Assembly: GCA_029255645.1 (NCBI GenBank)
Contig: JANLJE010000024.1
Coordinates: 1-64,000 of the forward strand
Source of the DNA: Comamonadaceae bacterium
Lineage (GTDB): Bacteria; Pseudomonadota; Gammaproteobacteria; Burkholderiales; Rhodocyclaceae
Reading direction: 5' to 3'
Length of the DNA stretch: 64,000 nt
The translations under genes and the position numbers were made by a program. The notes beneath the pieces were generated by a model. It did no database searches, was not told the origin of the DNA, and saw only the letters and a list, made by a program, of their open reading frames with translations. Shown one piece after another: positions 1-64,000 of this stretch. Position 1 is the stretch's first letter. Each line of letters opens with the position of its first letter.

Positions 1-74
1 TCAGGTTGGTGGGGTAAAGGTGCCCCATCAACCATTAAATCCGTATACCCAAAATAAACAGGAGTACACAAGCA

Positions 75-740
75 ATGCACAAAATCAAGATCGCCATCAC
101 CGCCCTGACAGCAGGCGCCTTCGGGCTCAGCGGCTGTAGCAACATGACCGAAACCCAGCGTGACACCAGCACCGGCGCGGCCGTGGGAGCCGTGGCAGGA
201 GCGCTGCTGGGCACAGCCACCGCCGGCAAGAACAAGGGCAAGAGCGCCGCCACCGGCGCCGCCCTCGGGGCTGCGATCGGGGCCGGCAGCGGTTACCTGT
301 GGTCGCGCCACATGCAGGAACAAAAAACGGCCATGGAACAGGCCACTCAGGGCACAGGCGTGAGCGTCAGCCAGACGGCCGACAATCAGCTCAAGCTCGA
401 CATCCCCAGCGACATCTCGTTCGACTCGGGGCGTTATGACATCAAACCCAATCTGCGCCCGATCCTCGACCGCTTTGCCAGCACCTTGAATCAGAATCCG
501 GTCACCATGGTGACCATCATCGGCCATACGGACAGCTCCGGCTCCGATGCCGTCAACAATCCTCTCTCGGTGAATCGTGCCAGCGCTACCCGGGATTATC
601 TGGTGGCCCGCGGTGTGGCCATGCACCGGATCAGCATCGATGGACGCGGCTCCCGCGAGCCGGTTGCGGACAACAACACGCCTGCCGGCCGGGCGAAGAA
701 CCGGCGCGTCGAAATCTTCGTCGCAGAACCGCAAATCTGA
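75..740 (+). CDS. OmpA-family outer-membrane lipoprotein (YiaD-like)
   Basis: 221 residues. The N-terminus is a lipoprotein signal peptide ending in the lipobox LSGC, so Cys21 should be lipidated. Residues about 34-75 are rich in Gly/Ala (glycine-zipper type) and may insert in or lie along the outer membrane. Residues about 105-217 form an OmpA C-terminal peptidoglycan-binding domain, with the hallmark GHTDSSG and a terminal NRRVEI motif. The family tethers the outer membrane to peptidoglycan. An AGGAG ribosome-binding site precedes the ATG. It is a single gene; the upstream 74 bases show no clear promoter. Confidence 0.9.
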   Translation: MHKIKIAITALTAGAFGLSGCSNMTETQRDTSTGAAVGAVAGALLGTATAGKNKGKSAATGAALGAAIGAGSGYLWSRHMQEQKTAMEQATQGTGVSVSQTADNQLKLDIPSDISFDSGRYDIKPNLRPILDRFASTLNQNPVTMVTIIGHTDSSGSDAVNNPLSVNRASATRDYLVARGVAMHRISIDGRGSREPVADNNTPAGRAKNRRVEIFVAEPQI

Positions 741-754
741 ACGATTCAAGCTTT

Positions 755-800
755 GGCGGCAGGCCGCCACCAGCCATGCAGCTGGCCGTGGCCTGCCGCC
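755..800. terminator. Inverted repeat after the lipoprotein gene
   Basis: An 11-bp perfect inverted repeat (GGCGGCAGGCC / GGCCTGCCGCC) with a 24-base loop lies 15 bases after the lipoprotein stop codon. There is no T tract, so it is a candidate terminator or mRNA 3-prime stabiliser only. Confidence 0.4.
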
Positions 801-865
801 GGGGCTGCCGGGGCCGGGGCCGGGGCTGGTAAACTCGCCACCCGGCCCGCCCTTGCTCCCCTGCC

Positions 866-2791
866 ATGTCCACCGCCCCCGTAAATTGCCCGCCCCGCGT
901 CCTGGCGCTGATCCCGCCCATGACGCAGCTCAACACCCCCTACCCCTCCACCGCCTATTTGACCGGCTTTCTGCGCTCCCAAGGGGTGGTGGCGATGCAG
1001 GCGGACATCGCCCTGGAACTGGTGCTGGAACTCTTTTCCCCCGCCGGCCTGGACGCCCTCCGAAGCGGCATCGAAGCCCTGCCAAAGAAAAAACGCTCGC
1101 CCCTGGCGGCCGGCTTCCTCGAACACTTTTCCCTCTACCGAAGCCGCATCGGCCCAACGCTTGCCTTTCTCCAGGGACGCGACCCGTCGCTGGCGCTGCG
1201 CATCGCCAGCCAGACCTTCCTCCCCGAAGGGCCTCGCTTCGATAGCCTCGATGCCTATGTCGCCGAGGCCGGTGAAGATCCCCTGGCCTGGGCCTTCGGC
1301 GCCCTGGGCATCCAGGACCGGGCCCGGCACCTCGCCACCCTGTTCCTCGATGACCTCGCCGATCTGTTGCGGGAAGTGGCCGACCCCCGCTTCGAATTCG
1401 TCCGCTACGCCGAGTCCCTGGCCCAGAGCCAGCCCAGCTTCGACCCCCTGGCCCAGGCCCTGGCCGCGCCCCCCACCCTGGTCGACACTACGCTCGAACG
1501 CCTCAGCCTCGCCGCCATCGAACGCCACGCCCCCACCCTGGTGCTCCTTTCCACTCCCTTCCCCGGCACGGTCTATGGCGCCTTCCGCATGGCCCAGGCA
1601 ATCCGGGCCCGGCACCCGGAACTGACCCTGGTGCTGGGCGGCGGCTATGTCAACACCGAGTTGCGCGAACTGGCCGAGGCGCGGGTCTTCGACTTCTTCG
1701 ACTACGTCTGCCTGGACGACGGGGAACGGCCCCTCCTTGCCCTGCTCGAACACCTGCAAGGGCTGCGGCCCCGGGAAAGACTGGTGCGCACCTTCACCCG
1801 GATCGCGGGCCAGGTGCGCTACTTCGCTGGCGACGAGCCGGACATCCCCTTTGCCGAAGTCGGCACCCCGACCTGGGACGGCTTGCCCCTGGACCGTTAC
1901 CTCTCGGTGCTCGACATGCTCAATCCCATGCACCGGCTCTGGTCGGACGGGCGCTGGAACAAGCTCACCGTAGCCCACGGCTGCTACTGGAAGAAATGCA
2001 GCTTTTGCGACGTGAGCCTCGACTACATCGGCCGCTACGACACGGCCAGCGCCGCCCTTCTGGTCGAGCGCATGGAGGCCATCATCGCCGAGACCCATCA
2101 GACCGGCTTTCACTTCGTCGACGAGGCGGCGCCCCCCAAGGCCTTGAGGGCCCTGGCCGAGGAAATCCTGCGGCGCAAGTTGGTCGTCTCCTGGTGGGGC
2201 AACATCCGCTTTGAAAAATCCTTTACCCCGGAACTCTGCGAACTTCTGGCGGAAAGCGGCTGCATCGCCATCTCCGGCGGCCTCGAAGTGGCCTCGGACC
2301 GGCTCTTGCGGCGGATGCAAAAAGGCGTATCGGTAGAACAAGTGGCCCGCGTCACCCACGCCTTCTCCGAAGCGGGCATCCTGGTCCATGCCTACCTGAT
2401 GTATGGCTTTCCCACCCAGACCGTGCAGGACACGGTCGATGCCCTCGAATATGTGCGCCAACTGTTCCAGGAAGGCTGCATCCAGTCCGGCTTCTTCCAC
2501 CGCTTCACTTGCACCGTGCATTCCCCCGTCGGCATGGATCCAGCCGCCTACGGCATCACCCTGAAGCCCCTGCCGCCGGGAAAATTCGCCAGAAACGACG
2601 TCCCGTTCAGCGACCCCACCGGGGTGGATCACGGCCTCCTGGGCCAGGGCCTCAACAAGGCCCTCTACAACTACATGCACGGCATCGGCCTGGACGAGGA
2701 CGTGCGCGCCTGGTTCGACACCCGGGTCCCCAAACCCACGGTCGGCAAACACCGGATCGCCCGAGCCTTGCAGACTTCCTGTCAGGCATGA
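866..2791 (+). CDS. B12-binding-type radical SAM protein
   Basis: 641 residues. The N-terminal half (about 170-330) has the look of a cobalamin-binding Rossmann domain (LVLGGGYVNTELRELAE, then DGERPLLALLEHL). The radical SAM core follows from about residue 365, with the cluster-binding cysteines in CYWKKCSFC, then ISGGLEVASDRLLRRMQKG and AYLMYGFPTQT, all typical of the B12-binding radical SAM superfamily. The first two cysteines are four residues apart rather than the usual three. Substrate and pathway are unknown; no partner gene lies next to it. No strong ribosome-binding site is visible before the ATG. Confidence 0.8.
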   Translation: MSTAPVNCPPRVLALIPPMTQLNTPYPSTAYLTGFLRSQGVVAMQADIALELVLELFSPAGLDALRSGIEALPKKKRSPLAAGFLEHFSLYRSRIGPTLAFLQGRDPSLALRIASQTFLPEGPRFDSLDAYVAEAGEDPLAWAFGALGIQDRARHLATLFLDDLADLLREVADPRFEFVRYAESLAQSQPSFDPLAQALAAPPTLVDTTLERLSLAAIERHAPTLVLLSTPFPGTVYGAFRMAQAIRARHPELTLVLGGGYVNTELRELAEARVFDFFDYVCLDDGERPLLALLEHLQGLRPRERLVRTFTRIAGQVRYFAGDEPDIPFAEVGTPTWDGLPLDRYLSVLDMLNPMHRLWSDGRWNKLTVAHGCYWKKCSFCDVSLDYIGRYDTASAALLVERMEAIIAETHQTGFHFVDEAAPPKALRALAEEILRRKLVVSWWGNIRFEKSFTPELCELLAESGCIAISGGLEVASDRLLRRMQKGVSVEQVARVTHAFSEAGILVHAYLMYGFPTQTVQDTVDALEYVRQLFQEGCIQSGFFHRFTCTVHSPVGMDPAAYGITLKPLPPGKFARNDVPFSDPTGVDHGLLGQGLNKALYNYMHGIGLDEDVRAWFDTRVPKPTVGKHRIARALQTSCQA

Positions 2792-2871
2792 TTCCGGTCA
2801 GGCCCATTGCCAGGCAACCGCGGCAGGTGGCCATGGTGGAGTCCACCGAGTCATCCTGCCGCCTGGAGGGC

Positions 2872-2907
2872 GTTCAAGGACCACCGTTCAAGGACCACCG
2901 TTCAAGG
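2872..2907. repeat. 14-bp tandem repeat, 2.6 copies
   Basis: The unit GTTCAAGGACCACC occurs twice in tandem, followed by GTTCAAGG. It lies exactly where recognisable hsdM sequence begins and probably marks a rearrangement or slippage joint. Confidence 0.85.
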
Positions 2908-3186
2908 CCTGCATCAAGGCCACGCCAACTTCGCCTGGCGGCAGCACATGCTCCATCACCTCGCCCCGGCGGGCAGCATGGCGCTGCTGTTGGCCAATGG
3001 CTCGATGAGCAGCAACACCAACAATGAAGGCGAAATCCGCAAGAAACCGATCGAGGACGACTATGTGGAATGCATGGTCGCACTACGTGGGCGCGGAAGA
3101 ACTGGCCGACGACGGCGAAGCCTTTGCCGACAAGATGGCGCGGCTGACGGCGCAACTGGCGGAACAGTTTGCCGAGAGCATTTCTC
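2900..3186 (+). pseudogene. hsdM remnant (type I DNA methyltransferase), internally deleted
   Basis: One frame encodes HANFAWRQHMLHHLAPAG, then LLANGSMSSNTNNEGEIRK and VECMVAL, which are conserved HsdM sequences around and after the methyltransferase motif. It then jumps, in another frame, to YVGAEELADDGEAFADKM and LTAQLAEQFAES, which is the HsdM C-terminus. Several hundred bases between these blocks (the FYNTQIPVCLWF region) are missing, as is the whole N-terminus with the SAM-binding motif. It cannot make an active methyltransferase. Similarity is from memory of the family. Confidence 0.75.
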
Positions 3187-3372
3187 AGCGCCAGTTTTAT
3201 CTTCGTTGCAATACGGACCGCATTCTCCCGGAATTCACCACCTACTACTTCAAGACTCCAGAGGGCCAGCACAGGCTACTTGCCAATGCCAACCAGGTTG
3301 GCGTGCCATCGCACGACCGTCCTCCTACCTCAAGACAATTGAGGTCCCCGCGCCCTCCATCGAGGAACAAAG
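3187..3372 (+). pseudogene. hsdS remnant (type I specificity subunit)
   Basis: The hsdM tail runs straight into LRCNTDRILPEFTTYYFKT and LLANANQVGVPS, then after a frame change near 3306 into IARPSSYLKTIEVPAPSIEEQ. Together these resemble the end of a target-recognition domain and the conserved helix of HsdS. Only about 60 codons survive and they lie in two frames, so the gene is dead. Confidence 0.7.
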
Positions 3373-3384
3373 TCGCAGCGCGGC

Positions 3385-3600
3385 ATGCCGTTTCACCAGC
3401 GGGCCAGGCGCACGCTCAAGGAACATCGGGTGCAGGGCTACACCCTCAACCAGCGCCGCTTGCAGGAGCCCGGCATCGAGTTTGAGCAGGCGCTGGCGCT
3501 GCTGGTGGCGGAAAGCCAGCCGGATCACAAGGAACTGACGGTGCGCTTGATCGAGCAGTTCATATTGCCGCGGGACACCGCACAGAAGGAGCCCGAATGA
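3385..3600 (+). pseudogene. RhuM-family remnant
   Basis: The 71-codon frame contains RRTLKEHRVQGYTLNQRRL and GIEFEQALALL, which resemble the middle of RhuM/virulence-family proteins that often sit inside type I R-M operons between hsdS and hsdR. The rest of that protein is absent. The stop codon overlaps the next start (ATGA). It is a fragment and probably not functional. Confidence 0.5.
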
Positions 3601-4085
3601 CTCAAATTCAAAAAATCACCGTCAAAGGCTACAAATCCATCGAGGCGCTTGAAAATTTCGAGTTGCGGTCTTTGAACGTGCTGATCGGCGCCAATGGTGC
3701 AGGCAAGAGCAATTTCATCGGCCTGTTCAACTTTCTGCACGCGATGTACGAGCAGCAATTGCAGATTTACGTGCAAAAGCAAGGCGGCATCGATGCCTTT
3801 TTGCATTTTGGCCGCAAAGTCACGCCCAGAATGGAAATGGCTTTTTGGTTTCCTGAACGGGTGGAGCGAGGGCGCCTTACTTTGATGGCTGAAGAGTTGG
3901 CTGCATCCATCGCCAGGAACAAGGTAGTGGATTGGAAAACGCGTGAAGCGGTGCAGGCACGGTTGCGCAACATTGTGCGGGTGGTCTTGCGTAAATACGG
4001 TTATCCCCAGGCAATTCGGGAACAGATAGCAGAGCAAGTGTTGAACTTGGCCAAGCTGACTGACGAGGAAGGTGTCTACGCTTGA
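3597..4085 (+). pseudogene. Chimera: AAA ATPase N-terminus joined to HsdR C-terminus
   Basis: 162 codons. Residues 1-87 are the start of a SMC-like AAA ATPase with a clear Walker A (GANGAGKSN), but no Walker B or signature motif follows. From about residue 88 the frame reads ELAASIARNKVVDWKTRE and LRKYGYPQAIREQI, which resembles the helical C-terminal end of type I HsdR subunits. So a deletion appears to have fused two different genes in frame. Enzymatic function is unlikely. The stop overlaps the next gene by four bases. Confidence 0.65.
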
Positions 4086-5044
4086 AACCCCTCGAGCCCT
4101 GGTGCTCTTTCGCCGACCAGTTGCAGCAACTGCGGGACCGTGGCCTGCAGGTGGACAACTCCATCGCGGCGCTCGATTACCTGGAGCGCCTGGGGTACTA
4201 CCGCCTGAGTGGCTACTGGTATCCCCTGCGCGCCATTGATCCGGTGGCGTCCATGGCACAGGGCAAGGCGGTGCGGCTGGACAGCTTTGCGCCGGGCTGC
4301 CGTTTTGAGGACGTGGTGCGCCTGTATGTGTTCGACAAGAAGCTGCGGCTGCTGGCCCTGGATGCGCTGGAGCGCATCGAAATGGCGGTGCGCGTGGATG
4401 TGGCGCATTTGCTGGGCCAACGCGACCCGCGCGCCCATGAGAACCCTGCGTGCCTGCACGGCAACTTCACCAAAAAGATGATCACCAAGGGGCCGGACGC
4501 GGGCAAGACGCAGCACCAAGTCTGGCTGGCCAAGTACCGTTCCCTGCTCCACCGGGCGCGCAAGGAGCCCTTTGTGGTACACCATCAGCAGCAATACGGG
4601 GCCTTGCCGATCTGGGCCGCCATTGAAGTGTGGGACTTCGGCCTGCTGTCCAGGTTGTTCGCCGGTAAGCAGTACGCTGATCAGGAGACGATTGCCGCCC
4701 TGTACGGCGCAGCATCGAGCCAGGCATTCGCGCAATGGCTGCGCAGTTTGAACTTCATCCGCAATGTGTCGGCGCACCACAGCCGACTGTGGAATATCAA
4801 CGTGCTGGAGCTGTCCTCTGTTCCTGCAGGTTGGCCCGCCGCCCTGAACAGGGCGAAGCCGTTTTTCTACTTCTGCCTGATGCAGCAGTTGCTGCGCGTG
4901 ATCTGCCCGAATTCGAGCTGGGGGCTACGCTTCAAGAAGCTACTGGCAGATGAATTCCCGGTGGTGGACAACCAGATCATTTCACTGTTGGAACTGAGGG
5001 CGTTTCCGGGTTGGGAGGGGTGGGCGCTATGGCCGCAGCCGTGA
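4082..5044 (+). CDS. Abi_2 (AbiD/AbiF-type) abortive-infection protein
   Basis: 320 residues, apparently complete. The N-terminus (QLQQLRDRGLQVDN, then LERLGYYRLSGYWYPLR) is the signature of the Abi_2 family. Near the C-terminus RNVSAHHSRLWN contains the R-x4-H motif (R227/H232) of HEPN ribonucleases, the expected catalytic site for RNA cleavage that blocks phage growth. The start is TTG and overlaps the stop of the preceding chimera (TTGA). Family members act against phage, often inside R-M loci; here it is the only intact defence gene among R-M fragments. Confidence 0.85.
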   Translation: MKPLEPWCSFADQLQQLRDRGLQVDNSIAALDYLERLGYYRLSGYWYPLRAIDPVASMAQGKAVRLDSFAPGCRFEDVVRLYVFDKKLRLLALDALERIEMAVRVDVAHLLGQRDPRAHENPACLHGNFTKKMITKGPDAGKTQHQVWLAKYRSLLHRARKEPFVVHHQQQYGALPIWAAIEVWDFGLLSRLFAGKQYADQETIAALYGAASSQAFAQWLRSLNFIRNVSAHHSRLWNINVLELSSVPAGWPAALNRAKPFFYFCLMQQLLRVICPNSSWGLRFKKLLADEFPVVDNQIISLLELRAFPGWEGWALWPQP

Positions 5045-5079
5045 TGGGCCAGATGGGCCAGGTGGGCCAGGTGGGCCAC
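5044..5079. repeat. 9-bp tandem repeat, four copies
   Basis: Units ATGGGCCAG, ATGGGCCAG, GTGGGCCAG, GTGGGCCAC follow each other and start on the last base of the abi stop codon. No function is evident; it may be a slippage tract. Confidence 0.85.
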
Positions 5080-5245
5080 AAATGAAAACCGACGCGTACA
5101 CAGAGAGTGCAGAGGCGTCGGTCGTATTACTGGCGATGATAGGGCCGACGCCGGCCATGGTCAAGCCAAGGCGGCTGCCACGAGGGCGGAAGTAGAAGGA
5201 GAATCGCCATGATGAACGAACAACAACTCGAAGACCTGTGCAGCA

Positions 5246-5420
5246 GACTACATCGGCATCGCCAACGAACTGAAGGCCGCGCTCAAGACCTACACCGAAG
5301 CCAAGGCAAGGGCGACCCACGCACAACGCTACCGAAGCGCGGGCCGTGTTGCTCGAAAAGATGGACATCGTGCGCGGCATGATGCACGGCTGCGACTACA
5401 GCGGCCTTGAAACCGAGGCG
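5246..5420 (+). pseudogene. Second hsdR remnant, frameshifted
   Basis: One frame gives DYIGIANELKAALKTYTEAK and another gives ATEARAVLLEKMDIVRGMMH followed by GCDYSG. Together they resemble one continuous internal segment of a type I HsdR subunit, split by a frameshift near 5308. In intact hsdR this segment lies upstream of the tail found at 3858-4085, so the two pieces are out of order. A good ribosome-binding site and ATG at 5209 open a 58-codon frame, but in a frame that does not carry this homology. Confidence 0.6.
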
Positions 5421-5460
5421 GTGGGGTGGCGGCGGGGTGGCGGTGGGGTGGCGGTGGGGC
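5417..5460. repeat. 11-bp tandem repeat, four copies
   Basis: Four copies of GGCGGTGGGGT (one with GGCGGCGGGGT, the last ending in C) follow directly after the hsdR remnant. The G-rich strand has regularly spaced GGGG runs and could form a quadruplex; this is an inference. Confidence 0.8.
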
Positions 5461-5529
5461 TTTCTGCCGCTTTTCGCTTTTTCGTCATTGGCGGGTGGCT
5501 TTCGCCGCCAGGCGCATCCGGAATGAGCG

Positions 5530-5574
5530 TTAGGAACTTTGGCAAAGCGTTACTATAATGAGAACACTTCTCAT
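5530..5574 (+). promoter_or_regulatory. feoB promoter with Fur-box-like palindrome
   Basis: A perfect -10 TATAAT (5554-5559), with a weak -35 17 bases upstream (TAGGAA, 5531-5536), is overlapped by the perfect palindrome ATGAGAA-CAC-TTCTCAT (5558-5574). Its shape and ATGAGAA arms resemble Fur-binding sites, and the downstream gene is an Fe(II) transporter. Iron-repressed transcription is therefore the likely regulation. Confidence 0.7.
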
Positions 5575-5600
5575 GTAAACCGTTTACCGGACGCTTTGCC
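5541..5600. repeat. Nested inverted repeats in the feoB leader
   Basis: GGCAAAGCGT (5541-5550) and its exact reverse complement ACGCTTTGCC (5591-5600) enclose the Fur-like palindrome and a second perfect palindrome GTAAACCGTTTAC (5575-5587). The right arm ends one base before the ATG, so the transcript or the DNA could fold around the start site. Confidence 0.8.
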
Positions 5601-5601
5601 C

Positions 5602-7656
5602 ATGTCGCCACAAACCCTCGCCGTTCCCCTGCAAGGCCCGATGTTGCGCGGTCCGCGCCGCCCGCGTGTGGCCCTGGTCGGCCATGCCGGCGCCGGCAAG
5701 AGCGCCATTTTCGACGCCGTTTCCAGCACCGTGGTGGGCCACGAACACCTGGCCGGGGAAGGGCCGGCCTATCAGGAGTGCCTGGTGGAAGTGGGCCTCG
5801 ACCAGATCTCCCTGGTGGACCTGCCGCCCATCGGCAGCTTTCACGATCTCGATGATGCCCAGCGCGTCGTCCTCAAGTACCTGCTCTGGGGCGACTGCTG
5901 GCCTGCCATCGCGCGCCATGAATCGGCCCAGCCCGGCAGCGCCTTCCGCGCCCCCGAGGTGCTGATCCACGTCGTCGACGCCACCCGCCTCGAACGCGAC
6001 CTGGAACTCTCCCTCGAACTTTCCCTGCTCGGCCGCCCCCTGGTGGTGGCCCTGAACCGCATGGACGAGGCCCGCGCCAAGGGCATCCACATCAACGTAC
6101 AGGCGCTGGCCGGACGCCTCGGCAGCCCGGTGGTGCCCACCATCGCCCTGATGGGCATGGGCCTCACCCCCCTCTTTGCCGAAGTCGTGCGCATGGCGCG
6201 GGAGAAGGTCTGCCCGCTGCCGCAGCCGCCGAGTCACCATATCGCCGAGAGCCTGGCGCCGCTCAATGTCGTGCTCGGCGAGCCTGCCATCGATGAGGCG
6301 TTCCGGGTGCCGCGCCCGTTGCTGCTGATGCAGCTGGCGGAAAACGACCCTTATTTCCGCGATGAACTGGCGACCCATTTTCCGGCCCTGATGCCGGCGG
6401 TGGACGCCGCCCGGCGTCAGGCCGAAGCTTCGTTGCCGCGCGCCCTGGCAGAAGAGGTTCACGCCGACCGCCACCACCGCGCCGCGCAACTGGTGGAGAG
6501 CGTTACCCGCTCCGTCCGTCATCCGGGCGGCCCGGGCGGCGAGTCCTGGCGGCGCTGGCTCGACGAGGTGTTTTTGCATCCGCGCTGGGGCCTGCTCGGC
6601 AGCCTCGCCGTGTTCGCCCTGGTGCTGTTCATGGTGTTCGAGGTCAGCGCCGTTCTCGACAGCCTGACCTCGGCGCGCCTCGCCACCTGGGTCGGCGAGT
6701 GGCAGCCGGACAGCACCACCGGCATCATTGGCCGCGCCGTGGCCGATGGCCTGGTCGGCCTGATCGGCATCGTCGTGCCCTACATGCTGCCCCTGGTGAT
6801 CCTGCTGGTGGCCCTGGAAGAATCGGGCATCATGCACCGGGTCGCCTTCGTGGCGGATCGCGGTTTCCACCATCTCGGCCTCCATGGCGGCGTCGCCGCG
6901 CCCTTCCTGATCGGCCTCGGCTGCAACGTGCCGGCGCTCTCGGCAGTGGCTGCCTCGACGCAGGGCCGCGACCGCGTCGCCGCCTCGATCCTGATCGCCT
7001 TCGTGCCCTGCTCGGCGCGCTCCGCCATCATCCTCGCCCTCGGCGGCAAGTACCTGGGCGGCCTCGGCGTGTTTGCCATTTTCATCCTCACCCTGCTGGT
7101 GATCGCCGTCGCCGGCCACCTGCTCTCGCGCCGTTACACCCGGAGCGGGCCGGGCCTGATCCAGGAAATCCCCGACTACACCCTGCCCCGATGGCGGCCG
7201 GTGCTGACCAAGACCTGGAAGCAGACCCGCGACATTCTCACCATCGTCACCCCCTTGCTGATAGCGGGCAGCGTGGTGATGGCCCTGCTCGTCCACTACG
7301 GCGCCGACACCCTCATCAACTGGACGCTGACGCCGGTGACCGTCTGGTGGCTGGGCCTGCCGGTCGCGCTCGGCGTGCCGATCCTGTTCGGCGTGTTGCG
7401 CAAGGAACTGTCGCTGCTGATGGTGTTTCAGGCCCTCGGCACCCAGGAAATCGGCACCCTGCTGACGACGACGCAGATCGTCACCTTCCTCGTCTTCCTC
7501 ACCTTCTACGTGCCCTGCGTTTCCACCTTCGCCGTGATGCTGCGAACCCTCGGCCGCCGCGAGGCCTTCTTCGCCGTCGGCATTTCGGTAGCGGCGGCGC
7601 TGACGGTCAGCGCTCTGGTGCGGCTGCCGCTGGAGTTGTTTGACCGGCTGGTTTAA
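5602..7656 (+). CDS. feoB: FeoB-type ferrous iron transporter
   Basis: 684 residues from the ATG at 5602; the longer ORF would start inside the promoter. An N-terminal G domain has a P loop GHAGAGKS (27-34) and an NRMDE G4-like motif, followed by a helical region and a C-terminal membrane part with the two Gate motifs, including GLGCNVPAL and PCSARSAII. FeoB imports Fe(II) across the inner membrane. The G domain is unusual: the G2 threonine region is not recognisable and G3 reads DLPPIG instead of DxxG. No feoA or feoC is adjacent. Confidence 0.88.
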   Translation: MSPQTLAVPLQGPMLRGPRRPRVALVGHAGAGKSAIFDAVSSTVVGHEHLAGEGPAYQECLVEVGLDQISLVDLPPIGSFHDLDDAQRVVLKYLLWGDCWPAIARHESAQPGSAFRAPEVLIHVVDATRLERDLELSLELSLLGRPLVVALNRMDEARAKGIHINVQALAGRLGSPVVPTIALMGMGLTPLFAEVVRMAREKVCPLPQPPSHHIAESLAPLNVVLGEPAIDEAFRVPRPLLLMQLAENDPYFRDELATHFPALMPAVDAARRQAEASLPRALAEEVHADRHHRAAQLVESVTRSVRHPGGPGGESWRRWLDEVFLHPRWGLLGSLAVFALVLFMVFEVSAVLDSLTSARLATWVGEWQPDSTTGIIGRAVADGLVGLIGIVVPYMLPLVILLVALEESGIMHRVAFVADRGFHHLGLHGGVAAPFLIGLGCNVPALSAVAASTQGRDRVAASILIAFVPCSARSAIILALGGKYLGGLGVFAIFILTLLVIAVAGHLLSRRYTRSGPGLIQEIPDYTLPRWRPVLTKTWKQTRDILTIVTPLLIAGSVVMALLVHYGADTLINWTLTPVTVWWLGLPVALGVPILFGVLRKELSLLMVFQALGTQEIGTLLTTTQIVTFLVFLTFYVPCVSTFAVMLRTLGRREAFFAVGISVAAALTVSALVRLPLELFDRLV

Positions 7657-7937
7657 GCCGACAGGCTCAGCCGCAGTGGCCGGCGGCGGTATTGAACTTC
7701 AAGGGCATGGCGAATTTGCCACCGTTTGAAGCCAGCCGCGACCGACTGAAACCACCGGCAGATGATCCGCCGCCATGGTGGGTTTTTTTGGCCCAGGTGA
7801 AAGCCTCCCCCGCCGCCGCCGCCCCGCACCGACCCGGCGGGGTGGCCGGGATGGCCCGCCAAAGGGGCAATAGGGGGCCAATGAAAACCAGGCCGGGGAA
7901 AATCCCTCAAAAAACCGCTCTAACTCATCGATTCCAT

Positions 7938-8011
7938 TGGTGCCCCCGGTCGGAATCGAACCAACGCCTGATGATTACAAGTCAACTGCACGACCTTCAT
8001 GCTACGGGGGC
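7938..8011 (-). tRNA. tRNA-Thr (anticodon TGT), atypical
   Basis: The minus strand folds as a cloverleaf: acceptor GCCCCCG/CGGGGGC with encoded ACCA, a D stem GCAT/GTGC, anticodon loop CTTGTAA (TGT, reading ACA) and a T arm with TTCGATT. The acceptor stem is perfect. The anticodon stem has one T-T mismatch (GTTGA/TCATC), the D loop is short and the variable loop has four bases. It may be a minor or degenerating tRNA. Confidence 0.75.
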
Positions 8012-8100
8012 GGGTGCTGCAGGGGCGGGATTATACCCTTGCCACGCCCCTGATTGATAGACATACTGCCTGGATAATCCGACCTGACACTGTCAAGCCC

Positions 8101-9888
8101 ATGGCCGCTCCCAGCAACCCTACTGATATTGCACGCGAAGCGTTCCGGCAGCTGGCTGTCCGACGCGTTCCGCCCACGCCTGAAAATTACCGGCTCCTCT
8201 ACGCAGAAGTTGCAGGCCGCCCCGCGGAGCTGGAAGACTTTCCTGAAAAACCCCTGAAACAACTCGTCAGCGAAATCATCCGCATCGCCCCGGAACAACA
8301 ACGCCTGGGACGGGAGCTCGATGAAGCCATCCAGCACAAGGATTGGGCCCGCTTGCGCCAGGCGATCACCGACCCTATCCGCCAGCTCTCGGAAATCCAG
8401 CAACTGGCTTGGTCGACCTTGATCGGCAATCTGTTACGGCAATGGGAGGCCAAGTCGGCCAACCTTACCACCGCCAAGAAACGCGAAGCCCTGGAGCATG
8501 TGCTCAACAGCTCCGGCAGCAATACCCGCACCCTGTTCGTCCGCCTGGAAAACCTGCTGCGCGCCTGGTCCCAAGGCAGCGCCGGGGAAGATATCGTGCT
8601 GACGGAAGAAGCCCTCCCGCCGCCGCCCCTTGCCGTTCCCGACACCCCCGTTCCCGACACCCCCGCGCCAGCCGGCAGCCACGCGGAGCTGCTCCAGGAA
8701 TGCCGGGAATTGTTTGCCTACACCCTGGAAAGCTGCATCGCCCCGATGCTGGCCGAGCAACCCAGGCTGCAACAAGACGCCACGGCACTGGCCCAGAAGA
8801 TACGCAAGGTCGTCACCCTCAAGCAGCTGCAAGAAATTCAAGGCCACCTCAAGCGCTTTGCTTTCCAGATCGAACTGCAGATAGAAGACCAGAACGAATT
8901 GCGCGGCAGCCTGATCAAGCTGTTGCGTCTGGTCGTGGAAAACATGAGCGAGCTGGTATTGGACGACAAATGGGTCCATGGCCAGATAGAAGTCGTCCGT
9001 CAGATCATCGACAGCCCCCTCTCCCAACGCGCCATTGACGATGCCGAGCAACGGCTCAAGGAAATCATCTTCAAGCAAGGCCAGCTCAAGTTGAGCCTGC
9101 AAGAAGCCAAGGATGCCCTGAAGCACATGCTCACCGGTTTTGTGGACCACCTCGCCGACTTTGCCGGTGCCACCTCCGAATATCACGACAAAATCGAAAA
9201 ATATGCAGTCAGGATCAGTTCTGCCGACAACATCGCCGACTTTGAAGCCGTGCTGGCGGAAGTCATGCGGGAAACCCGCAACATCCAGATCAACGCCCTG
9301 CGCTCCCGGGACGAATTGCAGCAAACCCAGCAGAAGGTCAAGGAGGCCGAAGCCCGGATCCGCACCCTGGAACGGGAACTCGAAGTCACCAGCCACCTGA
9401 TCCACCACGACCAGCTCACCGGCGTTCTCAACCGGCGCGGCCTGGAAGAGATCTGCGACAAGGAAATTGCCCGGGCCGCCCGGCACCAATCGCCCCTCTG
9501 TCTTGCCATGCTGGACATCGACAACTTCAAGAAACTCAATGACAGCCTCGGTCACGATGCCGGTGACCAGGCCCTGATCCACCTCTCCAGCGTCATCCGT
9601 TCCACGCTGCGCCCTCAGGACACCGCCGCCCGTTTCGGCGGCGAAGAATTCGTCATCATCTTCCCCGACACCAATCTGGAGCAGGCCACCATCGCCATGA
9701 CCCGGGTGCAGCGGGAACTGACGCGACGCTTCTTCATGCACGACAACCAGAAAATCCTGATCACCTTCAGTGCCGGCGTCACTCAGTTACACCCCGACGA
9801 TACACAAGGCAGCATGATAAAACGCGCCGACGAAGCCATGTACCAGGCCAAGCAATCAGGCAAAAACAAGGTGGTCGCAGAAAAATAG
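8101..9888 (+). CDS. Diguanylate cyclase (GGDEF protein)
   Basis: 595 residues from the ATG at 8101; the longer ORF would run through the tRNA promoter region. The first 420 residues are helical and not similar to a common sensor family that I can name; they include coiled-coil-like stretches just before the GGDEF domain. The C-terminal domain has DIDNFKKLND and the active-site loop GGEEF, with an inhibitory RxxD site (RPQD) five residues upstream. It should convert two GTP to cyclic di-GMP with product inhibition. No transmembrane segment is visible, so it is probably cytoplasmic. Confidence 0.9.
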   Translation: MAAPSNPTDIAREAFRQLAVRRVPPTPENYRLLYAEVAGRPAELEDFPEKPLKQLVSEIIRIAPEQQRLGRELDEAIQHKDWARLRQAITDPIRQLSEIQQLAWSTLIGNLLRQWEAKSANLTTAKKREALEHVLNSSGSNTRTLFVRLENLLRAWSQGSAGEDIVLTEEALPPPPLAVPDTPVPDTPAPAGSHAELLQECRELFAYTLESCIAPMLAEQPRLQQDATALAQKIRKVVTLKQLQEIQGHLKRFAFQIELQIEDQNELRGSLIKLLRLVVENMSELVLDDKWVHGQIEVVRQIIDSPLSQRAIDDAEQRLKEIIFKQGQLKLSLQEAKDALKHMLTGFVDHLADFAGATSEYHDKIEKYAVRISSADNIADFEAVLAEVMRETRNIQINALRSRDELQQTQQKVKEAEARIRTLERELEVTSHLIHHDQLTGVLNRRGLEEICDKEIARAARHQSPLCLAMLDIDNFKKLNDSLGHDAGDQALIHLSSVIRSTLRPQDTAARFGGEEFVIIFPDTNLEQATIAMTRVQRELTRRFFMHDNQKILITFSAGVTQLHPDDTQGSMIKRADEAMYQAKQSGKNKVVAEK

Positions 9889-9979
9889 CGCCGCCCTCAG
9901 CCGCAGCGAGCAGGCCGATAGAAAATCACGCCGGAAAATTTTTTACCCGGCGCCATAAAAGTACGCGGATGGCGGCCAT

Positions 9980-9998
9980 GCCACCTTTTGCCGGTGGC
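9980..9998. terminator. Hairpin between convergent dgc and sbcC
   Basis: GCCACC-ttttgcc-GGTGGC lies between two convergent genes. A weaker six-base stem (CGCCGG/CCGGCG, 9929-9952) precedes it. Neither has a clean T tract; terminator function is a guess from position. Confidence 0.35.
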
Positions 9999-10012
9999 CG
10001 GCCCGGACAGGA

Positions 10013-13000
10013 CTAAAACCTCAAGCGCGAATAGCCGATCCCGCCGCCCTTTTCCACTCGTATCTGCGCCGGAATGCGTTCCTTCATGCCTTCGACGTGG
10101 CTGATGACGCCGATCATCTTGCCGCTGGCGTTGAGCGTATCCAGGGCATCGAGGGCGATTTCCAGGGTATCGGCATCCAGGGTGCCGAAACCTTCGTCAA
10201 GGAACAGCGAGTCGATCGAGGTCTTGTGGCTGACCAGATCGGAGAGCGCCAGGGCCAGGGCCAGGCTGACCAGGAAGCTTTCGCCGCCGGAAAGGGTGCG
10301 GGTGTCGCGGGCGACTTCGCCCTGCCAGCTATCGACGATGTCCAGCTCCAGTTCGCCGCTCGTCTTGCGGCGCAGCAGGTAGCGGCCGTGCAGGCGGGCG
10401 AGGTGGCCGTTGGCGAGGTGCAGCAGGTGGTCGAGGGTCAGGCCCTGGGCGAATTTGCGGAACTTGTCGCCCTTGGCCGAACCGATCAGGCTGTCCAGGC
10501 GTTGCCAGATGTCGCTCTCGGTGGTTTGCGCGTCGATCTGGGCGAACAGCGCCTGCCGGCTTTGGCGCGCCTGGTCGTCGCGGGTGAGCAAGGCGCGCTG
10601 GGCGCCGAGTTGTTCGCTGAGCTGGCGGCGCCGGGTTTCGAGTTGGGCGAGGCAGGTGTCGAGTTCGGGCAGCAGCGGGATCGGCGTTGCGACCGAGTCG
10701 CGCGGCGGAGGCGTGCTTTGCAGGCACCGCATCTTGTCGGCGGCGGCCTTGAGGACGGCGGCGGCCTGCTGCCTGGCGAGTTGCCGGGCTTCCTTGAGTT
10801 GCAGCAGGCGCTGGCGTTCTTCGGCCGGCAGCAGCGCGGCACGGTAGGCGGCAAGATCGGTAAAGGGGCTGGCGGCGAGGGCGGTCTGCCAGGCGGTCGC
10901 GGCCTCGGCAAGGGCGCGTTGTTGTTGGGCGAGATTGGTTTCGAGCTGGGTCTGGCGGCCCTGCTGGGCGGCGAGTTGCCGGGTCAGGTCGGCAATGCGC
11001 TCGGCGCAGCGGGCAAGGGCGGCGGCCGGGTCGTCGGTGGCCGGCAGGTCCATGGCCGACGGCGTTTCCGGGAAAGCTTTCCGGCGCTCCGCCCACTGTA
11101 ACGCCTGGAGTTGTGCGGCGTCACAGCGCCCCTGCTGCTGGATGAGGAGAGCGGCCAGTGCCTGCCGGCGTTGCTGCGTTTGCTGCCAATGCTGCCACTC
11201 ACGCTCGCGTTCCTTGAGCCAGGTGGCGGGATCGGTGGGGATTTCGTTCAGGGTTTCAAGCAGCCGGGCATCGAGTTCGGCCTGCTCCTGGACGATGGCT
11301 TGCAGGGTCCTGGCGGATTCGGCCTGGCGGACCTGGCCGGTTTGCAGCTTCTGTTGCAACAGCTGTTGCTGGTTACTGGCATTGAGCAGCGCCTGGGCGG
11401 CCTCGGCGGCGGTCTTGCGGGCGGCGTTGAGCGCTTGTTCGCCCTGCTCGGCGGCCTGCATCCGCGCCGCGAGCCGGGTTTGCGCCTGTTCGGCGGCGGC
11501 CCGGGCGGTGGCGAGGGCCTTGGCGTCCTGCCAGGCCTCGGCAGCCAGCGGCGGGCGATCGGGCCATGCGGCGAGGCTGGCCTGCCATTCATCCTGCAGG
11601 CGGGCGCTTTCCTGGCTTGTCCTGGCCTGCTGCTCCAGCCCGCTTTTTTGCGTGGCTTGCGCGGCGGCTTGTTCGGCGCGCAATTGCTGGCCCTTCTGGG
11701 TCAGCCTTTCGAGGGCCGCCTGTTTTTCCTTGAGCGCGGTTGCGGTGGCGGAAACGTCGAGGGCGGCATAGGCGGCGATGGCCGGGTGGTCGTGCGCGCC
11801 GCACAGCGGGCAGGCTTCGCCCGGCTGCAGTTGCCGGCGATGCGCTTCCAGGCTCTGGATGCGGTGTTCCTGTTCGAGCAGTTTCTGCTTGTCGGCGACC
11901 TGGGCGGCGAGTTCCTTGTGCTGCTCGCGCAGGACGATCAGGCCTTGTTCCTGGGCCGCGATCTTGTCCTGAAACTGCTGCAGTTGCGCGGCCTGGGCCG
12001 TTTGCAGTGCAGCCAGTTCGCGGCGGCGCTGGGCGAGCGCTTCGAGTTGTTGCCAGCGGTTGAGGCCGGCCTGTTCGCGCTGCCAGTGCTGACGCAGTTC
12101 GGCCAGGGTCTGGCCGGCCAGGCGCTGATTCTGCTCGCTCTGGCTTTTTGCCAACTCGGCGTCGGCGGCGGCTCTGGCTTTGGCGGCGGTGTCGACCGCA
12201 AGAGTTTGCGCGGCGAGCTGGCGGGCGGTTCCGGCTTGTTCCTGTTCGAGCTTCTGCTGCGCCTGGTGCTGGGCGGCAAGCCCGCACGCGAGTTTTGCCC
12301 GTTGTTCGAACTGCTGGCGCCAGACGCCGAGGCGTTCGCCGAGTTGGGCGTATTGCGGCTGGGCGGCGCAGAACTCGTCGAGTTGCTGCGCTTCGCGCTG
12401 ACTTTGCTGCAGGGCTTGCAGCGCCTGCTCGGCGACCTGGGCGCTGTAGTGTCCGGCGGCGAGGTGTTGATCGTGCTGTTCGGTTTGCAGTTTTTCGCGC
12501 GCGGCGTGCAAGGCCTTGAGTTCGGTTTCGCTGTGCTGGCAGGCGGCGCCGGCTTGTTGCCATTGCAGATGCAGCGGCTTCAGGGCTTCGGCCGGGTCGC
12601 TGGCGGCGAGCCTGGCCAGCTCCGGCGCGGCGGCGGCGAGGGCGGCATCGGCTTCCTGCTGCCGGGCTTCGGCGGATTTGATTTCCTGTTCGCCCTGGGC
12701 CAGATCGAGGCGCCACTGGCGTTGACTTTGGGTCTGCTGGTATTGGCGCTGGAGGTCGGCCTGTTGCGCATCGAGGCGGGCGGCTTCGCTCTGCATGGCG
12801 GCACGCTGCTCGTCGGAGAGCAGTTCCATGCCGTCGGCGCGGGCCTTGAGCTGCTCGAGCCGGCTCCTGGCGGCGCGCGCCTGCTCGAAAACCTGGCGCG
12901 AAATTTCGCCATAGATTTCGGTGCCGGTCAGTTCCTCCAGCAGTTCGGCGCGTTCGTTGGGTGTCGCGTTGAGGAAGGCGGCGAAACCGCCCTGGGCGAG

Positions 13001-13465
13001 CAGCATCGACTTGGTGAAGCGTGGAAAGTCGAGGCCGGTGATCTCGGCGATGCGCTTCAATTTGTCGCCGGTTTGGGTGCTGAGGATGGTGCCGTCGCCA
13101 TTTGCATCGAGCGCCGCCAGTTCCACCTTGGGCGCCTGCAATGCGCCGTCCACCTTGTCGCGGGCGCGGCGCTGGCTCCAGAAGGCGCGGTAGACGGCGC
13201 CCTGCACTTCAAACTCGACTTCCGCCAGGCAGTCGGCGGTGTGCCGCGTCATGATGTCGTTGTCGGAGGCCGAGATGGTCTTCAGGCGCGGCGTCTGGTG
13301 GTAAAGCGCGAGGCAGATGGCATCGAGCAGCGTCGATTTGCCGGCGCCGGTCGGGCCGGTGATGGCAAACAGGCTGCTGTCGCTAAAGGGCGGCCGGGTG
13401 AAGTCGATGCGCCATTCACCCTTGAGCGAATTGAGGTTCTTCAGGCGCAGGCGGAGGATCTTCAT
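10013..13465 (-). CDS. sbcC: Exonuclease SbcCD, SbcC (Rad50-like) subunit
   Basis: 1150 residues, the usual SbcC length. The N-terminal lobe has Walker [10 protein letters not shown], followed by two long Gln/Ala-rich coiled-coil arms separated by the zinc hook CPLC. The C-terminal lobe has the ABC signature LSGGESF and Walker [12 protein letters not shown]. With SbcD it forms an ATP-dependent nuclease that opens DNA hairpins and trims double-strand ends. Its start overlaps the sbcD stop (ATGA), indicating translational coupling. Confidence 0.96.
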
Positions 13466-14706
13466 GCTGCCTCGCCCTCTAGGCCGGCAACGATGGCGCG
13501 GTAGCGTTCGTTCAGGGCCTGTTGCACGTCGTTGCTCAAATCCTCCTGCTGCAGGCGGCGGGCAAAGACCTCGAACGGGCTGAGTTCATCCAGCGTTTCG
13601 CTGGCTTCGGCGTCCAGACGGGCGGCGGCAGTGCCGCGCTGGCGGCGGATGCGCAGCACTTCGACCGGCCAGCCTTGGGTCAAGGCTTCGATGCGGGCCG
13701 GCAGGTCGGCCAGGTAGTCGTCTTCGGCAACGGTGATTTCCAGCCAGGCCGGACGCCCGGCGCTACCCTGGGCGGCGGCGGCGCCGATCTGGGCCGGCAG
13801 GCTGGCGAGGTTGCCGCTGATGGCGACCATGCCCTGAAAGCGGGGCACGGGCAGTGGAGTGACGGCCTGCAGACCCTCGGGGCTCAGGTCTACGAGCAGC
13901 ATGGCCTTGGGCTGCCGGGCTTCATCAAACGACAGCGGCAAGGGTGAGCCGCAGTAGCGGATGTGCTCCTGGCCGCCCACTTTCTGGGGCCGGTGGATGT
14001 GGCCCAGCGCGATGTAGTCGGCGCCGGGGAAGGCGTTGGTGGGGAAGGCTTCGAGGGCACCGACGTAGATTTCGCGCACCGATTCGCTGCGGCTGGCGCC
14101 CACCGTGGTCAGGTGGCCGGTGGCGATGATGGGCAAGGGGCGGCCGGAATTCGGGCCCGGGGCAGCGGCGAGGGCTTGCCGGCGTTCGCTGGCGGCGGCA
14201 AAAACGGCGCCGTAATGTTCCTGGATCGCCTGCTGCAACGACTGCTGTTTCTCTTCGGCACTCTGTCCGGCCTGGCTCTGCAGCACCTCGCGTGGGCGGA
14301 CGAAGGGAATGGCGCAGACCAGGCAGCCGGGCTCGCCGTTGCGTTGCGACAGCATGATGACCTGCGTCGCCGGGTCGGCGTGGGGGGCGGCAACCACCGT
14401 GGTGCCCAGGCGTGCCAGCAGTTCGCGGCTTTCGCCCAGGGTGGCCGGCGAATCGTGGTTGCCGCCGAGCAGCAGCAGCGCGACGCCGGCTTCGTGCAGG
14501 CGCACCACGAGCTGGCTGTAAAGCTCGCGGGCATAGCTGGGCGGCGTGCCGGTATCGAAGATGTCGCCGGCGATCAGCACCGCGTCCACCTGATGTTGAT
14601 CCACCTGTTCGAGCAGCCAGGCGATCAGGTCCTGATGTTCGGCCTGGCGGCTCTTGCCCATGAAATGCTGGCCGAGGTGCCAGTCCGAAGTGTGCAGTAT
14701 CCGCAT
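13462..14706 (-). CDS. sbcD: Exonuclease SbcCD, SbcD (Mre11-like) subunit
   Basis: 414 residues. Metallophosphoesterase motifs are present in order: [23 protein letters not shown] and ALGHIHRPQ, which bind the two manganese ions of the nuclease site. It is the first gene of the sbcDC operon, transcribed leftward. Nothing unusual is seen. Confidence 0.96.
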
Positions 14707-14843
14707 GCGGTTTCCGGTGAATCCGAGAGGTCATGCCGCGGCGGGAAGGCCGGGGCGAAGCATGGAACTCTACCGGAAACACGAATCGCGATATAGCGGG
14801 CAGGATCGACCCTGGCCGCGGGACACCGGCATGGCGCCCTTTT

Positions 14844-15233
14844 TCAGCGCGGCATGTCCTGGGACAGGCAGTAGAAACTGCGCGCCTGCTCGCAAGTTTC
14901 TTCGGCCCGCACCTCGCGCCACACCAGCCAGCGCTCGTCGCGCAGGCGCCAGGCGGCCAGTTCCTCACCATAGGCCAGCACCGTGTAGAACTCCTCGCCG
15001 TCGTCGGAGCGGGGCTCGGCGAGGCTGAAACGGTGGGCGGTGTAGCAGGGTTTCCCGTCCGCGTCGTAGCCCACCACCCGGTGGGCCGCCAGTTCGTAAT
15101 CCTGATAACGGCGCAGGTCCAGGGGCGCCACCACCAGTTCGCGCCAGTCCTGGGGCAGGTGTTCCTGCCAGGAGCGGTCTTCCCGCTCCGGGCGCGGCGG
15201 GGCAGTGGTGCAGGCGTAAAGGCGAGGCGGCAT
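14844..15233 (-). CDS. Hypothetical protein
   Basis: 129 residues from the ATG at 15233, chosen because GAGGAG lies seven bases upstream; the longer ORF lacks such a site. The protein is soluble, rich in Trp, Arg and acidic residues (DWRELVVAPLDLRRYQDYEL, then AAWRLRDERWLVWREV). I recognise no domain. It stands alone between sbcD and modC, both on the same strand, with no sign of an operon. Confidence 0.6.
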   Translation of the reverse strand: MPPRLYACTTAPPRPEREDRSWQEHLPQDWRELVVAPLDLRRYQDYELAAHRVVGYDADGKPCYTAHRFSLAEPRSDDGEEFYTVLAYGEELAAWRLRDERWLVWREVRAEETCEQARSFYCLSQDMPR

Positions 15234-15376
15234 GAAAAACTCCTCAGTAACGTGAAAGCAGGTCCCGCAACTTGCAGCGGCGGGGGGTGATATCGAAACG
15301 GGGCATGATGAGGGCTTTGTGACAAAAAAACGGTTTGTCGATGCGATTCGCTCCACCTAAGCGAGTTCTGTGCCCT

Positions 15377-15388
15377 GCCTCATGAGGC
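15377..15388. repeat. 12-bp perfect palindrome after modC
   Basis: GCCTCATGAGGC lies eight bases beyond the modC stop codon. It could be part of a weak terminator or a protein-binding site; nothing else supports either. Confidence 0.4.
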
Positions 15389-15395
15389 TTCGTCG

Positions 15396-16463
15396 TCATG
15401 CCAGCAAGGCGACCGATTTCACCTGGGCAATCACGGCCAGCCCCGGCCCGATTCCCAGGGCAGCCCGGGAGCGCTCGGTGATGCGCGCCAGGAGCCGCAG
15501 CCCTGCGGCCAGTTCGAGTTGCACCAGCACATGGCCGGGCGTATCGGTGGCCGCCACGGCCGCAACCCGGGCCGGCAGGATGTTGAGGATGGAACTTTGC
15601 AGCGGGGGAGTGAGCGCCAGGCTCACATCCCGGGCATGAATGCGGCAGCGCAGGATCTTGCCGGGCGGCGCCTCCACCCTCGACACCAAAAGCTCGCCGC
15701 CGGGAATGGCAAGGCGGCTCAGGCCGTCCGCCTCCTGGCCCACGAGCCGGGCTTCGAGCACCACCCCGGGGTCATCGGCAAAGGTCGGCGGCAGGTCGGC
15801 GCGGGACAGGGTTTCCTGCAAGGGGCCGCTCGCCACCACCTTGCCGTCGTCCATCAGCACCAGATGGTCGGCCAGACGAGCCACCTCGTCGGGGGCGTGA
15901 CTGACGTAGAGCACGGGAATGTCCAGTTCGTCGTGCAGCCTTTCGAGATAGGGCAGGATCTCCCCCTTGCGCTTCAAGTCGAGAGCCGCCAGAGGCTCGT
16001 CCATCAAGAGTAGCCGGGGCCGGGTGAGGAGCGCCCGGGCAATCGCCACCCGCTGCCGTTCGCCGCCGGAGAGATGCCCCGGCCCCCGCTCCAGGAGGGG
16101 GTGGATGCCGAGCAGATCGATACAGGCCTGAAAGCCCTCGCCGCCCCTGTTGCCGGCCCGCTTCATGCCGTATTCGAGGTTCTTGCGAACCGAAAGATGG
16201 GGAAACAGGCTGGCTTCCTGGAACACCAGCCCGAGGGGCCGCCGGTGGGTCGGCAAAAAGAGGCCCTGCGTCTCGTCCTGCCAGACCTGGCCGGCCACCA
16301 CCAGACGCCCCCCGGAGGCCCGGCTGAGGCCGGCAAAGCAGCGCAGCAGCGTGGTCTTGCCGGAACCGGAAGGGCCGAACAAGGCGGTGACCCCCTTTTC
16401 CGGCAGCTTGAGATCCACCTCCAGGGTGAAGCCGGGATGAGTAAGCCGGAACCGGGCCTCCAT
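15396..16463 (-). CDS. modC: Molybdate ABC transporter ATP-binding protein
   Basis: 355 residues from the ATG at 16463, which overlaps the modB stop by one base (TGATG). It has Walker A GPSGSGKTT, signature LSGGERQRV and Walker B LLLMDEPLAALD, followed by a C-terminal Mop/TOBE domain (LARITERSRAALGIGPGL). It powers molybdate import with ModB and ModA. The ORF track merges it with an upstream shadow frame; the start given restores the usual ModC length. Confidence 0.95.
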   Translation of the reverse strand: MEARFRLTHPGFTLEVDLKLPEKGVTALFGPSGSGKTTLLRCFAGLSRASGGRLVVAGQVWQDETQGLFLPTHRRPLGLVFQEASLFPHLSVRKNLEYGMKRAGNRGGEGFQACIDLLGIHPLLERGPGHLSGGERQRVAIARALLTRPRLLLMDEPLAALDLKRKGEILPYLERLHDELDIPVLYVSHAPDEVARLADHLVLMDDGKVVASGPLQETLSRADLPPTFADDPGVVLEARLVGQEADGLSRLAIPGGELLVSRVEAPPGKILRCRIHARDVSLALTPPLQSSILNILPARVAAVAATDTPGHVLVQLELAAGLRLLARITERSRAALGIGPGLAVIAQVKSVALLA

Positions 16464-17137
16464 CACGGACTCCAGCCGCCCAGCCGACGCCGGCCATAGA
16501 GGGCCAGCAGCACCAGGAAACTGAAGGCGACCATGCCGCCCGCCAGCCCGTGGGCTTCGACATATTCCATGGCTTCCACATGGTCGTAGAGCTGCACCGA
16601 CACCACCTGGGTCTTCCCGGGGATGTTGCCGCCGATCATCAGCACCACGCCGAACTCCCCCACCGTGTGGGCAAAGCCGAGGATGGCGGCGCTCACGAAG
16701 CCGGGCCGGGCGAGGGGCAGGGCCACGGAAAAAAAGGCATCCCGGGGGCTGGCCCGAAGGCTCGCCGCCACCTCCATCGGGCGCTCCCCCATGGCCTCGA
16801 AGGCGTTCTGGATGGGCTGTACCACGAACGGCATGGAATAGCACACCGAGGCAATCACCAGCCCTGGAAAGGTAAAGGGCAGGATGCCCAGCCCCAGGGA
16901 CTGGGTGAGCTGCCCGACCGGACCATGAGGCCCCATCAGGATCAGCAGATAAAAGCCCAGCACCGTCGGCGGCAGCACCAGCGGCAGCGCCACCACCGCC
17001 CCCACCGGCCCCTTCCACCAGGAACGGGTGCGGGCCAGCCACCAGGCGATCGGCGTACCGAGCAGCAGCAGCAGCAGCGTCACCACGCTCGCCAGCTTCA
17101 AGGTAAGCCAGACGGCGGCGAGATTGCTTGCGTCCAT
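16463..17137 (-). CDS. modB: Molybdate ABC transporter permease
   Basis: 224 residues with about five membrane helices and the inner-membrane-component loop that docks the ATPase ([18 protein letters not shown]). It forms the channel for molybdate. It lies between modA and modC in the same operon. Confidence 0.95.
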
Positions 17138-17152
17138 GGCTCCCCCGGGAAT

Positions 17153-17932
<780 letters not shown>

Positions 17933-18751
17933 TCAGTTCTGGATGCAAAGAATGACGGCGGAAGCCTTGAACACGGCGCCAGCCTCTTCCCCCACGGCCA
18001 GGCCCAGGCGGGCGATGCTGTCGTGGGTGACCACGGCGCAGACGCTCTTGCCCCCGGGCAGGGCCAGGGTGACTTCGGAATTGACCGGCCCCTCGTGGAT
18101 GCGGGTCACTTCTCCCCACAGCTGGTTGCGGGCCGTGGTGCGCACCTCCCGGTCGGTGAGCAGCAGCACCGAGGAGGATTTCACCAGGGCATACATTTCC
18201 ATGCCCATCGCCAGTTCCAGGGTTTCGGCGGATTCCCGGGTGATGACCGCCACCAGCTCGTTGGTGTCGTCCAGCTTCAGGCGCACCTCGTAATCCACCT
18301 CCCCGGTCTTGAGGCCGACGATGACCCCGGCGAACTGGTTGCGGGCACTGGTTTTCATGGACATGCGCTTGAGCAGCTGGCGGAACTGGGCAAAGCTGCT
18401 CGCCTCCCCGTCATTCATGCTGGCGGTCAGCCGTTCCAGGGCCGCCTGATATTCCGCCTCCAGGGCCCGGTACAGATTCACCACCTGCTGCCCGTAAGCG
18501 GTGAGCAAGGTGCCGCCGCCGTGCTTGCCGCCCGCGGAACGGATCACCAGCGCTTCATCGGCCAGGTTGTTCATGGCATCCACCGCGTCCCAGGCCGCCT
18601 TGTAGGACAGCGGCACCGCCTTGGCGGCCTGGGAAATGGAGCCATGGCGGGCAATGGCCTCCAGCAGGCGGATGCGGGTGTCGCCCAGGAAAGTGCCGAA
18701 TTCGGTTTCCACTTCCAGACGCCCCTTGAAACGATGTGGGTTTTGTTCCAT
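17933..18751 (-). CDS. modE: Molybdate-responsive regulator ModE
   Basis: 272 residues. The N-terminal winged helix-turn-helix (LLEAIARHGSISQAAKAVPLSY) is followed by two Mop/TOBE domains, each beginning with a SARNQ/TARNQ-type block and ending near SSVLLL or SAVILC, which bind molybdate. Loaded ModE represses modABC and can activate Mo-enzyme genes. It is the first gene of the leftward modEABC group. ModE-like half-sites lie in its own promoter. Confidence 0.95.
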   Translation of the reverse strand: MEQNPHRFKGRLEVETEFGTFLGDTRIRLLEAIARHGSISQAAKAVPLSYKAAWDAVDAMNNLADEALVIRSAGGKHGGGTLLTAYGQQVVNLYRALEAEYQAALERLTASMNDGEASSFAQFRQLLKRMSMKTSARNQFAGVIVGLKTGEVDYEVRLKLDDTNELVAVITRESAETLELAMGMEMYALVKSSSVLLLTDREVRTTARNQLWGEVTRIHEGPVNSEVTLALPGGKSVCAVVTHDSIARLGLAVGEEAGAVFKASAVILCIQN

Positions 18752-18768
18752 TTTGTCGTGATGTTGTC

Positions 18769-18793
18769 AGATATATAACGAACACTATAACGC
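18769..18793 (-). promoter_or_regulatory. Tandem ModE half-sites upstream of modE
   Basis: ATATAACGA (18773-18781) and CTATAACGC (18785-18793) are direct repeats 12 bases apart. They match the TATAACG half of ModE operators. They lie about 20-40 bases before the modE start and overlap possible -10 sequences, which fits autoregulation. Confidence 0.55.
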
Positions 18794-18908
18794 AGGAATC
18801 CCGGCATCGAGCCGCCGGAAATGCCGGAAATTCCGCCAAAAATCCCTGCCCGCCATGGTTGCCATGACAAAACCATTCCTTCTAGAATGGCCCCGCAGCA
18901 AGCCGAAC

Positions 18909-18932
18909 CGCTATTCACGAACAGATATAGCG
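18909..18932 (+). promoter_or_regulatory. ModE operator upstream of mop
   Basis: CGCTAT and ATAGCG form an inverted repeat within a 24-base site (CGCTATTC-N8-ATATAGCG), close to the known ModE consensus with TATA-rich arms. It lies 58 bases before the mop start and suggests molybdate control of mop. Confidence 0.65.
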
Positions 18933-18990
18933 AAAACCGGGCCAGGTTCCTGCCCACCCCACTTCACTCACTTCATCGAGGATCGACATC

Positions 18991-19419
18991 ATGAACATCA
19001 GCGCCCGCAACAGCTTCCCCGGCACCATCACTGCCCTCACCGAAGGCCCCATCAACGCGGAAGTGGAGCTCCGCACCGCCGGCGGCGACAAGATCGTCGC
19101 CGTGGTCACCGAGGCCAGCGTCAAATCCCTGGGCCTGGCGGTCGGCAAGCCCGTCGTCGCCTACGTCAAGGCCCCCTGGGTGATGGTTCTGGCCGGCGAA
19201 GAAAACGTCCGTTTCTCGGCCCGCAACCATCTCGCCGGCACCGTGCAGGCGGTCAACAAGGGCGCGGTGAATTCCGACGTGGTGGTGCAACTGCCAGGCG
19301 GCAGCCCGGTACATGCGGTCATCACCAATGAGGCGGCGCTGGAACTGGGATTGAAGCCGGGCGCCCCGGCCTCGGTGCTGTTCAAGGCCAGCCACGTGAT
19401 TCTCGGCGTGCCGGCCTGA
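18991..19419 (+). CDS. Di-Mop molybdenum-binding protein (molbindin, ModG-like)
   Basis: 142 residues made of two Mop/TOBE repeats: MNISARNSFPGTI and VRFSARNHLAGTV open them, VVTEASVKSLGL and VITNEAALELGL match each other. Such proteins bind several molybdate ions and store or buffer Mo for cofactor synthesis. It is transcribed away from modE, has its own ModE operator and is followed by a strong hairpin and the nifB promoter, linking Mo supply to FeMo-co assembly. Confidence 0.92.
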   Translation: MNISARNSFPGTITALTEGPINAEVELRTAGGDKIVAVVTEASVKSLGLAVGKPVVAYVKAPWVMVLAGEENVRFSARNHLAGTVQAVNKGAVNSDVVVQLPGGSPVHAVITNEAALELGLKPGAPASVLFKASHVILGVPA

Positions 19420-19432
19420 TTGCCCCGGAGAA

Positions 19433-19458
19433 GGGCTTGTCGCCTTCCCGACAAGCCC
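19433..19458 (+). terminator. Hairpin after mop that contains a NifA-type site
   Basis: GGGCTTGTCG-ccttcc-CGACAAGCCC is a perfect 10-bp stem with a six-base loop, 13 bases after the mop stop. It looks like a terminator lacking a T tract. It also contains TGT-N10-ACA (19438-19453). Confidence 0.6.
19438..19453 (+). promoter_or_regulatory. NifA upstream activator site for nifB
   Basis: TGT-CGCCTTCCCG-ACA matches the NifA consensus TGT-N10-ACA exactly and lies about 75 bases upstream of the sigma-54 element. A one-mismatch IHF-like sequence (TTTCAAGCCATTG, 19493-19505) lies between them. Confidence 0.65.
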
Positions 19459-19526
19459 TCCCACAAGAAGGCGGCCCCTGCCCCGGCAAGAATTTCAAGC
19501 CATTGTTTATGAACAACTAAAAAATC

Positions 19527-19542
19527 TGGCACAGCGATTGCT
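19527..19542 (+). promoter_or_regulatory. Sigma-54 promoter of nifB
   Basis: TGGCACAGCGATTGCT fits the -24/-12 consensus, with GG and GC separated by exactly ten bases. It lies 36 bases before the nifB start. Confidence 0.88.
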
Positions 19543-19577
19543 GTCAGCTCCTCGATGACTTTCAAGGAGCCTCAATC

Positions 19578-21116
19578 GTGGACCTGCCCGTGATCAGCAA
19601 TACAGCCCCCGCCTCCGGCGGGGGCTGCTCCTCCAGCGGCTGCGGCACTGCCCCGGACGCCCTTTCCCACCTGCCGGACCATATCCGCGCCAAGGTCCAG
19701 GACCACCCCTGCTATTCGGAAGAAGCGCACCACTACTTTGCCCGCATGCATGTGGCGGTAGCCCCGGCCTGCAACATCCAGTGCAACTACTGCAACCGCA
19801 AATACGACTGCGCCAATGAATCCCGGCCCGGCGTGGTTTCCGAGTTGCTGCACCCGGACCAGGCCATCAAGAAAGTGCTGGCCGTGGCCGCCACCATTCC
19901 CCAGATGACGGTGCTCGGCATCGCCGGCCCCGGAGACCCGCTGGCCAACCCGGAGCGCACCTTTGAAACCTTCCGCCAACTCTCCGAGAAGGCGCCGGAC
20001 ATCAAGCTGTGCGTCTCCACCAACGGGCTCAACCTGCCCAAGTATGTGGACGAGATTGCCAAGCACAACATCGACCACGTCACCATCACCATCAACTGCC
20101 TCGATCCCGAGGTCGGCGCCAAAATCTACCCGTGGATCTACTGGGAGAACAAGCGCATCCGCGGCGTCGAGGCGGCAGCGATCCTGATCGCGCAGCAGCA
20201 GCGGGGCCTGGAAATGCTGGTCGAACGCGGCATCCTGGTCAAGGTGAACTCCGTGATGATCCCCGGAGTCAATGATGAGCACCTGAAGGAAGTCTCCAGG
20301 GCCGTCAAAGCCAAGGGCGCCTTCCTGCACAACGTCATGCCCCTGATTGCCGAAGCCGAACACGGCACCTACTACGGCATCATGGCGCAGCGCAGCCCCA
20401 GCACCGAAGAACTGCAGGCCATCCAGGACGAATGCGCCGGCGACATGGCCATGATGCGCCACTGCCGCCAGTGCCGCGCCGACGCCGTGGGCCTCCTGGG
20501 CGAGGACCGGGGCGCGGAATTTACCCTCGACAAGCTCGACGCCATGGAAATCGACTACGACTCCGCCATGGCCCGCAGGAAGGAAGTGCACGACGCCATC
20601 ATCGACCAGCTGGAAGCCAGGCGGGCCCTTCCTGCCGCACCCGCCGCACCCGCCACGGCCCTCGACTCATCCGCCCCCCTGCCCGCCCCCCTCCCAGAAG
20701 ACAGCCGCCCGGTGCTGATGGCCGTGGCCACCGCCGGCCAGGGGCTGATCAACCAGCATTTCGGTCATGCCCGGGAATTCCTGGTGTATGAAGCCTCCCC
20801 CGCCGGGGTGCGCTTCATCAGCCACCGCAAGACCGAGCTCTACTGCGTCGGTGGCGACACCTGCGGCGACGAGGGCCAGGACGGCGTTTCTGCCGACTCC
20901 ATCCTGGACCGCACCATCGCCGCCCTGGCCGGCTGCGAGGTAGTGCTGTGCTCGAAGATCGGCTTTGAACCCTGGGGCCTGCTGGAGCAGGCCGGCATCC
21001 AGCCCAACGGGGAACACGCCATGGAAGCCATCGAGACCGCCGTGATGGCCGTGTATCGGGAACTGGCCGAAGCCGGCAAGCTGGCCACCCCCGCCCCTGA
21101 CCAGAAACGTGCCTGA
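19578..21116 (+). CDS. nifB: FeMo-cofactor core synthesis radical SAM protein NifB
   Basis: 512 residues from a GTG preceded by AAGGAG. The N-terminal Cys-rich stretch (GGGCSSSGCGTAP) and HPCYSEEAHHYFARMHVAVAP lead into the radical SAM motif CNIQCNYC. The C-terminal 120 residues form a NifX/NafY-like domain (FGHAREFLVYEAS). NifB fuses two Fe4S4 units, inserting carbide and sulfide, to make NifB-co, the precursor of FeMo-co. It heads a nif operon that continues with ferredoxin and accessory genes. Confidence 0.97.
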   Translation: MDLPVISNTAPASGGGCSSSGCGTAPDALSHLPDHIRAKVQDHPCYSEEAHHYFARMHVAVAPACNIQCNYCNRKYDCANESRPGVVSELLHPDQAIKKVLAVAATIPQMTVLGIAGPGDPLANPERTFETFRQLSEKAPDIKLCVSTNGLNLPKYVDEIAKHNIDHVTITINCLDPEVGAKIYPWIYWENKRIRGVEAAAILIAQQQRGLEMLVERGILVKVNSVMIPGVNDEHLKEVSRAVKAKGAFLHNVMPLIAEAEHGTYYGIMAQRSPSTEELQAIQDECAGDMAMMRHCRQCRADAVGLLGEDRGAEFTLDKLDAMEIDYDSAMARRKEVHDAIIDQLEARRALPAAPAAPATALDSSAPLPAPLPEDSRPVLMAVATAGQGLINQHFGHAREFLVYEASPAGVRFISHRKTELYCVGGDTCGDEGQDGVSADSILDRTIAALAGCEVVLCSKIGFEPWGLLEQAGIQPNGEHAMEAIETAVMAVYRELAEAGKLATPAPDQKRA

Positions 21117-21127
21117 AGGAGAAGAAC

Positions 21128-21421
21128 ATGGCGCTTTCCATCACTGAAGCCTGCGTGAACTGCTGGGCCTGCGTCGATGTGTGTCCCAACACCGCCATCC
21201 ACGAATCCGACCCGGTGTTTGCCATCGACAGCGACAAGTGCACCGAGTGCCTGGCGGAATTCCCCGAGGCCCAGTGCGCCGCCATCTGCCCCATCGAATG
21301 CGCCATCGTCGATGAACTGGGCACCCCCTTGAACCCCCTGGGCAGCCTGACCGGGATACCCGTGGAAAAACTCCAGGAACTCCTCGCGGTGGCTACCCGG
21401 GGCCAACCTGCCTCGACCTGA
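21128..21421 (+). CDS. 4Fe-4S ferredoxin linked to nifB (FdxN-type)
   Basis: 97 residues. Two cluster motifs are seen: CVNCWACVDVCP and CTECLAEFPEAQCAAICP, the second with the long insertion typical of Nif/FdxN ferredoxins with two 4Fe-4S clusters. It starts 11 bases after nifB behind AAGGAGA. Such ferredoxins pass electrons to NifB or to nitrogenase reductase. Confidence 0.9.
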   Translation: MALSITEACVNCWACVDVCPNTAIHESDPVFAIDSDKCTECLAEFPEAQCAAICPIECAIVDELGTPLNPLGSLTGIPVEKLQELLAVATRGQPAST

Positions 21422-21438
21422 AGAAAGCCTGCAAACCC

Positions 21439-21900
21439 ATGGCCCACATCACCTTTTATGAAAAACCCGGCTGCGGCGGCAACGCCAGGCAGAAGGCCCT
21501 GCTGCTCCAGGCCGGCCACACCCTGGATGTCAAAAACCTGCTGGCAGAAGCATGGACCCGGGAGGGCCTGCTGGCCTTTCTGGCCCCCCTGCCCGTGCCC
21601 CACTGGTTCAACCGCGCCGCGCCCATGGTCAAGGAAGGCACCGTGGACCCGGACACCATCGACGCCGACAGCGCCCTCGCCCTGATGCTCGACCACCCCT
21701 TGCTGGTACGCCGCCCCCTGATGGCATCCGGGGGCGAACACCGGGTGGGTTTCGTGCTGGAAGAAGTGGACGCCTGGGTGGGCCTCGCCGGCCAACAGGC
21801 CAGCGCCGAGGAACTGGGTTGTCAGGGCGAGCAGCACCGGTGCAACGGCCACCACCATGAAGACGGGGATCATGAACACCAGCCCGGCACCTGCCGCTAG
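21439..21900 (+). CDS. Nitrogenase-associated ArsC/Spx-like protein (NifO-type)
   Basis: 153 residues with a thioredoxin-like ArsC fold: ITFYEKPGCGGNARQKALL places a Cys at the active-site position, and LVRRPLMASGG is the conserved Arg-Pro segment. The family is found in nif clusters and has been called nitrogenase-associated protein or NifO; its biochemical role is unclear. The C-terminus CQGEQHRCNGHHHEDGDHEH is a His/Cys/acidic tail that could bind metal. The end overlaps the next start by 44 bases. Confidence 0.8.
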   Translation: MAHITFYEKPGCGGNARQKALLLQAGHTLDVKNLLAEAWTREGLLAFLAPLPVPHWFNRAAPMVKEGTVDPDTIDADSALALMLDHPLLVRRPLMASGGEHRVGFVLEEVDAWVGLAGQQASAEELGCQGEQHRCNGHHHEDGDHEHQPGTCR

Positions 21901-23152
21901 AATCCAGCCCGGCCAGGCGGTGGAAATCGCCGCGGGGGTGCACTGGGTCGGGGTCCTGGACCCGGCCCTGCGCTCCTTCGACATCGTCCTGTCCACCGCC
22001 AACGGCACCACCTACAACAGTTATGTGGTGCGCGGCGACAAGGGCGTGGCCGTGATCGACACGGTCAAGGAAGCCTTTGCGCCGGAATTCTTCAAGCGCC
22101 TGGAATCCATCTGCAGCTACGACGAGATCACCACCATCGTCATCAACCACCTGGAGCCCGACCATTCCGGCGCCCTGCCGGAACTGATGAAGCGCGCCCC
22201 CCAGGCCCACGTCTACCTATCCAGCCGGGCGCCGATGATGTTCAAGGCCCTCTTGAAATCCACCGACGTCACCCCCTCCGCCTTCACCCTGGTGAAGACC
22301 GGCAGCAGCCTGGACCTGGGTGGCCGCAGCCTGGCCTTCTACCAGACCCCCTTCCTGCACTGGCCCGACACCCAATGCACCTTCGTGCCGGAACTGGGGG
22401 TGCTGTTTTCCGGCGACGTGTTCGGCTGCCACTTCTGTGACGACCGCCTGTTCAACGACAAGGTGGGCGACTTCCGCTTTTCCTTCGAGTATTACTACGC
22501 CCACATCATGCGGCCCTTCCGCCAGCATGTGCTCACCGGTCTGGAACTGCTCGAACCCCTGGCACTGCAGCTGATTGCCCCGGCCCACGGCCCGGTGCTG
22601 CGCCAGAACCCCCGCCATTACGTCCAGCGCTACCGGGAACTGGCCGAAGGCCGCCTGGACGATCAGGTGCTGGGAGAAAAGACCCTGCTGATCTTCTACA
22701 TCTCCGCCTACGGCGCCACCCGGCGCATGGCCGAAGCCATTGCCACGGGCGCCGAGGACGAAGCCGGCGTGCGGGTTTCCCTGTATGACCTGGAAGTCGG
22801 GGACGTGAGCCCCTTCATCGACCTGATCGAAACCGCCGACGGCATCGCCATCGGCAGCCCCACCATCAATGGCGATGCGGCCAAGCCGGTCTGGGACCTG
22901 CTGTCCTCCCTGCACGCGGTGCACATCCGCGGCAAGCTGGGCGCCACCTTCGGTTCCTTCGGCTGGAGCGGCGAGGCCGTGACCCTGATGGAAGATCGCC
23001 TCAAGGGCCTGCGCCTGCATGTGCCCTTCCCCGGCCTGCGCCTGAAGCTGGTGCCCACCGAGGAAGAGTTGGCGCAATGCCGCGACCTGGGCCGCAAACT
23101 GGCCCGCCACCTCACCACCCCGCCCGACGAACTGTTCGCCGAGGCAGCCTGA
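21857..23152 (+). CDS. Flavodiiron protein (FprA-type A flavoprotein)
   Basis: 431 residues. The N-terminal metallo-beta-lactamase-like domain carries the diiron ligands NHLEPDHSG, the loop His in FLHWPDTQ, GDVFG and APAHGP. The C-terminal flavodoxin domain starts near LLIFYISAYGATRRMAEAI. The family reduces O2 or NO to water or N2O in the cytoplasm. In a nif operon it probably removes oxygen or NO that would harm nitrogenase. An alternative ATG lies 15 bases downstream (21872). Confidence 0.9.
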   Translation: MKTGIMNTSPAPAARIQPGQAVEIAAGVHWVGVLDPALRSFDIVLSTANGTTYNSYVVRGDKGVAVIDTVKEAFAPEFFKRLESICSYDEITTIVINHLEPDHSGALPELMKRAPQAHVYLSSRAPMMFKALLKSTDVTPSAFTLVKTGSSLDLGGRSLAFYQTPFLHWPDTQCTFVPELGVLFSGDVFGCHFCDDRLFNDKVGDFRFSFEYYYAHIMRPFRQHVLTGLELLEPLALQLIAPAHGPVLRQNPRHYVQRYRELAEGRLDDQVLGEKTLLIFYISAYGATRRMAEAIATGAEDEAGVRVSLYDLEVGDVSPFIDLIETADGIAIGSPTINGDAAKPVWDLLSSLHAVHIRGKLGATFGSFGWSGEAVTLMEDRLKGLRLHVPFPGLRLKLVPTEEELAQCRDLGRKLARHLTTPPDELFAEAA

Positions 23153-23174
23153 ACTCACACCCGGAGACCACCCC

Positions 23175-23462
23175 ATGCCCAAGGCCAAAGTCACTTTTGC
23201 AGACATCGGCGTCACCATCACCGTGCCCGCCGGCACCCGCCTCATCGAAGTCTCGGAACGGGTCGGCGCCGCCATCACCTACGGCTGCCGCGAAGGCGAA
23301 TGCGGCACCTGCCTGACCCAGGTGGTCTCCGGCAGTGAAAACCTGGCCGAACCCTCGGTGCTGGAAGATCAAGTGCTAAAAGACATGTTCGCCCCCCGTC
23401 ACCACCGCCTGGCCTGCCAGGCCCAGGTGCTGAGCGGCGAGGTGGTGGTCAAGCCGGCCTGA
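23175..23462 (+). CDS. 2Fe-2S ferredoxin
   Basis: 95 residues of the plant/FdxD type, with cluster ligands in CREGECGTC and the distal LACQAQVL. It lies in the nifB operon, 22 bases after the flavodiiron gene, and could donate electrons to it or to nitrogenase. Its stop codon is the first unit of a decamer repeat. Confidence 0.88.
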   Translation: MPKAKVTFADIGVTITVPAGTRLIEVSERVGAAITYGCREGECGTCLTQVVSGSENLAEPSVLEDQVLKDMFAPRHHRLACQAQVLSGEVVVKPA

Positions 23463-23536
23463 GCCGACCTGAGCCGACCTGAGCCGACCTGAGCCGACCT
23501 GAGCCGACCTGAGCCAACCTGAGCCAACCTGAGCCA
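23461..23536. repeat. 10-bp tandem repeat, seven copies plus six bases
   Basis: Five identical units GAGCCGACCT are followed by two GAGCCAACCT and GAGCCA. The array fills the start of the spacer between two ferredoxin genes and begins inside the upstream stop codon. A 16-base inverted-repeat sequence CCCGGCAAGCCCGGGC follows at 23542 and recurs at 25682. Confidence 0.95.
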
Positions 23537-23613
23537 GACCACCCGGCAAGCCCGGGCAGAAACCCCGGGGGGAAACCCCTACCCACAAACCCGTCAACAC
23601 GGAGAAAGAAACC

Positions 23614-23976
23614 ATGCCCAATATCACCTTCACCAGCCCCATGCACAAGGACAAGACCGTTTATGCCGTGGCCGGCAGCCATCGTGACACGGTCCTGAAA
23701 CTGGCCAAGGACAATCACATCCCCATCGATTTCGGCTGCGAAAACGGCGAATGCGGCACCTGCCTCGTCAAGGTCAACCGCATCGACAAGAAACACGGCC
23801 CGATGGGCGCGCCGCTCACCGACGAAGAAGTGAAGACCCTGAAGGAACTGGGCAAGATCAGCCAGGCCCAGATCGACGCCATGCGCATAGACGACCTGAA
23901 TCACAGCGAATGGCGCCTGGCCTGCCAGATGGTGCTGCGCGACGAAGATCTGCTGATCGAATATCCCAGCAGGTAA
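23614..23976 (+). CDS. Shethna FeSII-like 2Fe-2S protein (nitrogenase protection)
   Basis: 120 residues, the size of Azotobacter FeSII. Shared landmarks, from memory, are the start ITFTSPMHKDKTVYAVAG, the cluster motif CENGECGTCLVK, the insertion PLTDEEVKTLKELGKIS and the end RLACQMVLRDEDLLIEY. FeSII binds NifH and NifDK under oxidative stress and forms an inactive but oxygen-stable complex. Preceded by GGAGAAAG. It lies in the nif operon. A general electron-transfer ferredoxin is the alternative, but the central insertion argues for FeSII. Confidence 0.75.
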   Translation: MPNITFTSPMHKDKTVYAVAGSHRDTVLKLAKDNHIPIDFGCENGECGTCLVKVNRIDKKHGPMGAPLTDEEVKTLKELGKISQAQIDAMRIDDLNHSEWRLACQMVLRDEDLLIEYPSR

Positions 23977-24189
23977 TCCATGGCGGCGCTGGCAACTCCT
24001 GTCCTGCACTTTGCCGGGGCGAAACCCCACCGTCCGGACTGCGCCTGTCGCAGCCCCAGCGCAGGCGCTCTCGAAACTGCCCTTCGCCCGGCGCAGGGCG
24101 AACGGTTGCAAGGCGCGAAATGGCTTGCCTCCGTGAGCGTCAGCGCCGCCACGGCCACCCCCCGATCCGGAACCGGACAGGAGTTCGCC

Positions 24190-24762
24190 ATGAATGCTGT
24201 CTCCAGCGCCACCCAGCGTCATCGGGTCCGGGCCGGGCTGCTCTCCCGTCCGGCGGCCGCAGCGCTCGCAGCCGACCCCAACCGGCCCGTGCTGGCCAGC
24301 CTCCTGGCCGGCCGCCTGTGCGGCGAAGGGATGCTGCCCGCCAGCCTGGGGCTGCCGGAAACGGAACGGGACAAGCTCTGGAGCACCTATTTCCCCGGCC
24401 CCCGCCTGGCACTCCCGGAGCAAGCCGTGGACGACATTCCCGAGCGCCAGGACCTGGTGGCGATCCTGCTCGAACACCGGGCCGGCCGCTTTCCCTCGGA
24501 ACTCTGGCTGGCCTTCATCGTCGCCATGGCCTGCGGCGGCCGCGACCACCTCTGGCAGGACCTGGGCCTGGCCGACCGGGGCGAACTGTCGCAACTGCTC
24601 GGCAACGCCTTCCCCTCCCTGGCCCGGCAGAACACCGGCGACATGAAGTGGAAAAAGTTCCTCTATCGCTACTACTGCGCCCGGGACGGCATCTATGTCT
24701 GCCCGGCCCCATCCTGCGGGGAGTGCGCCGAACATGCCCAGTGCTTTGCGCCGGAAACCTGA
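24190..24762 (+). CDS. nifQ: NifQ, molybdenum donor for FeMo-co
   Basis: 190 residues from the ATG at 24190 (CAGGAG upstream). The C-terminus has the NifQ hallmark MKWKKFLYRYYC followed by CPAPSCGECAEHAQC, a C-x4-C-x2-C-x5-C motif that binds an Fe-S-Mo cluster. NifQ delivers Mo to the NifEN/NifH complex. The 213 bases upstream hold no gene that I recognise. It overlaps draG by 29 bases. Confidence 0.92.
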   Translation: MNAVSSATQRHRVRAGLLSRPAAAALAADPNRPVLASLLAGRLCGEGMLPASLGLPETERDKLWSTYFPGPRLALPEQAVDDIPERQDLVAILLEHRAGRFPSELWLAFIVAMACGGRDHLWQDLGLADRGELSQLLGNAFPSLARQNTGDMKWKKFLYRYYCARDGIYVCPAPSCGECAEHAQCFAPET

Positions 24763-25678
24763 CCCCCTCACCCTGACCGACCGGGTCCAGGGCGCCTATC
24801 TGGGCCTGGCCGTGGGGGACGCCCTGGGGGCCACGGTGGAATTCCTCACCCCCCGGGAAATCCAGCACCAGTTCGCCCGCCAGGGCGGTGTGCACCGGGA
24901 GATCATCGGCGCCGGCTGGCTGCACCTGAAACCGGGCCAGGTCACCGACGACACCACCATGAGCCTGGCCCTGGGCGAAGCCATCCTCGCCTGCGGCGGT
25001 CGGGTGGAGGCCCTCGCCGCCGCCCAGGCCTTCGACGCCTGGATGCGGGCCAAGCCCGTGGATATCGGCAACACCGTGCGGCGCAACCTCGTGCGCTTTC
25101 GCCGCAGCGGCCTCCCGGAAGCCCCTCCCTGCGAACACGATGCCGGCAACGGTGCCATCATGCGCACCCTGCCCGTGGCCCTGGCCACCCTGGCGCAAGA
25201 GGAAGCGGAAGTGGCCGCCGCCTTCCAGCGCCAGGCCCACGTCACCCACAACAATCCGCTCTCCGACGCCGGCGGCATCTGCCTGACCGGCATGATCCAG
25301 GACGCGATCCTGGGCGGCAGCTGGATCGACCTGAAAACCCGTGCCCGCGCCCTGGTCACCGCCCACCCCCAGTACGCCTGGGAAACCGGCCGGCCCCAGG
25401 CCAACCCCAGCGGCTATGTGGTGGATACCTTGCAGGCCGTGTTCCAGGCCTTCTTCAGCACCGACAGTTTCGAATCCGCCCTGATCGACGTGGTGAATCG
25501 GGGCGGCGATGCCGACACCACCGGCGCCATCCTCGGGGCCCTGGCCGGGGCCTGGTATGGCCACGCCCACATCCCCCCGCGCTGGCTAAAAGCCCTGGAC
25601 AAGACCGCCGCAAGCCGCTGTAGCGAGCAGGCCAGCCAGTTGCTCCAGACCTCCCGGGCGGGCCGGGCGCTGGCCTGA
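24734..25678 (+). CDS. draG: Dinitrogenase reductase activating glycohydrolase DraG
   Basis: 314 residues from the ATG at 24734 inside the end of nifQ, preceded by GGGGAG. Motifs of ADP-ribosylglycohydrolases are clear: AVGDALGATVEF, the metal-binding TDDTT, HDAGNGAIMR and NRGGDADTTGAILG with its two Mn-binding aspartates. DraG removes ADP-ribose from the NifH arginine and so reactivates nitrogenase. Its partner draT is 6 kb away on the other strand. Confidence 0.93.
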   Translation: MPSALRRKPDPLTLTDRVQGAYLGLAVGDALGATVEFLTPREIQHQFARQGGVHREIIGAGWLHLKPGQVTDDTTMSLALGEAILACGGRVEALAAAQAFDAWMRAKPVDIGNTVRRNLVRFRRSGLPEAPPCEHDAGNGAIMRTLPVALATLAQEEAEVAAAFQRQAHVTHNNPLSDAGGICLTGMIQDAILGGSWIDLKTRARALVTAHPQYAWETGRPQANPSGYVVDTLQAVFQAFFSTDSFESALIDVVNRGGDADTTGAILGALAGAWYGHAHIPPRWLKALDKTAASRCSEQASQLLQTSRAGRALA

Positions 25679-25680
25679 AC

Positions 25681-25697
25681 GCCCGGCAAGCCCGGGC
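25681..25697. terminator. Hairpin between convergent draG and GGDEF gene
   Basis: GCCCGG-caagc-CCGGGC sits between the two stop codons. It could terminate in both directions but has no T tract. Confidence 0.4.
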
Positions 25698-28049
25698 TCA
25701 TGGCCGCCAGACACACACCCGGTTACGGCCCTGGCGCTTGGCCTCATAGAGCGCGGCATCGGCCCGGATCAATGCGGCATCCCCGGACGCATCCTCGGGC
25801 TGCAGCAAACTGATGCCGATGCTCACCCGGATGGAAATGACCTGCCCGGCATGCACGATTGACATCTCCGCCACCTTGCGGCGCAGGCGTTCGGCAAACT
25901 GCTCGGCGGCCTCCAGGTCCGCATCCAGCAGCAAAATGGCAAATTCCTCGCCGCCCAGACGCCCCACCGTATCCACCTTGCGCAGTTCGCTGCGCATCAG
26001 CCTGGCAAATTGCTGCAGCACCTCATCCCCCGCGGCATGACCATAGGTGTCATTGACCCGCTTGAAATTGTCCAGGTCGAGCATCAGCACCGCCACCCGG
26101 TGGGCTTCCAGGCGCCGCAGGCGCTCCAGTTCCCGGTTCAGCAAGGTCATGAACTGGCGCCGGTTGTTCAAGCCCGTAAGGAAATCCGTGGTAGCCATTT
26201 CCACCAGCTGGGTTTCCAGCCGCTTGGCGTCGGCAAAATCCCAGGCCAGATCGGCCAGCAGGGCGACGGTCTGGACATCATCTTCCGTGTAATGGCTGGC
26301 CTTGTTCCCCACCCCGAGGATGGCGACGATCAGCCCCTTGCGAAATACCGGCACCACCATTTCCCGGATCAGCTGGGCATGGCCGGCGGGCAGCCCCTGT
26401 TTGTTCGCCAGGGCCGCGTAATCGTTGTGGATCACGGGCTGGCGCTGGCGGATCGCATCGGCCCAGACCCCGGCGGCATCCAGATCGTAATGGCGCCCTT
26501 CCCCTTCGGCCTTGCAATAATCCCGGGCGGTGCGGGTGGACCAGGCCTGCAAGGTCACGGTGTGCTGGTCGGCTTCCAGATAATGGTAGAAACCGATGGG
26601 GCTTTCCGTCAGGGTGCAGACTTCATCCAGGGTGGCGACCAGCAATTCATCCATCGAATGGTTGATGGAAAATTCCATGAGCCGCATGCGGGCCGCGCGC
26701 ACATCCCGGTTGCGCTTTTGCTCGGTAATGTCCTCGCCCACCGACTGCAGATAGCTCAATCTCCCCTGGGCGTCGAAATAGGCCCGGTCGGTCCACTGCG
26801 TCCAGCGCACTTTTCCGTCCTTGGCGAGCACCCGGTGCTCTTCATGGACAGCTCCCGGGTGTTCAGGCGTCAGGGCGGCAATGCGGGCCAGGAGGGCCTG
26901 CTGCTCCGATTCTTCCGGAATGAACTCCAGGCGCTTTCGCCCGGGCAGCTGCTGGACGGGCACCCCAACAAGATCGCCATAGGCCCGATTGGCAAAAATG
27001 ATGCGGGTGTCGGGCTGATAGCGCACCACCAGCATGGGCAAATCCTCCACCAGTTCGTGGTAGAGCGCCTCCTGACACACCAAGGCCTCGCTATCCTTCT
27101 CGCGCAACCGCCAGGAATAGTATTGCAGATGGGCCGCGCCCGCCGAAGCCAGCAGGAACAACAGGGCAATGGCGGCCAGCTTGGCCACTTCCTGACGCCA
27201 GGGCGCGAGGTAATCCAGGGGAGAAAGGCCGACGGTCACATAGAGCGGCAAGCCTTCGAGCTTGCGGAAAGTCACCCGGTGGGCGTCGTAATAGTATCCG
27301 CCCTGACTGTAGTAACTCCCCTCCTCCAGCCCCTGGGCAATCATTTCTTGCATCTGCGGGGCCACCGCCTGCTGGCCGATGTACCCGGCCGGGTCCTCGC
27401 CAGGAGGATAGCGGGCGATCAGGCCCAGCTGCTGGTCACGCAGGGCGATCAGCCCATGCGCGCCCAACTCCAGCCGGGCGCCTCCCCGGACCAGGGCGGT
27501 AATGGGAATGGTGGCAAAGACCATGCCATCGAAGTTGCCCTCGGGGTCGGGCATCATCCGCGCCAGCACCACCACCCATTTGTTGTTGACCCGGCTGATC
27601 TGGGGTGGGGCAAACACCAGTTCATCCTTCCCGCTCTCCCGCAGGTGGATGAAGTGGGGGCGGTCCGACAAATCGATCCGGGTTTCCGGCTTCACCCCGG
27701 TTCCGGCCATCAGGACACCCCGGACATCGGTCATGCGGATCGCATCCACATCCGGGAGCCGGGCGCGGATCATCTCCATGTGCGCGGTCATGATGTCGGG
27801 ATTGCGCACATGCTCGCGGTAGTGAATGCGGTGAATGTCCCGCAAGGCCAGCAGGGACACATCGACCTGACGAATGGCATTGATCAGGTCGCTTTCCAGC
27901 AAGCGGGCCAGGTTGCGCGTACTGACGTCAGCCCGCTCCTGATATTGGCGGTAGCCATAGAAGGCCGAAGTGGCCGCCAGCAGGATCACCAATAGATTCA
28001 GCAGGACGACAGTAAGCAGCAAGCGGAGGCGGTAGGGTTTGAGAGACAT
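25698..28049 (-). CDS. Membrane sensor diguanylate cyclase (Cache-PAS-GAF-GGDEF)
   Basis: 783 residues from the ATG at 28049, chosen because a membrane helix (LLLTVVLLNLLVILLAA) follows at once; an ATG at 28079 is possible. A periplasmic double-Cache region (about 35-270) contains LSDRPHFIHLRESGKDELVF. A second helix follows (AAIALLFLLASAGAAHL), then PAS (about 325-450), GAF (about 460-610) and GGDEF with GRLGGEEFAILL. An RxxD inhibitory site (RKVD) is present. It should make cyclic di-GMP in response to an external small molecule. It interrupts the nif island but is not known to be a nif gene. Confidence 0.9.
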   Translation of the reverse strand: MSLKPYRLRLLLTVVLLNLLVILLAATSAFYGYRQYQERADVSTRNLARLLESDLINAIRQVDVSLLALRDIHRIHYREHVRNPDIMTAHMEMIRARLPDVDAIRMTDVRGVLMAGTGVKPETRIDLSDRPHFIHLRESGKDELVFAPPQISRVNNKWVVVLARMMPDPEGNFDGMVFATIPITALVRGGARLELGAHGLIALRDQQLGLIARYPPGEDPAGYIGQQAVAPQMQEMIAQGLEEGSYYSQGGYYYDAHRVTFRKLEGLPLYVTVGLSPLDYLAPWRQEVAKLAAIALLFLLASAGAAHLQYYSWRLREKDSEALVCQEALYHELVEDLPMLVVRYQPDTRIIFANRAYGDLVGVPVQQLPGRKRLEFIPEESEQQALLARIAALTPEHPGAVHEEHRVLAKDGKVRWTQWTDRAYFDAQGRLSYLQSVGEDITEQKRNRDVRAARMRLMEFSINHSMDELLVATLDEVCTLTESPIGFYHYLEADQHTVTLQAWSTRTARDYCKAEGEGRHYDLDAAGVWADAIRQRQPVIHNDYAALANKQGLPAGHAQLIREMVVPVFRKGLIVAILGVGNKASHYTEDDVQTVALLADLAWDFADAKRLETQLVEMATTDFLTGLNNRRQFMTLLNRELERLRRLEAHRVAVLMLDLDNFKRVNDTYGHAAGDEVLQQFARLMRSELRKVDTVGRLGGEEFAILLLDADLEAAEQFAERLRRKVAEMSIVHAGQVISIRVSIGISLLQPEDASGDAALIRADAALYEAKRQGRNRVCVWRP

Positions 28050-28136
28050 GGCATCGACCAGGAAAACAGCCTGGATCATAACGCCCCGCCCACGGCTCGT
28101 CACATGGACATGTGGCAGATTACGGCGACAGCGGCA

Positions 28137-28170
28137 AACCCATCCCGGCCGCAGCGGACCGGGATGGGTT
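28137..28170. terminator. 12-bp perfect inverted repeat
   Basis: AACCCATCCCGG and CCGGGATGGGTT are separated by ten bases. The element lies between the start of the GGDEF gene and the end of the SIR2-like gene, both on the minus strand. It is probably the terminator of the SIR2-like gene, although no T tract follows. Confidence 0.55.
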
Positions 28171-28289
28171 GCAGGCCGTTCATCAGGACCGGGCGCAGGC
28201 CCGGGCGGACGGGAAGGTTTTTTCCGGGCGCGGCAAGCACACACCCGCGGCCGCTTCGCCCGGCGGCTTTGCGGCAGGGTCAGATTGCA

Positions 28290-29135
28290 TCAGGCAACGG
28301 CCGGGGCTTCATCCAGCAGTTCGCTCCAGTCGGCCTCGACGATCTGCAGGCCCAGCTTCTTGCAGAAGCGGCGTTCCTTGTCGTTGGGCTCGGGGATCAG
28401 CACCCAGCCAGCAGGGCTGCCGGCGCCGTAGATGATGTCGGCCATCACCATCCGTTCCGTATCCCGGTTGAGGCGCAGGCCCAGCAGCAGGTACTGCTTG
28501 CCCTTGCGGTACGCCTTGAGGAAGGGGGGAATGGAAAAGCCGCCCATCAGTTCGGTGATGTAATCCACATAGTCCGCATCGGAGGCAATGTAGCTGGGCT
28601 TGGGCACCGGAGTGCCCATGGGCTTGAACAGGATCGGCAGGGCGGGGTCCGCCTGTTCCAGGGTGATTTCCTGGTAGGCGCCCTCCTGGCGTTCATAGAG
28701 CTTGAAGCGGTAGTCGGTGCCGCCCATGCGGGCGATGCCGGCAATCAGGGTGTGGGGAACATCGGCGTAGGAATCCTGCAACTGGGTATCCCGGTTGATA
28801 TCCACCACATAGGCGGGGCGGATCTCCTTGAGCCAGTCATGCAGCTTCGCCCGGGTCCAGGCGGTCTGGCCATAGGTCGTGGTGAGGAATTTCTCGACGG
28901 CGCTGCGGCCCCGCTTCAGTTCCACATTCATGGCGGCCCGGGGGAATTCATACATGAGCTTGGGGGACATCGGCTTGCCCCCGTTCATGGCGATGATCAG
29001 GGCGTCGCTGTCGGCGGGAATCGGCTGGCCGCCTGCCACGGCCACCACGTCCCGGAGGACGCCACAGCCCAGATAGGGCACGATGGAGCCGTCCTTGAGG
29101 CCGGCGAGAAGTTGGGAGCGGAGTTCTGGGGTCAT
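28290..29135 (-). CDS. SIR2-like domain protein in the nif island
   Basis: 281 residues from the ATG at 29135; the longer ORF has an unlikely N-terminus. The beginning GSIVPYLGCGVLRDVV resembles the nucleotide-binding loop of SIR2-like proteins. Classical sirtuin zinc cysteines are not seen. Later segments (LYEFPRAAMNVELKRG, then PILFKPMGTPVPKPSYI and LLLGLRLNRDTERMV) fit the SIR2-like family found in bacterial operons rather than protein deacetylases. Function is unknown. The position next to draG/draT makes an NAD-linked role attractive but unproven. Confidence 0.55.
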   Translation of the reverse strand: MTPELRSQLLAGLKDGSIVPYLGCGVLRDVVAVAGGQPIPADSDALIIAMNGGKPMSPKLMYEFPRAAMNVELKRGRSAVEKFLTTTYGQTAWTRAKLHDWLKEIRPAYVVDINRDTQLQDSYADVPHTLIAGIARMGGTDYRFKLYERQEGAYQEITLEQADPALPILFKPMGTPVPKPSYIASDADYVDYITELMGGFSIPPFLKAYRKGKQYLLLGLRLNRDTERMVMADIIYGAGSPAGWVLIPEPNDKERRFCKKLGLQIVEADWSELLDEAPAVA

Positions 29136-29538
29136 TTCTGGACTCGGTAGGGGTTGGGTCTGGCTGTAATAGCAATATCCGCACCGGCCCCAAAAGCCGC
29201 GCCCCGCCTGGACCCGCTTGCAAGAAACTGGGAATTTGTCGGTTTCGTGACAGGCCGTTGCGGGGGCTTGAACAGACCCGTCGACAAATTCAGCCGGCGG
29301 CAGGAAAACCGCAGCTTGCGCCCTGGCCGCGGCAGGCTGAGGTCGTGGCAAGCGCTTCGCCATCGGCGCCCCAGGCTTGTACCCCTGCTTGTACCCCTTC
29401 ATGCCGCCGGAACACCAGAAACTCCCGCCGCCGGGCCGTGCGGATTTCGAACGCGGCAGACGGGATGGCCGTAGTGCTTGAGCTTTCGGCGTTTCGGCCT
29501 CATATTGCCGACCTGTGTTTTCAATGGAGACTCCCATC
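29136..29538. other. Intergenic region without a recognised gene
   Basis: About 400 bases between the divergent SIR2-like gene and lemA. It should carry both promoters, but I see no convincing -24/-12, Fur, ModE or NifA site and no supported ORF. Confidence 0.5.
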
Positions 29539-30156
29539 ATGAAATTGCGTCTGCTTGCCGTGCTGGCCCTGGCCGCTGCGCTGCTGTCCGGCTGTGGCTA
29601 CAACCAGATTCAGGTCAATGACGAAGCCGTCAATGCCGCCTGGTCCGAGGTGCTCAACCAGTACAAGCGCCGCGCCGATCTGGTGCCGAATCTGGTCGCC
29701 ATCGTCCAGGGCTATGCCGCCCACGAAAAAGAGGTGCTGACGCGGGTGACCGAGGCGCGGGCCCAGGTCGGCGGCATCAACGCGACGCCGGAACTGGTGA
29801 ATGATCCGGCCGCCTTCGCCAAGTTCCAGAAGGCCCAGGGTGAGCTATCCAGCGCCCTCTCGCGGCTGCTGGTGGTGGCGGAAAACTATCCGCAGCTCAA
29901 GGCCGATGCCAACTTCCGTGACTTGCAGGCCCAGGTGGAAGGCACCGAAAACCGCATCACCGTGGCGCGCAATCGCTACATCAAGGCAGTGCAGGAATAC
30001 AACATTTCGGTGCGCACCTTCCCCAACAACGTGACGGCATGGGTGATGGGCTGGAAGCCCAAGGCCAACTTCACCGTGGAAGATGAAAAGGCCATCAGCA
30101 CGGCGCCGAAGATCGACTTCAACGCCGCCCCCGCCGCCGCCCCTGCCGCCCGGTAA
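29539..30156 (+). CDS. LemA-family lipoprotein
   Basis: 205 residues from the ATG at 29539 (GGAGA upstream). The signal peptide ends in a lipobox LLSGC. The conserved LemA core follows: VNAAWSEVLNQYKRRADLVPN and AHEKEVLTRVTEAR. LemA proteins form a helical bundle at the membrane, and their role is poorly known. It is the first gene of a three-gene unit with two TPM-domain proteins, a very common arrangement. Confidence 0.92.
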   Translation: MKLRLLAVLALAAALLSGCGYNQIQVNDEAVNAAWSEVLNQYKRRADLVPNLVAIVQGYAAHEKEVLTRVTEARAQVGGINATPELVNDPAAFAKFQKAQGELSSALSRLLVVAENYPQLKADANFRDLQAQVEGTENRITVARNRYIKAVQEYNISVRTFPNNVTAWVMGWKPKANFTVEDEKAISTAPKIDFNAAPAAAPAAR

Positions 30157-30171
30157 GCCGCCGGAGTCATC

Positions 30172-31086
30172 ATGAAATCCCTGGCCGCCCGTCTGACGGC
30201 GCTGCTGTTCTGCCTCTGGGCCGCCCTGGCCGGGGCCGCGCCGGGCGGCGATGGCCAGGTCGCCATCCCGCCCCTGACGGCGCGGGTGACGGACCTGACC
30301 GGCACCCTCAGCGCCGGGCAGAAGGCGGCCCTGGAACAGCGTCTGGCGGAATTCGAGGCGCGCAAGGGCGCCCAGGTGGTGGTGCTGATGCTGCCGACCA
30401 CCCAGCCCGAGACCATCGAGCAGTTCGGCATCCGCCTCTTCGATGCCTGGAAGGTCGGCCGCCAGGGCGTGGACGACGGCGTGCTGCTGATCGTCGCCAA
30501 GAATGACCGGCGGCTGCGCATCGAGGTCGGTTACGGCCTGGAAGGGGTGCTCAACGACGCCACGGCAAAACGCATCGTTGCCGATGTCATCACGCCCCGC
30601 TTCGCGGTCGGCGACTTCCATGGCGGCATCGCCGCCGGCGTCGATGCCATTCTCAAGGTAGTGGACGGCGAGGCCCTGCCGGCGCCGAAGGCCGGGGCGG
30701 GCGCATCGCCCGGTTCCGGCCGGGCACAGGGCGGCGGCGGCGCGGCCTTGTCGGACATCAGCGAGACCCTGCTCTACGGGCTCCTCCTTGCCATCGTGAT
30801 CGGCGGCGCGATTTTGCGTTTCGTGCTGGGAAATTTCCTGGGCTCCACCCTGGTCGGGGCGCTCACCGGCGGCCTCGGCTGGCTGTTCGTCGGCGGCCTG
30901 ACCGGAATCATCGGCGGCTTTTTGCTGGGCCTGTTGCTCGCCCTGTTTGGCTTTGACCTGATCCTTGCCGTTCTTGCCGGCGGCGGCTCCCGCGGTGGCG
31001 GTGGCGGCTTCGGTGGCGGCTTCGGTGGCGGCTTCGGTGGCGGTGGCGGCGCGGGTGGTGGTGGCGGTGCCTCGGGGAGCTGGTAG
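30172..31086 (+). CDS. TPM-domain membrane protein (YgcG family)
   Basis: 304 residues. A signal peptide (about 1-23) is followed by the TPM domain (about 30-170) with VTDLTGTLSAGQKAALEQRL and DDGVLLIVAKNDRRLRIEVG, then two or more membrane helices and a Gly-rich C-terminal tail. The TPM domain is extracytoplasmic and has been linked to acid phosphatase-like or photosystem-repair functions in other organisms; its role here is unknown. It follows lemA by 15 bases. Confidence 0.88.
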   Translation: MKSLAARLTALLFCLWAALAGAAPGGDGQVAIPPLTARVTDLTGTLSAGQKAALEQRLAEFEARKGAQVVVLMLPTTQPETIEQFGIRLFDAWKVGRQGVDDGVLLIVAKNDRRLRIEVGYGLEGVLNDATAKRIVADVITPRFAVGDFHGGIAAGVDAILKVVDGEALPAPKAGAGASPGSGRAQGGGGAALSDISETLLYGLLLAIVIGGAILRFVLGNFLGSTLVGALTGGLGWLFVGGLTGIIGGFLLGLLLALFGFDLILAVLAGGGSRGGGGGFGGGFGGGFGGGGGAGGGGGASGSW

Positions 31087-31584
31087 ATGAACATTACACG
31101 CTTGATGAAGCATCTTCTGACGCCGCCCTGGCTGGCGCGGCGGCGTTTCGGCCGCGCCCTGATCGACGAGATCGGCCGCGCCGTGGCCGCCAGCGAGAGC
31201 CGGCATCGCGGCGAACTGCGCTTCATCGTCGAAGGACCGTTGCCGATCGCCCAGGCATGGCGTGGCGTCAGCGCCCGCCAGCGCGCCGCCGAGTTGTTCG
31301 CCAGTCAGGGCGTGTGGGACACGGAAGAAAACAGCGGCATCCTGATTTACCTGCAACTCGTGGATCGGCGCGTGGAGATACTGGCCGATCGCGGCATCGC
31401 GGCGCGGGTGCCGCAAGCCGAGTGGGACGCCATCTGTCGTGCCATGGAGGCGGCCTTCAAGGCCGGCGACTACCGGGGCGGCGCCCTGACGGCCGTGGCC
31501 CGCGCCAGCGAACTGCTGGTCGAGCACTTTCCCGCCGGCGCCAATAATGCCAACGAACTGCCGGATCGGCCGCTGCTGCTATGA
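31087..31584 (+). CDS. TPM-domain protein, short form
   Basis: 165 residues starting directly after the preceding stop codon. It resembles the second TPM protein of lemA operons: GRALIDEIGRAVAASESRHRG, ENSGILIYLQLVDRRVEILA and FKAGDYRGGAL. No signal peptide or membrane helix is visible, so it is probably cytoplasmic or membrane-associated through partners. Confidence 0.85.
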   Translation: MNITRLMKHLLTPPWLARRRFGRALIDEIGRAVAASESRHRGELRFIVEGPLPIAQAWRGVSARQRAAELFASQGVWDTEENSGILIYLQLVDRRVEILADRGIAARVPQAEWDAICRAMEAAFKAGDYRGGALTAVARASELLVEHFPAGANNANELPDRPLLL

Positions 31585-31689
31585 CCGCGACGAAGCCGCC
31601 GGCGCCCATCGGCGCATCAGCGCGCGGCGCCTCCATCCGGTTGTTCCTGCCGGCGCGGTTTGCAGTAGCCGCCGGGCAAAGCCGCGCGG

Positions 31690-31706
31690 CCCGACTCAGG
31701 GTCGGG
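31690..31706. terminator. Hairpin between convergent TPM gene and draT
   Basis: CCCGAC-tcagg-GTCGGG followed by TTT on the plus strand lies between the two stop codons. It is a short candidate terminator for the lemA operon. Confidence 0.5.
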
Positions 31707-31718
31707 TTTGCAACCACG

Positions 31719-32609
31719 TCAGAATGTCGTCCATGCGACTTCGTAGGCGCCGCCCAGCACCAGCCTCTCGTCCTCGCCCTGCAACACGCCGGGCAGCAGG
31801 GCGGAATGGAAGATCACCTTCGCCACCGGCACGTTGGCGACCAGGATGTAATCGCCGAACTCCCCGGCCCGCTCGCGGTTGCTGGAAAAGGAGTTGAGGC
31901 TATTCAGCAGTAACACCGGCCCACCCCCCGGCCCTTCGCCCAGGCACTCGTATTCATCCCGATGATTGGTGCCCCGGTACAGGGTCAGGTGACTCACCCC
32001 CGGCTGCTGCCGGGCAAACTCGTACTGACAGTAGGCATACACCAGATCGAGCTGAGACTCCAGGGCATTGGTGCCGTACAGCCCCCGGGCCCGCATTTCC
32101 ATAAAACGCAGATAGGCGCTCCCCTCCTTGTCCCGCAGGGCTTCGCAGTGGTAGCGCGGCAAGAGGCCAAAGCGCGATTCCACCCAGCCCTTGAGCACCG
32201 CCGCCTCGCGGCTGCCGGAATCAAAACTCCAGCCGCGCAGCATGCGCACATAGTTGGCCTTGGCCCGGCCCCTGGGGCCGCCACTGAAACCGGCCTCGTC
32301 CAGATGCTCCAGGCGGAAATGGACGGTCATATAGTCCCGGAAAATTTCCGCCCGGCGACCGGCCTCGGGGCAATCCTGCAAACGGAGGAACAGGTCCTGA
32401 TGCAGTTCCGCCACCCCGTCCAGCTGCAGGGGCACCGGGCATAGCTGATAGCTGAGACTGCCCAGAATGACGGCAGGCAGGTTGCAGCGGTTGATGGGCA
32501 GGCAGGCATGGCGGGGCAATGTGAGGACTTTGTCGTCAGCCCTACAAACGTCAGGGGAATTGTCGCATCCCGCGCCTTCCGGAAAACCCCCAGTATTTTT
32601 TGTTTTCAT
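31719..32609 (-). CDS. draT: NAD-dinitrogenase-reductase ADP-ribosyltransferase DraT
   Basis: 296 residues as drawn. The conserved core begins LPRHACLPINRCNLPAVILG and continues with VHFRLEHLDEAGF, LTLYRGTNHRDEY and LNSLNSFSSNRERA. DraT transfers ADP-ribose from NAD to an arginine of NifH when ammonium or darkness/energy limitation is sensed, usually under PII control. The ATG at 32609 lacks a ribosome-binding site, and the first 30 codons cover the nifH NifA site. A TTG at 32519, just before the conserved core, is an alternative start. Confidence 0.92.
   Translation of the reverse strand: MKTKNTGGFPEGAGCDNSPDVCRADDKVLTLPRHACLPINRCNLPAVILGSLSYQLCPVPLQLDGVAELHQDLFLRLQDCPEAGRRAEIFRDYMTVHFRLEHLDEAGFSGGPRGRAKANYVRMLRGWSFDSGSREAAVLKGWVESRFGLLPRYHCEALRDKEGSAYLRFMEMRARGLYGTNALESQLDLVYAYCQYEFARQQPGVSHLTLYRGTNHRDEYECLGEGPGGGPVLLLNSLNSFSSNRERAGEFGDYILVANVPVAKVIFHSALLPGVLQGEDERLVLGGAYEVAWTTF
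32531..32546 (+). promoter_or_regulatory. NifA upstream activator site for nifH
   Basis: TGT-CGTCAGCCCT-ACA matches TGT-N10-ACA exactly and lies about 100 bases upstream of the nifH -24/-12 element. It overlaps the 5-prime end of draT as annotated. Confidence 0.75.
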
Positions 32610-32614
32610 TTATA

Positions 32615-32627
32615 AATCAATTGCTTG
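32615..32627 (+). promoter_or_regulatory. IHF site in the nifH promoter
   Basis: AATCAATTGCTTG is a perfect match to the IHF consensus WATCAANNNNTTR and lies between the NifA site and the sigma-54 element, where DNA bending is needed. Confidence 0.75.
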
Positions 32628-32644
32628 AATCAAATTTTAGAAGC

Positions 32645-32660
32645 TGGCACGGTCCATGCA
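32645..32660 (+). promoter_or_regulatory. Sigma-54 promoter of nifHDK
   Basis: TGGCACGGTCCATGCA has the -24 GG and -12 GC ten bases apart and lies 70 bases before the nifH start. Confidence 0.92.
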
Positions 32661-32711
32661 CAAGCTGTGGTGCGACCCATTGGATTCCTCGCAATCGAAT
32701 CACCCGACTGA

Positions 32712-33626
<915 letters not shown>

Positions 33627-33637
33627 GTTCCGGCAAG

Positions 33638-33654
33638 CCGCCCGCCGGGCGGGC
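33638..33654 (+). repeat. GC-rich hairpin between nifH and nifD
   Basis: CCGCCC-gcc-GGGCGG follows the nifH stop by 11 bases. A second hairpin, CTGGCAC-ggataa-GTGCCGG (33701-33720), lies just before nifD. Such structures may stabilise or process the nifH part of the mRNA. Confidence 0.55.
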
Positions 33655-33740
33655 ATCACGCAGCAACCCATGACGAAGCAACCCATGATTCATTGAGCGC
33701 CTGGCACGGATAAGTGCCGGCGCAATGAAAGGAAACTATT

Positions 33741-35213
33741 ATGGCAGCGCTCACACGCGAAGCGACCGAGGCCCTGATCGCCGAAGTGCTCGAGGTTTAT
33801 CCGGAAAAGGCCAGGAAAGACCGGGCCAAGCACCTGATGATCAACGACAAGACCCTGGAATCCTCGAAGAAGTGCATCACCTCCAACCGCAAGTCCCTGC
33901 CCGGCGTCATGACCATGCGGGGCTGCGCCTACGCTGGCTCCAAGGGCGTGGTCTGGGGCCCCATCAAGGACATGATCAGCATCTCCCACGGCCCCATCGG
34001 CTGCGGTCAGTACGCCCGTGCCGGCCGTCGCAACTACTACGTCGGCACCACCGGGGTGGATGCCTTCTGCGAAATCAACTTCACGTCCGACTTCCAGGAA
34101 AAAGACATCGTGTTCGGCGGCGACAAGAAACTCGCCAAGCTGATCGACGAAATCGAAATGCTGTTCCCCCTGAACAAGGGCATCTCGGTGCAGTCCGAGT
34201 GCCCCATCGGCCTGATCGGCGACGACATCGAAGCCGTTGCCAAGAAGGCCGCGGCCACCATCGGCAAGCCCGTGGTGCCGGTGCGCTGCGAAGGCTTCCG
34301 CGGTGTGTCTCAGTCCCTCGGCCACCACATCGCCAACGACTCCGTGCGCGACTGGATTCTCTCCAACCGCGACGGCCAGGCGTTCGAAACCACTCCCTAC
34401 GACGTCGCCATCCTGGGCGACTACAACATCGGTGGCGACGCCTGGGCCTCCCGCATCCTGCTCGAACAGATGGGCCTGCGCGTCGTGGCCCAGTGGTCCG
34501 GCGACGGCACCCTGGCCGAAATGGAGAACACCCCCAAGGTCAAGCTCAACCTGCTGCACTGCTACCGCTCCATGAACTACATCAGCCGCCACATGGAAGA
34601 GAAGTACGGCATTCCATGGCTGGAGTACAACTTCTTTGGCCCCACCAAGATCGCCGAATCCCTGCGCAAGATCGCCAGCTTCTTCGACGACAAGATCAAG
34701 GAAGGCGCCGAGCGCGTCATCGCCCAGCACAAGGAAATGATGGACGCCGTGATCGCCAAGTACCGTCCGCGCCTGGAAGGCAAGAAGGTGATGCTCTACG
34801 TCGGCGGCCTGCGCCCCCGTCACGTCGTCGGCGCCTATGAAGACCTGGGCATGGAAGTGGTCGGCACCGGTTACGAGTTCGCCCACAACGACGACTACGA
34901 CCGCACCATCAAGGACATGGGCGACGCCACCCTGATCTATGACGACGTCACCGGCTACGAGTTCGAGGAATTCGTCAAGGCCTGCAAGCCCGACCTGATC
35001 GGCTCCGGCATCAAGGAAAAGTACGTCTTCCACAAGATGGGCGTGCCCTTCCGTCAGCTGCACTCCTGGGATTACTCGGGCCCCTACCACGGTGTGGATG
35101 GCTTCGCCATCTTCGCCCGTGACATGGACATGACCCTGAACAACCCCTGCTGGTCCAAGCTGACCCCGCCCTGGGTCAAGAACAACGAAGCAGCACTAAA
35201 GCAAGCCGCCTGA
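33741..35213 (+). CDS. nifD: Nitrogenase MoFe protein alpha chain NifD
   Basis: 490 residues. P-cluster cysteine regions [18 protein letters not shown] and [17 protein letters not shown], the FeMo-co-binding Cys region around [17 protein letters not shown], and the C-terminal [15 protein letters not shown] with its cofactor region are present. The sequence belongs to the Mo type, not Vnf/Anf. It forms the alpha2beta2 nitrogenase with NifK. GGAAAC-type Shine-Dalgarno lies before the ATG. Confidence 0.99.
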
Positions 35214-35222
35214 TGCCCCGTT

Positions 35223-35240
35223 CCCCTCCTGCGGGAGGGG
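35223..35240 (+). repeat. Hairpin between nifD and nifK
   Basis: CCCCTCC-tgcg-GGAGGGG is a perfect seven-base stem just after the nifD stop, in a 99-base spacer. Confidence 0.6.
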
Positions 35241-35312
35241 GGTGAGGACAAGCCCTTATCTAAAACTTTCGCACGTATCCACGGCTAGGTGGTGCGGGCA
35301 AAGGAGATCAAG

Positions 35313-36881
35313 ATGCAAGACGTAAACAACATCAAGCCCTGTTACCCTCTGTTCCGTCAGGACGAGTATCAACAGTCCATGTCCGCCAAGCGCGAACTGT
35401 TTGAAGAAAACCCCAGTGCCGACAAGGTCGCCGAGACCTTCGCCTGGACCACCACCCAGGAATATCAGGACCTCAACTTCAAGCGCGAAGCCCTGACGGT
35501 CAACCCCGCCAAGGCCTGCCAGCCTCTGGGTTCCGCCCTGTGCGGCCTGGGCTTTCACAAGAGCCTGGTGTACATCCACGGTTCCCAGGGTTGCGTGGCT
35601 TACTTCCGCACCTACTTCAACCGTCACTTCAAGGAGCCGATCGCCTTCATCGCCGACTCCATGACCGAAGACGCCGCCGTGTTCGGCGGTCAGAAGAACG
35701 TGCATGAAGGCCTGGCCAACGCCACCAAGCTGTACGGCGCCGAGATGATCGCCATGTCCACCACCTGTATCGCAGAAGTGATCGGGGACGACCTGAATGC
35801 CTTCATCGGCAACGCCAAGAAGGAAGGCAACCTGGACAAGGATTTCCCGGTTCCCTTTGCCCACACGCCCTCCTTCGTCGGCTCCCACGTCACCGGCTGG
35901 GACAACATGGAAGAAGGCATCCTGCGCTATTTCACCCTGAATGAAATGGAAGGCAAGAAGGTCGGCTCCAACGGCAAGATCAACATCGTTCCCGGCTTCG
36001 AAACCTACCTGGGCAACTACCGCGTCATCAAGCGCATGCTCAAGGAAATGGACGTCGATTACACCTTCTTGTGCGACCCCGAAGAAATCCTGGACACCCC
36101 GGCCGACGGCACCTTCCGCATGTACGCGGGCGGCACCACCATCCCGGAAATCAAGGATGCCCCGAACGCCATCACCACCTTCATGCTCCAGCCCCAGACC
36201 CTGGAAAAGACCAGGAAGTTCGTGGAAAGCACATGGAACCAGGAAGTGCCCAAGACCACCATCCCCATGGGCGTCTCCGGCACCGACGAATTCCTGATGG
36301 CCGTCTCCCAGGCCACCGGCAAGGCCATTCCCGAGTCCCTGACCAAGGAACGCGGCCGTCTCGTCGACATGATGACCGACTCCCACGCCTGGCTGCACGG
36401 CAAGAAAATGGCCATCTACGGCGATCCCGACTTCGTGTATGGCATGGTCGGCTTCATGCTGGAACTGGGCATCGAGCCCACCCACATCCTGTGCAACAAC
36501 GGTTCCAAGCGTTGGGCCAAGTCAATCGAAAAGCTGCTGGCCGAGTCTCCCTACGGCGTCCATGGCAAGGCATATCCCGGTGCCGACCTGTGGCACCTGC
36601 GCAGCCTCTGCTTCACCGACAAGCCGGATTTCCTGATCGGTAACAGCTACGGCAAGTTCATCCAGCGCGACACCCTGCACAAGGGCAAGGCCTTCGAGGT
36701 TCCCCTGATCCGTCTGGGCTTCCCCATCTTCGACCGTCACCACCTGCATCGCATGACCACCATGGGTTACGAGGGCGCCATGTACATCCTCACCACCCTG
36801 ACCAATGCCGTGCTGGAGCGTCTGGACGATGAAACCCGCGGCATGGCGACCACCGACTACAACTACGACCTGGTTCGGTAA
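35313..36881 (+). CDS. nifK: Nitrogenase MoFe protein beta chain NifK
   Basis: 522 residues from the ATG at 35313, which follows AAGGAGATCAAG; the ORF-track start eight codons upstream is a GTG without a site. P-cluster cysteine segments PAKACQPLGSALCGLGF and HGSQGCVAYFRTYFNRHF, and the Ser region in SFVGSHVTGWDNM, are present. It pairs with NifD and holds the P cluster at the interface. Confidence 0.99.
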   Translation: MQDVNNIKPCYPLFRQDEYQQSMSAKRELFEENPSADKVAETFAWTTTQEYQDLNFKREALTVNPAKACQPLGSALCGLGFHKSLVYIHGSQGCVAYFRTYFNRHFKEPIAFIADSMTEDAAVFGGQKNVHEGLANATKLYGAEMIAMSTTCIAEVIGDDLNAFIGNAKKEGNLDKDFPVPFAHTPSFVGSHVTGWDNMEEGILRYFTLNEMEGKKVGSNGKINIVPGFETYLGNYRVIKRMLKEMDVDYTFLCDPEEILDTPADGTFRMYAGGTTIPEIKDAPNAITTFMLQPQTLEKTRKFVESTWNQEVPKTTIPMGVSGTDEFLMAVSQATGKAIPESLTKERGRLVDMMTDSHAWLHGKKMAIYGDPDFVYGMVGFMLELGIEPTHILCNNGSKRWAKSIEKLLAESPYGVHGKAYPGADLWHLRSLCFTDKPDFLIGNSYGKFIQRDTLHKGKAFEVPLIRLGFPIFDRHHLHRMTTMGYEGAMYILTTLTNAVLERLDDETRGMATTDYNYDLVR

Positions 36882-36887
36882 TCGGCC

Positions 36888-36921
36888 CGGGGGCGGGAAG
36901 CAGCGATTCCTCCCGCCCCCG
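36888..36921 (+). repeat. Strong hairpin between nifK and nifT
   Basis: CGGGGGCGGGA and TCCCGCCCCCG form a perfect 11-bp stem with a 12-base loop directly after nifK. It lacks a T tract. It probably protects the nifHDK message end or attenuates transcription into nifT. Confidence 0.65.
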
Positions 36922-36947
36922 TCCTGAACGTCACACTGGAGCAAGCA

Positions 36948-37175
36948 ATGGCCAACATCATGATTCGCCAGAACGGGGCCGGAGGGCTGGTGTTCTATCT
37001 GCCCAAACGGGATCTGGAAGCCTCCATCGAATCCATCGAATTCGACACCCCGGAAAAATGGGGCGGCGAACTGAAGCTGGACAACGGTGGCAGCTACTAC
37101 ATCGATCCGGTTGCCAGACCCGCCCGTCTGCCCATCTCGGTGCGCGCCAGGCGGCTAGGTGCGGCAGAAGACTGA
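36948..37175 (+). CDS. nifT: NifT/FixU small protein
   Basis: 75 residues with the family features MIRQNGAGGLVFYLPKRDLE, EKWGGELKLDNG and a basic end. It is usually found just after nifK. Its function is unknown and it is dispensable in tested organisms. Confidence 0.93.
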   Translation: MANIMIRQNGAGGLVFYLPKRDLEASIESIEFDTPEKWGGELKLDNGGSYYIDPVARPARLPISVRARRLGAAED

Positions 37176-37218
37176 AACCCGGCAATACCCGCAATAACGG
37201 AACAAAAGGAGCAGCATC

Positions 37219-37410
37219 ATGGCGATGAAAATCAACCCCGATGAATGCACGATGTGCGGTGACTGCGCCCCGGTCTGCCCGACCAAGGCGATCAGCGAAG
37301 GCAAGATGACCTTCAAGGTCAATGCCGCCCTGTGTACCGAATGCGACGGCCACGCCGATTCGCCCAAGTGCCAGGATATTTGTCCCGCAGGCTGCATTTC
37401 CTACGCCTGA
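37219..37410 (+). CDS. 4Fe-4S ferredoxin in the nifHDK operon
   Basis: 63 residues with CTMCGDCAPVCP and CTECDGHADSPKCQDICP, the pattern of short Nif/FdxN ferredoxins carrying two 4Fe-4S clusters. AAAAGGAG lies upstream. It is a likely low-potential donor to NifH or to cofactor synthesis. Confidence 0.88.
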   Translation: MAMKINPDECTMCGDCAPVCPTKAISEGKMTFKVNAALCTECDGHADSPKCQDICPAGCISYA

Positions 37411-37489
37411 GGACCGGGCCGGCCGAGGCATCACCCTCCCCTCGCCCGGCTCACCCCCAATTCTTACCAGGACTTACCAGGAGCGCCCC

Positions 37490-38221
37490 ATGTCCGAGAC
37501 CCCGATCGCCTCCCGAGAAGCCGCCCTGCGCATTGCCCATGCGGCCCGCACCCTCAACGGCCTGGATGTAAAAGCCTTCGTTGGCGCCCTGGCCGACCGT
37601 TACGACCTGCCCCTCACCGAAAACAAGCTGGCCCGCATCACCGTGGAAGACCTGCGTGAAATCCTCGCCGGCAGCCACGCCGAAGCAAGCTGTGTCGTGG
37701 GGGTGGAAATGGAATCCCTCAAGACCGTCATCCAGCGCTTCAAGGGCGAAGGAGTGGAAGGCAGCGACCTGCCCCTCGTGGAACCCTACGCCGAGGGCGA
37801 GATGCCTCAGTCCATCCGCGTCGCCATCGCCGCCAACCGGGGCGAGAACCTGGATGGCCACTTCGGCTCCTGCGAACGCTTCCTGATCTACCAGGTCTCC
37901 CCCACCGCCCTGAAACTGGTGGACGTGCGCGGCACCCTGGAAGCCGACCAGGAAGAGGACAAAAACGCCGCCCGGGCCGCCCTGATCGAGGACTGCCAGA
38001 TCCTCTACCTGCAATCCATCGGCGGCCCCGCCGCCGCCAAGGTAGTGCGCGCCGGCGTCCACCCCATCAAAGCGCCCAAGGGCGGGCCGGCCCGGGAAAT
38101 CCTGGCCAGACTCCAGGAACACCTGCACACCCCGCCCCCCTGGCTGGCGCGGATCATGGGCGTCCCCGCCGCCTCCCTGGCCAAGTACGAAGAAGAACTC
38201 GAAAACGAGGAGGAGGCATGA
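37490..38221 (+). CDS. nafY: Nitrogenase accessory factor NafY
   Basis: 243 residues from the ATG at 37490 (AGGAG upstream). The N-terminal helical domain (ALRIAHAARTLNGLDVKAFV) is followed by a NifX/NifB-C type cofactor-binding domain (about 105-215) with GENLDGHFGSCERFLIYQVS. The His in GHFG is the type of residue that binds FeMo-co. NafY holds apo-NifDK and FeMo-co during insertion. The C-terminus is acidic. It overlaps the next gene by four bases. Confidence 0.88.
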   Translation: MSETPIASREAALRIAHAARTLNGLDVKAFVGALADRYDLPLTENKLARITVEDLREILAGSHAEASCVVGVEMESLKTVIQRFKGEGVEGSDLPLVEPYAEGEMPQSIRVAIAANRGENLDGHFGSCERFLIYQVSPTALKLVDVRGTLEADQEEDKNAARAALIEDCQILYLQSIGGPAAAKVVRAGVHPIKAPKGGPAREILARLQEHLHTPPPWLARIMGVPAASLAKYEEELENEEEA

Positions 38222-38481
38222 TGATCGCCCCGGAAACCCTGAAGGCAGTCGCCGCCGCCGCCCCAGGCTGCGACCCGTTCGAGCTGCGAAAAAAGTTTCC
38301 CGGCGTGATGTTCACGGTCTGCGGCGAAGATGACATCCCCGCCCGGCTCAAGCACGCCCTGGAAACCCCGACCCACTATCTTTACTACTTCACCAATGCC
38401 AGCGGCCACTGCCTGGAATTCACCAGCGATCCCGCTGCGGCCACGGGCATCGTCGTTGCTGCCCGGGCCGATGAGCGCTGA
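38218..38481 (+). CDS. Small conserved nif-linked protein
   Basis: 87 residues: LKAVAAAAPGCDPFELRKKF, then HYLYYFTNASGHCLEFTS. It resembles a small family of unknown function found after nafY in other diazotrophs (possibly DUF6129). It starts within the nafY stop codon (ATGATGA) and overlaps the LRV gene by 11 bases, so it is translated as part of the operon. No function can be assigned. Confidence 0.7.
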   Translation: MMIAPETLKAVAAAAPGCDPFELRKKFPGVMFTVCGEDDIPARLKHALETPTHYLYYFTNASGHCLEFTSDPAAATGIVVAARADER

Positions 38482-39268
38482 TGCCGACACCAGCAGCCCC
38501 GAGCCGGAGCTAAAGCACGGATCAGGCCTCTGCGCCGGCTGCCGCCATGCCGGCAAACTGCTCCCGGCGGGCCGCTGCTGCCCCGGGGATGCCTGCATCC
38601 GGGCCCACAGCGGCCGGCAGATCGACCGCTTCCTGCGCAACAACCGGGACGAGGCCGGCGACTACCTGCAAGACCTGTTCTGGGAGCGCCGCGCCATCGC
38701 CGCCCGGTATGCCCCCCTGGACCGGATCGGCGCCCTGATGCACGACAGCGACGAAGTCGTGCGCCGGGTAGTGGCCGAGCGGCTTCCCGTCGAACAATTG
38801 GGCGGCATGGCCCGGGACCCGGACCGCGAAGTACGCCTCTTTGTAGCCGCCCGCCTGCCGCCCACCGCCCTGACGCCCCTCATGCACGACCCGGACTACC
38901 TGATCCGCGTCACCCTGGCCCGGCGCCTGCCCCATGGCCAGCTGGCACGACTGGTAAAAGACCCGGAACGTGAAGTCCGCAAGGCCGTCGCCCGGCGGCT
39001 CCCCCCCTTTGCCCTCTACACCCTGGCCAAAGACCCGGAAACGGAAATTCGCGCCATCGTCGCCAGCCGGGCCCTGCCCAGCCTCGCCGCCACCTTGCTG
39101 CAAGACCCGGAATGGTGGGTGCGGCTGGCCGCCGTGCACACCGCCCCGCCCGAATCCCTGCCCCCCCTGCTGCAGGACCCGGAAGCCGAAGTCCGGGAAG
39201 CCGCCCGGCGCCGCCTGGACACCATCGATCACCCCATTTCACCCTCCATCGCAAAGGACGGATCATGA
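38471..39268 (+). CDS. Leucine-rich-repeat-variant (LRV) Fe-S protein
   Basis: 265 residues from the ATG at 38471. The N-terminus has a cysteine set GLCAGCRHAGKLL and CCPGDACIRAH that matches the 4Fe-4S module of Azotobacter LRV protein. It is followed by about eight 24-residue repeats of the type RLPHGQLARLVKDPEREVRK, which form an alpha/3-10 solenoid. The gene is nif-linked in Azotobacter too. Its role is unknown; a scaffold or redox-sensing part of nitrogenase maturation is possible. Confidence 0.85.
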   Translation: MSADADTSSPEPELKHGSGLCAGCRHAGKLLPAGRCCPGDACIRAHSGRQIDRFLRNNRDEAGDYLQDLFWERRAIAARYAPLDRIGALMHDSDEVVRRVVAERLPVEQLGGMARDPDREVRLFVAARLPPTALTPLMHDPDYLIRVTLARRLPHGQLARLVKDPEREVRKAVARRLPPFALYTLAKDPETEIRAIVASRALPSLAATLLQDPEWWVRLAAVHTAPPESLPPLLQDPEAEVREAARRRLDTIDHPISPSIAKDGS

Positions 39269-40239
39269 ACGACACCCTGGCCTGGCAGGAATACTGCAAG
39301 ACCCTCGCCCCCAGCATTCAGGAATGCTGCAGCGGCAGCCCTGTTTCCGGCGGCCCCGCCGCCCTGGTCAAGCAACTGGCCAGCGCCCTGCCCGAATGGC
39401 AGTTCCGCCACCCATTCAGCCGGGGCGGCTGGTATCGCCTGGGCGGAGTCGTCACTGCCGATGGCCGCCGCGTCTCCGACAACCTGGAAGCCTGGGCCGA
39501 TGCCGCCCTGGCCGCCCGGGACGGCGATCTGGGCCAATTGCTCGACGACCTGGAAGAGACCCCGCTCTACGCCACCCGGCTGACAGGCAGCACCCATTAC
39601 CTGGTCTCCCCCGCCGGGGAAGGCCCCGCCGATTTCCTGCAACTGGAAGTAGAAGAACTTCAGGAAATGCGCAGCCACCGGCTGGGTGAGGCGGATAGCC
39701 CCCCCATCACCCTGGCAGAACTGATCGACCCGGAACATCCCCACGTGAAACTGCAGCCCCTGGGTCTGCCCACCTACCACTTTCGCCGGCTCTGTCATGT
39801 CGGTTCGGTACTGCAGCGCATGGCCGCCCAGCGCCCGGAAGCGTTTCCCATCCATCGCCTGCTGGAAGACTGGAGCCTGAGCAGCGCCGGCCACACCAGC
39901 GCCCTGCACAACCACTGGATCATCGCCCTGCGCGAATACCTGGACCGTTACCAGCAGACCCAGTACCGGGCCCAGCCCATCGCCACCCTGACCGGCACGC
40001 CCCCCGCCTTCAATGCTGCCCATGGCACCAACGAACTGAAACTCCATTGCGCCCTGCAAGCCTTCGACCGGGAAGTCGGCTACCCCCTGGCCTGGTTCTT
40101 CCACATGCTCACCACCAAGGCCGTACCCCACTGGGTCGCCCAGACCGTGGTGGAAGACGCCCTGGCCGGCTTCGCCTACCTGCCCCAGCGCGACGTAGAC
40201 GTAGTCCGCAACTGGCTGCACCGCCCCTACGCCTTCTGA
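39265..40239 (+). CDS. Conserved nif-linked protein of unknown function
   Basis: 324 residues; the start overlaps the LRV stop (ATGA). It is soluble and rich in Trp and His (EWQFRHPFSRGGWYRLGGVV, LGLPTYHFRRLCHVG, HNHWIIALREYLDRY). I recognise no domain or catalytic motif. Its coupling to the nafY-LRV genes suggests a job in nitrogenase maturation or protection. It ends the nifHDK operon as far as can be seen. Confidence 0.65.
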   Translation: MNDTLAWQEYCKTLAPSIQECCSGSPVSGGPAALVKQLASALPEWQFRHPFSRGGWYRLGGVVTADGRRVSDNLEAWADAALAARDGDLGQLLDDLEETPLYATRLTGSTHYLVSPAGEGPADFLQLEVEELQEMRSHRLGEADSPPITLAELIDPEHPHVKLQPLGLPTYHFRRLCHVGSVLQRMAAQRPEAFPIHRLLEDWSLSSAGHTSALHNHWIIALREYLDRYQQTQYRAQPIATLTGTPPAFNAAHGTNELKLHCALQAFDREVGYPLAWFFHMLTTKAVPHWVAQTVVEDALAGFAYLPQRDVDVVRNWLHRPYAF

Positions 40240-40552
40240 AACAGCCCCGGCTCATGCCATCCACAGAATCTGGCGACCCGAGCATGCGCCAGCCCGCCGG
40301 ATCCGGCCCTGCCTCGGGTAATCGGCCGGCCGGCCAAGCGCCCGCACTTCGAAAACGGCAAAATAAACCGGCAAAAAATTACGCCCTACCTTCAAAACAC
40401 TGCTCCCCCTCAAAAAAACCCTGATAAATCAATCAAAACAACCTGGCATAGCTTTCGCTTTATTCCATTCATGAGGCTCCACGGTCGGAAATCATCGGCA
40501 GGTAGCACAGACCCGCGAGCGGACCTGACACTGGAATTAAAGGAGATACAAA
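40240..40552. other. Flagellin upstream region
   Basis: 313 bases without a supported ORF. They contain a sigma-54-like element at 40444-40459 and a direct repeat of CCGGCAAAA. No sigma-28 sequence (TAAA-N15-GCCGATAA) is evident. Confidence 0.55.
40444..40459 (+). promoter_or_regulatory. Sigma-54-like promoter of flagellin
   Basis: TGGCATAGCTTTCGCT keeps GG and GC exactly ten bases apart, with TGGCA matching the -24 box. It lies about 95 bases before the flagellin start. Confidence 0.6.
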
Positions 40553-42043
40553 ATGCCACAAGTCATCAACACCAATGTTCCGTCCCTGAACGCTCAGCGG
40601 AATCTCAATACCTCAGCAGGCTCGCTAGCCACTTCGCTGCAACGCCTTTCCTCTGGCCTGCGCATCAACAGCGCCAAGGACGACGCTGCCGGTCTTGCCA
40701 TCGCCGAACGCTTCACCGCCCAGATCCGCGGCCAGGACCAGGCGCGGCGTAACGCCAACGACGGCATCTCGCTCGCCCAAACCGCAGAAGGTGCGCTTCA
40801 ATCCGCCGGCGATGTGCTGCAACGGGTTCGTGAACTGGCCGTACAGTCCTCCAACGCCACCAACTCCGCCTCCGACCGCCAGGCCCTGAATGCCGAAGTT
40901 GGGCAGCTCACCGCCGAACTCGACCGCATTGCCAAGAGCACCGAATTCAACGGCAGCAAACTGCTCGACGGCTCCTTCGGTACCGCCTCCTTCCAGGTCG
41001 GCGCCAATGCCGGCCAGACCATTCAGGCCACCACCGCCAACTTTTCGACCAACCAGTACGGCGGTTACCGGATCGGAGCGCTAGTCGCCCCCAACTCAAG
41101 TGGCAAAGGCGATCTGACACCGGGCAGCACAAATTTTGCCCTGCTATCCGATGCAAAACTCACCCCAAGCCGCGTTGCCGGCGACACCATTACCATCAAT
41201 GGCGCGGTAGGTACCGCTTCGGTCACCTATGCCGCAGGCGCCTCGGCAAAAACCGTAGCGCAAAAAATCAATGCAGAAACCGGGACCACCGGTGTCACGG
41301 CTTCCGCCAAAACCGAATTCGACGTCAACACGTTCGCATTAACACCCGGCAGTTACAAATTCGACATCAGCTCCGACAACGCCACCGCCGTCACCATCTC
41401 ATTCACGATCACCGGAAGCAGCGCCAACTCCGATAGCCTGGCCTCCGCCATCAACGCCTTTAACGACGTTTCAGCCAAAACCGGCGTGACCGCCCGCATC
41501 AACGACACCGGCGACGGCATCACCCTGCTCAATGCCAACGGCGAAAACATCACGGTCGCCAATGCGGCCTCCGGCTCAAACCCAGTAAACGTCGGTGGAA
41601 CAACAACTGGCGCAGGAGCAACCGCCATCGGCACCGGCCAACTCACCCTCGATTCGGAAAAATCCTTCAGCGTCGACGCCTCCAACACCACCGACTTTTT
41701 CAAGAACATAGCCGCCTCCAGCCAATTACAAAAAGTCAGCGATCTCGACGTCAGTTCGGTCGACGCCTCGCAGCGCACCCTCTCCATCGTCGACGCTGCA
41801 TTGGCCACGGTAAATGGCCAGCGCGCCAAGTTCGGCGCCTTGCAATCGCGCTTTGAAACCACCATTTCCAACCTGCAAATCTCGGCAGAAAACATGTCCG
41901 CCTCCCGCTCCCGCATCCGGGATGCAGACTTCGCCTCCGAAACCGCGAACCTGACCCGTGCGCAAATTCTGCAACAGGCAGGCACCGCCATGCTGGCGCA
42001 GGCCAACCAGATCCCGCAAAATGTCCTGACTTTGCTGAGGTAA
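40553..42043 (+). CDS. fliC: Flagellin
   Basis: 496 residues. The N-terminal D0/D1 region [15 protein letters not shown] to [19 protein letters not shown] and the C-terminal [20 protein letters not shown] to [14 protein letters not shown] are canonical. The central 170-400 region is Ser/Thr-rich and variable, and gives the exposed D2/D3 surface where glycans would be attached. AAGGAG precedes the ATG. It stands next to a sugar- and sulfate/phosphoramidate-type gene cluster. Confidence 0.97.
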
Positions 42044-42073
42044 GCCGATGCATAACATGGCCCATCCCGCTAT

Positions 42074-42095
42074 GGCAGGCCTTTAACGCCCTGCC
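42074..42095 (+). terminator. Hairpin after flagellin
   Basis: GGCAGG-cctttaacgc-CCTGCC lies 30 bases after the fliC stop. It is a weak terminator candidate without a T tract. Confidence 0.3.
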
Positions 42096-42191
42096 CCGCC
42101 ACCGCAGTCTTTTCTATTCCGATTTGAAAGCGAGCCATGTACAGCACCACAAACGCGAAGGTCAGTTGAAACGGTCACTGCGATACACCCC

Positions 42192-42794
42192 ATGAAATCA
42201 GATCACATCACCTTTCATACCCCCCTGATTGACCGAGCGTCCCGCGCCCGTCAAAACGGACACGCCTCCGCTATCATCTGGCTCACCGGGCTTTCCGGCG
42301 CCGGCAAATCCACGCTTGCCCATGCACTAGAACATGAACTCCACAGCACCGGCCACCGCACCTATGTGCTCGACGGCGACAATGTTCGTCATGGTTTGTG
42401 TGGTGATCTGGGCTTCTCCCGGAAAGACCGGGAAGAGAACATCCGCCGCATCGGCGAAGTAGCCAAACTGATGATGGATGCTGGCCTGATCGTTATCGCC
42501 GCCTTCATTTCCCCCCACCAAGCCGACAGGGATCGCGTACGCACCAGCGTCGCCAGCGGTGAATTCATTGAGGTCTTCTGTGGCTGCGAGCTTGAAACCT
42601 GTATCGCACGCGATCCTAAAGGGCTGTACAAACTGGCCCTGTCGGGTCAAATCAATGACTTCACCGGCATTTCCTCCCCTTACGAAATACCGCTACAGCC
42701 CGAACTGGCATTGGACACGGCACGGCAAGACATCGCCAGTTGCACCAATGCGGTTTTGTCACTGCTGCGCGCACGCGGCCTGCTGATCACTTGA
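42192..42794 (+). CDS. cysC: Adenylylsulfate (APS) kinase
   Basis: 200 residues. The P loop GLSGAGKST, DGDNVRHGLCGDLGFSRKD, REENIRRIGEVAKLM and AFISPHQADRDRVR are those of true APS kinases, which make PAPS, the sulfuryl donor. No cysDN sulfurylase genes are adjacent. Its place between flagellin and a gene with a sulfotransferase domain suggests it supplies PAPS for surface sulfation rather than cysteine synthesis. Confidence 0.92.
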   Translation: MKSDHITFHTPLIDRASRARQNGHASAIIWLTGLSGAGKSTLAHALEHELHSTGHRTYVLDGDNVRHGLCGDLGFSRKDREENIRRIGEVAKLMMDAGLIVIAAFISPHQADRDRVRTSVASGEFIEVFCGCELETCIARDPKGLYKLALSGQINDFTGISSPYEIPLQPELALDTARQDIASCTNAVLSLLRARGLLIT

Positions 42795-42974
42795 ACTTCA
42801 GCGGCCACGGTTTGTAGGTTCACACAATGAGTCATTTGCCCACCTCGATTTTGAACTCGCTGGCACCTTGATCGATCCGCAAAAAACATACTGGAATCCT
42901 TGAGTCGAGTTCTGTGCCGGCATTACTCGACCAAATCGTGAATCCTCGACGTCAGACAATCAGAAAGCCCATCA

Positions 42975-43181
42975 ATGAAAGCCGTCATCCTCGCCGGGGG
43001 CCTCGGAACCCGGATCAGCGAGGAATCCCACCTCAAGCCCAAGCCCATGATCGAAATCGGCGGCAAACCGATCATCTGGCACATCTTGAAGATCTATTCC
43101 GCGCATGGCATCCACCTGAAAATTTCAATTGCTTGGGTGCATCCAGCCGGAAAGGATGGCAAGCTATGTCCTCGACGTTAA
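42975..43181 (+). pseudogene. Truncated glucose-1-phosphate cytidylyltransferase (rfbF-like)
   Basis: The first 45 codons ([47 protein letters not shown]) match the N-terminal nucleotide-binding part of RfbF. After about base 43113 the similarity stops and the frame ends at 43181, just before IS sequence. About 80 percent of the gene is missing. It is a remnant of an O-antigen-type cluster cut by insertion or deletion. Confidence 0.75.
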
Positions 43182-43190
43182 TCGTGAGAG

Positions 43191-44003
43191 TCAGAGGTTG
43201 GTGACGTGATCCGCACTCATCAAGGAAAGCGGAATCGCGGCGCGGCTGTCATGCATCGAGGCCGACGAGAGCAACGCCGCGATGGGGACGCCGCAATCGG
43301 CGGTATCCCTATGCAGCTTGTAGCCATTCCAGCTGATTTTGTAGCCTTGGGCATTGCACTTGCTGCCACGATCGCAACAGGTCGGAATCTCGGCCAACAT
43401 GCCAGGCAGTGTCTGCTGACGTTGGCGTGCCAGCGGCGAGCCCTTGGCTGCCGAACGGGCCTCACCCCGTGCCGGACGCCCCCGCTTCTTCGCGGGCTGC
43501 TTGGCCTGGCTTGCCTTGGATCGAGCCGGGCGTTCGCGGGCGGGAATGGCGGTGCCGTCGCGGCTTAGATGGCCGATCAGTTCATCGCCCAAGTGCGTCT
43601 TGATCAAGGACTCAGGAACCCGTTCGGGCAGACGACACTCGGAAAATTCTGCAAAGGCGCGCGAGAACGTCGATTCAGAAGGCCCCTTCTTGCACACGGG
43701 AAAACCGCAGATACGCCGTAAGGCACGATTCATCGTCAGGCGTTCGATCCGTCCCGTCGTCGTATCCAGGCCCAACACCGCTTTGGCCACAAAGGCGTTG
43801 GCCAACCAGGCACGTTCTTTGGGAGGCCGTCCGATACCACACCACGAAGACTTCACGAATTCCTCGATCCGCACCCATTCGAGGGTATGGATCACGCGCT
43901 CCCGTTTGGGAGTCAGTGTCCCGACTTCTTGCAGCAGTTCAGGCATCAGTTCATGCAGGATGACCCAGCGTTGCATGATCAGGTCGCGTTGGGTAGCATT
44001 CAT
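43191..44003 (-). pseudogene. IS5/IS1182-like transposase, 3-prime truncated
   Basis: 270 codons with an N-terminal DUF772-like domain (WLANAFVAKAVLGLDTTTGR, FSRAFAEFSECRLPERVPE) and HLSRDGTAIPARERP carrying the first catalytic Asp. It ends at SLMSADHVTNL, where the core and the remaining catalytic residues should follow. The missing end abuts the rfbF fragment. The family name is a best guess. Confidence 0.65.
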
Positions 44004-44224
44004 GGGCGGGCGTTATGGTGTTCGGCTTGGTAACCACATCATGCCAGAAATGGCCGCCTGCCCATCCTTCAACTTGCCCTTTCCGGGCAAAAAAATCCTC
44101 AGCGACTACCGGGTTTTGCAAGAGGCTCATCTTCGTTTGATTGCGTGGGGATTGCTATCGTTCTATAGCAGGATTCACTGAAGATCTTGATTTTCCGATG
44201 TACTTAGCAAAAAGGAAGAAATTT

Positions 44225-44320
44225 ATGAGTAACGAATCAGTTAAAACACGTTGGTGGGAAAACTACCTTGTTCGCTACTTCCTCCCTTCTGTGGTTGGAA
44301 TGGTGATACTTAGATCCTGA
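44225..44320 (+). pseudogene. Start of a membrane protein cut by IS1380-family element
   Basis: A good site (AAAGGAAG) and an ATG open a 31-codon frame, MSNESVKTRWWENYLVRYF and then LPSVVGMVIL, which looks like the beginning of a small membrane protein. It runs into the IS left end and stops there. The base composition is AT-rich compared with the neighbours. A C-terminal tail LYNVDLINDAEKEQLRQF with a stop lies beyond the IS (46056-46112), but I cannot show that both parts belong together. Confidence 0.5.
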
Positions 44321-46053
44321 ATCCGTGAGCTCAACTCTATTTTGTCTTAATTCCTATTTATAAATCAATAACTTGCGTGTATAATGGCGCTTAACCCTGC
44401 AGGTGAGCGCGCCATGACCGATTTTATTATCAAGAAGCTACCCTACGACCTGAGTTCCAACGCCGGCTTGGCACTCGTTGGGCAGTATCTGAAGCGCATC
44501 CATCTGAACGCCCTGGTCGATCCGGCCTTTCCTGTGCGCTCGGGCATCTCCAACAGCGACATCGTGCGCACCTATCTGGCGCTGCTGTGCATGGGCAAGA
44601 GCGACTTCGAGGCGGCCGAGGCGTTTCGCTCCAGTGCCTTCGCCCGGCACGCGCTGGGCATGCGCCAGGCGCCATCGTGCGCGACCTTGCGTCAGCGCCT
44701 GGACGCCCAGGGCAGTGCGTGGTTCGAGCGGGTCGATCAGATCAACGAGCGGCTGCTGGCGCTGCGCCTCGATGGTCGGCCCGTCGATTTCGGCCTGCTG
44801 GCCAACGGCTACTGCCCCGTGGACATCGACACCTTTGCCATGGACAACGGCGATAGCGCCAAGGAGGGCGTGGGCCGCACCTATGCCGGGGTGGACGGCT
44901 ACTGCCCGCTGGCCGCCTACCTGGGCACGCAGGGCTACTGCCTGCAACTGGCGCTGCGCCCGGGCACGCAGCATTCGGCCTGTGAAAGCCAGTACAACCT
45001 GGAGCATGTGCTGCCGCTGGCCGCGCGGCTGAGCTCGGCGCCTTTGTTGCTGCGTGCCGATTCGGGCTTTTGCAGCAAGGATCTGATGCTGGCCGTGCAC
45101 TCCCACGCCAGTGCGTTGGGACGCACCGTCGATTACCTGATCAAGTGGAATCCGCGCAGCACCCCGGTGCAGGCTTGGGCGCAGGCCAAATGCGCCGATG
45201 AGGCCACCGTCTGGTGCCTGCTGCGCGAAGGCAAGCGCGCCTGCGTGTGGCAGGCGGATGTCGAACTGGCCCGGGGCGAGGACGATCAGCCCATCGTGGC
45301 CCGGCGCATCTACCGCCTGACCGAGCGCACCATCGACAAGCAAGGCAACCACCTGCTGCTGCCGCAGTACACCCTGGAGGGCTGGAGCACCAGCCTGCCC
45401 CAGAGCATCACGCCGGCGCAGATCATCGAGTTGTACTGCCAGCACGGCACCCATGAGCCGTTCCATTCCGAGTTCAAGACCGACATGGGGCTGGAGCGAC
45501 TGCCCTCGGGCAAGTTCGACACCAACTACCGGGTGTGTCAGATGGCCTGCGTGGCCATGAACCTGCTGCGCCTGATCGGCGTGCACACCCTGCACGGCAA
45601 GGATGCGCCCGTGCGCCACAAGGCCCAACGTCGGCGCATCAAGACCGTGATGGAGGAGATTGGTCTACAAGGCCGCGCGGCTCATTGGCCATGCGGGCCG
45701 CTGGGTGCTTGGTCTGGGCGAGCACGATCCGGGCTACGCGGCCTTTGCGCGCCATTACGCCCAACTGCGGGCGACATAGACGGGCGACATGGCGCAGCGC
45801 GGTGCCCTGACCAGCGACTGCGAACCTTTCCGGCAACACCCGCCACCCGTGCAGCCATCGCTGCAGGCCCAGCCCTGCACGCTGCGTACCGAACACCGGT
45901 TGTGGAGTGTCTTGATGGCCGCTGGGACGACGTTCATGCCCGCCATAACGGCCAGCGCAGGGTCTTGGACGCATGCAGGCAGGCAATCCGGGCGACGAAA
46001 TTCAGAAAATCCAATGAGGTGCGGATTCGTTATGGGGTGGTCACGGATTCAGG
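44316..46053 (+). mobile_element. IS1380-family insertion sequence
   Basis: The ends are exact inverted repeats CCTGAATCCGTGA (44316-44328) and TCACGGATTCAGG (46041-46053), enclosing one transposase gene. The flanking tetranucleotides (AGAT and ATTT) differ, so no target duplication remains. The transposase is frameshifted. Confidence 0.88.
44414..45779 (+). pseudogene. IS1380-family transposase with +1 frameshift
   Basis: The frame starts MTDFIIKKLPYDLSSNAGLA and carries the DDE regions FAMDNGDSAKEGVGRTYAG, LLLRADSGFCS and HGTHEPFHSEFKTDMGLERL. Near 45662 an extra base changes TVMEEI to a wrong frame. Skipping one base restores VYKAARLIGHAGRWVLGLGE and a stop at 45777-45779. The catalytic core is complete, so only the last 40 residues are lost. 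A sequencing error or programmed shift is not excluded. Confidence 0.8.
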
Positions 46054-46410
46054 ATTTATACAACGTTGACCTGATCAACGATGCCGAGAAAGAGCAATTG
46101 CGGCAATTCTGAAATCAGGAAAACAAGGTACAGTAAAAAACAGACCACGGTTTTCCGCGCCGGGGGCACATTATCGAGCAACACACGAAAACCGAAAATA
46201 AAACACCATGGACGGCATGATGCTCACGACAACTATCTTGACAAACAGCGCTCCCATGGAGTAAAAAACCGGCCCATACCCAACCTTTTTGAACCCCATC
46301 TTTCGATACTGGATGCCTTGATGTGGCTTGCCCCGGAACAGATCCGGGAAGCCCTGCTCACTCACTTATGCATCGTCGATGGATTCCCACTCTCCGGCAC
46401 ACGGTGACCC
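46054..46410. other. Spacer after the IS element
   Basis: It holds the 18-codon tail noted above and an unconvincing ORF (46081-46407) without recognisable domains. It should contain the promoter of the following glycosyltransferase gene, but none can be pointed out with confidence. Confidence 0.45.
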
Positions 46411-49400
46411 ATGCCCCCTCTCCCTCTCGTCAGCATCCTCATCCCGGCCTACAACCCTCGCTATTTTCAGGAAGCCCTGCACAGTGCCCTGGAGCAGACT
46501 TACCCGAATATTGAAATCATCGTCTGCGACGACAGCGCCGACGAGCGCATTGGGGAGATTGCAACAACCACCTGGAAACGCCCGGTCCACTATGAGAAAA
46601 ATCCGGTCCGCCTGCAGGGACGAGGCAATTTCAACAAATGTATTTCCCTGGCCCAGGGTGAATACATCAAGTTTCTCAATGATGATGACCGCCTGACCCG
46701 GGACTGCATCGCCAAACTGGTTGCCCCCCTGATCCTGTTCCCGGAACTATCCTTGGCCACCTCGAAGCGCCGACGCATTGACGCAGAGGGAAATCCGCTA
46801 CCCGACAGTGAATCCACCCTGACGCCGGTAACCGAAGATAGCCGGCTGCGGGGCCCGTCCGTCTGCAGGGCGATCCTCACCAGCATGACCAATTTCATCG
46901 GAGAGCCCTCGACAGCCCTGGTCCGCCGTAGCGCCCTGCCCCCACCCGGCACGGATGTCCTGAGTTACCAGGGCGTCCCCTTTGACTATATGGGCGATGT
47001 GGCCATGTGGTTCAATGCCCTGGGCCAGGGTGATGCCGTTTACCTCACCGAAGCCCTGAGTGACTTCCGCGTGCACGGCGAACAATACCAGCAGACCGAA
47101 GGTACCGGTGCCCTGGCCCTGCCCAACCACCTCCTCCTCTGTCGCCTCGGTTTGCAGCAGGGCCTCATCGACGCCGAAACGGCCGAAGAACTGGAAAGCC
47201 GCCCCCGGATGATCCCCGGCTGGGCCACGCTGCAGTTCAAGCCCCTGCAACAGACCACCGGGGACTGGCAGGAAGCCATGCTTTACTTCGGCCCGGAACG
47301 CATCCCCAAAGGCGCAAGCTCCGCCCAGCTCACCTCAGCCGAACAAGCCCAGTATGCCGAGTTCGATTGGCAGCTTTACGGTGCCAGCAACCCGGAAGGC
47401 ATGCATGGCGGCGAATCCTGGCTCACCGATCACTTCCTCCAGCACGGCCAGTTCGAATACCGGCTGGGAACGCCCCGTTACGCCCATGATGCCAACCGGT
47501 TCACCCGGCAATGCACCAAGCTCTGGAGCCAGTTGCTGGTGGATGAGGCGGGCCAGGCCCGCCCCTGCCCCCGCTTTGCGCCCTTGTTCAATATCTACGA
47601 ACCTGGTAGCAGGGATGGCCTGGATGCGGCACGCCTGCACTTCCTGACCGGCCGGCCCCAGGGTCCGTGCGCCGACTGCGACCTGCATCCCCTGGTACCT
47701 CTGGCCCCGTTCGTGAGGCACAATTTCGACGCGGATCGCCAACTGCTGCAAGCCCGGCCCGGGCGGGTCATGGTCAGCACAACCCCGGCACCCGCCGTCG
47801 CGCCGGAACACGTGCTGGTGGTCGGCCACAGTGCCGGGCGCGCCGGAGGGGAATTCATAGCCTTGTCCATCGTCAAGGCCCTGCGGGAAGAACGGGGTTG
47901 CACGGTCAGCCTGATCCTGGCCCGCGGCGGCGAGCTGGTGGAGGAGTTCCGCCGCTACGCCCAGGTGTATGTGGTGGGAGAAGACCTGGGAGGCCCCGAA
48001 GCCGTGCGCAAACTGGCGACCTGGCTCAGGCTCCAGGGGGTTCGCCACGCTATCTGCAACACCGTGGTGGTCGGCCGCTACGCCAGCCTGCTGAAAGGCC
48101 TGGGCTACCAGGTGACGCATTTGGTCCACGAACTGGGCACCAGCATCGAACGCTTTTTGCCCAAGGAAGACCGACTGGGGGTTTGCGACCACACCGACAC
48201 CATCGTCTTTCCCATACGCTTCGTCGAGGCCAGTTTCCTGAACCGCTACGCTCCCCGCACCACCGTGCTTCAGCGCCATCCCCAGGGGATAGAACCCGAC
48301 TTTCCCCGCCCCCTGGACCGGGCTCCGATCCGGCGCCGCCTGCGCGGCAGACTGGGGCTGCCCTCGGACAGCCGGCTGGTAATCGGCGCCGGCAGCGGCG
48401 AATTGCGCAAGGGCCCCGACCTGTTCATCCAGGTGGCGAAGCGGATCCTGGCCGACGCCAACGACAGTAGTACCCATTTTGTCTGGCTGGGCCAACTGGA
48501 TGCAGCGCTAACCTCCTGGATCGAACACGACCGGCATGCTATGGGGCTTGATCAGCGGGTCCACCTGGCCGGCCTGCAATCCGACCTCGCCGATTACTAC
48601 CTGGGCGCCGATGTCTTCCTGATGACATCCCGGGAAGATCCCCTGCCCAATGTGGTGATTGAATCCATGTATGCAGGGCTCCCGGTGATCGCCTTTGCCG
48701 AAGGGGGCGGCACCCCCGAACTGCTGGAAGAGGGCTGCGGCGTCGTGGTGCCCTACCTGGATACGGACGCCATGGCTGCAGCAACCCGTCACCTGCTCGA
48801 TGATCCCGAGGCTGCCCAAAGCATCGGCAAACTGGCCGCCCGGCGCATCGAGACCGGTTTTCGCCGGGCCGATTACGTGGACTTTCTCCTGTCCCGCTTC
48901 ACAGCCCCGGTCCACCGGGTCACCCTGGTCCTATCCGGCCAGGACGCCGCCGAGCTCGGCCAGCAACTGGAACGACTGAGCGCCAGTTTCGACACGATCG
49001 CCTGGCGCCCCGACGCCCTGCTCCTGATCAGCCCTGAGGCCGGTCCCATGAACCTGCCGCCAGCCCTGTCCCGAATCAGAACCGACCATCTGATCCTGCC
49101 TCGAGATACCTTACCGGCAGAACTGCTGTCCCAGGCGGTGGCCCAAGCCGACACTGAATTGCTCTGGTTCGTAGACCTGCCCTTGGAGCGGATCACCGAC
49201 GACCTGCCCTCCCTGCTCACGGTCTTTGACTCCCCCAAGGTAGTGGCGGCTTTCGGCCCCGGCCACAACCCCGCCCAACCGGAAGCCCTGGCGCCGATTC
49301 CCCAGGCCCTGCTCGGCCTGAACGAGCGACACTGGCTCAAGCCCCACTGGCTTGATGAAGAATCAGCCGCCCCCCTGGCCCGAAGCACACCGGTCCTGGC

Positions 49401-50991
49401 CCTCGCCTCCGGCCTGCTGCGCCGGGCAGCCATCAAAGAACTGCTTAAAACCCTAAACCTCAAAAGCAAAAAGCAAAACCCCCTCTGGTTCTGGCCGCTG
49501 CTGGTAGAACTCAGCAAGCTCGGCACCCTGGGTTGGACGCCCCGTCCCACGATCGTATCGCTAGACAATGTGCTGCCGGGCACCGGGGAAGAAGCGCCTG
49601 CCTGGTGGGAACACTGGTGCCAGGCCCAGGACGCCGCAGCCCAGTGTCTGCCCGCCGCCAGCAGGCCTGAACAGGAGCAAGACCGCCGCCAGTTGCGTGA
49701 TGCCCTGTGCCTGTCCATCGCAACAATTGGCAAACAAAAATCAGGAACCCGGGCCGTCTCGCTCCTGAGCCCCCAGCCAGCAGCCCTGCCCCCCATGGAT
49801 GAACTGATCCGTTACAACCAGGCCGCCGAGCAGCTGGAACGGGGCCTGCTGGATAAGGCCCAGGCCCTGCTGCTGGACCTGGCCCAGCAGGGCAGCACCC
49901 TGTGGCAGGTCTATTTCGACCTGGGCCGCATCGCCTTCGAGCGGGAACAGACCGAGACCGCCATCAACCATTTTCGCACCGCGGCCGGCCTGGAATTTTC
50001 CTCCACCCACGCCCTGCGCAACCTGATCGCCATCTACACCATGACCGGCGAATACGGCGCCGCCCTCGCTGCCACCGGCCTCACCCTGCGCCGGGAAAGC
50101 GATCCGGAACTGCAGGCCCACCTGCAGGCCATCGTCACCGAGGCCAACGTGAACCTGGATAGCCTGGACTGGGCCTCGCCGAAATGGCAAGAGAAGTTAA
50201 GCGGACAACAAGAGGAAATTCAAGAACTAAGACAAAACCTCGAGCAGGCAAGGCGCGTCATTGAAAATCTGGAAAGAAACAAACTCGTAGGGCAATTTCA
50301 GAAATCCACTCCTTATATCGCCGCCAATAAACCATACAACAAGATATTTGGCATCGGCTACAACAAGACGGGAACAACGTCACTTGAAAAGATATTCAAG
50401 GATATGGGCCTCAATGTACCGGATCAGGCCGAACAGGAAAAAACCATCGTCCATGAACTGTACCTTGGCAACTACGAGCCACTCGTCAAATTCGTGAAGC
50501 AGTACGATGCATTCCAGGATCTGCCGTTCTCCCAGGGTGAATACTATGCCGTGGCAGATATCCTGTTCCCCAACAGCAAATTCATCCTGACTATCCGCGA
50601 TCCGGAAAAATGGTTTCACAGCCTGTGCGAATTCCACAAAAAAACATTCAAAGTTAAAGACATCAGCGAATTCAACGAAGCCTTCTTCAAAGACAAGGAT
50701 CTTTATCTCTATAAAAACTACTGCTACGAAAATGCGTTGCGGCGGGTGACCATAATTGAGAACAACCAAACCACGGCAGACTGGTCATTGCTTTATGACA
50801 AAGACTACAACATCAATCTGTACAAGACACGCAACGAACGAATCGCTAGCTATTTCAGAAACAGGCCCGATGACTTGCTCATCATCGACCTGGAGCAAGA
50901 AGTGGACACTGAAAAGATCGTGAATTTTCTAAAACTGCCCAAAGAGAAAATCGCCCCCACCCCTCACCTCAACAAGACGCGGCCTTGCTAG
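46411..50991 (+). CDS. Giant GT2-GT4-TPR-sulfotransferase fusion protein
   Basis: 1526 residues. Residues 1-230: GT2 glycosyltransferase (VSILIPAYNPRYFQEALHSA, acidic NDDDR motif). About 465-830: GT4 (VVGHSAGRAGGEF, IGAGSGELRKGPDLFIQVAK, EDPLPNVVIESMYAGLPVIA). About 1135-1245: TPR-like repeats. About 1255-1300: coiled coil. About 1310-1526: sulfotransferase with P loop GYNKTGTTSLEKIF and the 3-prime-phosphate site TIRDPEKWFHSL. It probably builds and sulfates a glycan, perhaps on flagellin, using PAPS from the nearby cysC. The C-terminal domain is markedly more AT-rich than the rest, a sign of late fusion. No membrane segment is seen. Confidence 0.85.
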   Translation: MPPLPLVSILIPAYNPRYFQEALHSALEQTYPNIEIIVCDDSADERIGEIATTTWKRPVHYEKNPVRLQGRGNFNKCISLAQGEYIKFLNDDDRLTRDCIAKLVAPLILFPELSLATSKRRRIDAEGNPLPDSESTLTPVTEDSRLRGPSVCRAILTSMTNFIGEPSTALVRRSALPPPGTDVLSYQGVPFDYMGDVAMWFNALGQGDAVYLTEALSDFRVHGEQYQQTEGTGALALPNHLLLCRLGLQQGLIDAETAEELESRPRMIPGWATLQFKPLQQTTGDWQEAMLYFGPERIPKGASSAQLTSAEQAQYAEFDWQLYGASNPEGMHGGESWLTDHFLQHGQFEYRLGTPRYAHDANRFTRQCTKLWSQLLVDEAGQARPCPRFAPLFNIYEPGSRDGLDAARLHFLTGRPQGPCADCDLHPLVPLAPFVRHNFDADRQLLQARPGRVMVSTTPAPAVAPEHVLVVGHSAGRAGGEFIALSIVKALREERGCTVSLILARGGELVEEFRRYAQVYVVGEDLGGPEAVRKLATWLRLQGVRHAICNTVVVGRYASLLKGLGYQVTHLVHELGTSIERFLPKEDRLGVCDHTDTIVFPIRFVEASFLNRYAPRTTVLQRHPQGIEPDFPRPLDRAPIRRRLRGRLGLPSDSRLVIGAGSGELRKGPDLFIQVAKRILADANDSSTHFVWLGQLDAALTSWIEHDRHAMGLDQRVHLAGLQSDLADYYLGADVFLMTSREDPLPNVVIESMYAGLPVIAFAEGGGTPELLEEGCGVVVPYLDTDAMAAATRHLLDDPEAAQSIGKLAARRIETGFRRADYVDFLLSRFTAPVHRVTLVLSGQDAAELGQQLERLSASFDTIAWRPDALLLISPEAGPMNLPPALSRIRTDHLILPRDTLPAELLSQAVAQADTELLWFVDLPLERITDDLPSLLTVFDSPKVVAAFGPGHNPAQPEALAPIPQALLGLNERHWLKPHWLDEESAAPLARSTPVLALASGLLRRAAIKELLKTLNLKSKKQNPLWFWPLLVELSKLGTLGWTPRPTIVSLDNVLPGTGEEAPAWWEHWCQAQDAAAQCLPAASRPEQEQDRRQLRDALCLSIATIGKQKSGTRAVSLLSPQPAALPPMDELIRYNQAAEQLERGLLDKAQALLLDLAQQGSTLWQVYFDLGRIAFEREQTETAINHFRTAAGLEFSSTHALRNLIAIYTMTGEYGAALAATGLTLRRESDPELQAHLQAIVTEANVNLDSLDWASPKWQEKLSGQQEEIQELRQNLEQARRVIENLERNKLVGQFQKSTPYIAANKPYNKIFGIGYNKTGTTSLEKIFKDMGLNVPDQAEQEKTIVHELYLGNYEPLVKFVKQYDAFQDLPFSQGEYYAVADILFPNSKFILTIRDPEKWFHSLCEFHKKTFKVKDISEFNEAFFKDKDLYLYKNYCYENALRRVTIIENNQTTADWSLLYDKDYNINLYKTRNERIASYFRNRPDDLLIIDLEQEVDTEKIVNFLKLPKEKIAPTPHLNKTRPC

Positions 50992-51121
50992 GATTTCCAT
51001 TCCCAATGTCACAAAACATGCGTTGGAGAAATACATGGATACGGAGGAATTACCTGTTCGTTCCGAACACAGCTGGCAAGCAGCTCAATCGTTCATCGCC
51101 CCCAGGAAAGAGAGACTGAAC

Positions 51122-52654
51122 ATGCACAAGCCCCAGGAAATCCGCCAAGCCCTGCGCTTCCTGGACGACCTGCGCCAGGTCCACCAGTCGATCCAGGCCC
51201 GCCTGCACGCCCCCGCTGCCGCGCCGGCAGCGGCCCCCGTATCCTGCCCACCACCGGCGCCCCCCCTGGCCTTCGAAGATGAAAACCGGGGCTACGCCGA
51301 GGCGGAAGCCCTGCTCAAAGCCGGCGACACGGCAGCCGCCCTGGAACGGCTCCAGGACCTGGCCACCCGGGGCGCCCTGCGCTGGGACATCCACAACGAC
51401 CTGGGCACCCTGCTGCTCAACGCCGGACAGCTGGAGGCGGGTCTGCAGGCCCTGAAAACCGCTGCCAGCCTGGAGTTTTCCTCTACCCATGCCCTGCGCA
51501 ACCTGATCGTGGCCTATGTCCAGCAGGGCGAAATCGCCAATGCCTTGGCCGCCAGCTGCCTGCTGCTGCGCAAAGAACCCCAGAACCCGGACATCCCGGC
51601 CTTCCTGCGGGACCTGCTGCTGGAAGCCTCGCCCCGGCTCGACGACTACGGCTGGCTGTCACCCCGTCTGGCCGAGACACTGACTGAGCAGGAACGCCTG
51701 CGTGCCCAGCTCGAGGCGGACGCGCCCCGCCAGCAGGCCCAGGCCCTGAAGGCCGAACTGTTCGACTGGTGCCGGGAAGTCCCCGCCCTGCCCGAGCCGG
51801 CCACTCCGTCGCCCTGGGCCCCGCCGCCGGCCATCGACCACGCCGACCAGGCCAGTTGCATCGTCTTCCTGCCTCCCACCTGCGGTGGGGTGTCGGTGTA
51901 CCGGATCATGTCCGTCCTCTGCGCCCGGCATTACCACTACATCAACTTCGAGGTGGCGGCCTACATGGCCAACGACCCCTACCAGGGGGAGCTGAGCGCC
52001 AAGGCCGGCTACGACTACGCCCTCAGAGGCAGCGTCTATTCCTGGCGGGAAGCCCAGCGCCTGGGCGAATCCCTGCGCAACTCGGCCCTCGCCCCGGACG
52101 ATTTCCGCCACCTGGTGGTGCTGCGCGACCCCCGCGACAGCCTGGTCTCCCTCTACCACATCCTGCGCGACCCCCAGTACGTGCCGCCCAAGGAGCTGAC
52201 CGCCTTCCAGGAACACAACCTGCGCGAGAAGGAACGCCTGGCCGCCATGAGTGTGGACGAGTATGTGATCGAATCCGCCCCCTATTGGGCCCAGAACATC
52301 ACCAACCTGGCTGATCTGCTGGCGGATGTGCCCCCCGAGCGGCTCGAATTCCTCAGCTACGCGGTGCTCTGCGAGGATTTCCCCGCCTTCCTGCAGCGCC
52401 TGACGGGTTTTCTCCAGATCAGGCCGAACCGCCGGGTCTACGAAGACCTGCTCGCCACCGAGGACGTGAAGCGCCAGGACACCCTGCGCAAGACCTCCAT
52501 GGCCCGCCTGGCCAAGGCTGCCCCCCTGCCCGGCCGGCACAAACGGGAACTGCGCCCCGACACCATCGCCGAACTGAACCGGATCACCGCCCGGGCCCGG
52601 CAGTGGATGGCAGCCCTGGAAGTGCCCGAATACCGGCACCTCTACAACGACTGA
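51122..52654 (+). CDS. TPR protein with sulfotransferase-like domain, altered P loop
   Basis: 510 residues from the ATG at 51122, which matches the N-terminus of the next paralogue (IRQALRFLDDLRQ / LRQALRYLSELGE). TPR-like repeats occupy about 60-200 and share LEFSSTHALRNLI with the giant protein. From about 240 a sulfotransferase-like domain has a strong 3-prime-phosphate motif VVLRDPRDSLVSLYHILRDP. The 5-prime loop reads PPTCGGVSVYRIM and lacks the Lys and GTT of PAPS enzymes. The donor may therefore not be PAPS. Confidence 0.75.
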   Translation: MHKPQEIRQALRFLDDLRQVHQSIQARLHAPAAAPAAAPVSCPPPAPPLAFEDENRGYAEAEALLKAGDTAAALERLQDLATRGALRWDIHNDLGTLLLNAGQLEAGLQALKTAASLEFSSTHALRNLIVAYVQQGEIANALAASCLLLRKEPQNPDIPAFLRDLLLEASPRLDDYGWLSPRLAETLTEQERLRAQLEADAPRQQAQALKAELFDWCREVPALPEPATPSPWAPPPAIDHADQASCIVFLPPTCGGVSVYRIMSVLCARHYHYINFEVAAYMANDPYQGELSAKAGYDYALRGSVYSWREAQRLGESLRNSALAPDDFRHLVVLRDPRDSLVSLYHILRDPQYVPPKELTAFQEHNLREKERLAAMSVDEYVIESAPYWAQNITNLADLLADVPPERLEFLSYAVLCEDFPAFLQRLTGFLQIRPNRRVYEDLLATEDVKRQDTLRKTSMARLAKAAPLPGRHKRELRPDTIAELNRITARARQWMAALEVPEYRHLYND

Positions 52655-52746
52655 ACGGCAGCCGAACCTGACTTGAAGCCGATGCCAGCCACTCTCGCCC
52701 CCTTGTGTGCGCCCTGCATCCCCACCGATGCCGGGAGGGCTTGCGG

Positions 52747-54274
52747 ATGACCGCACCGGACAGCCTGCCTTTGCGCCAGGCCCTGCGTTACCTAAGCGAA
52801 CTGGGAGAACGGCGGCAAAGTATCCTGGAGCAGCTCCAGCCCCCCCCGCCACCGGAGCCCGGGCCGACCCGGGCGACTCCCTCCCAGCCCCCTACGGCGG
52901 CCGAGGAGGATAGGGCCTATGCCGAGGCCGAGCAGCTCCTGGCAGGAGGGCAGCGGCAGGCCGCCCTGGAAAAACTGCAGGACCTGGCCGCCCGGGGTGC
53001 CATCCGCTGGGAAATCCACAATGACCTGGGCAGCCTGCTGCTCGAAGCTGGGGACGCCCATGCTGCTCTGCAGGCCCTCAGGACGGCGGTAAGCCTGGAA
53101 TTCTCCAGCACCCATGCCCTGCGCAACCTGATCGTCGCCTGCGTCGGCCAGGGTGAACTGGCCAATGCCCTGGCCGCCAGCGCCCTGCTGCTACGTCGGG
53201 AACCCGGCAACCCGGACATCCCCGTCCTGCTGCGTGACCTGCTCCTGGAGGCAGGCCCGCGCCTGGACGACTACGCCTGGCTGTCCACCGACCTGGCCGC
53301 CAGCCTGGCTGCCCATGCGGAACGCCAAGCCCGGGCCGAAGCCGACCGGCCCCGGCAGCGGGCCGCAGCCCTCAAGGCCGAATTGTTCGAGGCCTGCACC
53401 GACCTGCCCCAGCCCAGGCGGGAGGGCGGGTTCGACTGGCAAGCCCCGACGGCAATTGGCCACCAGGACAACCGTAGCTGCCTGCTGTTCATCCCCCCCA
53501 CCTGCGGCAGCGCCTCGGTGTACCGGATCATGGAGGCCATCAGCCGGCACCACTACCGCTACCTCAATTTCCAGGTGGAGGCCCAGTTGGCCAACACGCC
53601 CCTGGAGGGGGAACTCACCGCCCGGCACGGCTACCCCTACGAACTCACGGGGACCATCTATTCCTGGCGGGACAGCCAGCGCCTGCGCGAATCCCTGGAC
53701 AACTCCTTGCTCTCGCCCCGGGATTTCCGGCACCTGCTGATCCTCCGGGACCCCCGCGACAGTCTGGTCTCCTTCTATCACATCCTGCGCGACCCCCGGC
53801 ATCTGCCGCCCCCAGAACTGACCACCTACCAGGAGACCGCCCGCAAGGAAAAAGAGCGCCTCGACAGGCTCTCCCTGGACGACTACGTCCTCGAAAATGC
53901 CGCAGCCTGGTGCCGCAACATCGACGGCCAGGCCCGCCTGCTGGAGGATGTGCCGCCCGAACAGGTGGAATTCCTGAGCTACGCCGTACTGAGCGGACTT
54001 CCCCCGCTTCCTGGCGCGCCTGACCGCCTTCCTGCAGATCCGGCCCCGTCGCCCGGTCCTCGACCATCTGCTGCGCACCGAGGACGTCAGGAAAAAAGAC
54101 ACCCTGCTGCCCTAGTCCCTGGCCCACTTCACCCACGCCTCACCCCAGCCCGGCCGCCATCGACGGGAACTGCGCCCCGCCACCATCGCGGCCCTGAACC
54201 GGATCACTGCCGGTACCCGGGCCTGGATGGCCGCCCTGGAAGCCCCAGGCTACCAGCACCTCTACGATGACTGA
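52747..54274 (+). pseudogene. Second TPR/sulfotransferase-like paralogue, frameshifted with a nonsense codon
   Basis: Closely similar to the previous gene throughout (LEFSSTHALRNLIVACVGQG, PPTCGSASVYRIM, LILRDPRDSLVSFYHILRDP). At about 53993 the frame shifts after LSYAVL; the homologous continuation FPRFLARLTAFLQIRPRRPV is found in another frame, and a TAG at 54113-54115 replaces a conserved lysine codon. Homology then resumes to RAWMAALEAPGYQHLYDD and TGA at 54274. As sequenced, a shortened protein with a scrambled end would be made up to 54270, overlapping the next start. Confidence 0.85.
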
Positions 54275-55154
54275 ATTGCAACCGCCGCTTCCGGAAAGCC
54301 CCGCCATGCCCGACGCCAAGCCAAGCCAACCTGCCTTCCTGCTCGCCCCTCCGGTCGCCCTGGAAGGTTCATCCCTGGCCGACCTGTTCGCCCACCCGGA
54401 CCTCTACCTGACCAACGACAGCGGCTTCCTGCTCGCGCCCCTGTACGCGCTCAGAAGCCAGGGCATCAAGGCCGAGTACCACGCCCTGCAGGCCAGCCAG
54501 GCCCTGCTCGACTTCTGCGCCGAACTGCCCAATGGCGGTGCCGACTACCTGGCCGCCGTGGCCCGCCTGGGCAGCGAGCTGTACGGCCTGGCCGCCGCCC
54601 AGCAGGGCCGAAGCGCGGTGCTGGACGCCAGCTTCCGCCACTGGCACATCCTCGCGGACCTGGCCCGCCTCTACCCGCAAGCCCCCCTTGTGCGCCTGCG
54701 GGTGGACCCGCTCACCTGCCTGTCGGCGGTGCTGCGCAACCAGTGCGACGGCCTGCCGGACCGGCTGCAATTCTGCGAGACGCCCCGGCGCGACCTGCAT
54801 GGCAGCTACGCCGCCCTGGCCCGGGCCCTGGAACTGTTCGGCCCCCGTCTGCTCGACCTGGACTACGCCCTGCTGGTGGACGACCCGGCTGCCGCCCGCC
54901 GCCAGGTCTTCGCCCACCTGGGCCTGGCCGACGCCCCCCTGTCCGCGGACCTGGCGGACAACCTACCCCAGGTCGAATCACCGGCAGCCCACCTGGACTA
55001 CTGGCGCACGGCTCCGGCCCGGGACCGTTTCGTGCAGGTCGCCCGGGACTACCTGGCACACCTGGGCGAACCCCTGCTGGCCGCCTGGGGCTGGAACCCG
55101 GCCGAGCTGGAGGCCCACCTCGACAGCCTGGAACAGGCCGGGAGCCGCCCATGA
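54267..55154 (+). CDS. Divergent sulfotransferase-like protein
   Basis: 295 residues. The ATG overlaps the stop of the preceding frame (ATGA). Segments LYLTNDSGFLLAPLYALRSQ, LARLYPQAPLVRLRVDPLTC and LSAVLRNQCDG recall the overall order of sulfotransferase loops, with RVDP-x4-S in place of the usual RDP-x4-S. No P-loop lysine is evident. I assign it only as sulfotransferase-like; a transferase for a different phospho-group is possible in this setting. It is translationally coupled to the kinase that follows (ATGA). Confidence 0.5.
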   Translation: MTELQPPLPESPAMPDAKPSQPAFLLAPPVALEGSSLADLFAHPDLYLTNDSGFLLAPLYALRSQGIKAEYHALQASQALLDFCAELPNGGADYLAAVARLGSELYGLAAAQQGRSAVLDASFRHWHILADLARLYPQAPLVRLRVDPLTCLSAVLRNQCDGLPDRLQFCETPRRDLHGSYAALARALELFGPRLLDLDYALLVDDPAAARRQVFAHLGLADAPLSADLADNLPQVESPAAHLDYWRTAPARDRFVQVARDYLAHLGEPLLAAWGWNPAELEAHLDSLEQAGSRP

Positions 55155-55705
55155 CCTCCAGCTACCCGGGTGGGCGGGTGCTCTGGCTGACGGGGCTCTC
55201 GGGCGCCGGCAAGTCCACCCTGGCCCAGATGCTCGACGCCTGGCTCAAGGAACAAGGCATCCACCCGGTGATGCTGGATGGGGATGCGATCCGCGACATG
55301 CTGCCGCCGGAGCTGGCCGGCCACGACCGGGCCAGCCGGCTCCGGATCGCCGGCTTCAACGCCCGTCTCTGCCGCTTTCTCGCTCACCAGGGTCTGACGG
55401 TGATCTGCCCCACCATTTCCATGTTCCACGAGATTCAGGCCTGGAACCGGGATAATATTCCGGGCTATGTGGAAATTTTCCTGGACGCCCCCATCGACCT
55501 GGTCAAGACCCGGGACCCCAAGGGCATCTATCGCCGCTACGAACGGGGCGAAGCCTCGGAGGTGGTAGGCCTGGACATCCGGGCTGAATACCCCCTGGCG
55601 CCGGACATCCGGCTGTCCATGGATGGGAACACGCCAATCGCAGCATCTTTCGACACTCTTATCAGCGCATTGAACGGACATTTTCATGGCAGGCATCACG
55701 GCTAG
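55151..55705 (+). CDS. CysC-like kinase, probable cytidine diphosphoramidate kinase (Cj1415-like)
   Basis: 184 residues from the ATG at 55151. The P loop GLSGAGKST and DGDAIRDML are of the CysC fold, but the APS-specific DLGFSRxDRxEN block is missing. Instead it has LRIAGFNARLCRFLAHQGL, CPTISMFHEIQAWNRDNIPG and GIYRRYERGEASEVVGLDI, which resemble C. jejuni Cj1415. That enzyme phosphorylates cytidine diphosphoramidate at the ribose. The four downstream genes supply the rest of that pathway. Automatic annotation would call it cysC. Confidence 0.75.
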   Translation: MTSSYPGGRVLWLTGLSGAGKSTLAQMLDAWLKEQGIHPVMLDGDAIRDMLPPELAGHDRASRLRIAGFNARLCRFLAHQGLTVICPTISMFHEIQAWNRDNIPGYVEIFLDAPIDLVKTRDPKGIYRRYERGEASEVVGLDIRAEYPLAPDIRLSMDGNTPIAASFDTLISALNGHFHGRHHG

Positions 55706-56465
55706 CGATTTCACCGGGCTCGCGGAAGACTATTCCTCCTACCGCCCCGGCTATTCGGCCTCGGTCCTCGACGCCATCCTCGGGCTGGTGGGCAAGCCCA
55801 CCCCGGCCATCGACTTCGTGGACGTGGGCGCCGGTACCGGCATCTGGACCCGCATGGTGGCCCAGCGGGGCGTCGCCAGCGCCACCGCAGTGGAACCCAA
55901 TGACGACATGCGCGGCTTCGGCGAGCGGGACAGCCGGCACTTGCCGATTGCCTGGCGTCAAGGCAGCGGCGAAGCCACGGGGCTGGCCGATGGCTGCTGC
56001 GACCTGCTGAGCATGGCATCCTCCTTCCACTGGACCGATTTCGACAAGGCCACACGGGAATTCCACCGCCTGCTGCGCCCCCATGGCCTGTTCGTCGCCC
56101 TGTGGAATCCCCGCCTGATCGAGGTCAATCCCCTGCTGGTGGACATCGAGACTGAACTGACCCGGCTCAAGGGCAGCAATATCCAGCGGGTCTCCTCCGG
56201 CCGCTCCGGCATCACCGAAACCCTGACCGAACGCCTGTTCGCCAGCCCCTACTTCGACGACGTGGTGTACCTGGAAGGCCGCCATGTGGCCCGCCAGACC
56301 CCGGAGCATTACCTGGGCGTCTGGCGCTCGGTGAACGACCTGCAAGCCCAGTTGGGCGCCCAGCGTTTCGCCCAGTTTCTGGACTTTGTGGCGGAAAAAA
56401 CTGCCGGTCTGCCTTACATGGAAGCCACCTACCTGACCCGCGCCTGGGCCGCCCGGCGCGCCTGA
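55686..56465 (+). CDS. Class I SAM-dependent methyltransferase
   Basis: 259 residues. Motif I FVDVGAGTGIWTRMVAQRG, an acidic residue at VEPNDDM and SMASSFHWTD (post-motif region) are those of small-molecule methyltransferases. It overlaps the kinase gene by 20 bases. In C. jejuni two methyltransferases (Cj1419, Cj1420) sit with the phosphoramidate genes and are thought to add the O-methyl group; this gene is the matching candidate. Confidence 0.8.
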   Translation: MAGITASDFTGLAEDYSSYRPGYSASVLDAILGLVGKPTPAIDFVDVGAGTGIWTRMVAQRGVASATAVEPNDDMRGFGERDSRHLPIAWRQGSGEATGLADGCCDLLSMASSFHWTDFDKATREFHRLLRPHGLFVALWNPRLIEVNPLLVDIETELTRLKGSNIQRVSSGRSGITETLTERLFASPYFDDVVYLEGRHVARQTPEHYLGVWRSVNDLQAQLGAQRFAQFLDFVAEKTAGLPYMEATYLTRAWAARRA

Positions 56466-56478
56466 TCCGGAGACAGTC

Positions 56479-58809
56479 GTGCAACTGCTCAGCAAGGCCC
56501 GCACCCTGGCCGCCCTGAAAGGGCAGCTTCAGCATGCCCGGGTGCTGCCCCAGGCCGCCTTCAGCACGACACGTTGGCAGCAGGAGCCCGCAGCCTGCCT
56601 GGCACTGGTCCGCGCCCGCCTCGGCGACGTGGAACTGATCGTCCGCTCCAGCGCCGCCAGCGAGGATTCCGCATGCACCTCCATGGCCGGCCGTTTCCTC
56701 TCGGTACCCCATGTCAAGACCGATGCCGAACTGAGCACCGCCATCGACCAAGTGATCGCCTCCTATGCCCCGGGCGACCCAGCCCGGGATGAGGTGCTGG
56801 TGCAGCCCATGCTGCAACAGGTCCTGCGTTCCGGCGTGGCGTTCAACACCGACCCCAACACCGGCGCCCCTTACCGGGTCATCAATTACAGCGAGGGAGC
56901 CGACACCTCGGTGGTCACCGGCGGCAAGGGCGGCGCTACCCATGTCCACGTCCCCGGCGCTCCCTTGGTAGGGTCGCCGGAGCTGGCACCGATCCTGGCC
57001 CTGGTGGATGAACTGGAAAGCCTGTTCAACGGGGTTCCCCTCGACATCGAATTCGCTGTCTGCGACGACGAGTTGTCGTCCGGCAGCACCAGCCTGGTCC
57101 TGCTCCAAGCCCGCCCGCTGATCCTGAAACTGGAGCGGGAACCCCTTGAGGCTCTGCAGGGCCGGCTGCACCAGATTGAGCAGAAGCTGATCCAGGGCAT
57201 GCGCCCCCACCCCTTCCTCCATGGCCGGGCCACCGTGTATGGGGTGATGCCCGACTGGAACCCGGCCGAAATCATCGGGGTGCGCCCCCGGCCTCTGGCC
57301 TTGTCCCTCTACCGGGAACTGATCACCGATGCCACCTGGGCCTACCAGCGGCACAACTACGGCTACAAGAACCTGCGCAGCTTCCCCTTGCTGCTGCACT
57401 TCCATGGCCTGCCCTACATCGACGTGCGAGTCAGCTTCAACAGCTTCATACCCCGGGACATCGACGGTAGTCTGGCAGACCGGCTGGTGGATTACTACAT
57501 CGACCGGCTGGTGGCGACGCCCAACCTGCACGACAAGGTCGAATTCGAGATCGTCTTCTCCTGCTATTCCCTGGACCTGCCCCAACGCCTGGAAGCCCTG
57601 GCCGAGGCGGGCTTTTCTGCAAGCGAACGGAGCCGTATCGCCGACAGCCTGCGCCAGCTCACCAACCGCATCATCAACCAGGAAAGCGGCCTCTGGCGCG
57701 CCGACCGGGACAAGCTGGAAACCCTGGTGCGGCGCCGTGAGGAAACCCTGGCCGCCGACCTGGAACCAGTGAACCGTATCTACTGGCTACTGGAGGACTG
57801 CAAGCGCTACGGCACCCTGCCCTTCGCCGGCCTGGCCCGGGCCGGCTTCATTGCCGTGCAGATGCTGCGATCCCTGGTCAGCGTCGGGGTCCTCAGCCCC
57901 CAGGATTACGATGCCTTCATGGCCAGCCTCAACACCGTCAGCGGCCAGTTGACCCGTGACATGCAGGCCCTGCCCCGCACCACCTTCCTGGCCAAGTACG
58001 GTCACCTGCGCCCGGGCACCTACGACATCCTTTCGCCCCGCTATGACGAGGCCCCCGATCATTATTTCAACTGGTCTCCCGGCGCGGCCGAAGGCGCCCA
58101 GCCCGGCAAGGCCGATTTCGCCCTGGGCCTCAAGCAGATGCGCGATATCGCCCGTCTGCTCCAGGAACACGGGCTGGAAACCGACGTGGTGGGCCTGTTC
58201 GACTTCCTCCAGGCGGGCATCGAACTGCGCGAGTACGCCAAGTTCCTGTTCACCCGCAACCTCAGCGACGCCCTCTCCCTGATGCGCCAGGTAGGCGAGC
58301 AATACGGCTTCAGCTCCGATGACCTGTCCTTCGCCGATATCCGGGATTTCTACGAACTGCACGGGGCCAGTACCGACATCCGGGCGCTGCTGGCCCAGAG
58401 TATCGCCCGGGGCCGGCAGCGCTATGCGGAAACCACCCATACCTGGCTGCCGCCCCTGATCACCCGCCCCGAGGACGTCTGGGGCTTTCGCCTCGCCGAC
58501 GCGGAGCCCAACTTCATCACCCAGAACTCCATCGTCGCCCCGGTGGTCTCTCACCAGGACCCGGAGCGGCTCGCCAACGCTATCGTCGCGATCCCCAGCG
58601 CCGACCCGGGTTTCGACTGGCTGTTCTCGCACCCCATCGCCGGCCTCATCACCGCCTACGGGGGCGCCAATTCCCACATGGCGATCCGGGCCGGGGAACT
58701 GGGCCTGCCCGCCGTGATCGGCACGGGGGAATTCCTGTTCGAAAAATGGTCCCGGGCCCGGCGCCTGGCCATCGATTGCGCCGCAAAGCGGGTGGAGCCC
58801 CTCACATGA
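56479..58809 (+). CDS. PEP-synthase-like enzyme, probable L-glutamine kinase (Cj1418-like)
   Basis: 776 residues from a GTG. The N-terminus is an ATP-grasp/PPDK-N domain (IVRSSAASEDSACTSMAGRF, VLLQARPLIL), the middle is helical and not PEP-binding, and the C-terminus is a swivelling phospho-His domain with GGANSHMAIRAGELGLPAVIG (His733). This order and size fit C. jejuni Cj1418, which phosphorylates the amide nitrogen of L-glutamine. A PEP synthase is unlikely, since the C-terminal PEP/pyruvate barrel is absent. Confidence 0.78.
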   Translation: MQLLSKARTLAALKGQLQHARVLPQAAFSTTRWQQEPAACLALVRARLGDVELIVRSSAASEDSACTSMAGRFLSVPHVKTDAELSTAIDQVIASYAPGDPARDEVLVQPMLQQVLRSGVAFNTDPNTGAPYRVINYSEGADTSVVTGGKGGATHVHVPGAPLVGSPELAPILALVDELESLFNGVPLDIEFAVCDDELSSGSTSLVLLQARPLILKLEREPLEALQGRLHQIEQKLIQGMRPHPFLHGRATVYGVMPDWNPAEIIGVRPRPLALSLYRELITDATWAYQRHNYGYKNLRSFPLLLHFHGLPYIDVRVSFNSFIPRDIDGSLADRLVDYYIDRLVATPNLHDKVEFEIVFSCYSLDLPQRLEALAEAGFSASERSRIADSLRQLTNRIINQESGLWRADRDKLETLVRRREETLAADLEPVNRIYWLLEDCKRYGTLPFAGLARAGFIAVQMLRSLVSVGVLSPQDYDAFMASLNTVSGQLTRDMQALPRTTFLAKYGHLRPGTYDILSPRYDEAPDHYFNWSPGAAEGAQPGKADFALGLKQMRDIARLLQEHGLETDVVGLFDFLQAGIELREYAKFLFTRNLSDALSLMRQVGEQYGFSSDDLSFADIRDFYELHGASTDIRALLAQSIARGRQRYAETTHTWLPPLITRPEDVWGFRLADAEPNFITQNSIVAPVVSHQDPERLANAIVAIPSADPGFDWLFSHPIAGLITAYGGANSHMAIRAGELGLPAVIGTGEFLFEKWSRARRLAIDCAAKRVEPLT

Positions 58810-59447
58810 AACTGGTGGCCGTCAGTCAACGGGTGGATGTTTACCCGGAACGTCAGGAACGGCGCGACGCATTGGACCAGCGCCTGGTCCTCTGGCTGAA
58901 GACGGCCGGCTACCTGGCCGTTCCGGTCCCCAACCTGGCCTGGGAGACGGCCGAACTCAGCGCCTGGCTGACGCAACTGGCACCCTGCGCCATCCTCCTC
59001 TCCGGCGGCAACGACCTGGGCGAAGCGCCGGAGCGGGACCACACCGAGACCCTGTTGCTGCACTACGGGGCCAGCCAGCGCCTGCCCCTGCTCGGCATCT
59101 GTCGCGGCATGCAGATGTTGCTCACCCACGCTGGGGCCGGACTCCAGCCCCTGGAGGGCCACGTGGCGGTCCGCCACCCGTTGTTTCCGAACTTCCCCTA
59201 CTCGAGTCCCTGGCCGGAAACGGTGAACAGTTTCCACCGCTGGGGCGTCCGCGCCACGCCACCCGGCTACGCCCCCCTGGTTAGTGCCGCAGATGGCAGC
59301 ATCGAGGCCATGCGCCACGAGGCCCTGCCTTGGGAAGGTTGGATGTGGCACCCGGAGCGGGAACCCGAATTCAGCCCGGCAGACCTCGAGCGCCTGCGCC
59401 GCCTGATCGGCAGCCATACCAACCAGACGCACTCCCATCAACCCTGA
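58806..59447 (+). CDS. Class I glutamine amidotransferase-like hydrolase (Cj1417-like)
   Basis: 213 residues from the ATG that overlaps the previous stop (ATGA). The triad is Cys99 in LGICRGMQ and His182/Glu184 in WMWHPEREPEF. No synthase domain is fused. In C. jejuni the corresponding Cj1417 hydrolyses gamma-glutamyl-CDP-amidate, releasing glutamate and cytidine diphosphoramidate. Other members of this hydrolase family cleave gamma-glutamyl compounds, so the context decides the proposed substrate. Confidence 0.78.
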   Translation: MKLVAVSQRVDVYPERQERRDALDQRLVLWLKTAGYLAVPVPNLAWETAELSAWLTQLAPCAILLSGGNDLGEAPERDHTETLLLHYGASQRLPLLGICRGMQMLLTHAGAGLQPLEGHVAVRHPLFPNFPYSSPWPETVNSFHRWGVRATPPGYAPLVSAADGSIEAMRHEALPWEGWMWHPEREPEFSPADLERLRRLIGSHTNQTHSHQP

Positions 59448-59473
59448 TCCAATTCAACCCAGCAGCCCTGCCC

Positions 59474-60214
59474 ATGAAAGCCATCATCCTCGCCGCCGGC
59501 CGCGGCAGCCGCATGAAAGATATGACGAATGACCGCCCCAAGTGCCTGGTGGAACTCCGGGGCAAGCCCCTGCTCGAGTGGCAGCAGGCGGCCCTGCGTG
59601 CGGCAGGTTTCGACGAAATCGGCATCGTCACCGGCTACCGTCGGGAAATGCTTGCCGACCGGGGCATGCACGAATTCCACAACCCCCGCTGGGCGGACAC
59701 CAACATGGTCAGCTCCCTAGCCTGCGCCCGGGACTGGCTGCTGGCCGAACCCTGCCTGGTGAGCTACTCGGACATCTTCTACTCGGCCGCCGCCGTGCGC
59801 GCCCTGATGGACAGCGACGCCCCCCTGGCGATCACCTACGACCCGGACTGGCTGCAGCTCTGGCAGCAACGCTTCGGCGACCCGCTCCTGGACGCAGAAA
59901 CCTTCCGCCTGCAGCCGGATGGACAGACCCTGGCTGAGATCGGCAACAAGCCTCGGAGCATGGAGCAGGTGCAGGGCCAGTACATGGGCCTGCTGCACTT
60001 CACCCCGGCCGCCTGGCAGGCCGTGGAAACCCTTCGCGCCGGCCTGGCTCCCGAAATCCGCGACCGAATGCACATGACCGGCACCCTGCAGAGGCTGATC
60101 GAAGCGGGTAGCCCGCCGATCACCGCCCTGCCCTACAGGGGCCATTGGGGCGAAGTGGATTCGGCCGAGGACCTGGCCGCCTACATTGCCGCCGACGGGA
60201 GCGCCGCCCCATGA
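59474..60214 (+). CDS. Nucleotidyltransferase, probable CTP:phosphoglutamine cytidylyltransferase (Cj1416-like)
   Basis: 246 residues from the ATG at 59474. The sugar-nucleotidyltransferase signature LAAGRGSRM and RPKCLVELRGKPLLEWQ is present, together with metal-binding acidic positions such as YSDIFYS and GEVDSAEDLA. Cj1416 of C. jejuni couples CTP to phosphoglutamine, giving gamma-glutamyl-CDP-amidate. The gene order kinase, amidotransferase, nucleotidyltransferase is kept here. It overlaps the epimerase gene by four bases. Confidence 0.78.
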   Translation: MKAIILAAGRGSRMKDMTNDRPKCLVELRGKPLLEWQQAALRAAGFDEIGIVTGYRREMLADRGMHEFHNPRWADTNMVSSLACARDWLLAEPCLVSYSDIFYSAAAVRALMDSDAPLAITYDPDWLQLWQQRFGDPLLDAETFRLQPDGQTLAEIGNKPRSMEQVQGQYMGLLHFTPAAWQAVETLRAGLAPEIRDRMHMTGTLQRLIEAGSPPITALPYRGHWGEVDSAEDLAAYIAADGSAAP

Positions 60215-61104
60215 ACATCCTCATCATCGGCGGCGCCGGCTTCCTCGGCAGCGGCATCGCCCGGACCTGTGTCGCGGCAGGCCACCAGGTCCGGGTATTC
60301 ACCCGGCCGACCCGCTCCCTGGCCCGGCTGGAGGACAGCCTCGGCCAGATCAATGTGTTCCACGGGGACTTCATGGACGACCACGCCATCAGCGAGGCCC
60401 TGGTAGGGGTGGATGCCGTGGTGCACTCCCTATCCACCACCTTTCCCAAGACCGTGATCGCCTCCGCCGCCTACGACGTCATGTCGAACCTGCTACCCAC
60501 GATCCGGCTGGTGGACAACTGCCTGCGCCTGGGCGTCCACAACATCACCTACCTGTCGTCGGGGGGCACGGTTTACGGGGAAGCCCAGTACCTGCCCATC
60601 GACGAGAAGCACCCACGCAATCCCCTCAGCCTCTATGGCCTTTCCAAACTGACCATTGAGAACTACCTGCACTTCATCGCTCAGAGCCAGGACCTGGCGG
60701 TGAAGACCCTGCGCGTCGGCAACCCCTACGGTATCGAGCAGAACATCTACGGGGTCCAGGGCATCGTCGGGGTGGCCCTGGGAGCCATGTTGCACGGCCG
60801 GCCTTTTACCATATTCGGGGATGGAAGCAACGTCCGGGACTATATCGCTGCCGAGGATGTATTCCAGGCCACCCTTGCCGCCATCAACTACCCGACTTCC
60901 CTGATCGCCAATATCGGCACCGGCCGCGGCACCTCGACTCTAGAACTACTGAATCTGCTGCAGGCCACCGCCCACAGCACGTTGGAAATTCAGCACCTGC
61001 CGGACCGGGGGATAGACGTGCGAGCCAACATTCTGGATTCGACACTGGCCCGGCATGAGCTGGGCTGGCCCCCCTTTGTCGGAGGCACAAAAAATTGCCA
61101 TTGA
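60211..61104 (+). CDS. NAD-dependent sugar epimerase/dehydratase
   Basis: 297 residues from the ATG at 60211. The Rossmann motif GGAGFLGSG, the catalytic S/YxxxK in YLSSGGTVYGE and YGLSK, and RVGNPYG are those of GalE-like short-chain dehydrogenases. The C-terminus LGWPPFVGGTKNCH is abnormal: relatives continue with a further helix. Dropping one C from the CCCCCC run at about 61069 opens PLSEAQKIAIDEMYRLG and about 40 more codons to a TGA near 61206. The substrate is unknown, probably a UDP- or CDP-sugar for the surface glycan. Confidence 0.8.
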   Translation: MNILIIGGAGFLGSGIARTCVAAGHQVRVFTRPTRSLARLEDSLGQINVFHGDFMDDHAISEALVGVDAVVHSLSTTFPKTVIASAAYDVMSNLLPTIRLVDNCLRLGVHNITYLSSGGTVYGEAQYLPIDEKHPRNPLSLYGLSKLTIENYLHFIAQSQDLAVKTLRVGNPYGIEQNIYGVQGIVGVALGAMLHGRPFTIFGDGSNVRDYIAAEDVFQATLAAINYPTSLIANIGTGRGTSTLELLNLLQATAHSTLEIQHLPDRGIDVRANILDSTLARHELGWPPFVGGTKNCH

Positions 61105-61234
61105 TGAGATGTATAGACTTGGGAGTACAAAGTCGATGTTTCTAGAAAGTTCGAAGTCGGCTGAATTCAGAGCGGAAACTTATACATTGCACACGTATGA
61201 GTATTGATAAATCACTTACAAATAAAGTGCGGCC

Positions 61235-62194
61235 ATGACAATTCGAAAGTATGATTCGAGATTACGTGTATTAGTGACGGGAGGTGCTGGTTTTCTCGGG
61301 TCTCATTTGTGTGAAGCGCTTCTAAATCAAGGGTGCTATGTACTATGTGTTGATAACTTTTTTACTGGAACTAGAAATAACGTTGCCCATTTAATGGCAA
61401 ATCATAGATTCGAGTTGTATCGACACGATGTAACGTTCCCTTTGTATGTTGAAGTTGATCACATTTACAACCTTGCCTGTCCTGCAAGCCCGATACACTA
61501 CCAATTTGATCCAGTACAGACCACCAAAACAAGCGTCATTGGTGCGATTAATATGCTAGGGCTTGCCAAACGTTGTAAAGCAAAGATATTCCAAGCGTCT
61601 ACAAGTGAAGTATATGGCGATCCATCAGTTCACCCGCAAACCGAAGATTACTGGGGAAACGTAAATCCTATTGGATCCCGTAGCTGTTACGATGAAGGAA
61701 AAAGATGCGCGGAAACATTATTTTTCGACTACAACCGACAAAATAATGTTGATATCAAGGTGGCTCGTATTTTCAATACCTATGGCCCACGTATGCACCC
61801 CAATGATGGGAGAGTGGTCTCAAACTTTATAGTACAGGCTCTTCAGGGGCTGCCTTTGACAATTTACGGTAATGGATCGCAAACACGTTCCTTTTGCTAT
61901 GTTGACGATTTGATACAAGGCTTCATTAAATTAATGAATATGCCCGCCGATTTTACTGGACCTGTTAACCTTGGAAATCCGAATGAATTTACGATACTTG
62001 AATTAGCAAAGGAAGTGAGAGAGTTAACGGGGTGCAAGTCTGATATTGAATTCAAACCATTACCTCAAGATGATCCAAAACATCGCCAGCCGGATATCAG
62101 TGCTGCGAACCGTCATTTAGGATGGTCACCTTCTATACAACTACGAGAAGGTCTTATAAAAACGATTGAATATTTCAAGCAACCAGGAGTCTAA
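61235..62194 (+). CDS. UDP-glucuronate decarboxylase-like (UXS) SDR enzyme
   Basis: 319 residues. [15 protein letters not shown] (NAD site), [38 protein letters not shown] and the YDEGKR catalytic Tyr/Lys are diagnostic for UDP-xylose synthases. It would convert UDP-glucuronate to UDP-xylose. The gene is much more AT-rich than the upstream cluster, so it was probably acquired separately. It ends one base before galE. Confidence 0.88.
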
Positions 62195-63169
62195 ATGAAC
62201 GTATTAGTCACCGGTGGTGCCGGATACATCGGGAGCCATACCTGTAAAGCATTAGCGCTAGCTGGACATAACCCGGTCACTTATGACAACCTTTGCATGG
62301 GCCATGAGTGGGCGGTGAAATGGGGGCCGCTTGAGGTGGGTGATATTTCGAACCAGACCCGACTACGCCATGTCATAAATAAGCACAAAATTGATTCTTT
62401 CATGCATTTTGCTGCCTTCGCTTACGTTGGTGAATCGATGATTGCACCATCCAAATATTTTGTTAATAACATAGCAGGGACAACAATCCTATTAGACGAG
62501 ATAATTAATTCAGGAATCAACAAGTTTGTTTTCTCGTCGACGTGTGCTACATATGGAATTCCGTCATCGTTACCTATCGACGAAACCCTCCCCGCCAATC
62601 CCGTTAATCCCTACGGCCAAAGCAAGCTGAGCATAGAAGCGCAACTTAGATGGCTGGGTGATCTTGTCGGGCTGCGCTGGATAGCCTTGCGCTATTTCAA
62701 TGCTGCAGGTGCTGATTCCGCTGGAGAGGTTGGAGAGGCTCACGATCCAGAAACTCATTTGATTCCGCTTGCTCTGAAAGCGGCGGCTCCTGGAGACTTT
62801 TATTTGTCCGTTTATGGTAATGACTATCCAACCGACGACGGCACAGCAATTAGAGACTACATTCACGTCGAGGACCTAGCTTGCGCACACGTTAAGGCAC
62901 TCGGTGCTCTCATAGATCATCCGGTGAATGATTTTCTAAATCTAGGTACTGGCGTTGGTGTGTCGGTTCAGCAGGTGATAAACACGGTTGCTGCAGTAAC
63001 GGGATATATGCCTCGCCATCAATTTAGCCCAAGGAGGCCTGGTGATCCACCAGAGCTCGTCGCCAATTCAACTAAGGCAAAAAGAGTCCTCGGCTGGGCT
63101 CCTTCTAAAAGCACTATTGACGTGATTGTGGCAGATGCGTGGCAATGGTACAAGAAATCTATACTGTAA
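62195..63169 (+). CDS. galE: UDP-glucose 4-epimerase
   Basis: 324 residues. GGAGYIGSHTCKAL, FAAFAYVGESM, SSTCATYGIP, NPYGQSKLSIE (catalytic Tyr/Lys) and LRYFNAAGAD are standard GalE features. It interconverts UDP-glucose and UDP-galactose. Start follows the previous stop directly. AT-rich like its partner, so the pair was likely acquired together. Confidence 0.92.
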   Translation: MNVLVTGGAGYIGSHTCKALALAGHNPVTYDNLCMGHEWAVKWGPLEVGDISNQTRLRHVINKHKIDSFMHFAAFAYVGESMIAPSKYFVNNIAGTTILLDEIINSGINKFVFSSTCATYGIPSSLPIDETLPANPVNPYGQSKLSIEAQLRWLGDLVGLRWIALRYFNAAGADSAGEVGEAHDPETHLIPLALKAAAPGDFYLSVYGNDYPTDDGTAIRDYIHVEDLACAHVKALGALIDHPVNDFLNLGTGVGVSVQQVINTVAAVTGYMPRHQFSPRRPGDPPELVANSTKAKRVLGWAPSKSTIDVIVADAWQWYKKSIL

Positions 63170-63282
63170 TTGCTCAGACCAAGGTTTATTAATTCCTGAA
63201 TCCGTGTCCTCATCCCCAAAAAAAGTTTAACACATTGATGTAAAGCTATATTTTCGCTTTCGACTCCTTCACCCAACTGACC

Positions 63283-64000
63283 ATGCCGCGCTTTGGAGTC
63301 AAACAGACCCGCAAACTCAACCTGACCTCGTACTCTGGATTGGCATTGATTGGGCAATGCTGTCAGGCGGCGCAAGTGGACGCGGTGATTGATCCGCGCC
63401 AGCCGGTGTCGCTAGGCCTGCGCACTTCCGACGTGGTGAAGTCGATGGTGAGGTTGTTGAGTTTGGGCAAAAGTGACTTTGAAGCCATCGAGCCGTTGCG
63501 TGATGACCGTTTCTTCAAAGAAGCCCTGGGTTTGTCGAAGGTGCCGGGTAGTGTCTGGATTCGCCAGCGACTTGATGCCCGGGGTGCCGAGCTGCGTGAG
63601 CTGACCGACGAGCTCAGCCTGCGGCTCATCGAACGCACCGAAGCGCCGATCACGGCACAACGGGTTACGTCTGCTGCGACCACCTTCGTCATGGACCAGC
63701 CCGCAGGGCGCAGGACGCCGCGCAGCGGCGGCCCTGAGCGAAGCGAAGGATTCGGCACCGCCGAACACAACAGTGACACCAAGAAAGAAGCCGTCAGCCG
63801 CACTTATCAAGGCGTCGATGGCTACACCCCGATTGCGGCCTATCTGGGCAATGAAGGCTGGAACATCGGCCTGGAGCTGCGAGCGGGTTCGAAGCACTCG
63901 GCCTTCGAGACCGTCCACTTTCTGGAGCGCGTCTTCCCCCGCATTGAACGTCTCGCCCCGGCGGATAGCGGCGTTCTGCTGCGCCAGGACAGTGGCTTTG
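63283..64000 (+). CDS. IS1380-family transposase, partial, with in-frame insert
   Basis: 239 codons are visible and the frame is open to the window end, which is why the ORF track omits it. It begins MPRFGVKQTRKLNLTSYSGL and contains VSRTYQGVDGYTPIAAYLG and LLRQDSGF. Compared with the family pattern (MDNSxTKKEG), 24 extra residues separate MD from NSDTKKE. These come from a 72-bp palindrome-rich insert that keeps the frame but lies beside the first catalytic aspartate. Confidence 0.82.
   Translation, partial: MPRFGVKQTRKLNLTSYSGLALIGQCCQAAQVDAVIDPRQPVSLGLRTSDVVKSMVRLLSLGKSDFEAIEPLRDDRFFKEALGLSKVPGSVWIRQRLDARGAELRELTDELSLRLIERTEAPITAQRVTSAATTFVMDQPAGRRTPRSGGPERSEGFGTAEHNSDTKKEAVSRTYQGVDGYTPIAAYLGNEGWNIGLELRAGSKHSAFETVHFLERVFPRIERLAPADSGVLLRQDSGF
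63697..63768 (+). repeat. 72-bp palindromic module inside the transposase
   Basis: Three short perfect hairpins follow each other: GCCC-gca-GGGC, CGCCGC-gca-GCGGCG and TTCGGC-acc-GCCGAA. The segment also contains CCTGAGCGAAGCGAAGG. Together this looks like a REP-type mobile palindromic element. Confidence 0.7.

Follow-up and report, generated by a model that had tools for sequence, protein, structure and literature searches.

A palindromic insert of 72 nucleotides lies within a transposase gene of the IS1380 family near the end of contig C24. The window referred to throughout is the whole stretch of DNA that was analysed, the first 64,000 nucleotides of this contig. It contains the left end of the IS and the 5' part of its transposase gene, in which the following features can be recognized.

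63195..63206, + strand: left terminal inverted repeat of the IS, CCTGAATCCGTG, matching the ends of insert-free and insert-bearing IS copies of genome G335 and the right end CACGGATTCAGG on contig C57
63283..64000, + strand: IS1380-family transposase gene, 5' part; the ORF stays open to the contig end at 64140
63649..63686, + strand: 1-nt and 5-nt deletions relative to ISAzo40, which remove the DMD motif and leave the frame restored (pairwise DNA alignment)
63694..63695, + strand: GA dinucleotide before the insert, target-derived (flank table of 52 copies; also in empty sites)
63696..63767, + strand: 72-nt palindromic element encoding QPAGRRTPRSGGPERSEGFGTAEH, missing from homologues (covariance model match 86 bits, E=9.4e-15)
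63699..63709, + strand: hairpin 1, GCCC-GCA-GGGC (alignment of copies, covariation)
63716..63730, + strand: hairpin 2, CGCCGC-GCA-GCGGCG (compensatory change in 4 of 6 pairs)
63733..63749, + strand: hairpin 3, CCT-GA-GC-GAA-GC-GA-AGG, with tandem G.A mismatches (alignment of copies, covariation)
63751..63765, + strand: hairpin 4, TTCGGC-ACC-GCCGAA (compensatory change in 5 of 6 pairs; the entire stem varies and pairing is kept)

The insert and its host transposase

The translated ORF of the window reads ...TTFVMD-QPAGRRTPRSGGPERSEGFGTAEH-NSDTKKE..., where QPAGRRTPRSGGPERSEGFGTAEH represents 24 extra residues. In ISAzo40, a Methylomonas IS and two Rhodocyclaceae loci (L048 and L054) the protein is continuous across the insertion point (FVMDNSDTKKE, FVMDQSGSKKE and similar). 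Because these four homologues run uninterrupted there, the 72 nucleotides are extra in the window transposase, and they introduce no stop codon. The original prediction had described an in-frame, stop-free, palindromic REP-like insert in this gene, and both the comparison with homologues and the covariation described below confirm it; other members of this subfamily lack the extra residues. The junctions carry an AC repeat, which leaves the ends of the insert ambiguous by 2 nt, one base each way, and makes the position 63697-63768 given earlier an equivalent placement of 63696-63767.

The window transposase matches the Pfam domain DDE_Tnp_1_4 (E=3.6e-9), as expected of the IS1380 family. The nearest named relative found is ISAzo40 of Aromatoleum aromaticum, an insert-free member of the same protein family with its DMD motif kept, which is 79% identical to the window IS at the DNA level. 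Upstream of the insert, the two deletions turn HKGYVCADMDTFVMD into QRVTSAATTFVMD, and the Asp of the conserved D-[MI]-D-T-F motif is gone. With the DMD motif deleted, the catalytic DDE residues are not intact in the window copy. The Asp beside the insert had been thought to belong to the active site. By analogy, it is probably the lost DMD Asp, rather than the FVMD Asp, that is catalytic in IS1380 transposases. Since this residue was lost through the 1-nt and 5-nt deletions, the window copy is probably inactive. No relatives of the IS1380 transposase were found in the PDB.

Contig C57 starts with the same 55 nt with which C24 ends, probably a k-mer overlap left by the assembler. C57 carries the 3' end of an IS1380 transposase without residues 278-385, the HSE region among them. 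If C24 and C57 hold one IS copy, its transposase would be doubly inactive. The outer flanks of the two parts, ..TTAATT and TACTA.., are not the two halves of a target duplication, so that a join of the contigs is tentative. Elsewhere in the window, at 44441-45667 on the + strand, lies a second, diverged IS1380-family transposase that is 49% identical to ISAzo40, insert-free and intact in its DIDTFAMDN motif. A remnant of about 110 nt from the 5' part of the window IS, ending within the first transposase codons, is found at G000:C25:57265-57377 (L057).

Conserved hairpins and the rule of insertion

A structural alignment of 26 copies, in which 22 base pairs were scored, supports four consecutive mini-hairpins, mostly with GNA triloops, where three had been claimed before. 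Pairing is present in 95.3% of the cells, and two-sided changes occur in 11 of the 22 pairs. The covariation score of 0.276 compares with 0.100 +/- 0.011 in shuffles and is attained by none of 500 of them, while 47 cells have two-sided changes, against 12.5 in shuffles. When the partner column is slid by 1-3 positions, pairing falls to 36-47%.

Hairpins 2 and 4 vary in sequence among the copies with pairing retained. In hairpin 3, the window copy has a compensated change from the CCC/GGG of its relatives to CCT/AGG. The hairpins fold in both strands, and the folding energy of the window insert relative to shuffles gives z = -2.9 as DNA and z = -1.6 as RNA. No described RNA family in Rfam matches at the insert (E <= 1). 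Stop-free frames average 5.2 of 6 per copy compared with 4.8 in shuffles, a weak difference given that the copies are related.

Copies are found both between genes and within genes. Nearly all of them, intergenic copies included, are 72 nt long, and GA, rarely CA, precedes nearly all of the 52 copies in the flank table. The element begins with CCAG... and ends with ...CACA, next to the flanking GA. Filled and empty sites differ solely by the element, as is evident from a direct comparison in G335 and, for the window and the reverse transcriptase (RT) gene of L039, from homologues. The sites are ATGGA^CAACAG (window), TTGA^ACTC (G335) and GGGCGA^AATCC (RT gene). At these compared sites no target duplication is found beyond the ambiguity of 1-2 nt. 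Within proteins, insertions adjoin conserved motifs (HSE^K, YGF^RPK and just ahead of KWPND).

Some Rhodocyclaceae copies (L024, L025, L027, L029, L042, L196) also have outer flanks that are alike, GGCGTGCCRCC..CTGA^ on one side and ^CTTTYCG on the other, suggesting target specificity or a longer version of the element.

Dispersal and host genes

A second full copy was sought in the genome of the window, as had been proposed, and only weak or chance matches were found. A degenerate partial match at G000:C53:27183-27281 (L116; 26.9 bits, E = 0.02) lies in a group-II-intron-like context. Apparent matches at the ends of contigs C6 and C1 both belong to a single coding sequence of ATPase type that is unrelated to the element. 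The original prediction was to be abandoned if no second genomic copy existed, and formally none does in this assembly; this is too strict a demand, because the module is a dispersed element with copies in many other genomes.

Other Rhodocyclaceae genera contain copies that are 80-88% identical and lie at unrelated, non-transposase sites. A pattern scan of 84,980 species returned 36 stretches, nearly all from Betaproteobacteria, with Rhodocyclaceae, Thiobacillus, Hydrogenophilus, Burkholderiales MAGs, Azospira sp. I13, Ramlibacter and Rhodoferax among the carriers. Most carrier genomes are MAGs. Viral contigs contained no copy, and plasmids searched with the window insert and with the consensus gave no match.

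Carrier genomes have 1-17 copies of the element. Several have a single copy, so recent activity is not seen in those genomes. In G335, Thiobacillus, Hydrogenophilus and the CALAMX MAG, the majority of copies have common surrounding sequence, and part of the copy number is thus that of an amplified host repeat or IS. The CALAMX MAG (2.0 Mb; L067, L069, L075, L088) has 17 copies, many near contig ends, within a longer common repeat. In Thiobacillus and Hydrogenophilus (L094, L085, L193, L197, L200 and others) most copies occupy one spot in a longer palindromic repeat, CCCTCTCCCGC..CGGGA^GAGGG..GGGGTGAGGG. This could reflect amplification of the composite or a preference of the element for the longer repeat as a target.

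A natural comparison of filled and empty copies can be found in G335, which is a complete genome. Here another IS1380 element, which has the module at a different site from that in the window IS, occurs in 11 copies with the insert and in at least 18 full-length copies without it; the transposase is 486 aa long in the former and 462 aa in the latter. The filled transposase reads EQFHSE[24 aa]KTDLDLE, and its junction is GAGT[72 nt]TCAAG where the empty copies have GAGTTCAAG. Seven of the nine intact insert-bearing copies have perfect 5-bp TSDs at separate sites. Gene conversion may have spread the insert among the IS copies besides transposition, since insert-bearing copies share SNP backgrounds with insert-free ones. 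The insert falls within, and divides, an apparent E-6-K part of a YREK signature, and for this reason the insert-bearing IS is likely to have been mobilised in trans by insert-free copies.

In total, in-frame insertions are found in six unrelated kinds of protein. For instance, BirA in a Rhodocyclaceae MAG (G568; L066) has about 23 extra residues ahead of LKWPNDLL when aligned to PDB 1bia, and no second birA was found in G568. PGI in a betaproteobacterial MAG (G569) has about 35 extra residues relative to 4wmj, including a surrounding host palindrome; again, no second pgi was found in G569. In a DnaE2-like error-prone polymerase of G114 the reading frame through the insert is that of the window copy (DQPAGRRTPRSGGPEQREGWGKAPH). 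The RT of a group II intron (L039) reads YGF[22 aa]RPKRSAHQAV, with the insert inside its RVT_1 domain, and a Thiobacillus E2 acyltransferase has an in-frame insert in its linker. The encoded peptides include PERSEG-type and SLRTATAWRPAP-type sequence. Across its hosts the element is read in at least three frames and in both orientations, so conservation does not extend to the peptide.

The element also occurs in intron RNA. At L072 (Ramlibacter) and L098 (Rhodoferax) it lies within group II intron RNA, adjoining Rfam matches to domains D1-D4 (RF02001/RF01998). The left flank of L116 is similar to those of these two intron-borne copies.

Nature and origin of the module

The most probable reading, to which we give a probability of about 0.8, is that the insert is one copy of a structured DNA element, REP-like and non-autonomous, that is spread across the Betaproteobacteria, inserts precisely 3' of GA and is most likely a tolerated passenger. 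The element would enter as a precise 72-nt unit directly 3' of the dinucleotide, without a recognisable target-site duplication. With a usual length of 24 codons and no stop in most of its frames, the element would commonly be translated when it lands in a gene, adding about 24 residues in any frame or orientation. The encoded peptide is most likely a tolerated passenger rather than a functional domain, as it is itself not conserved, and the insert-bearing host proteins are presumably made and working. The lack of target duplication and the hairpins fit the single-strand chemistry of IS200/IS605-like elements, which suggests that the module probably moves as folded single-stranded DNA, with a transposase acting in trans.

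Small palindromes in coding sequence are an established phenomenon. According to PMC10969869 and PMC3733652, the RPEs of Ogata et al. are palindromic repeats found in frame in unrelated Rickettsia protein genes, where they add tens of residues without stops, and they also occur between genes. REPs of the GTAG/CGTC type lie within uvrA, dnaE2, recB and other genes of many bacteria (Di Nocera et al. 2013, PMC3733652). The comparison with Rickettsia RPEs made in the original prediction therefore holds as regards in-frame insertion in unrelated proteins, but not in its view that such insertions are rare elsewhere, intragenic REPs having already been published.

Like RPEs, the 72-nt module is palindromic, dispersed, in frame in unrelated genes and also intergenic. 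In contrast, RPEs are about 150 nt long, whereas the module has four mini-hairpins in 72 nt, occurs in GC-rich Betaproteobacteria, encodes no conserved peptide (several frames and both orientations are used) and has no CGTC tag. We know of no shared sequence between the two. GTAG- and CGTC-tagged REPs resemble the module as small palindromes in coding regions, DnaE2 included, that can be nested in other palindromes; the module, however, is untagged, longer, multi-hairpin, low in copy number and without a consistent RAYT. Non-autonomous elements derived from IS200/IS605 have subterminal hairpins, insert 3' of a short motif and make no target duplication, and the module, within the ambiguity of its ends, seems to resemble them. 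The module differs from these in that its target is only GA, most carriers are without a Y1 transposase, and no encoded partner was found.

Membership of the RAYT-mobilised GTAG REPs or of the CGTC/RPE super-families would fit the short palindromic form of the module, its in-frame occurrence in genes such as the DnaE2-like one, as described for GTAG/CGTC REPs (PMC3733652), and its nesting in other palindromes. Such membership is unlikely: neither a GTAG tag nor an unpaired CGTC is present at either end of the element, four hairpins in 72 nt contrast with one in 20-40 nt, the copy number is low, and Y1_Tnp (PF01797) is missing from 8 of 13 element-bearing genomes, that of the window included, so that the link is patchy. 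Very unlikely is a spread by group II intron machinery, through an RNA intermediate and reverse transcription. Several copies do lie in introns or in an RT gene (the intron RNA of L072 and L098, the RT ORF of L039), and the own-genome remnant L116 has a similar context, but most copies lie outside introns, and L072, L098 and L116, having their site in common, represent one event.

Two further explanations concern the product rather than the DNA. Removal of the extra sequence by RNA processing or translational bypassing would agree with the strong structure and with insertions beside conserved motifs (HSE^K, YGF^RPK, before KWPND); yet the insert is stop-free and a multiple of three in length, its translation uses different frames and either orientation, its hairpins fold in both strands and no described RNA family matches, all of which make removal highly improbable. 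The least probable explanation sees in the insert no mobile DNA but a structural extension of the transposase, specific to a lineage and adaptive or regulatory in role. The frame is kept in the 11 G335 copies and two IS1380 transposases carry the module, but they do so at different sites, IS homologues are insert-free, the window transposase shows decay, and copies of this DNA also lie between genes, in the RNA of introns and, read in different frames, in unrelated proteins.

The tag and RAYT tests failed, the architecture differs and Rfam has no match, and a search of one literature collection of 5.4 million papers with the element's sequence words returned unrelated human-gene matches only, with no trace of the element. 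These results set the module, which is akin to Rickettsia RPEs in behaviour, apart from RPEs and from GTAG-CGTC REPs, and it is apparently undescribed. We would venture only tentatively that it represents a class not described before: a GA-targeted mobile DNA hairpin array of conserved structure, spreading without a RAYT/Y1 transposase, carried by the IS elements and group II introns in which it lands, and regularly entering essential and mobile-element genes in frame, beside conserved motifs.

With this module, the in-frame insertion of palindromes in the manner of RPEs reaches into free-living, GC-rich Betaproteobacteria, and the existence of a mobiliser is indicated. The module also provides a natural pair of filled and empty IS copies in one genome, together with two housekeeping enzymes, BirA and PGI, whose only gene found bears the insert. 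With the G335 pair and these two enzymes, the translation and tolerance of selfish insertions become directly testable.
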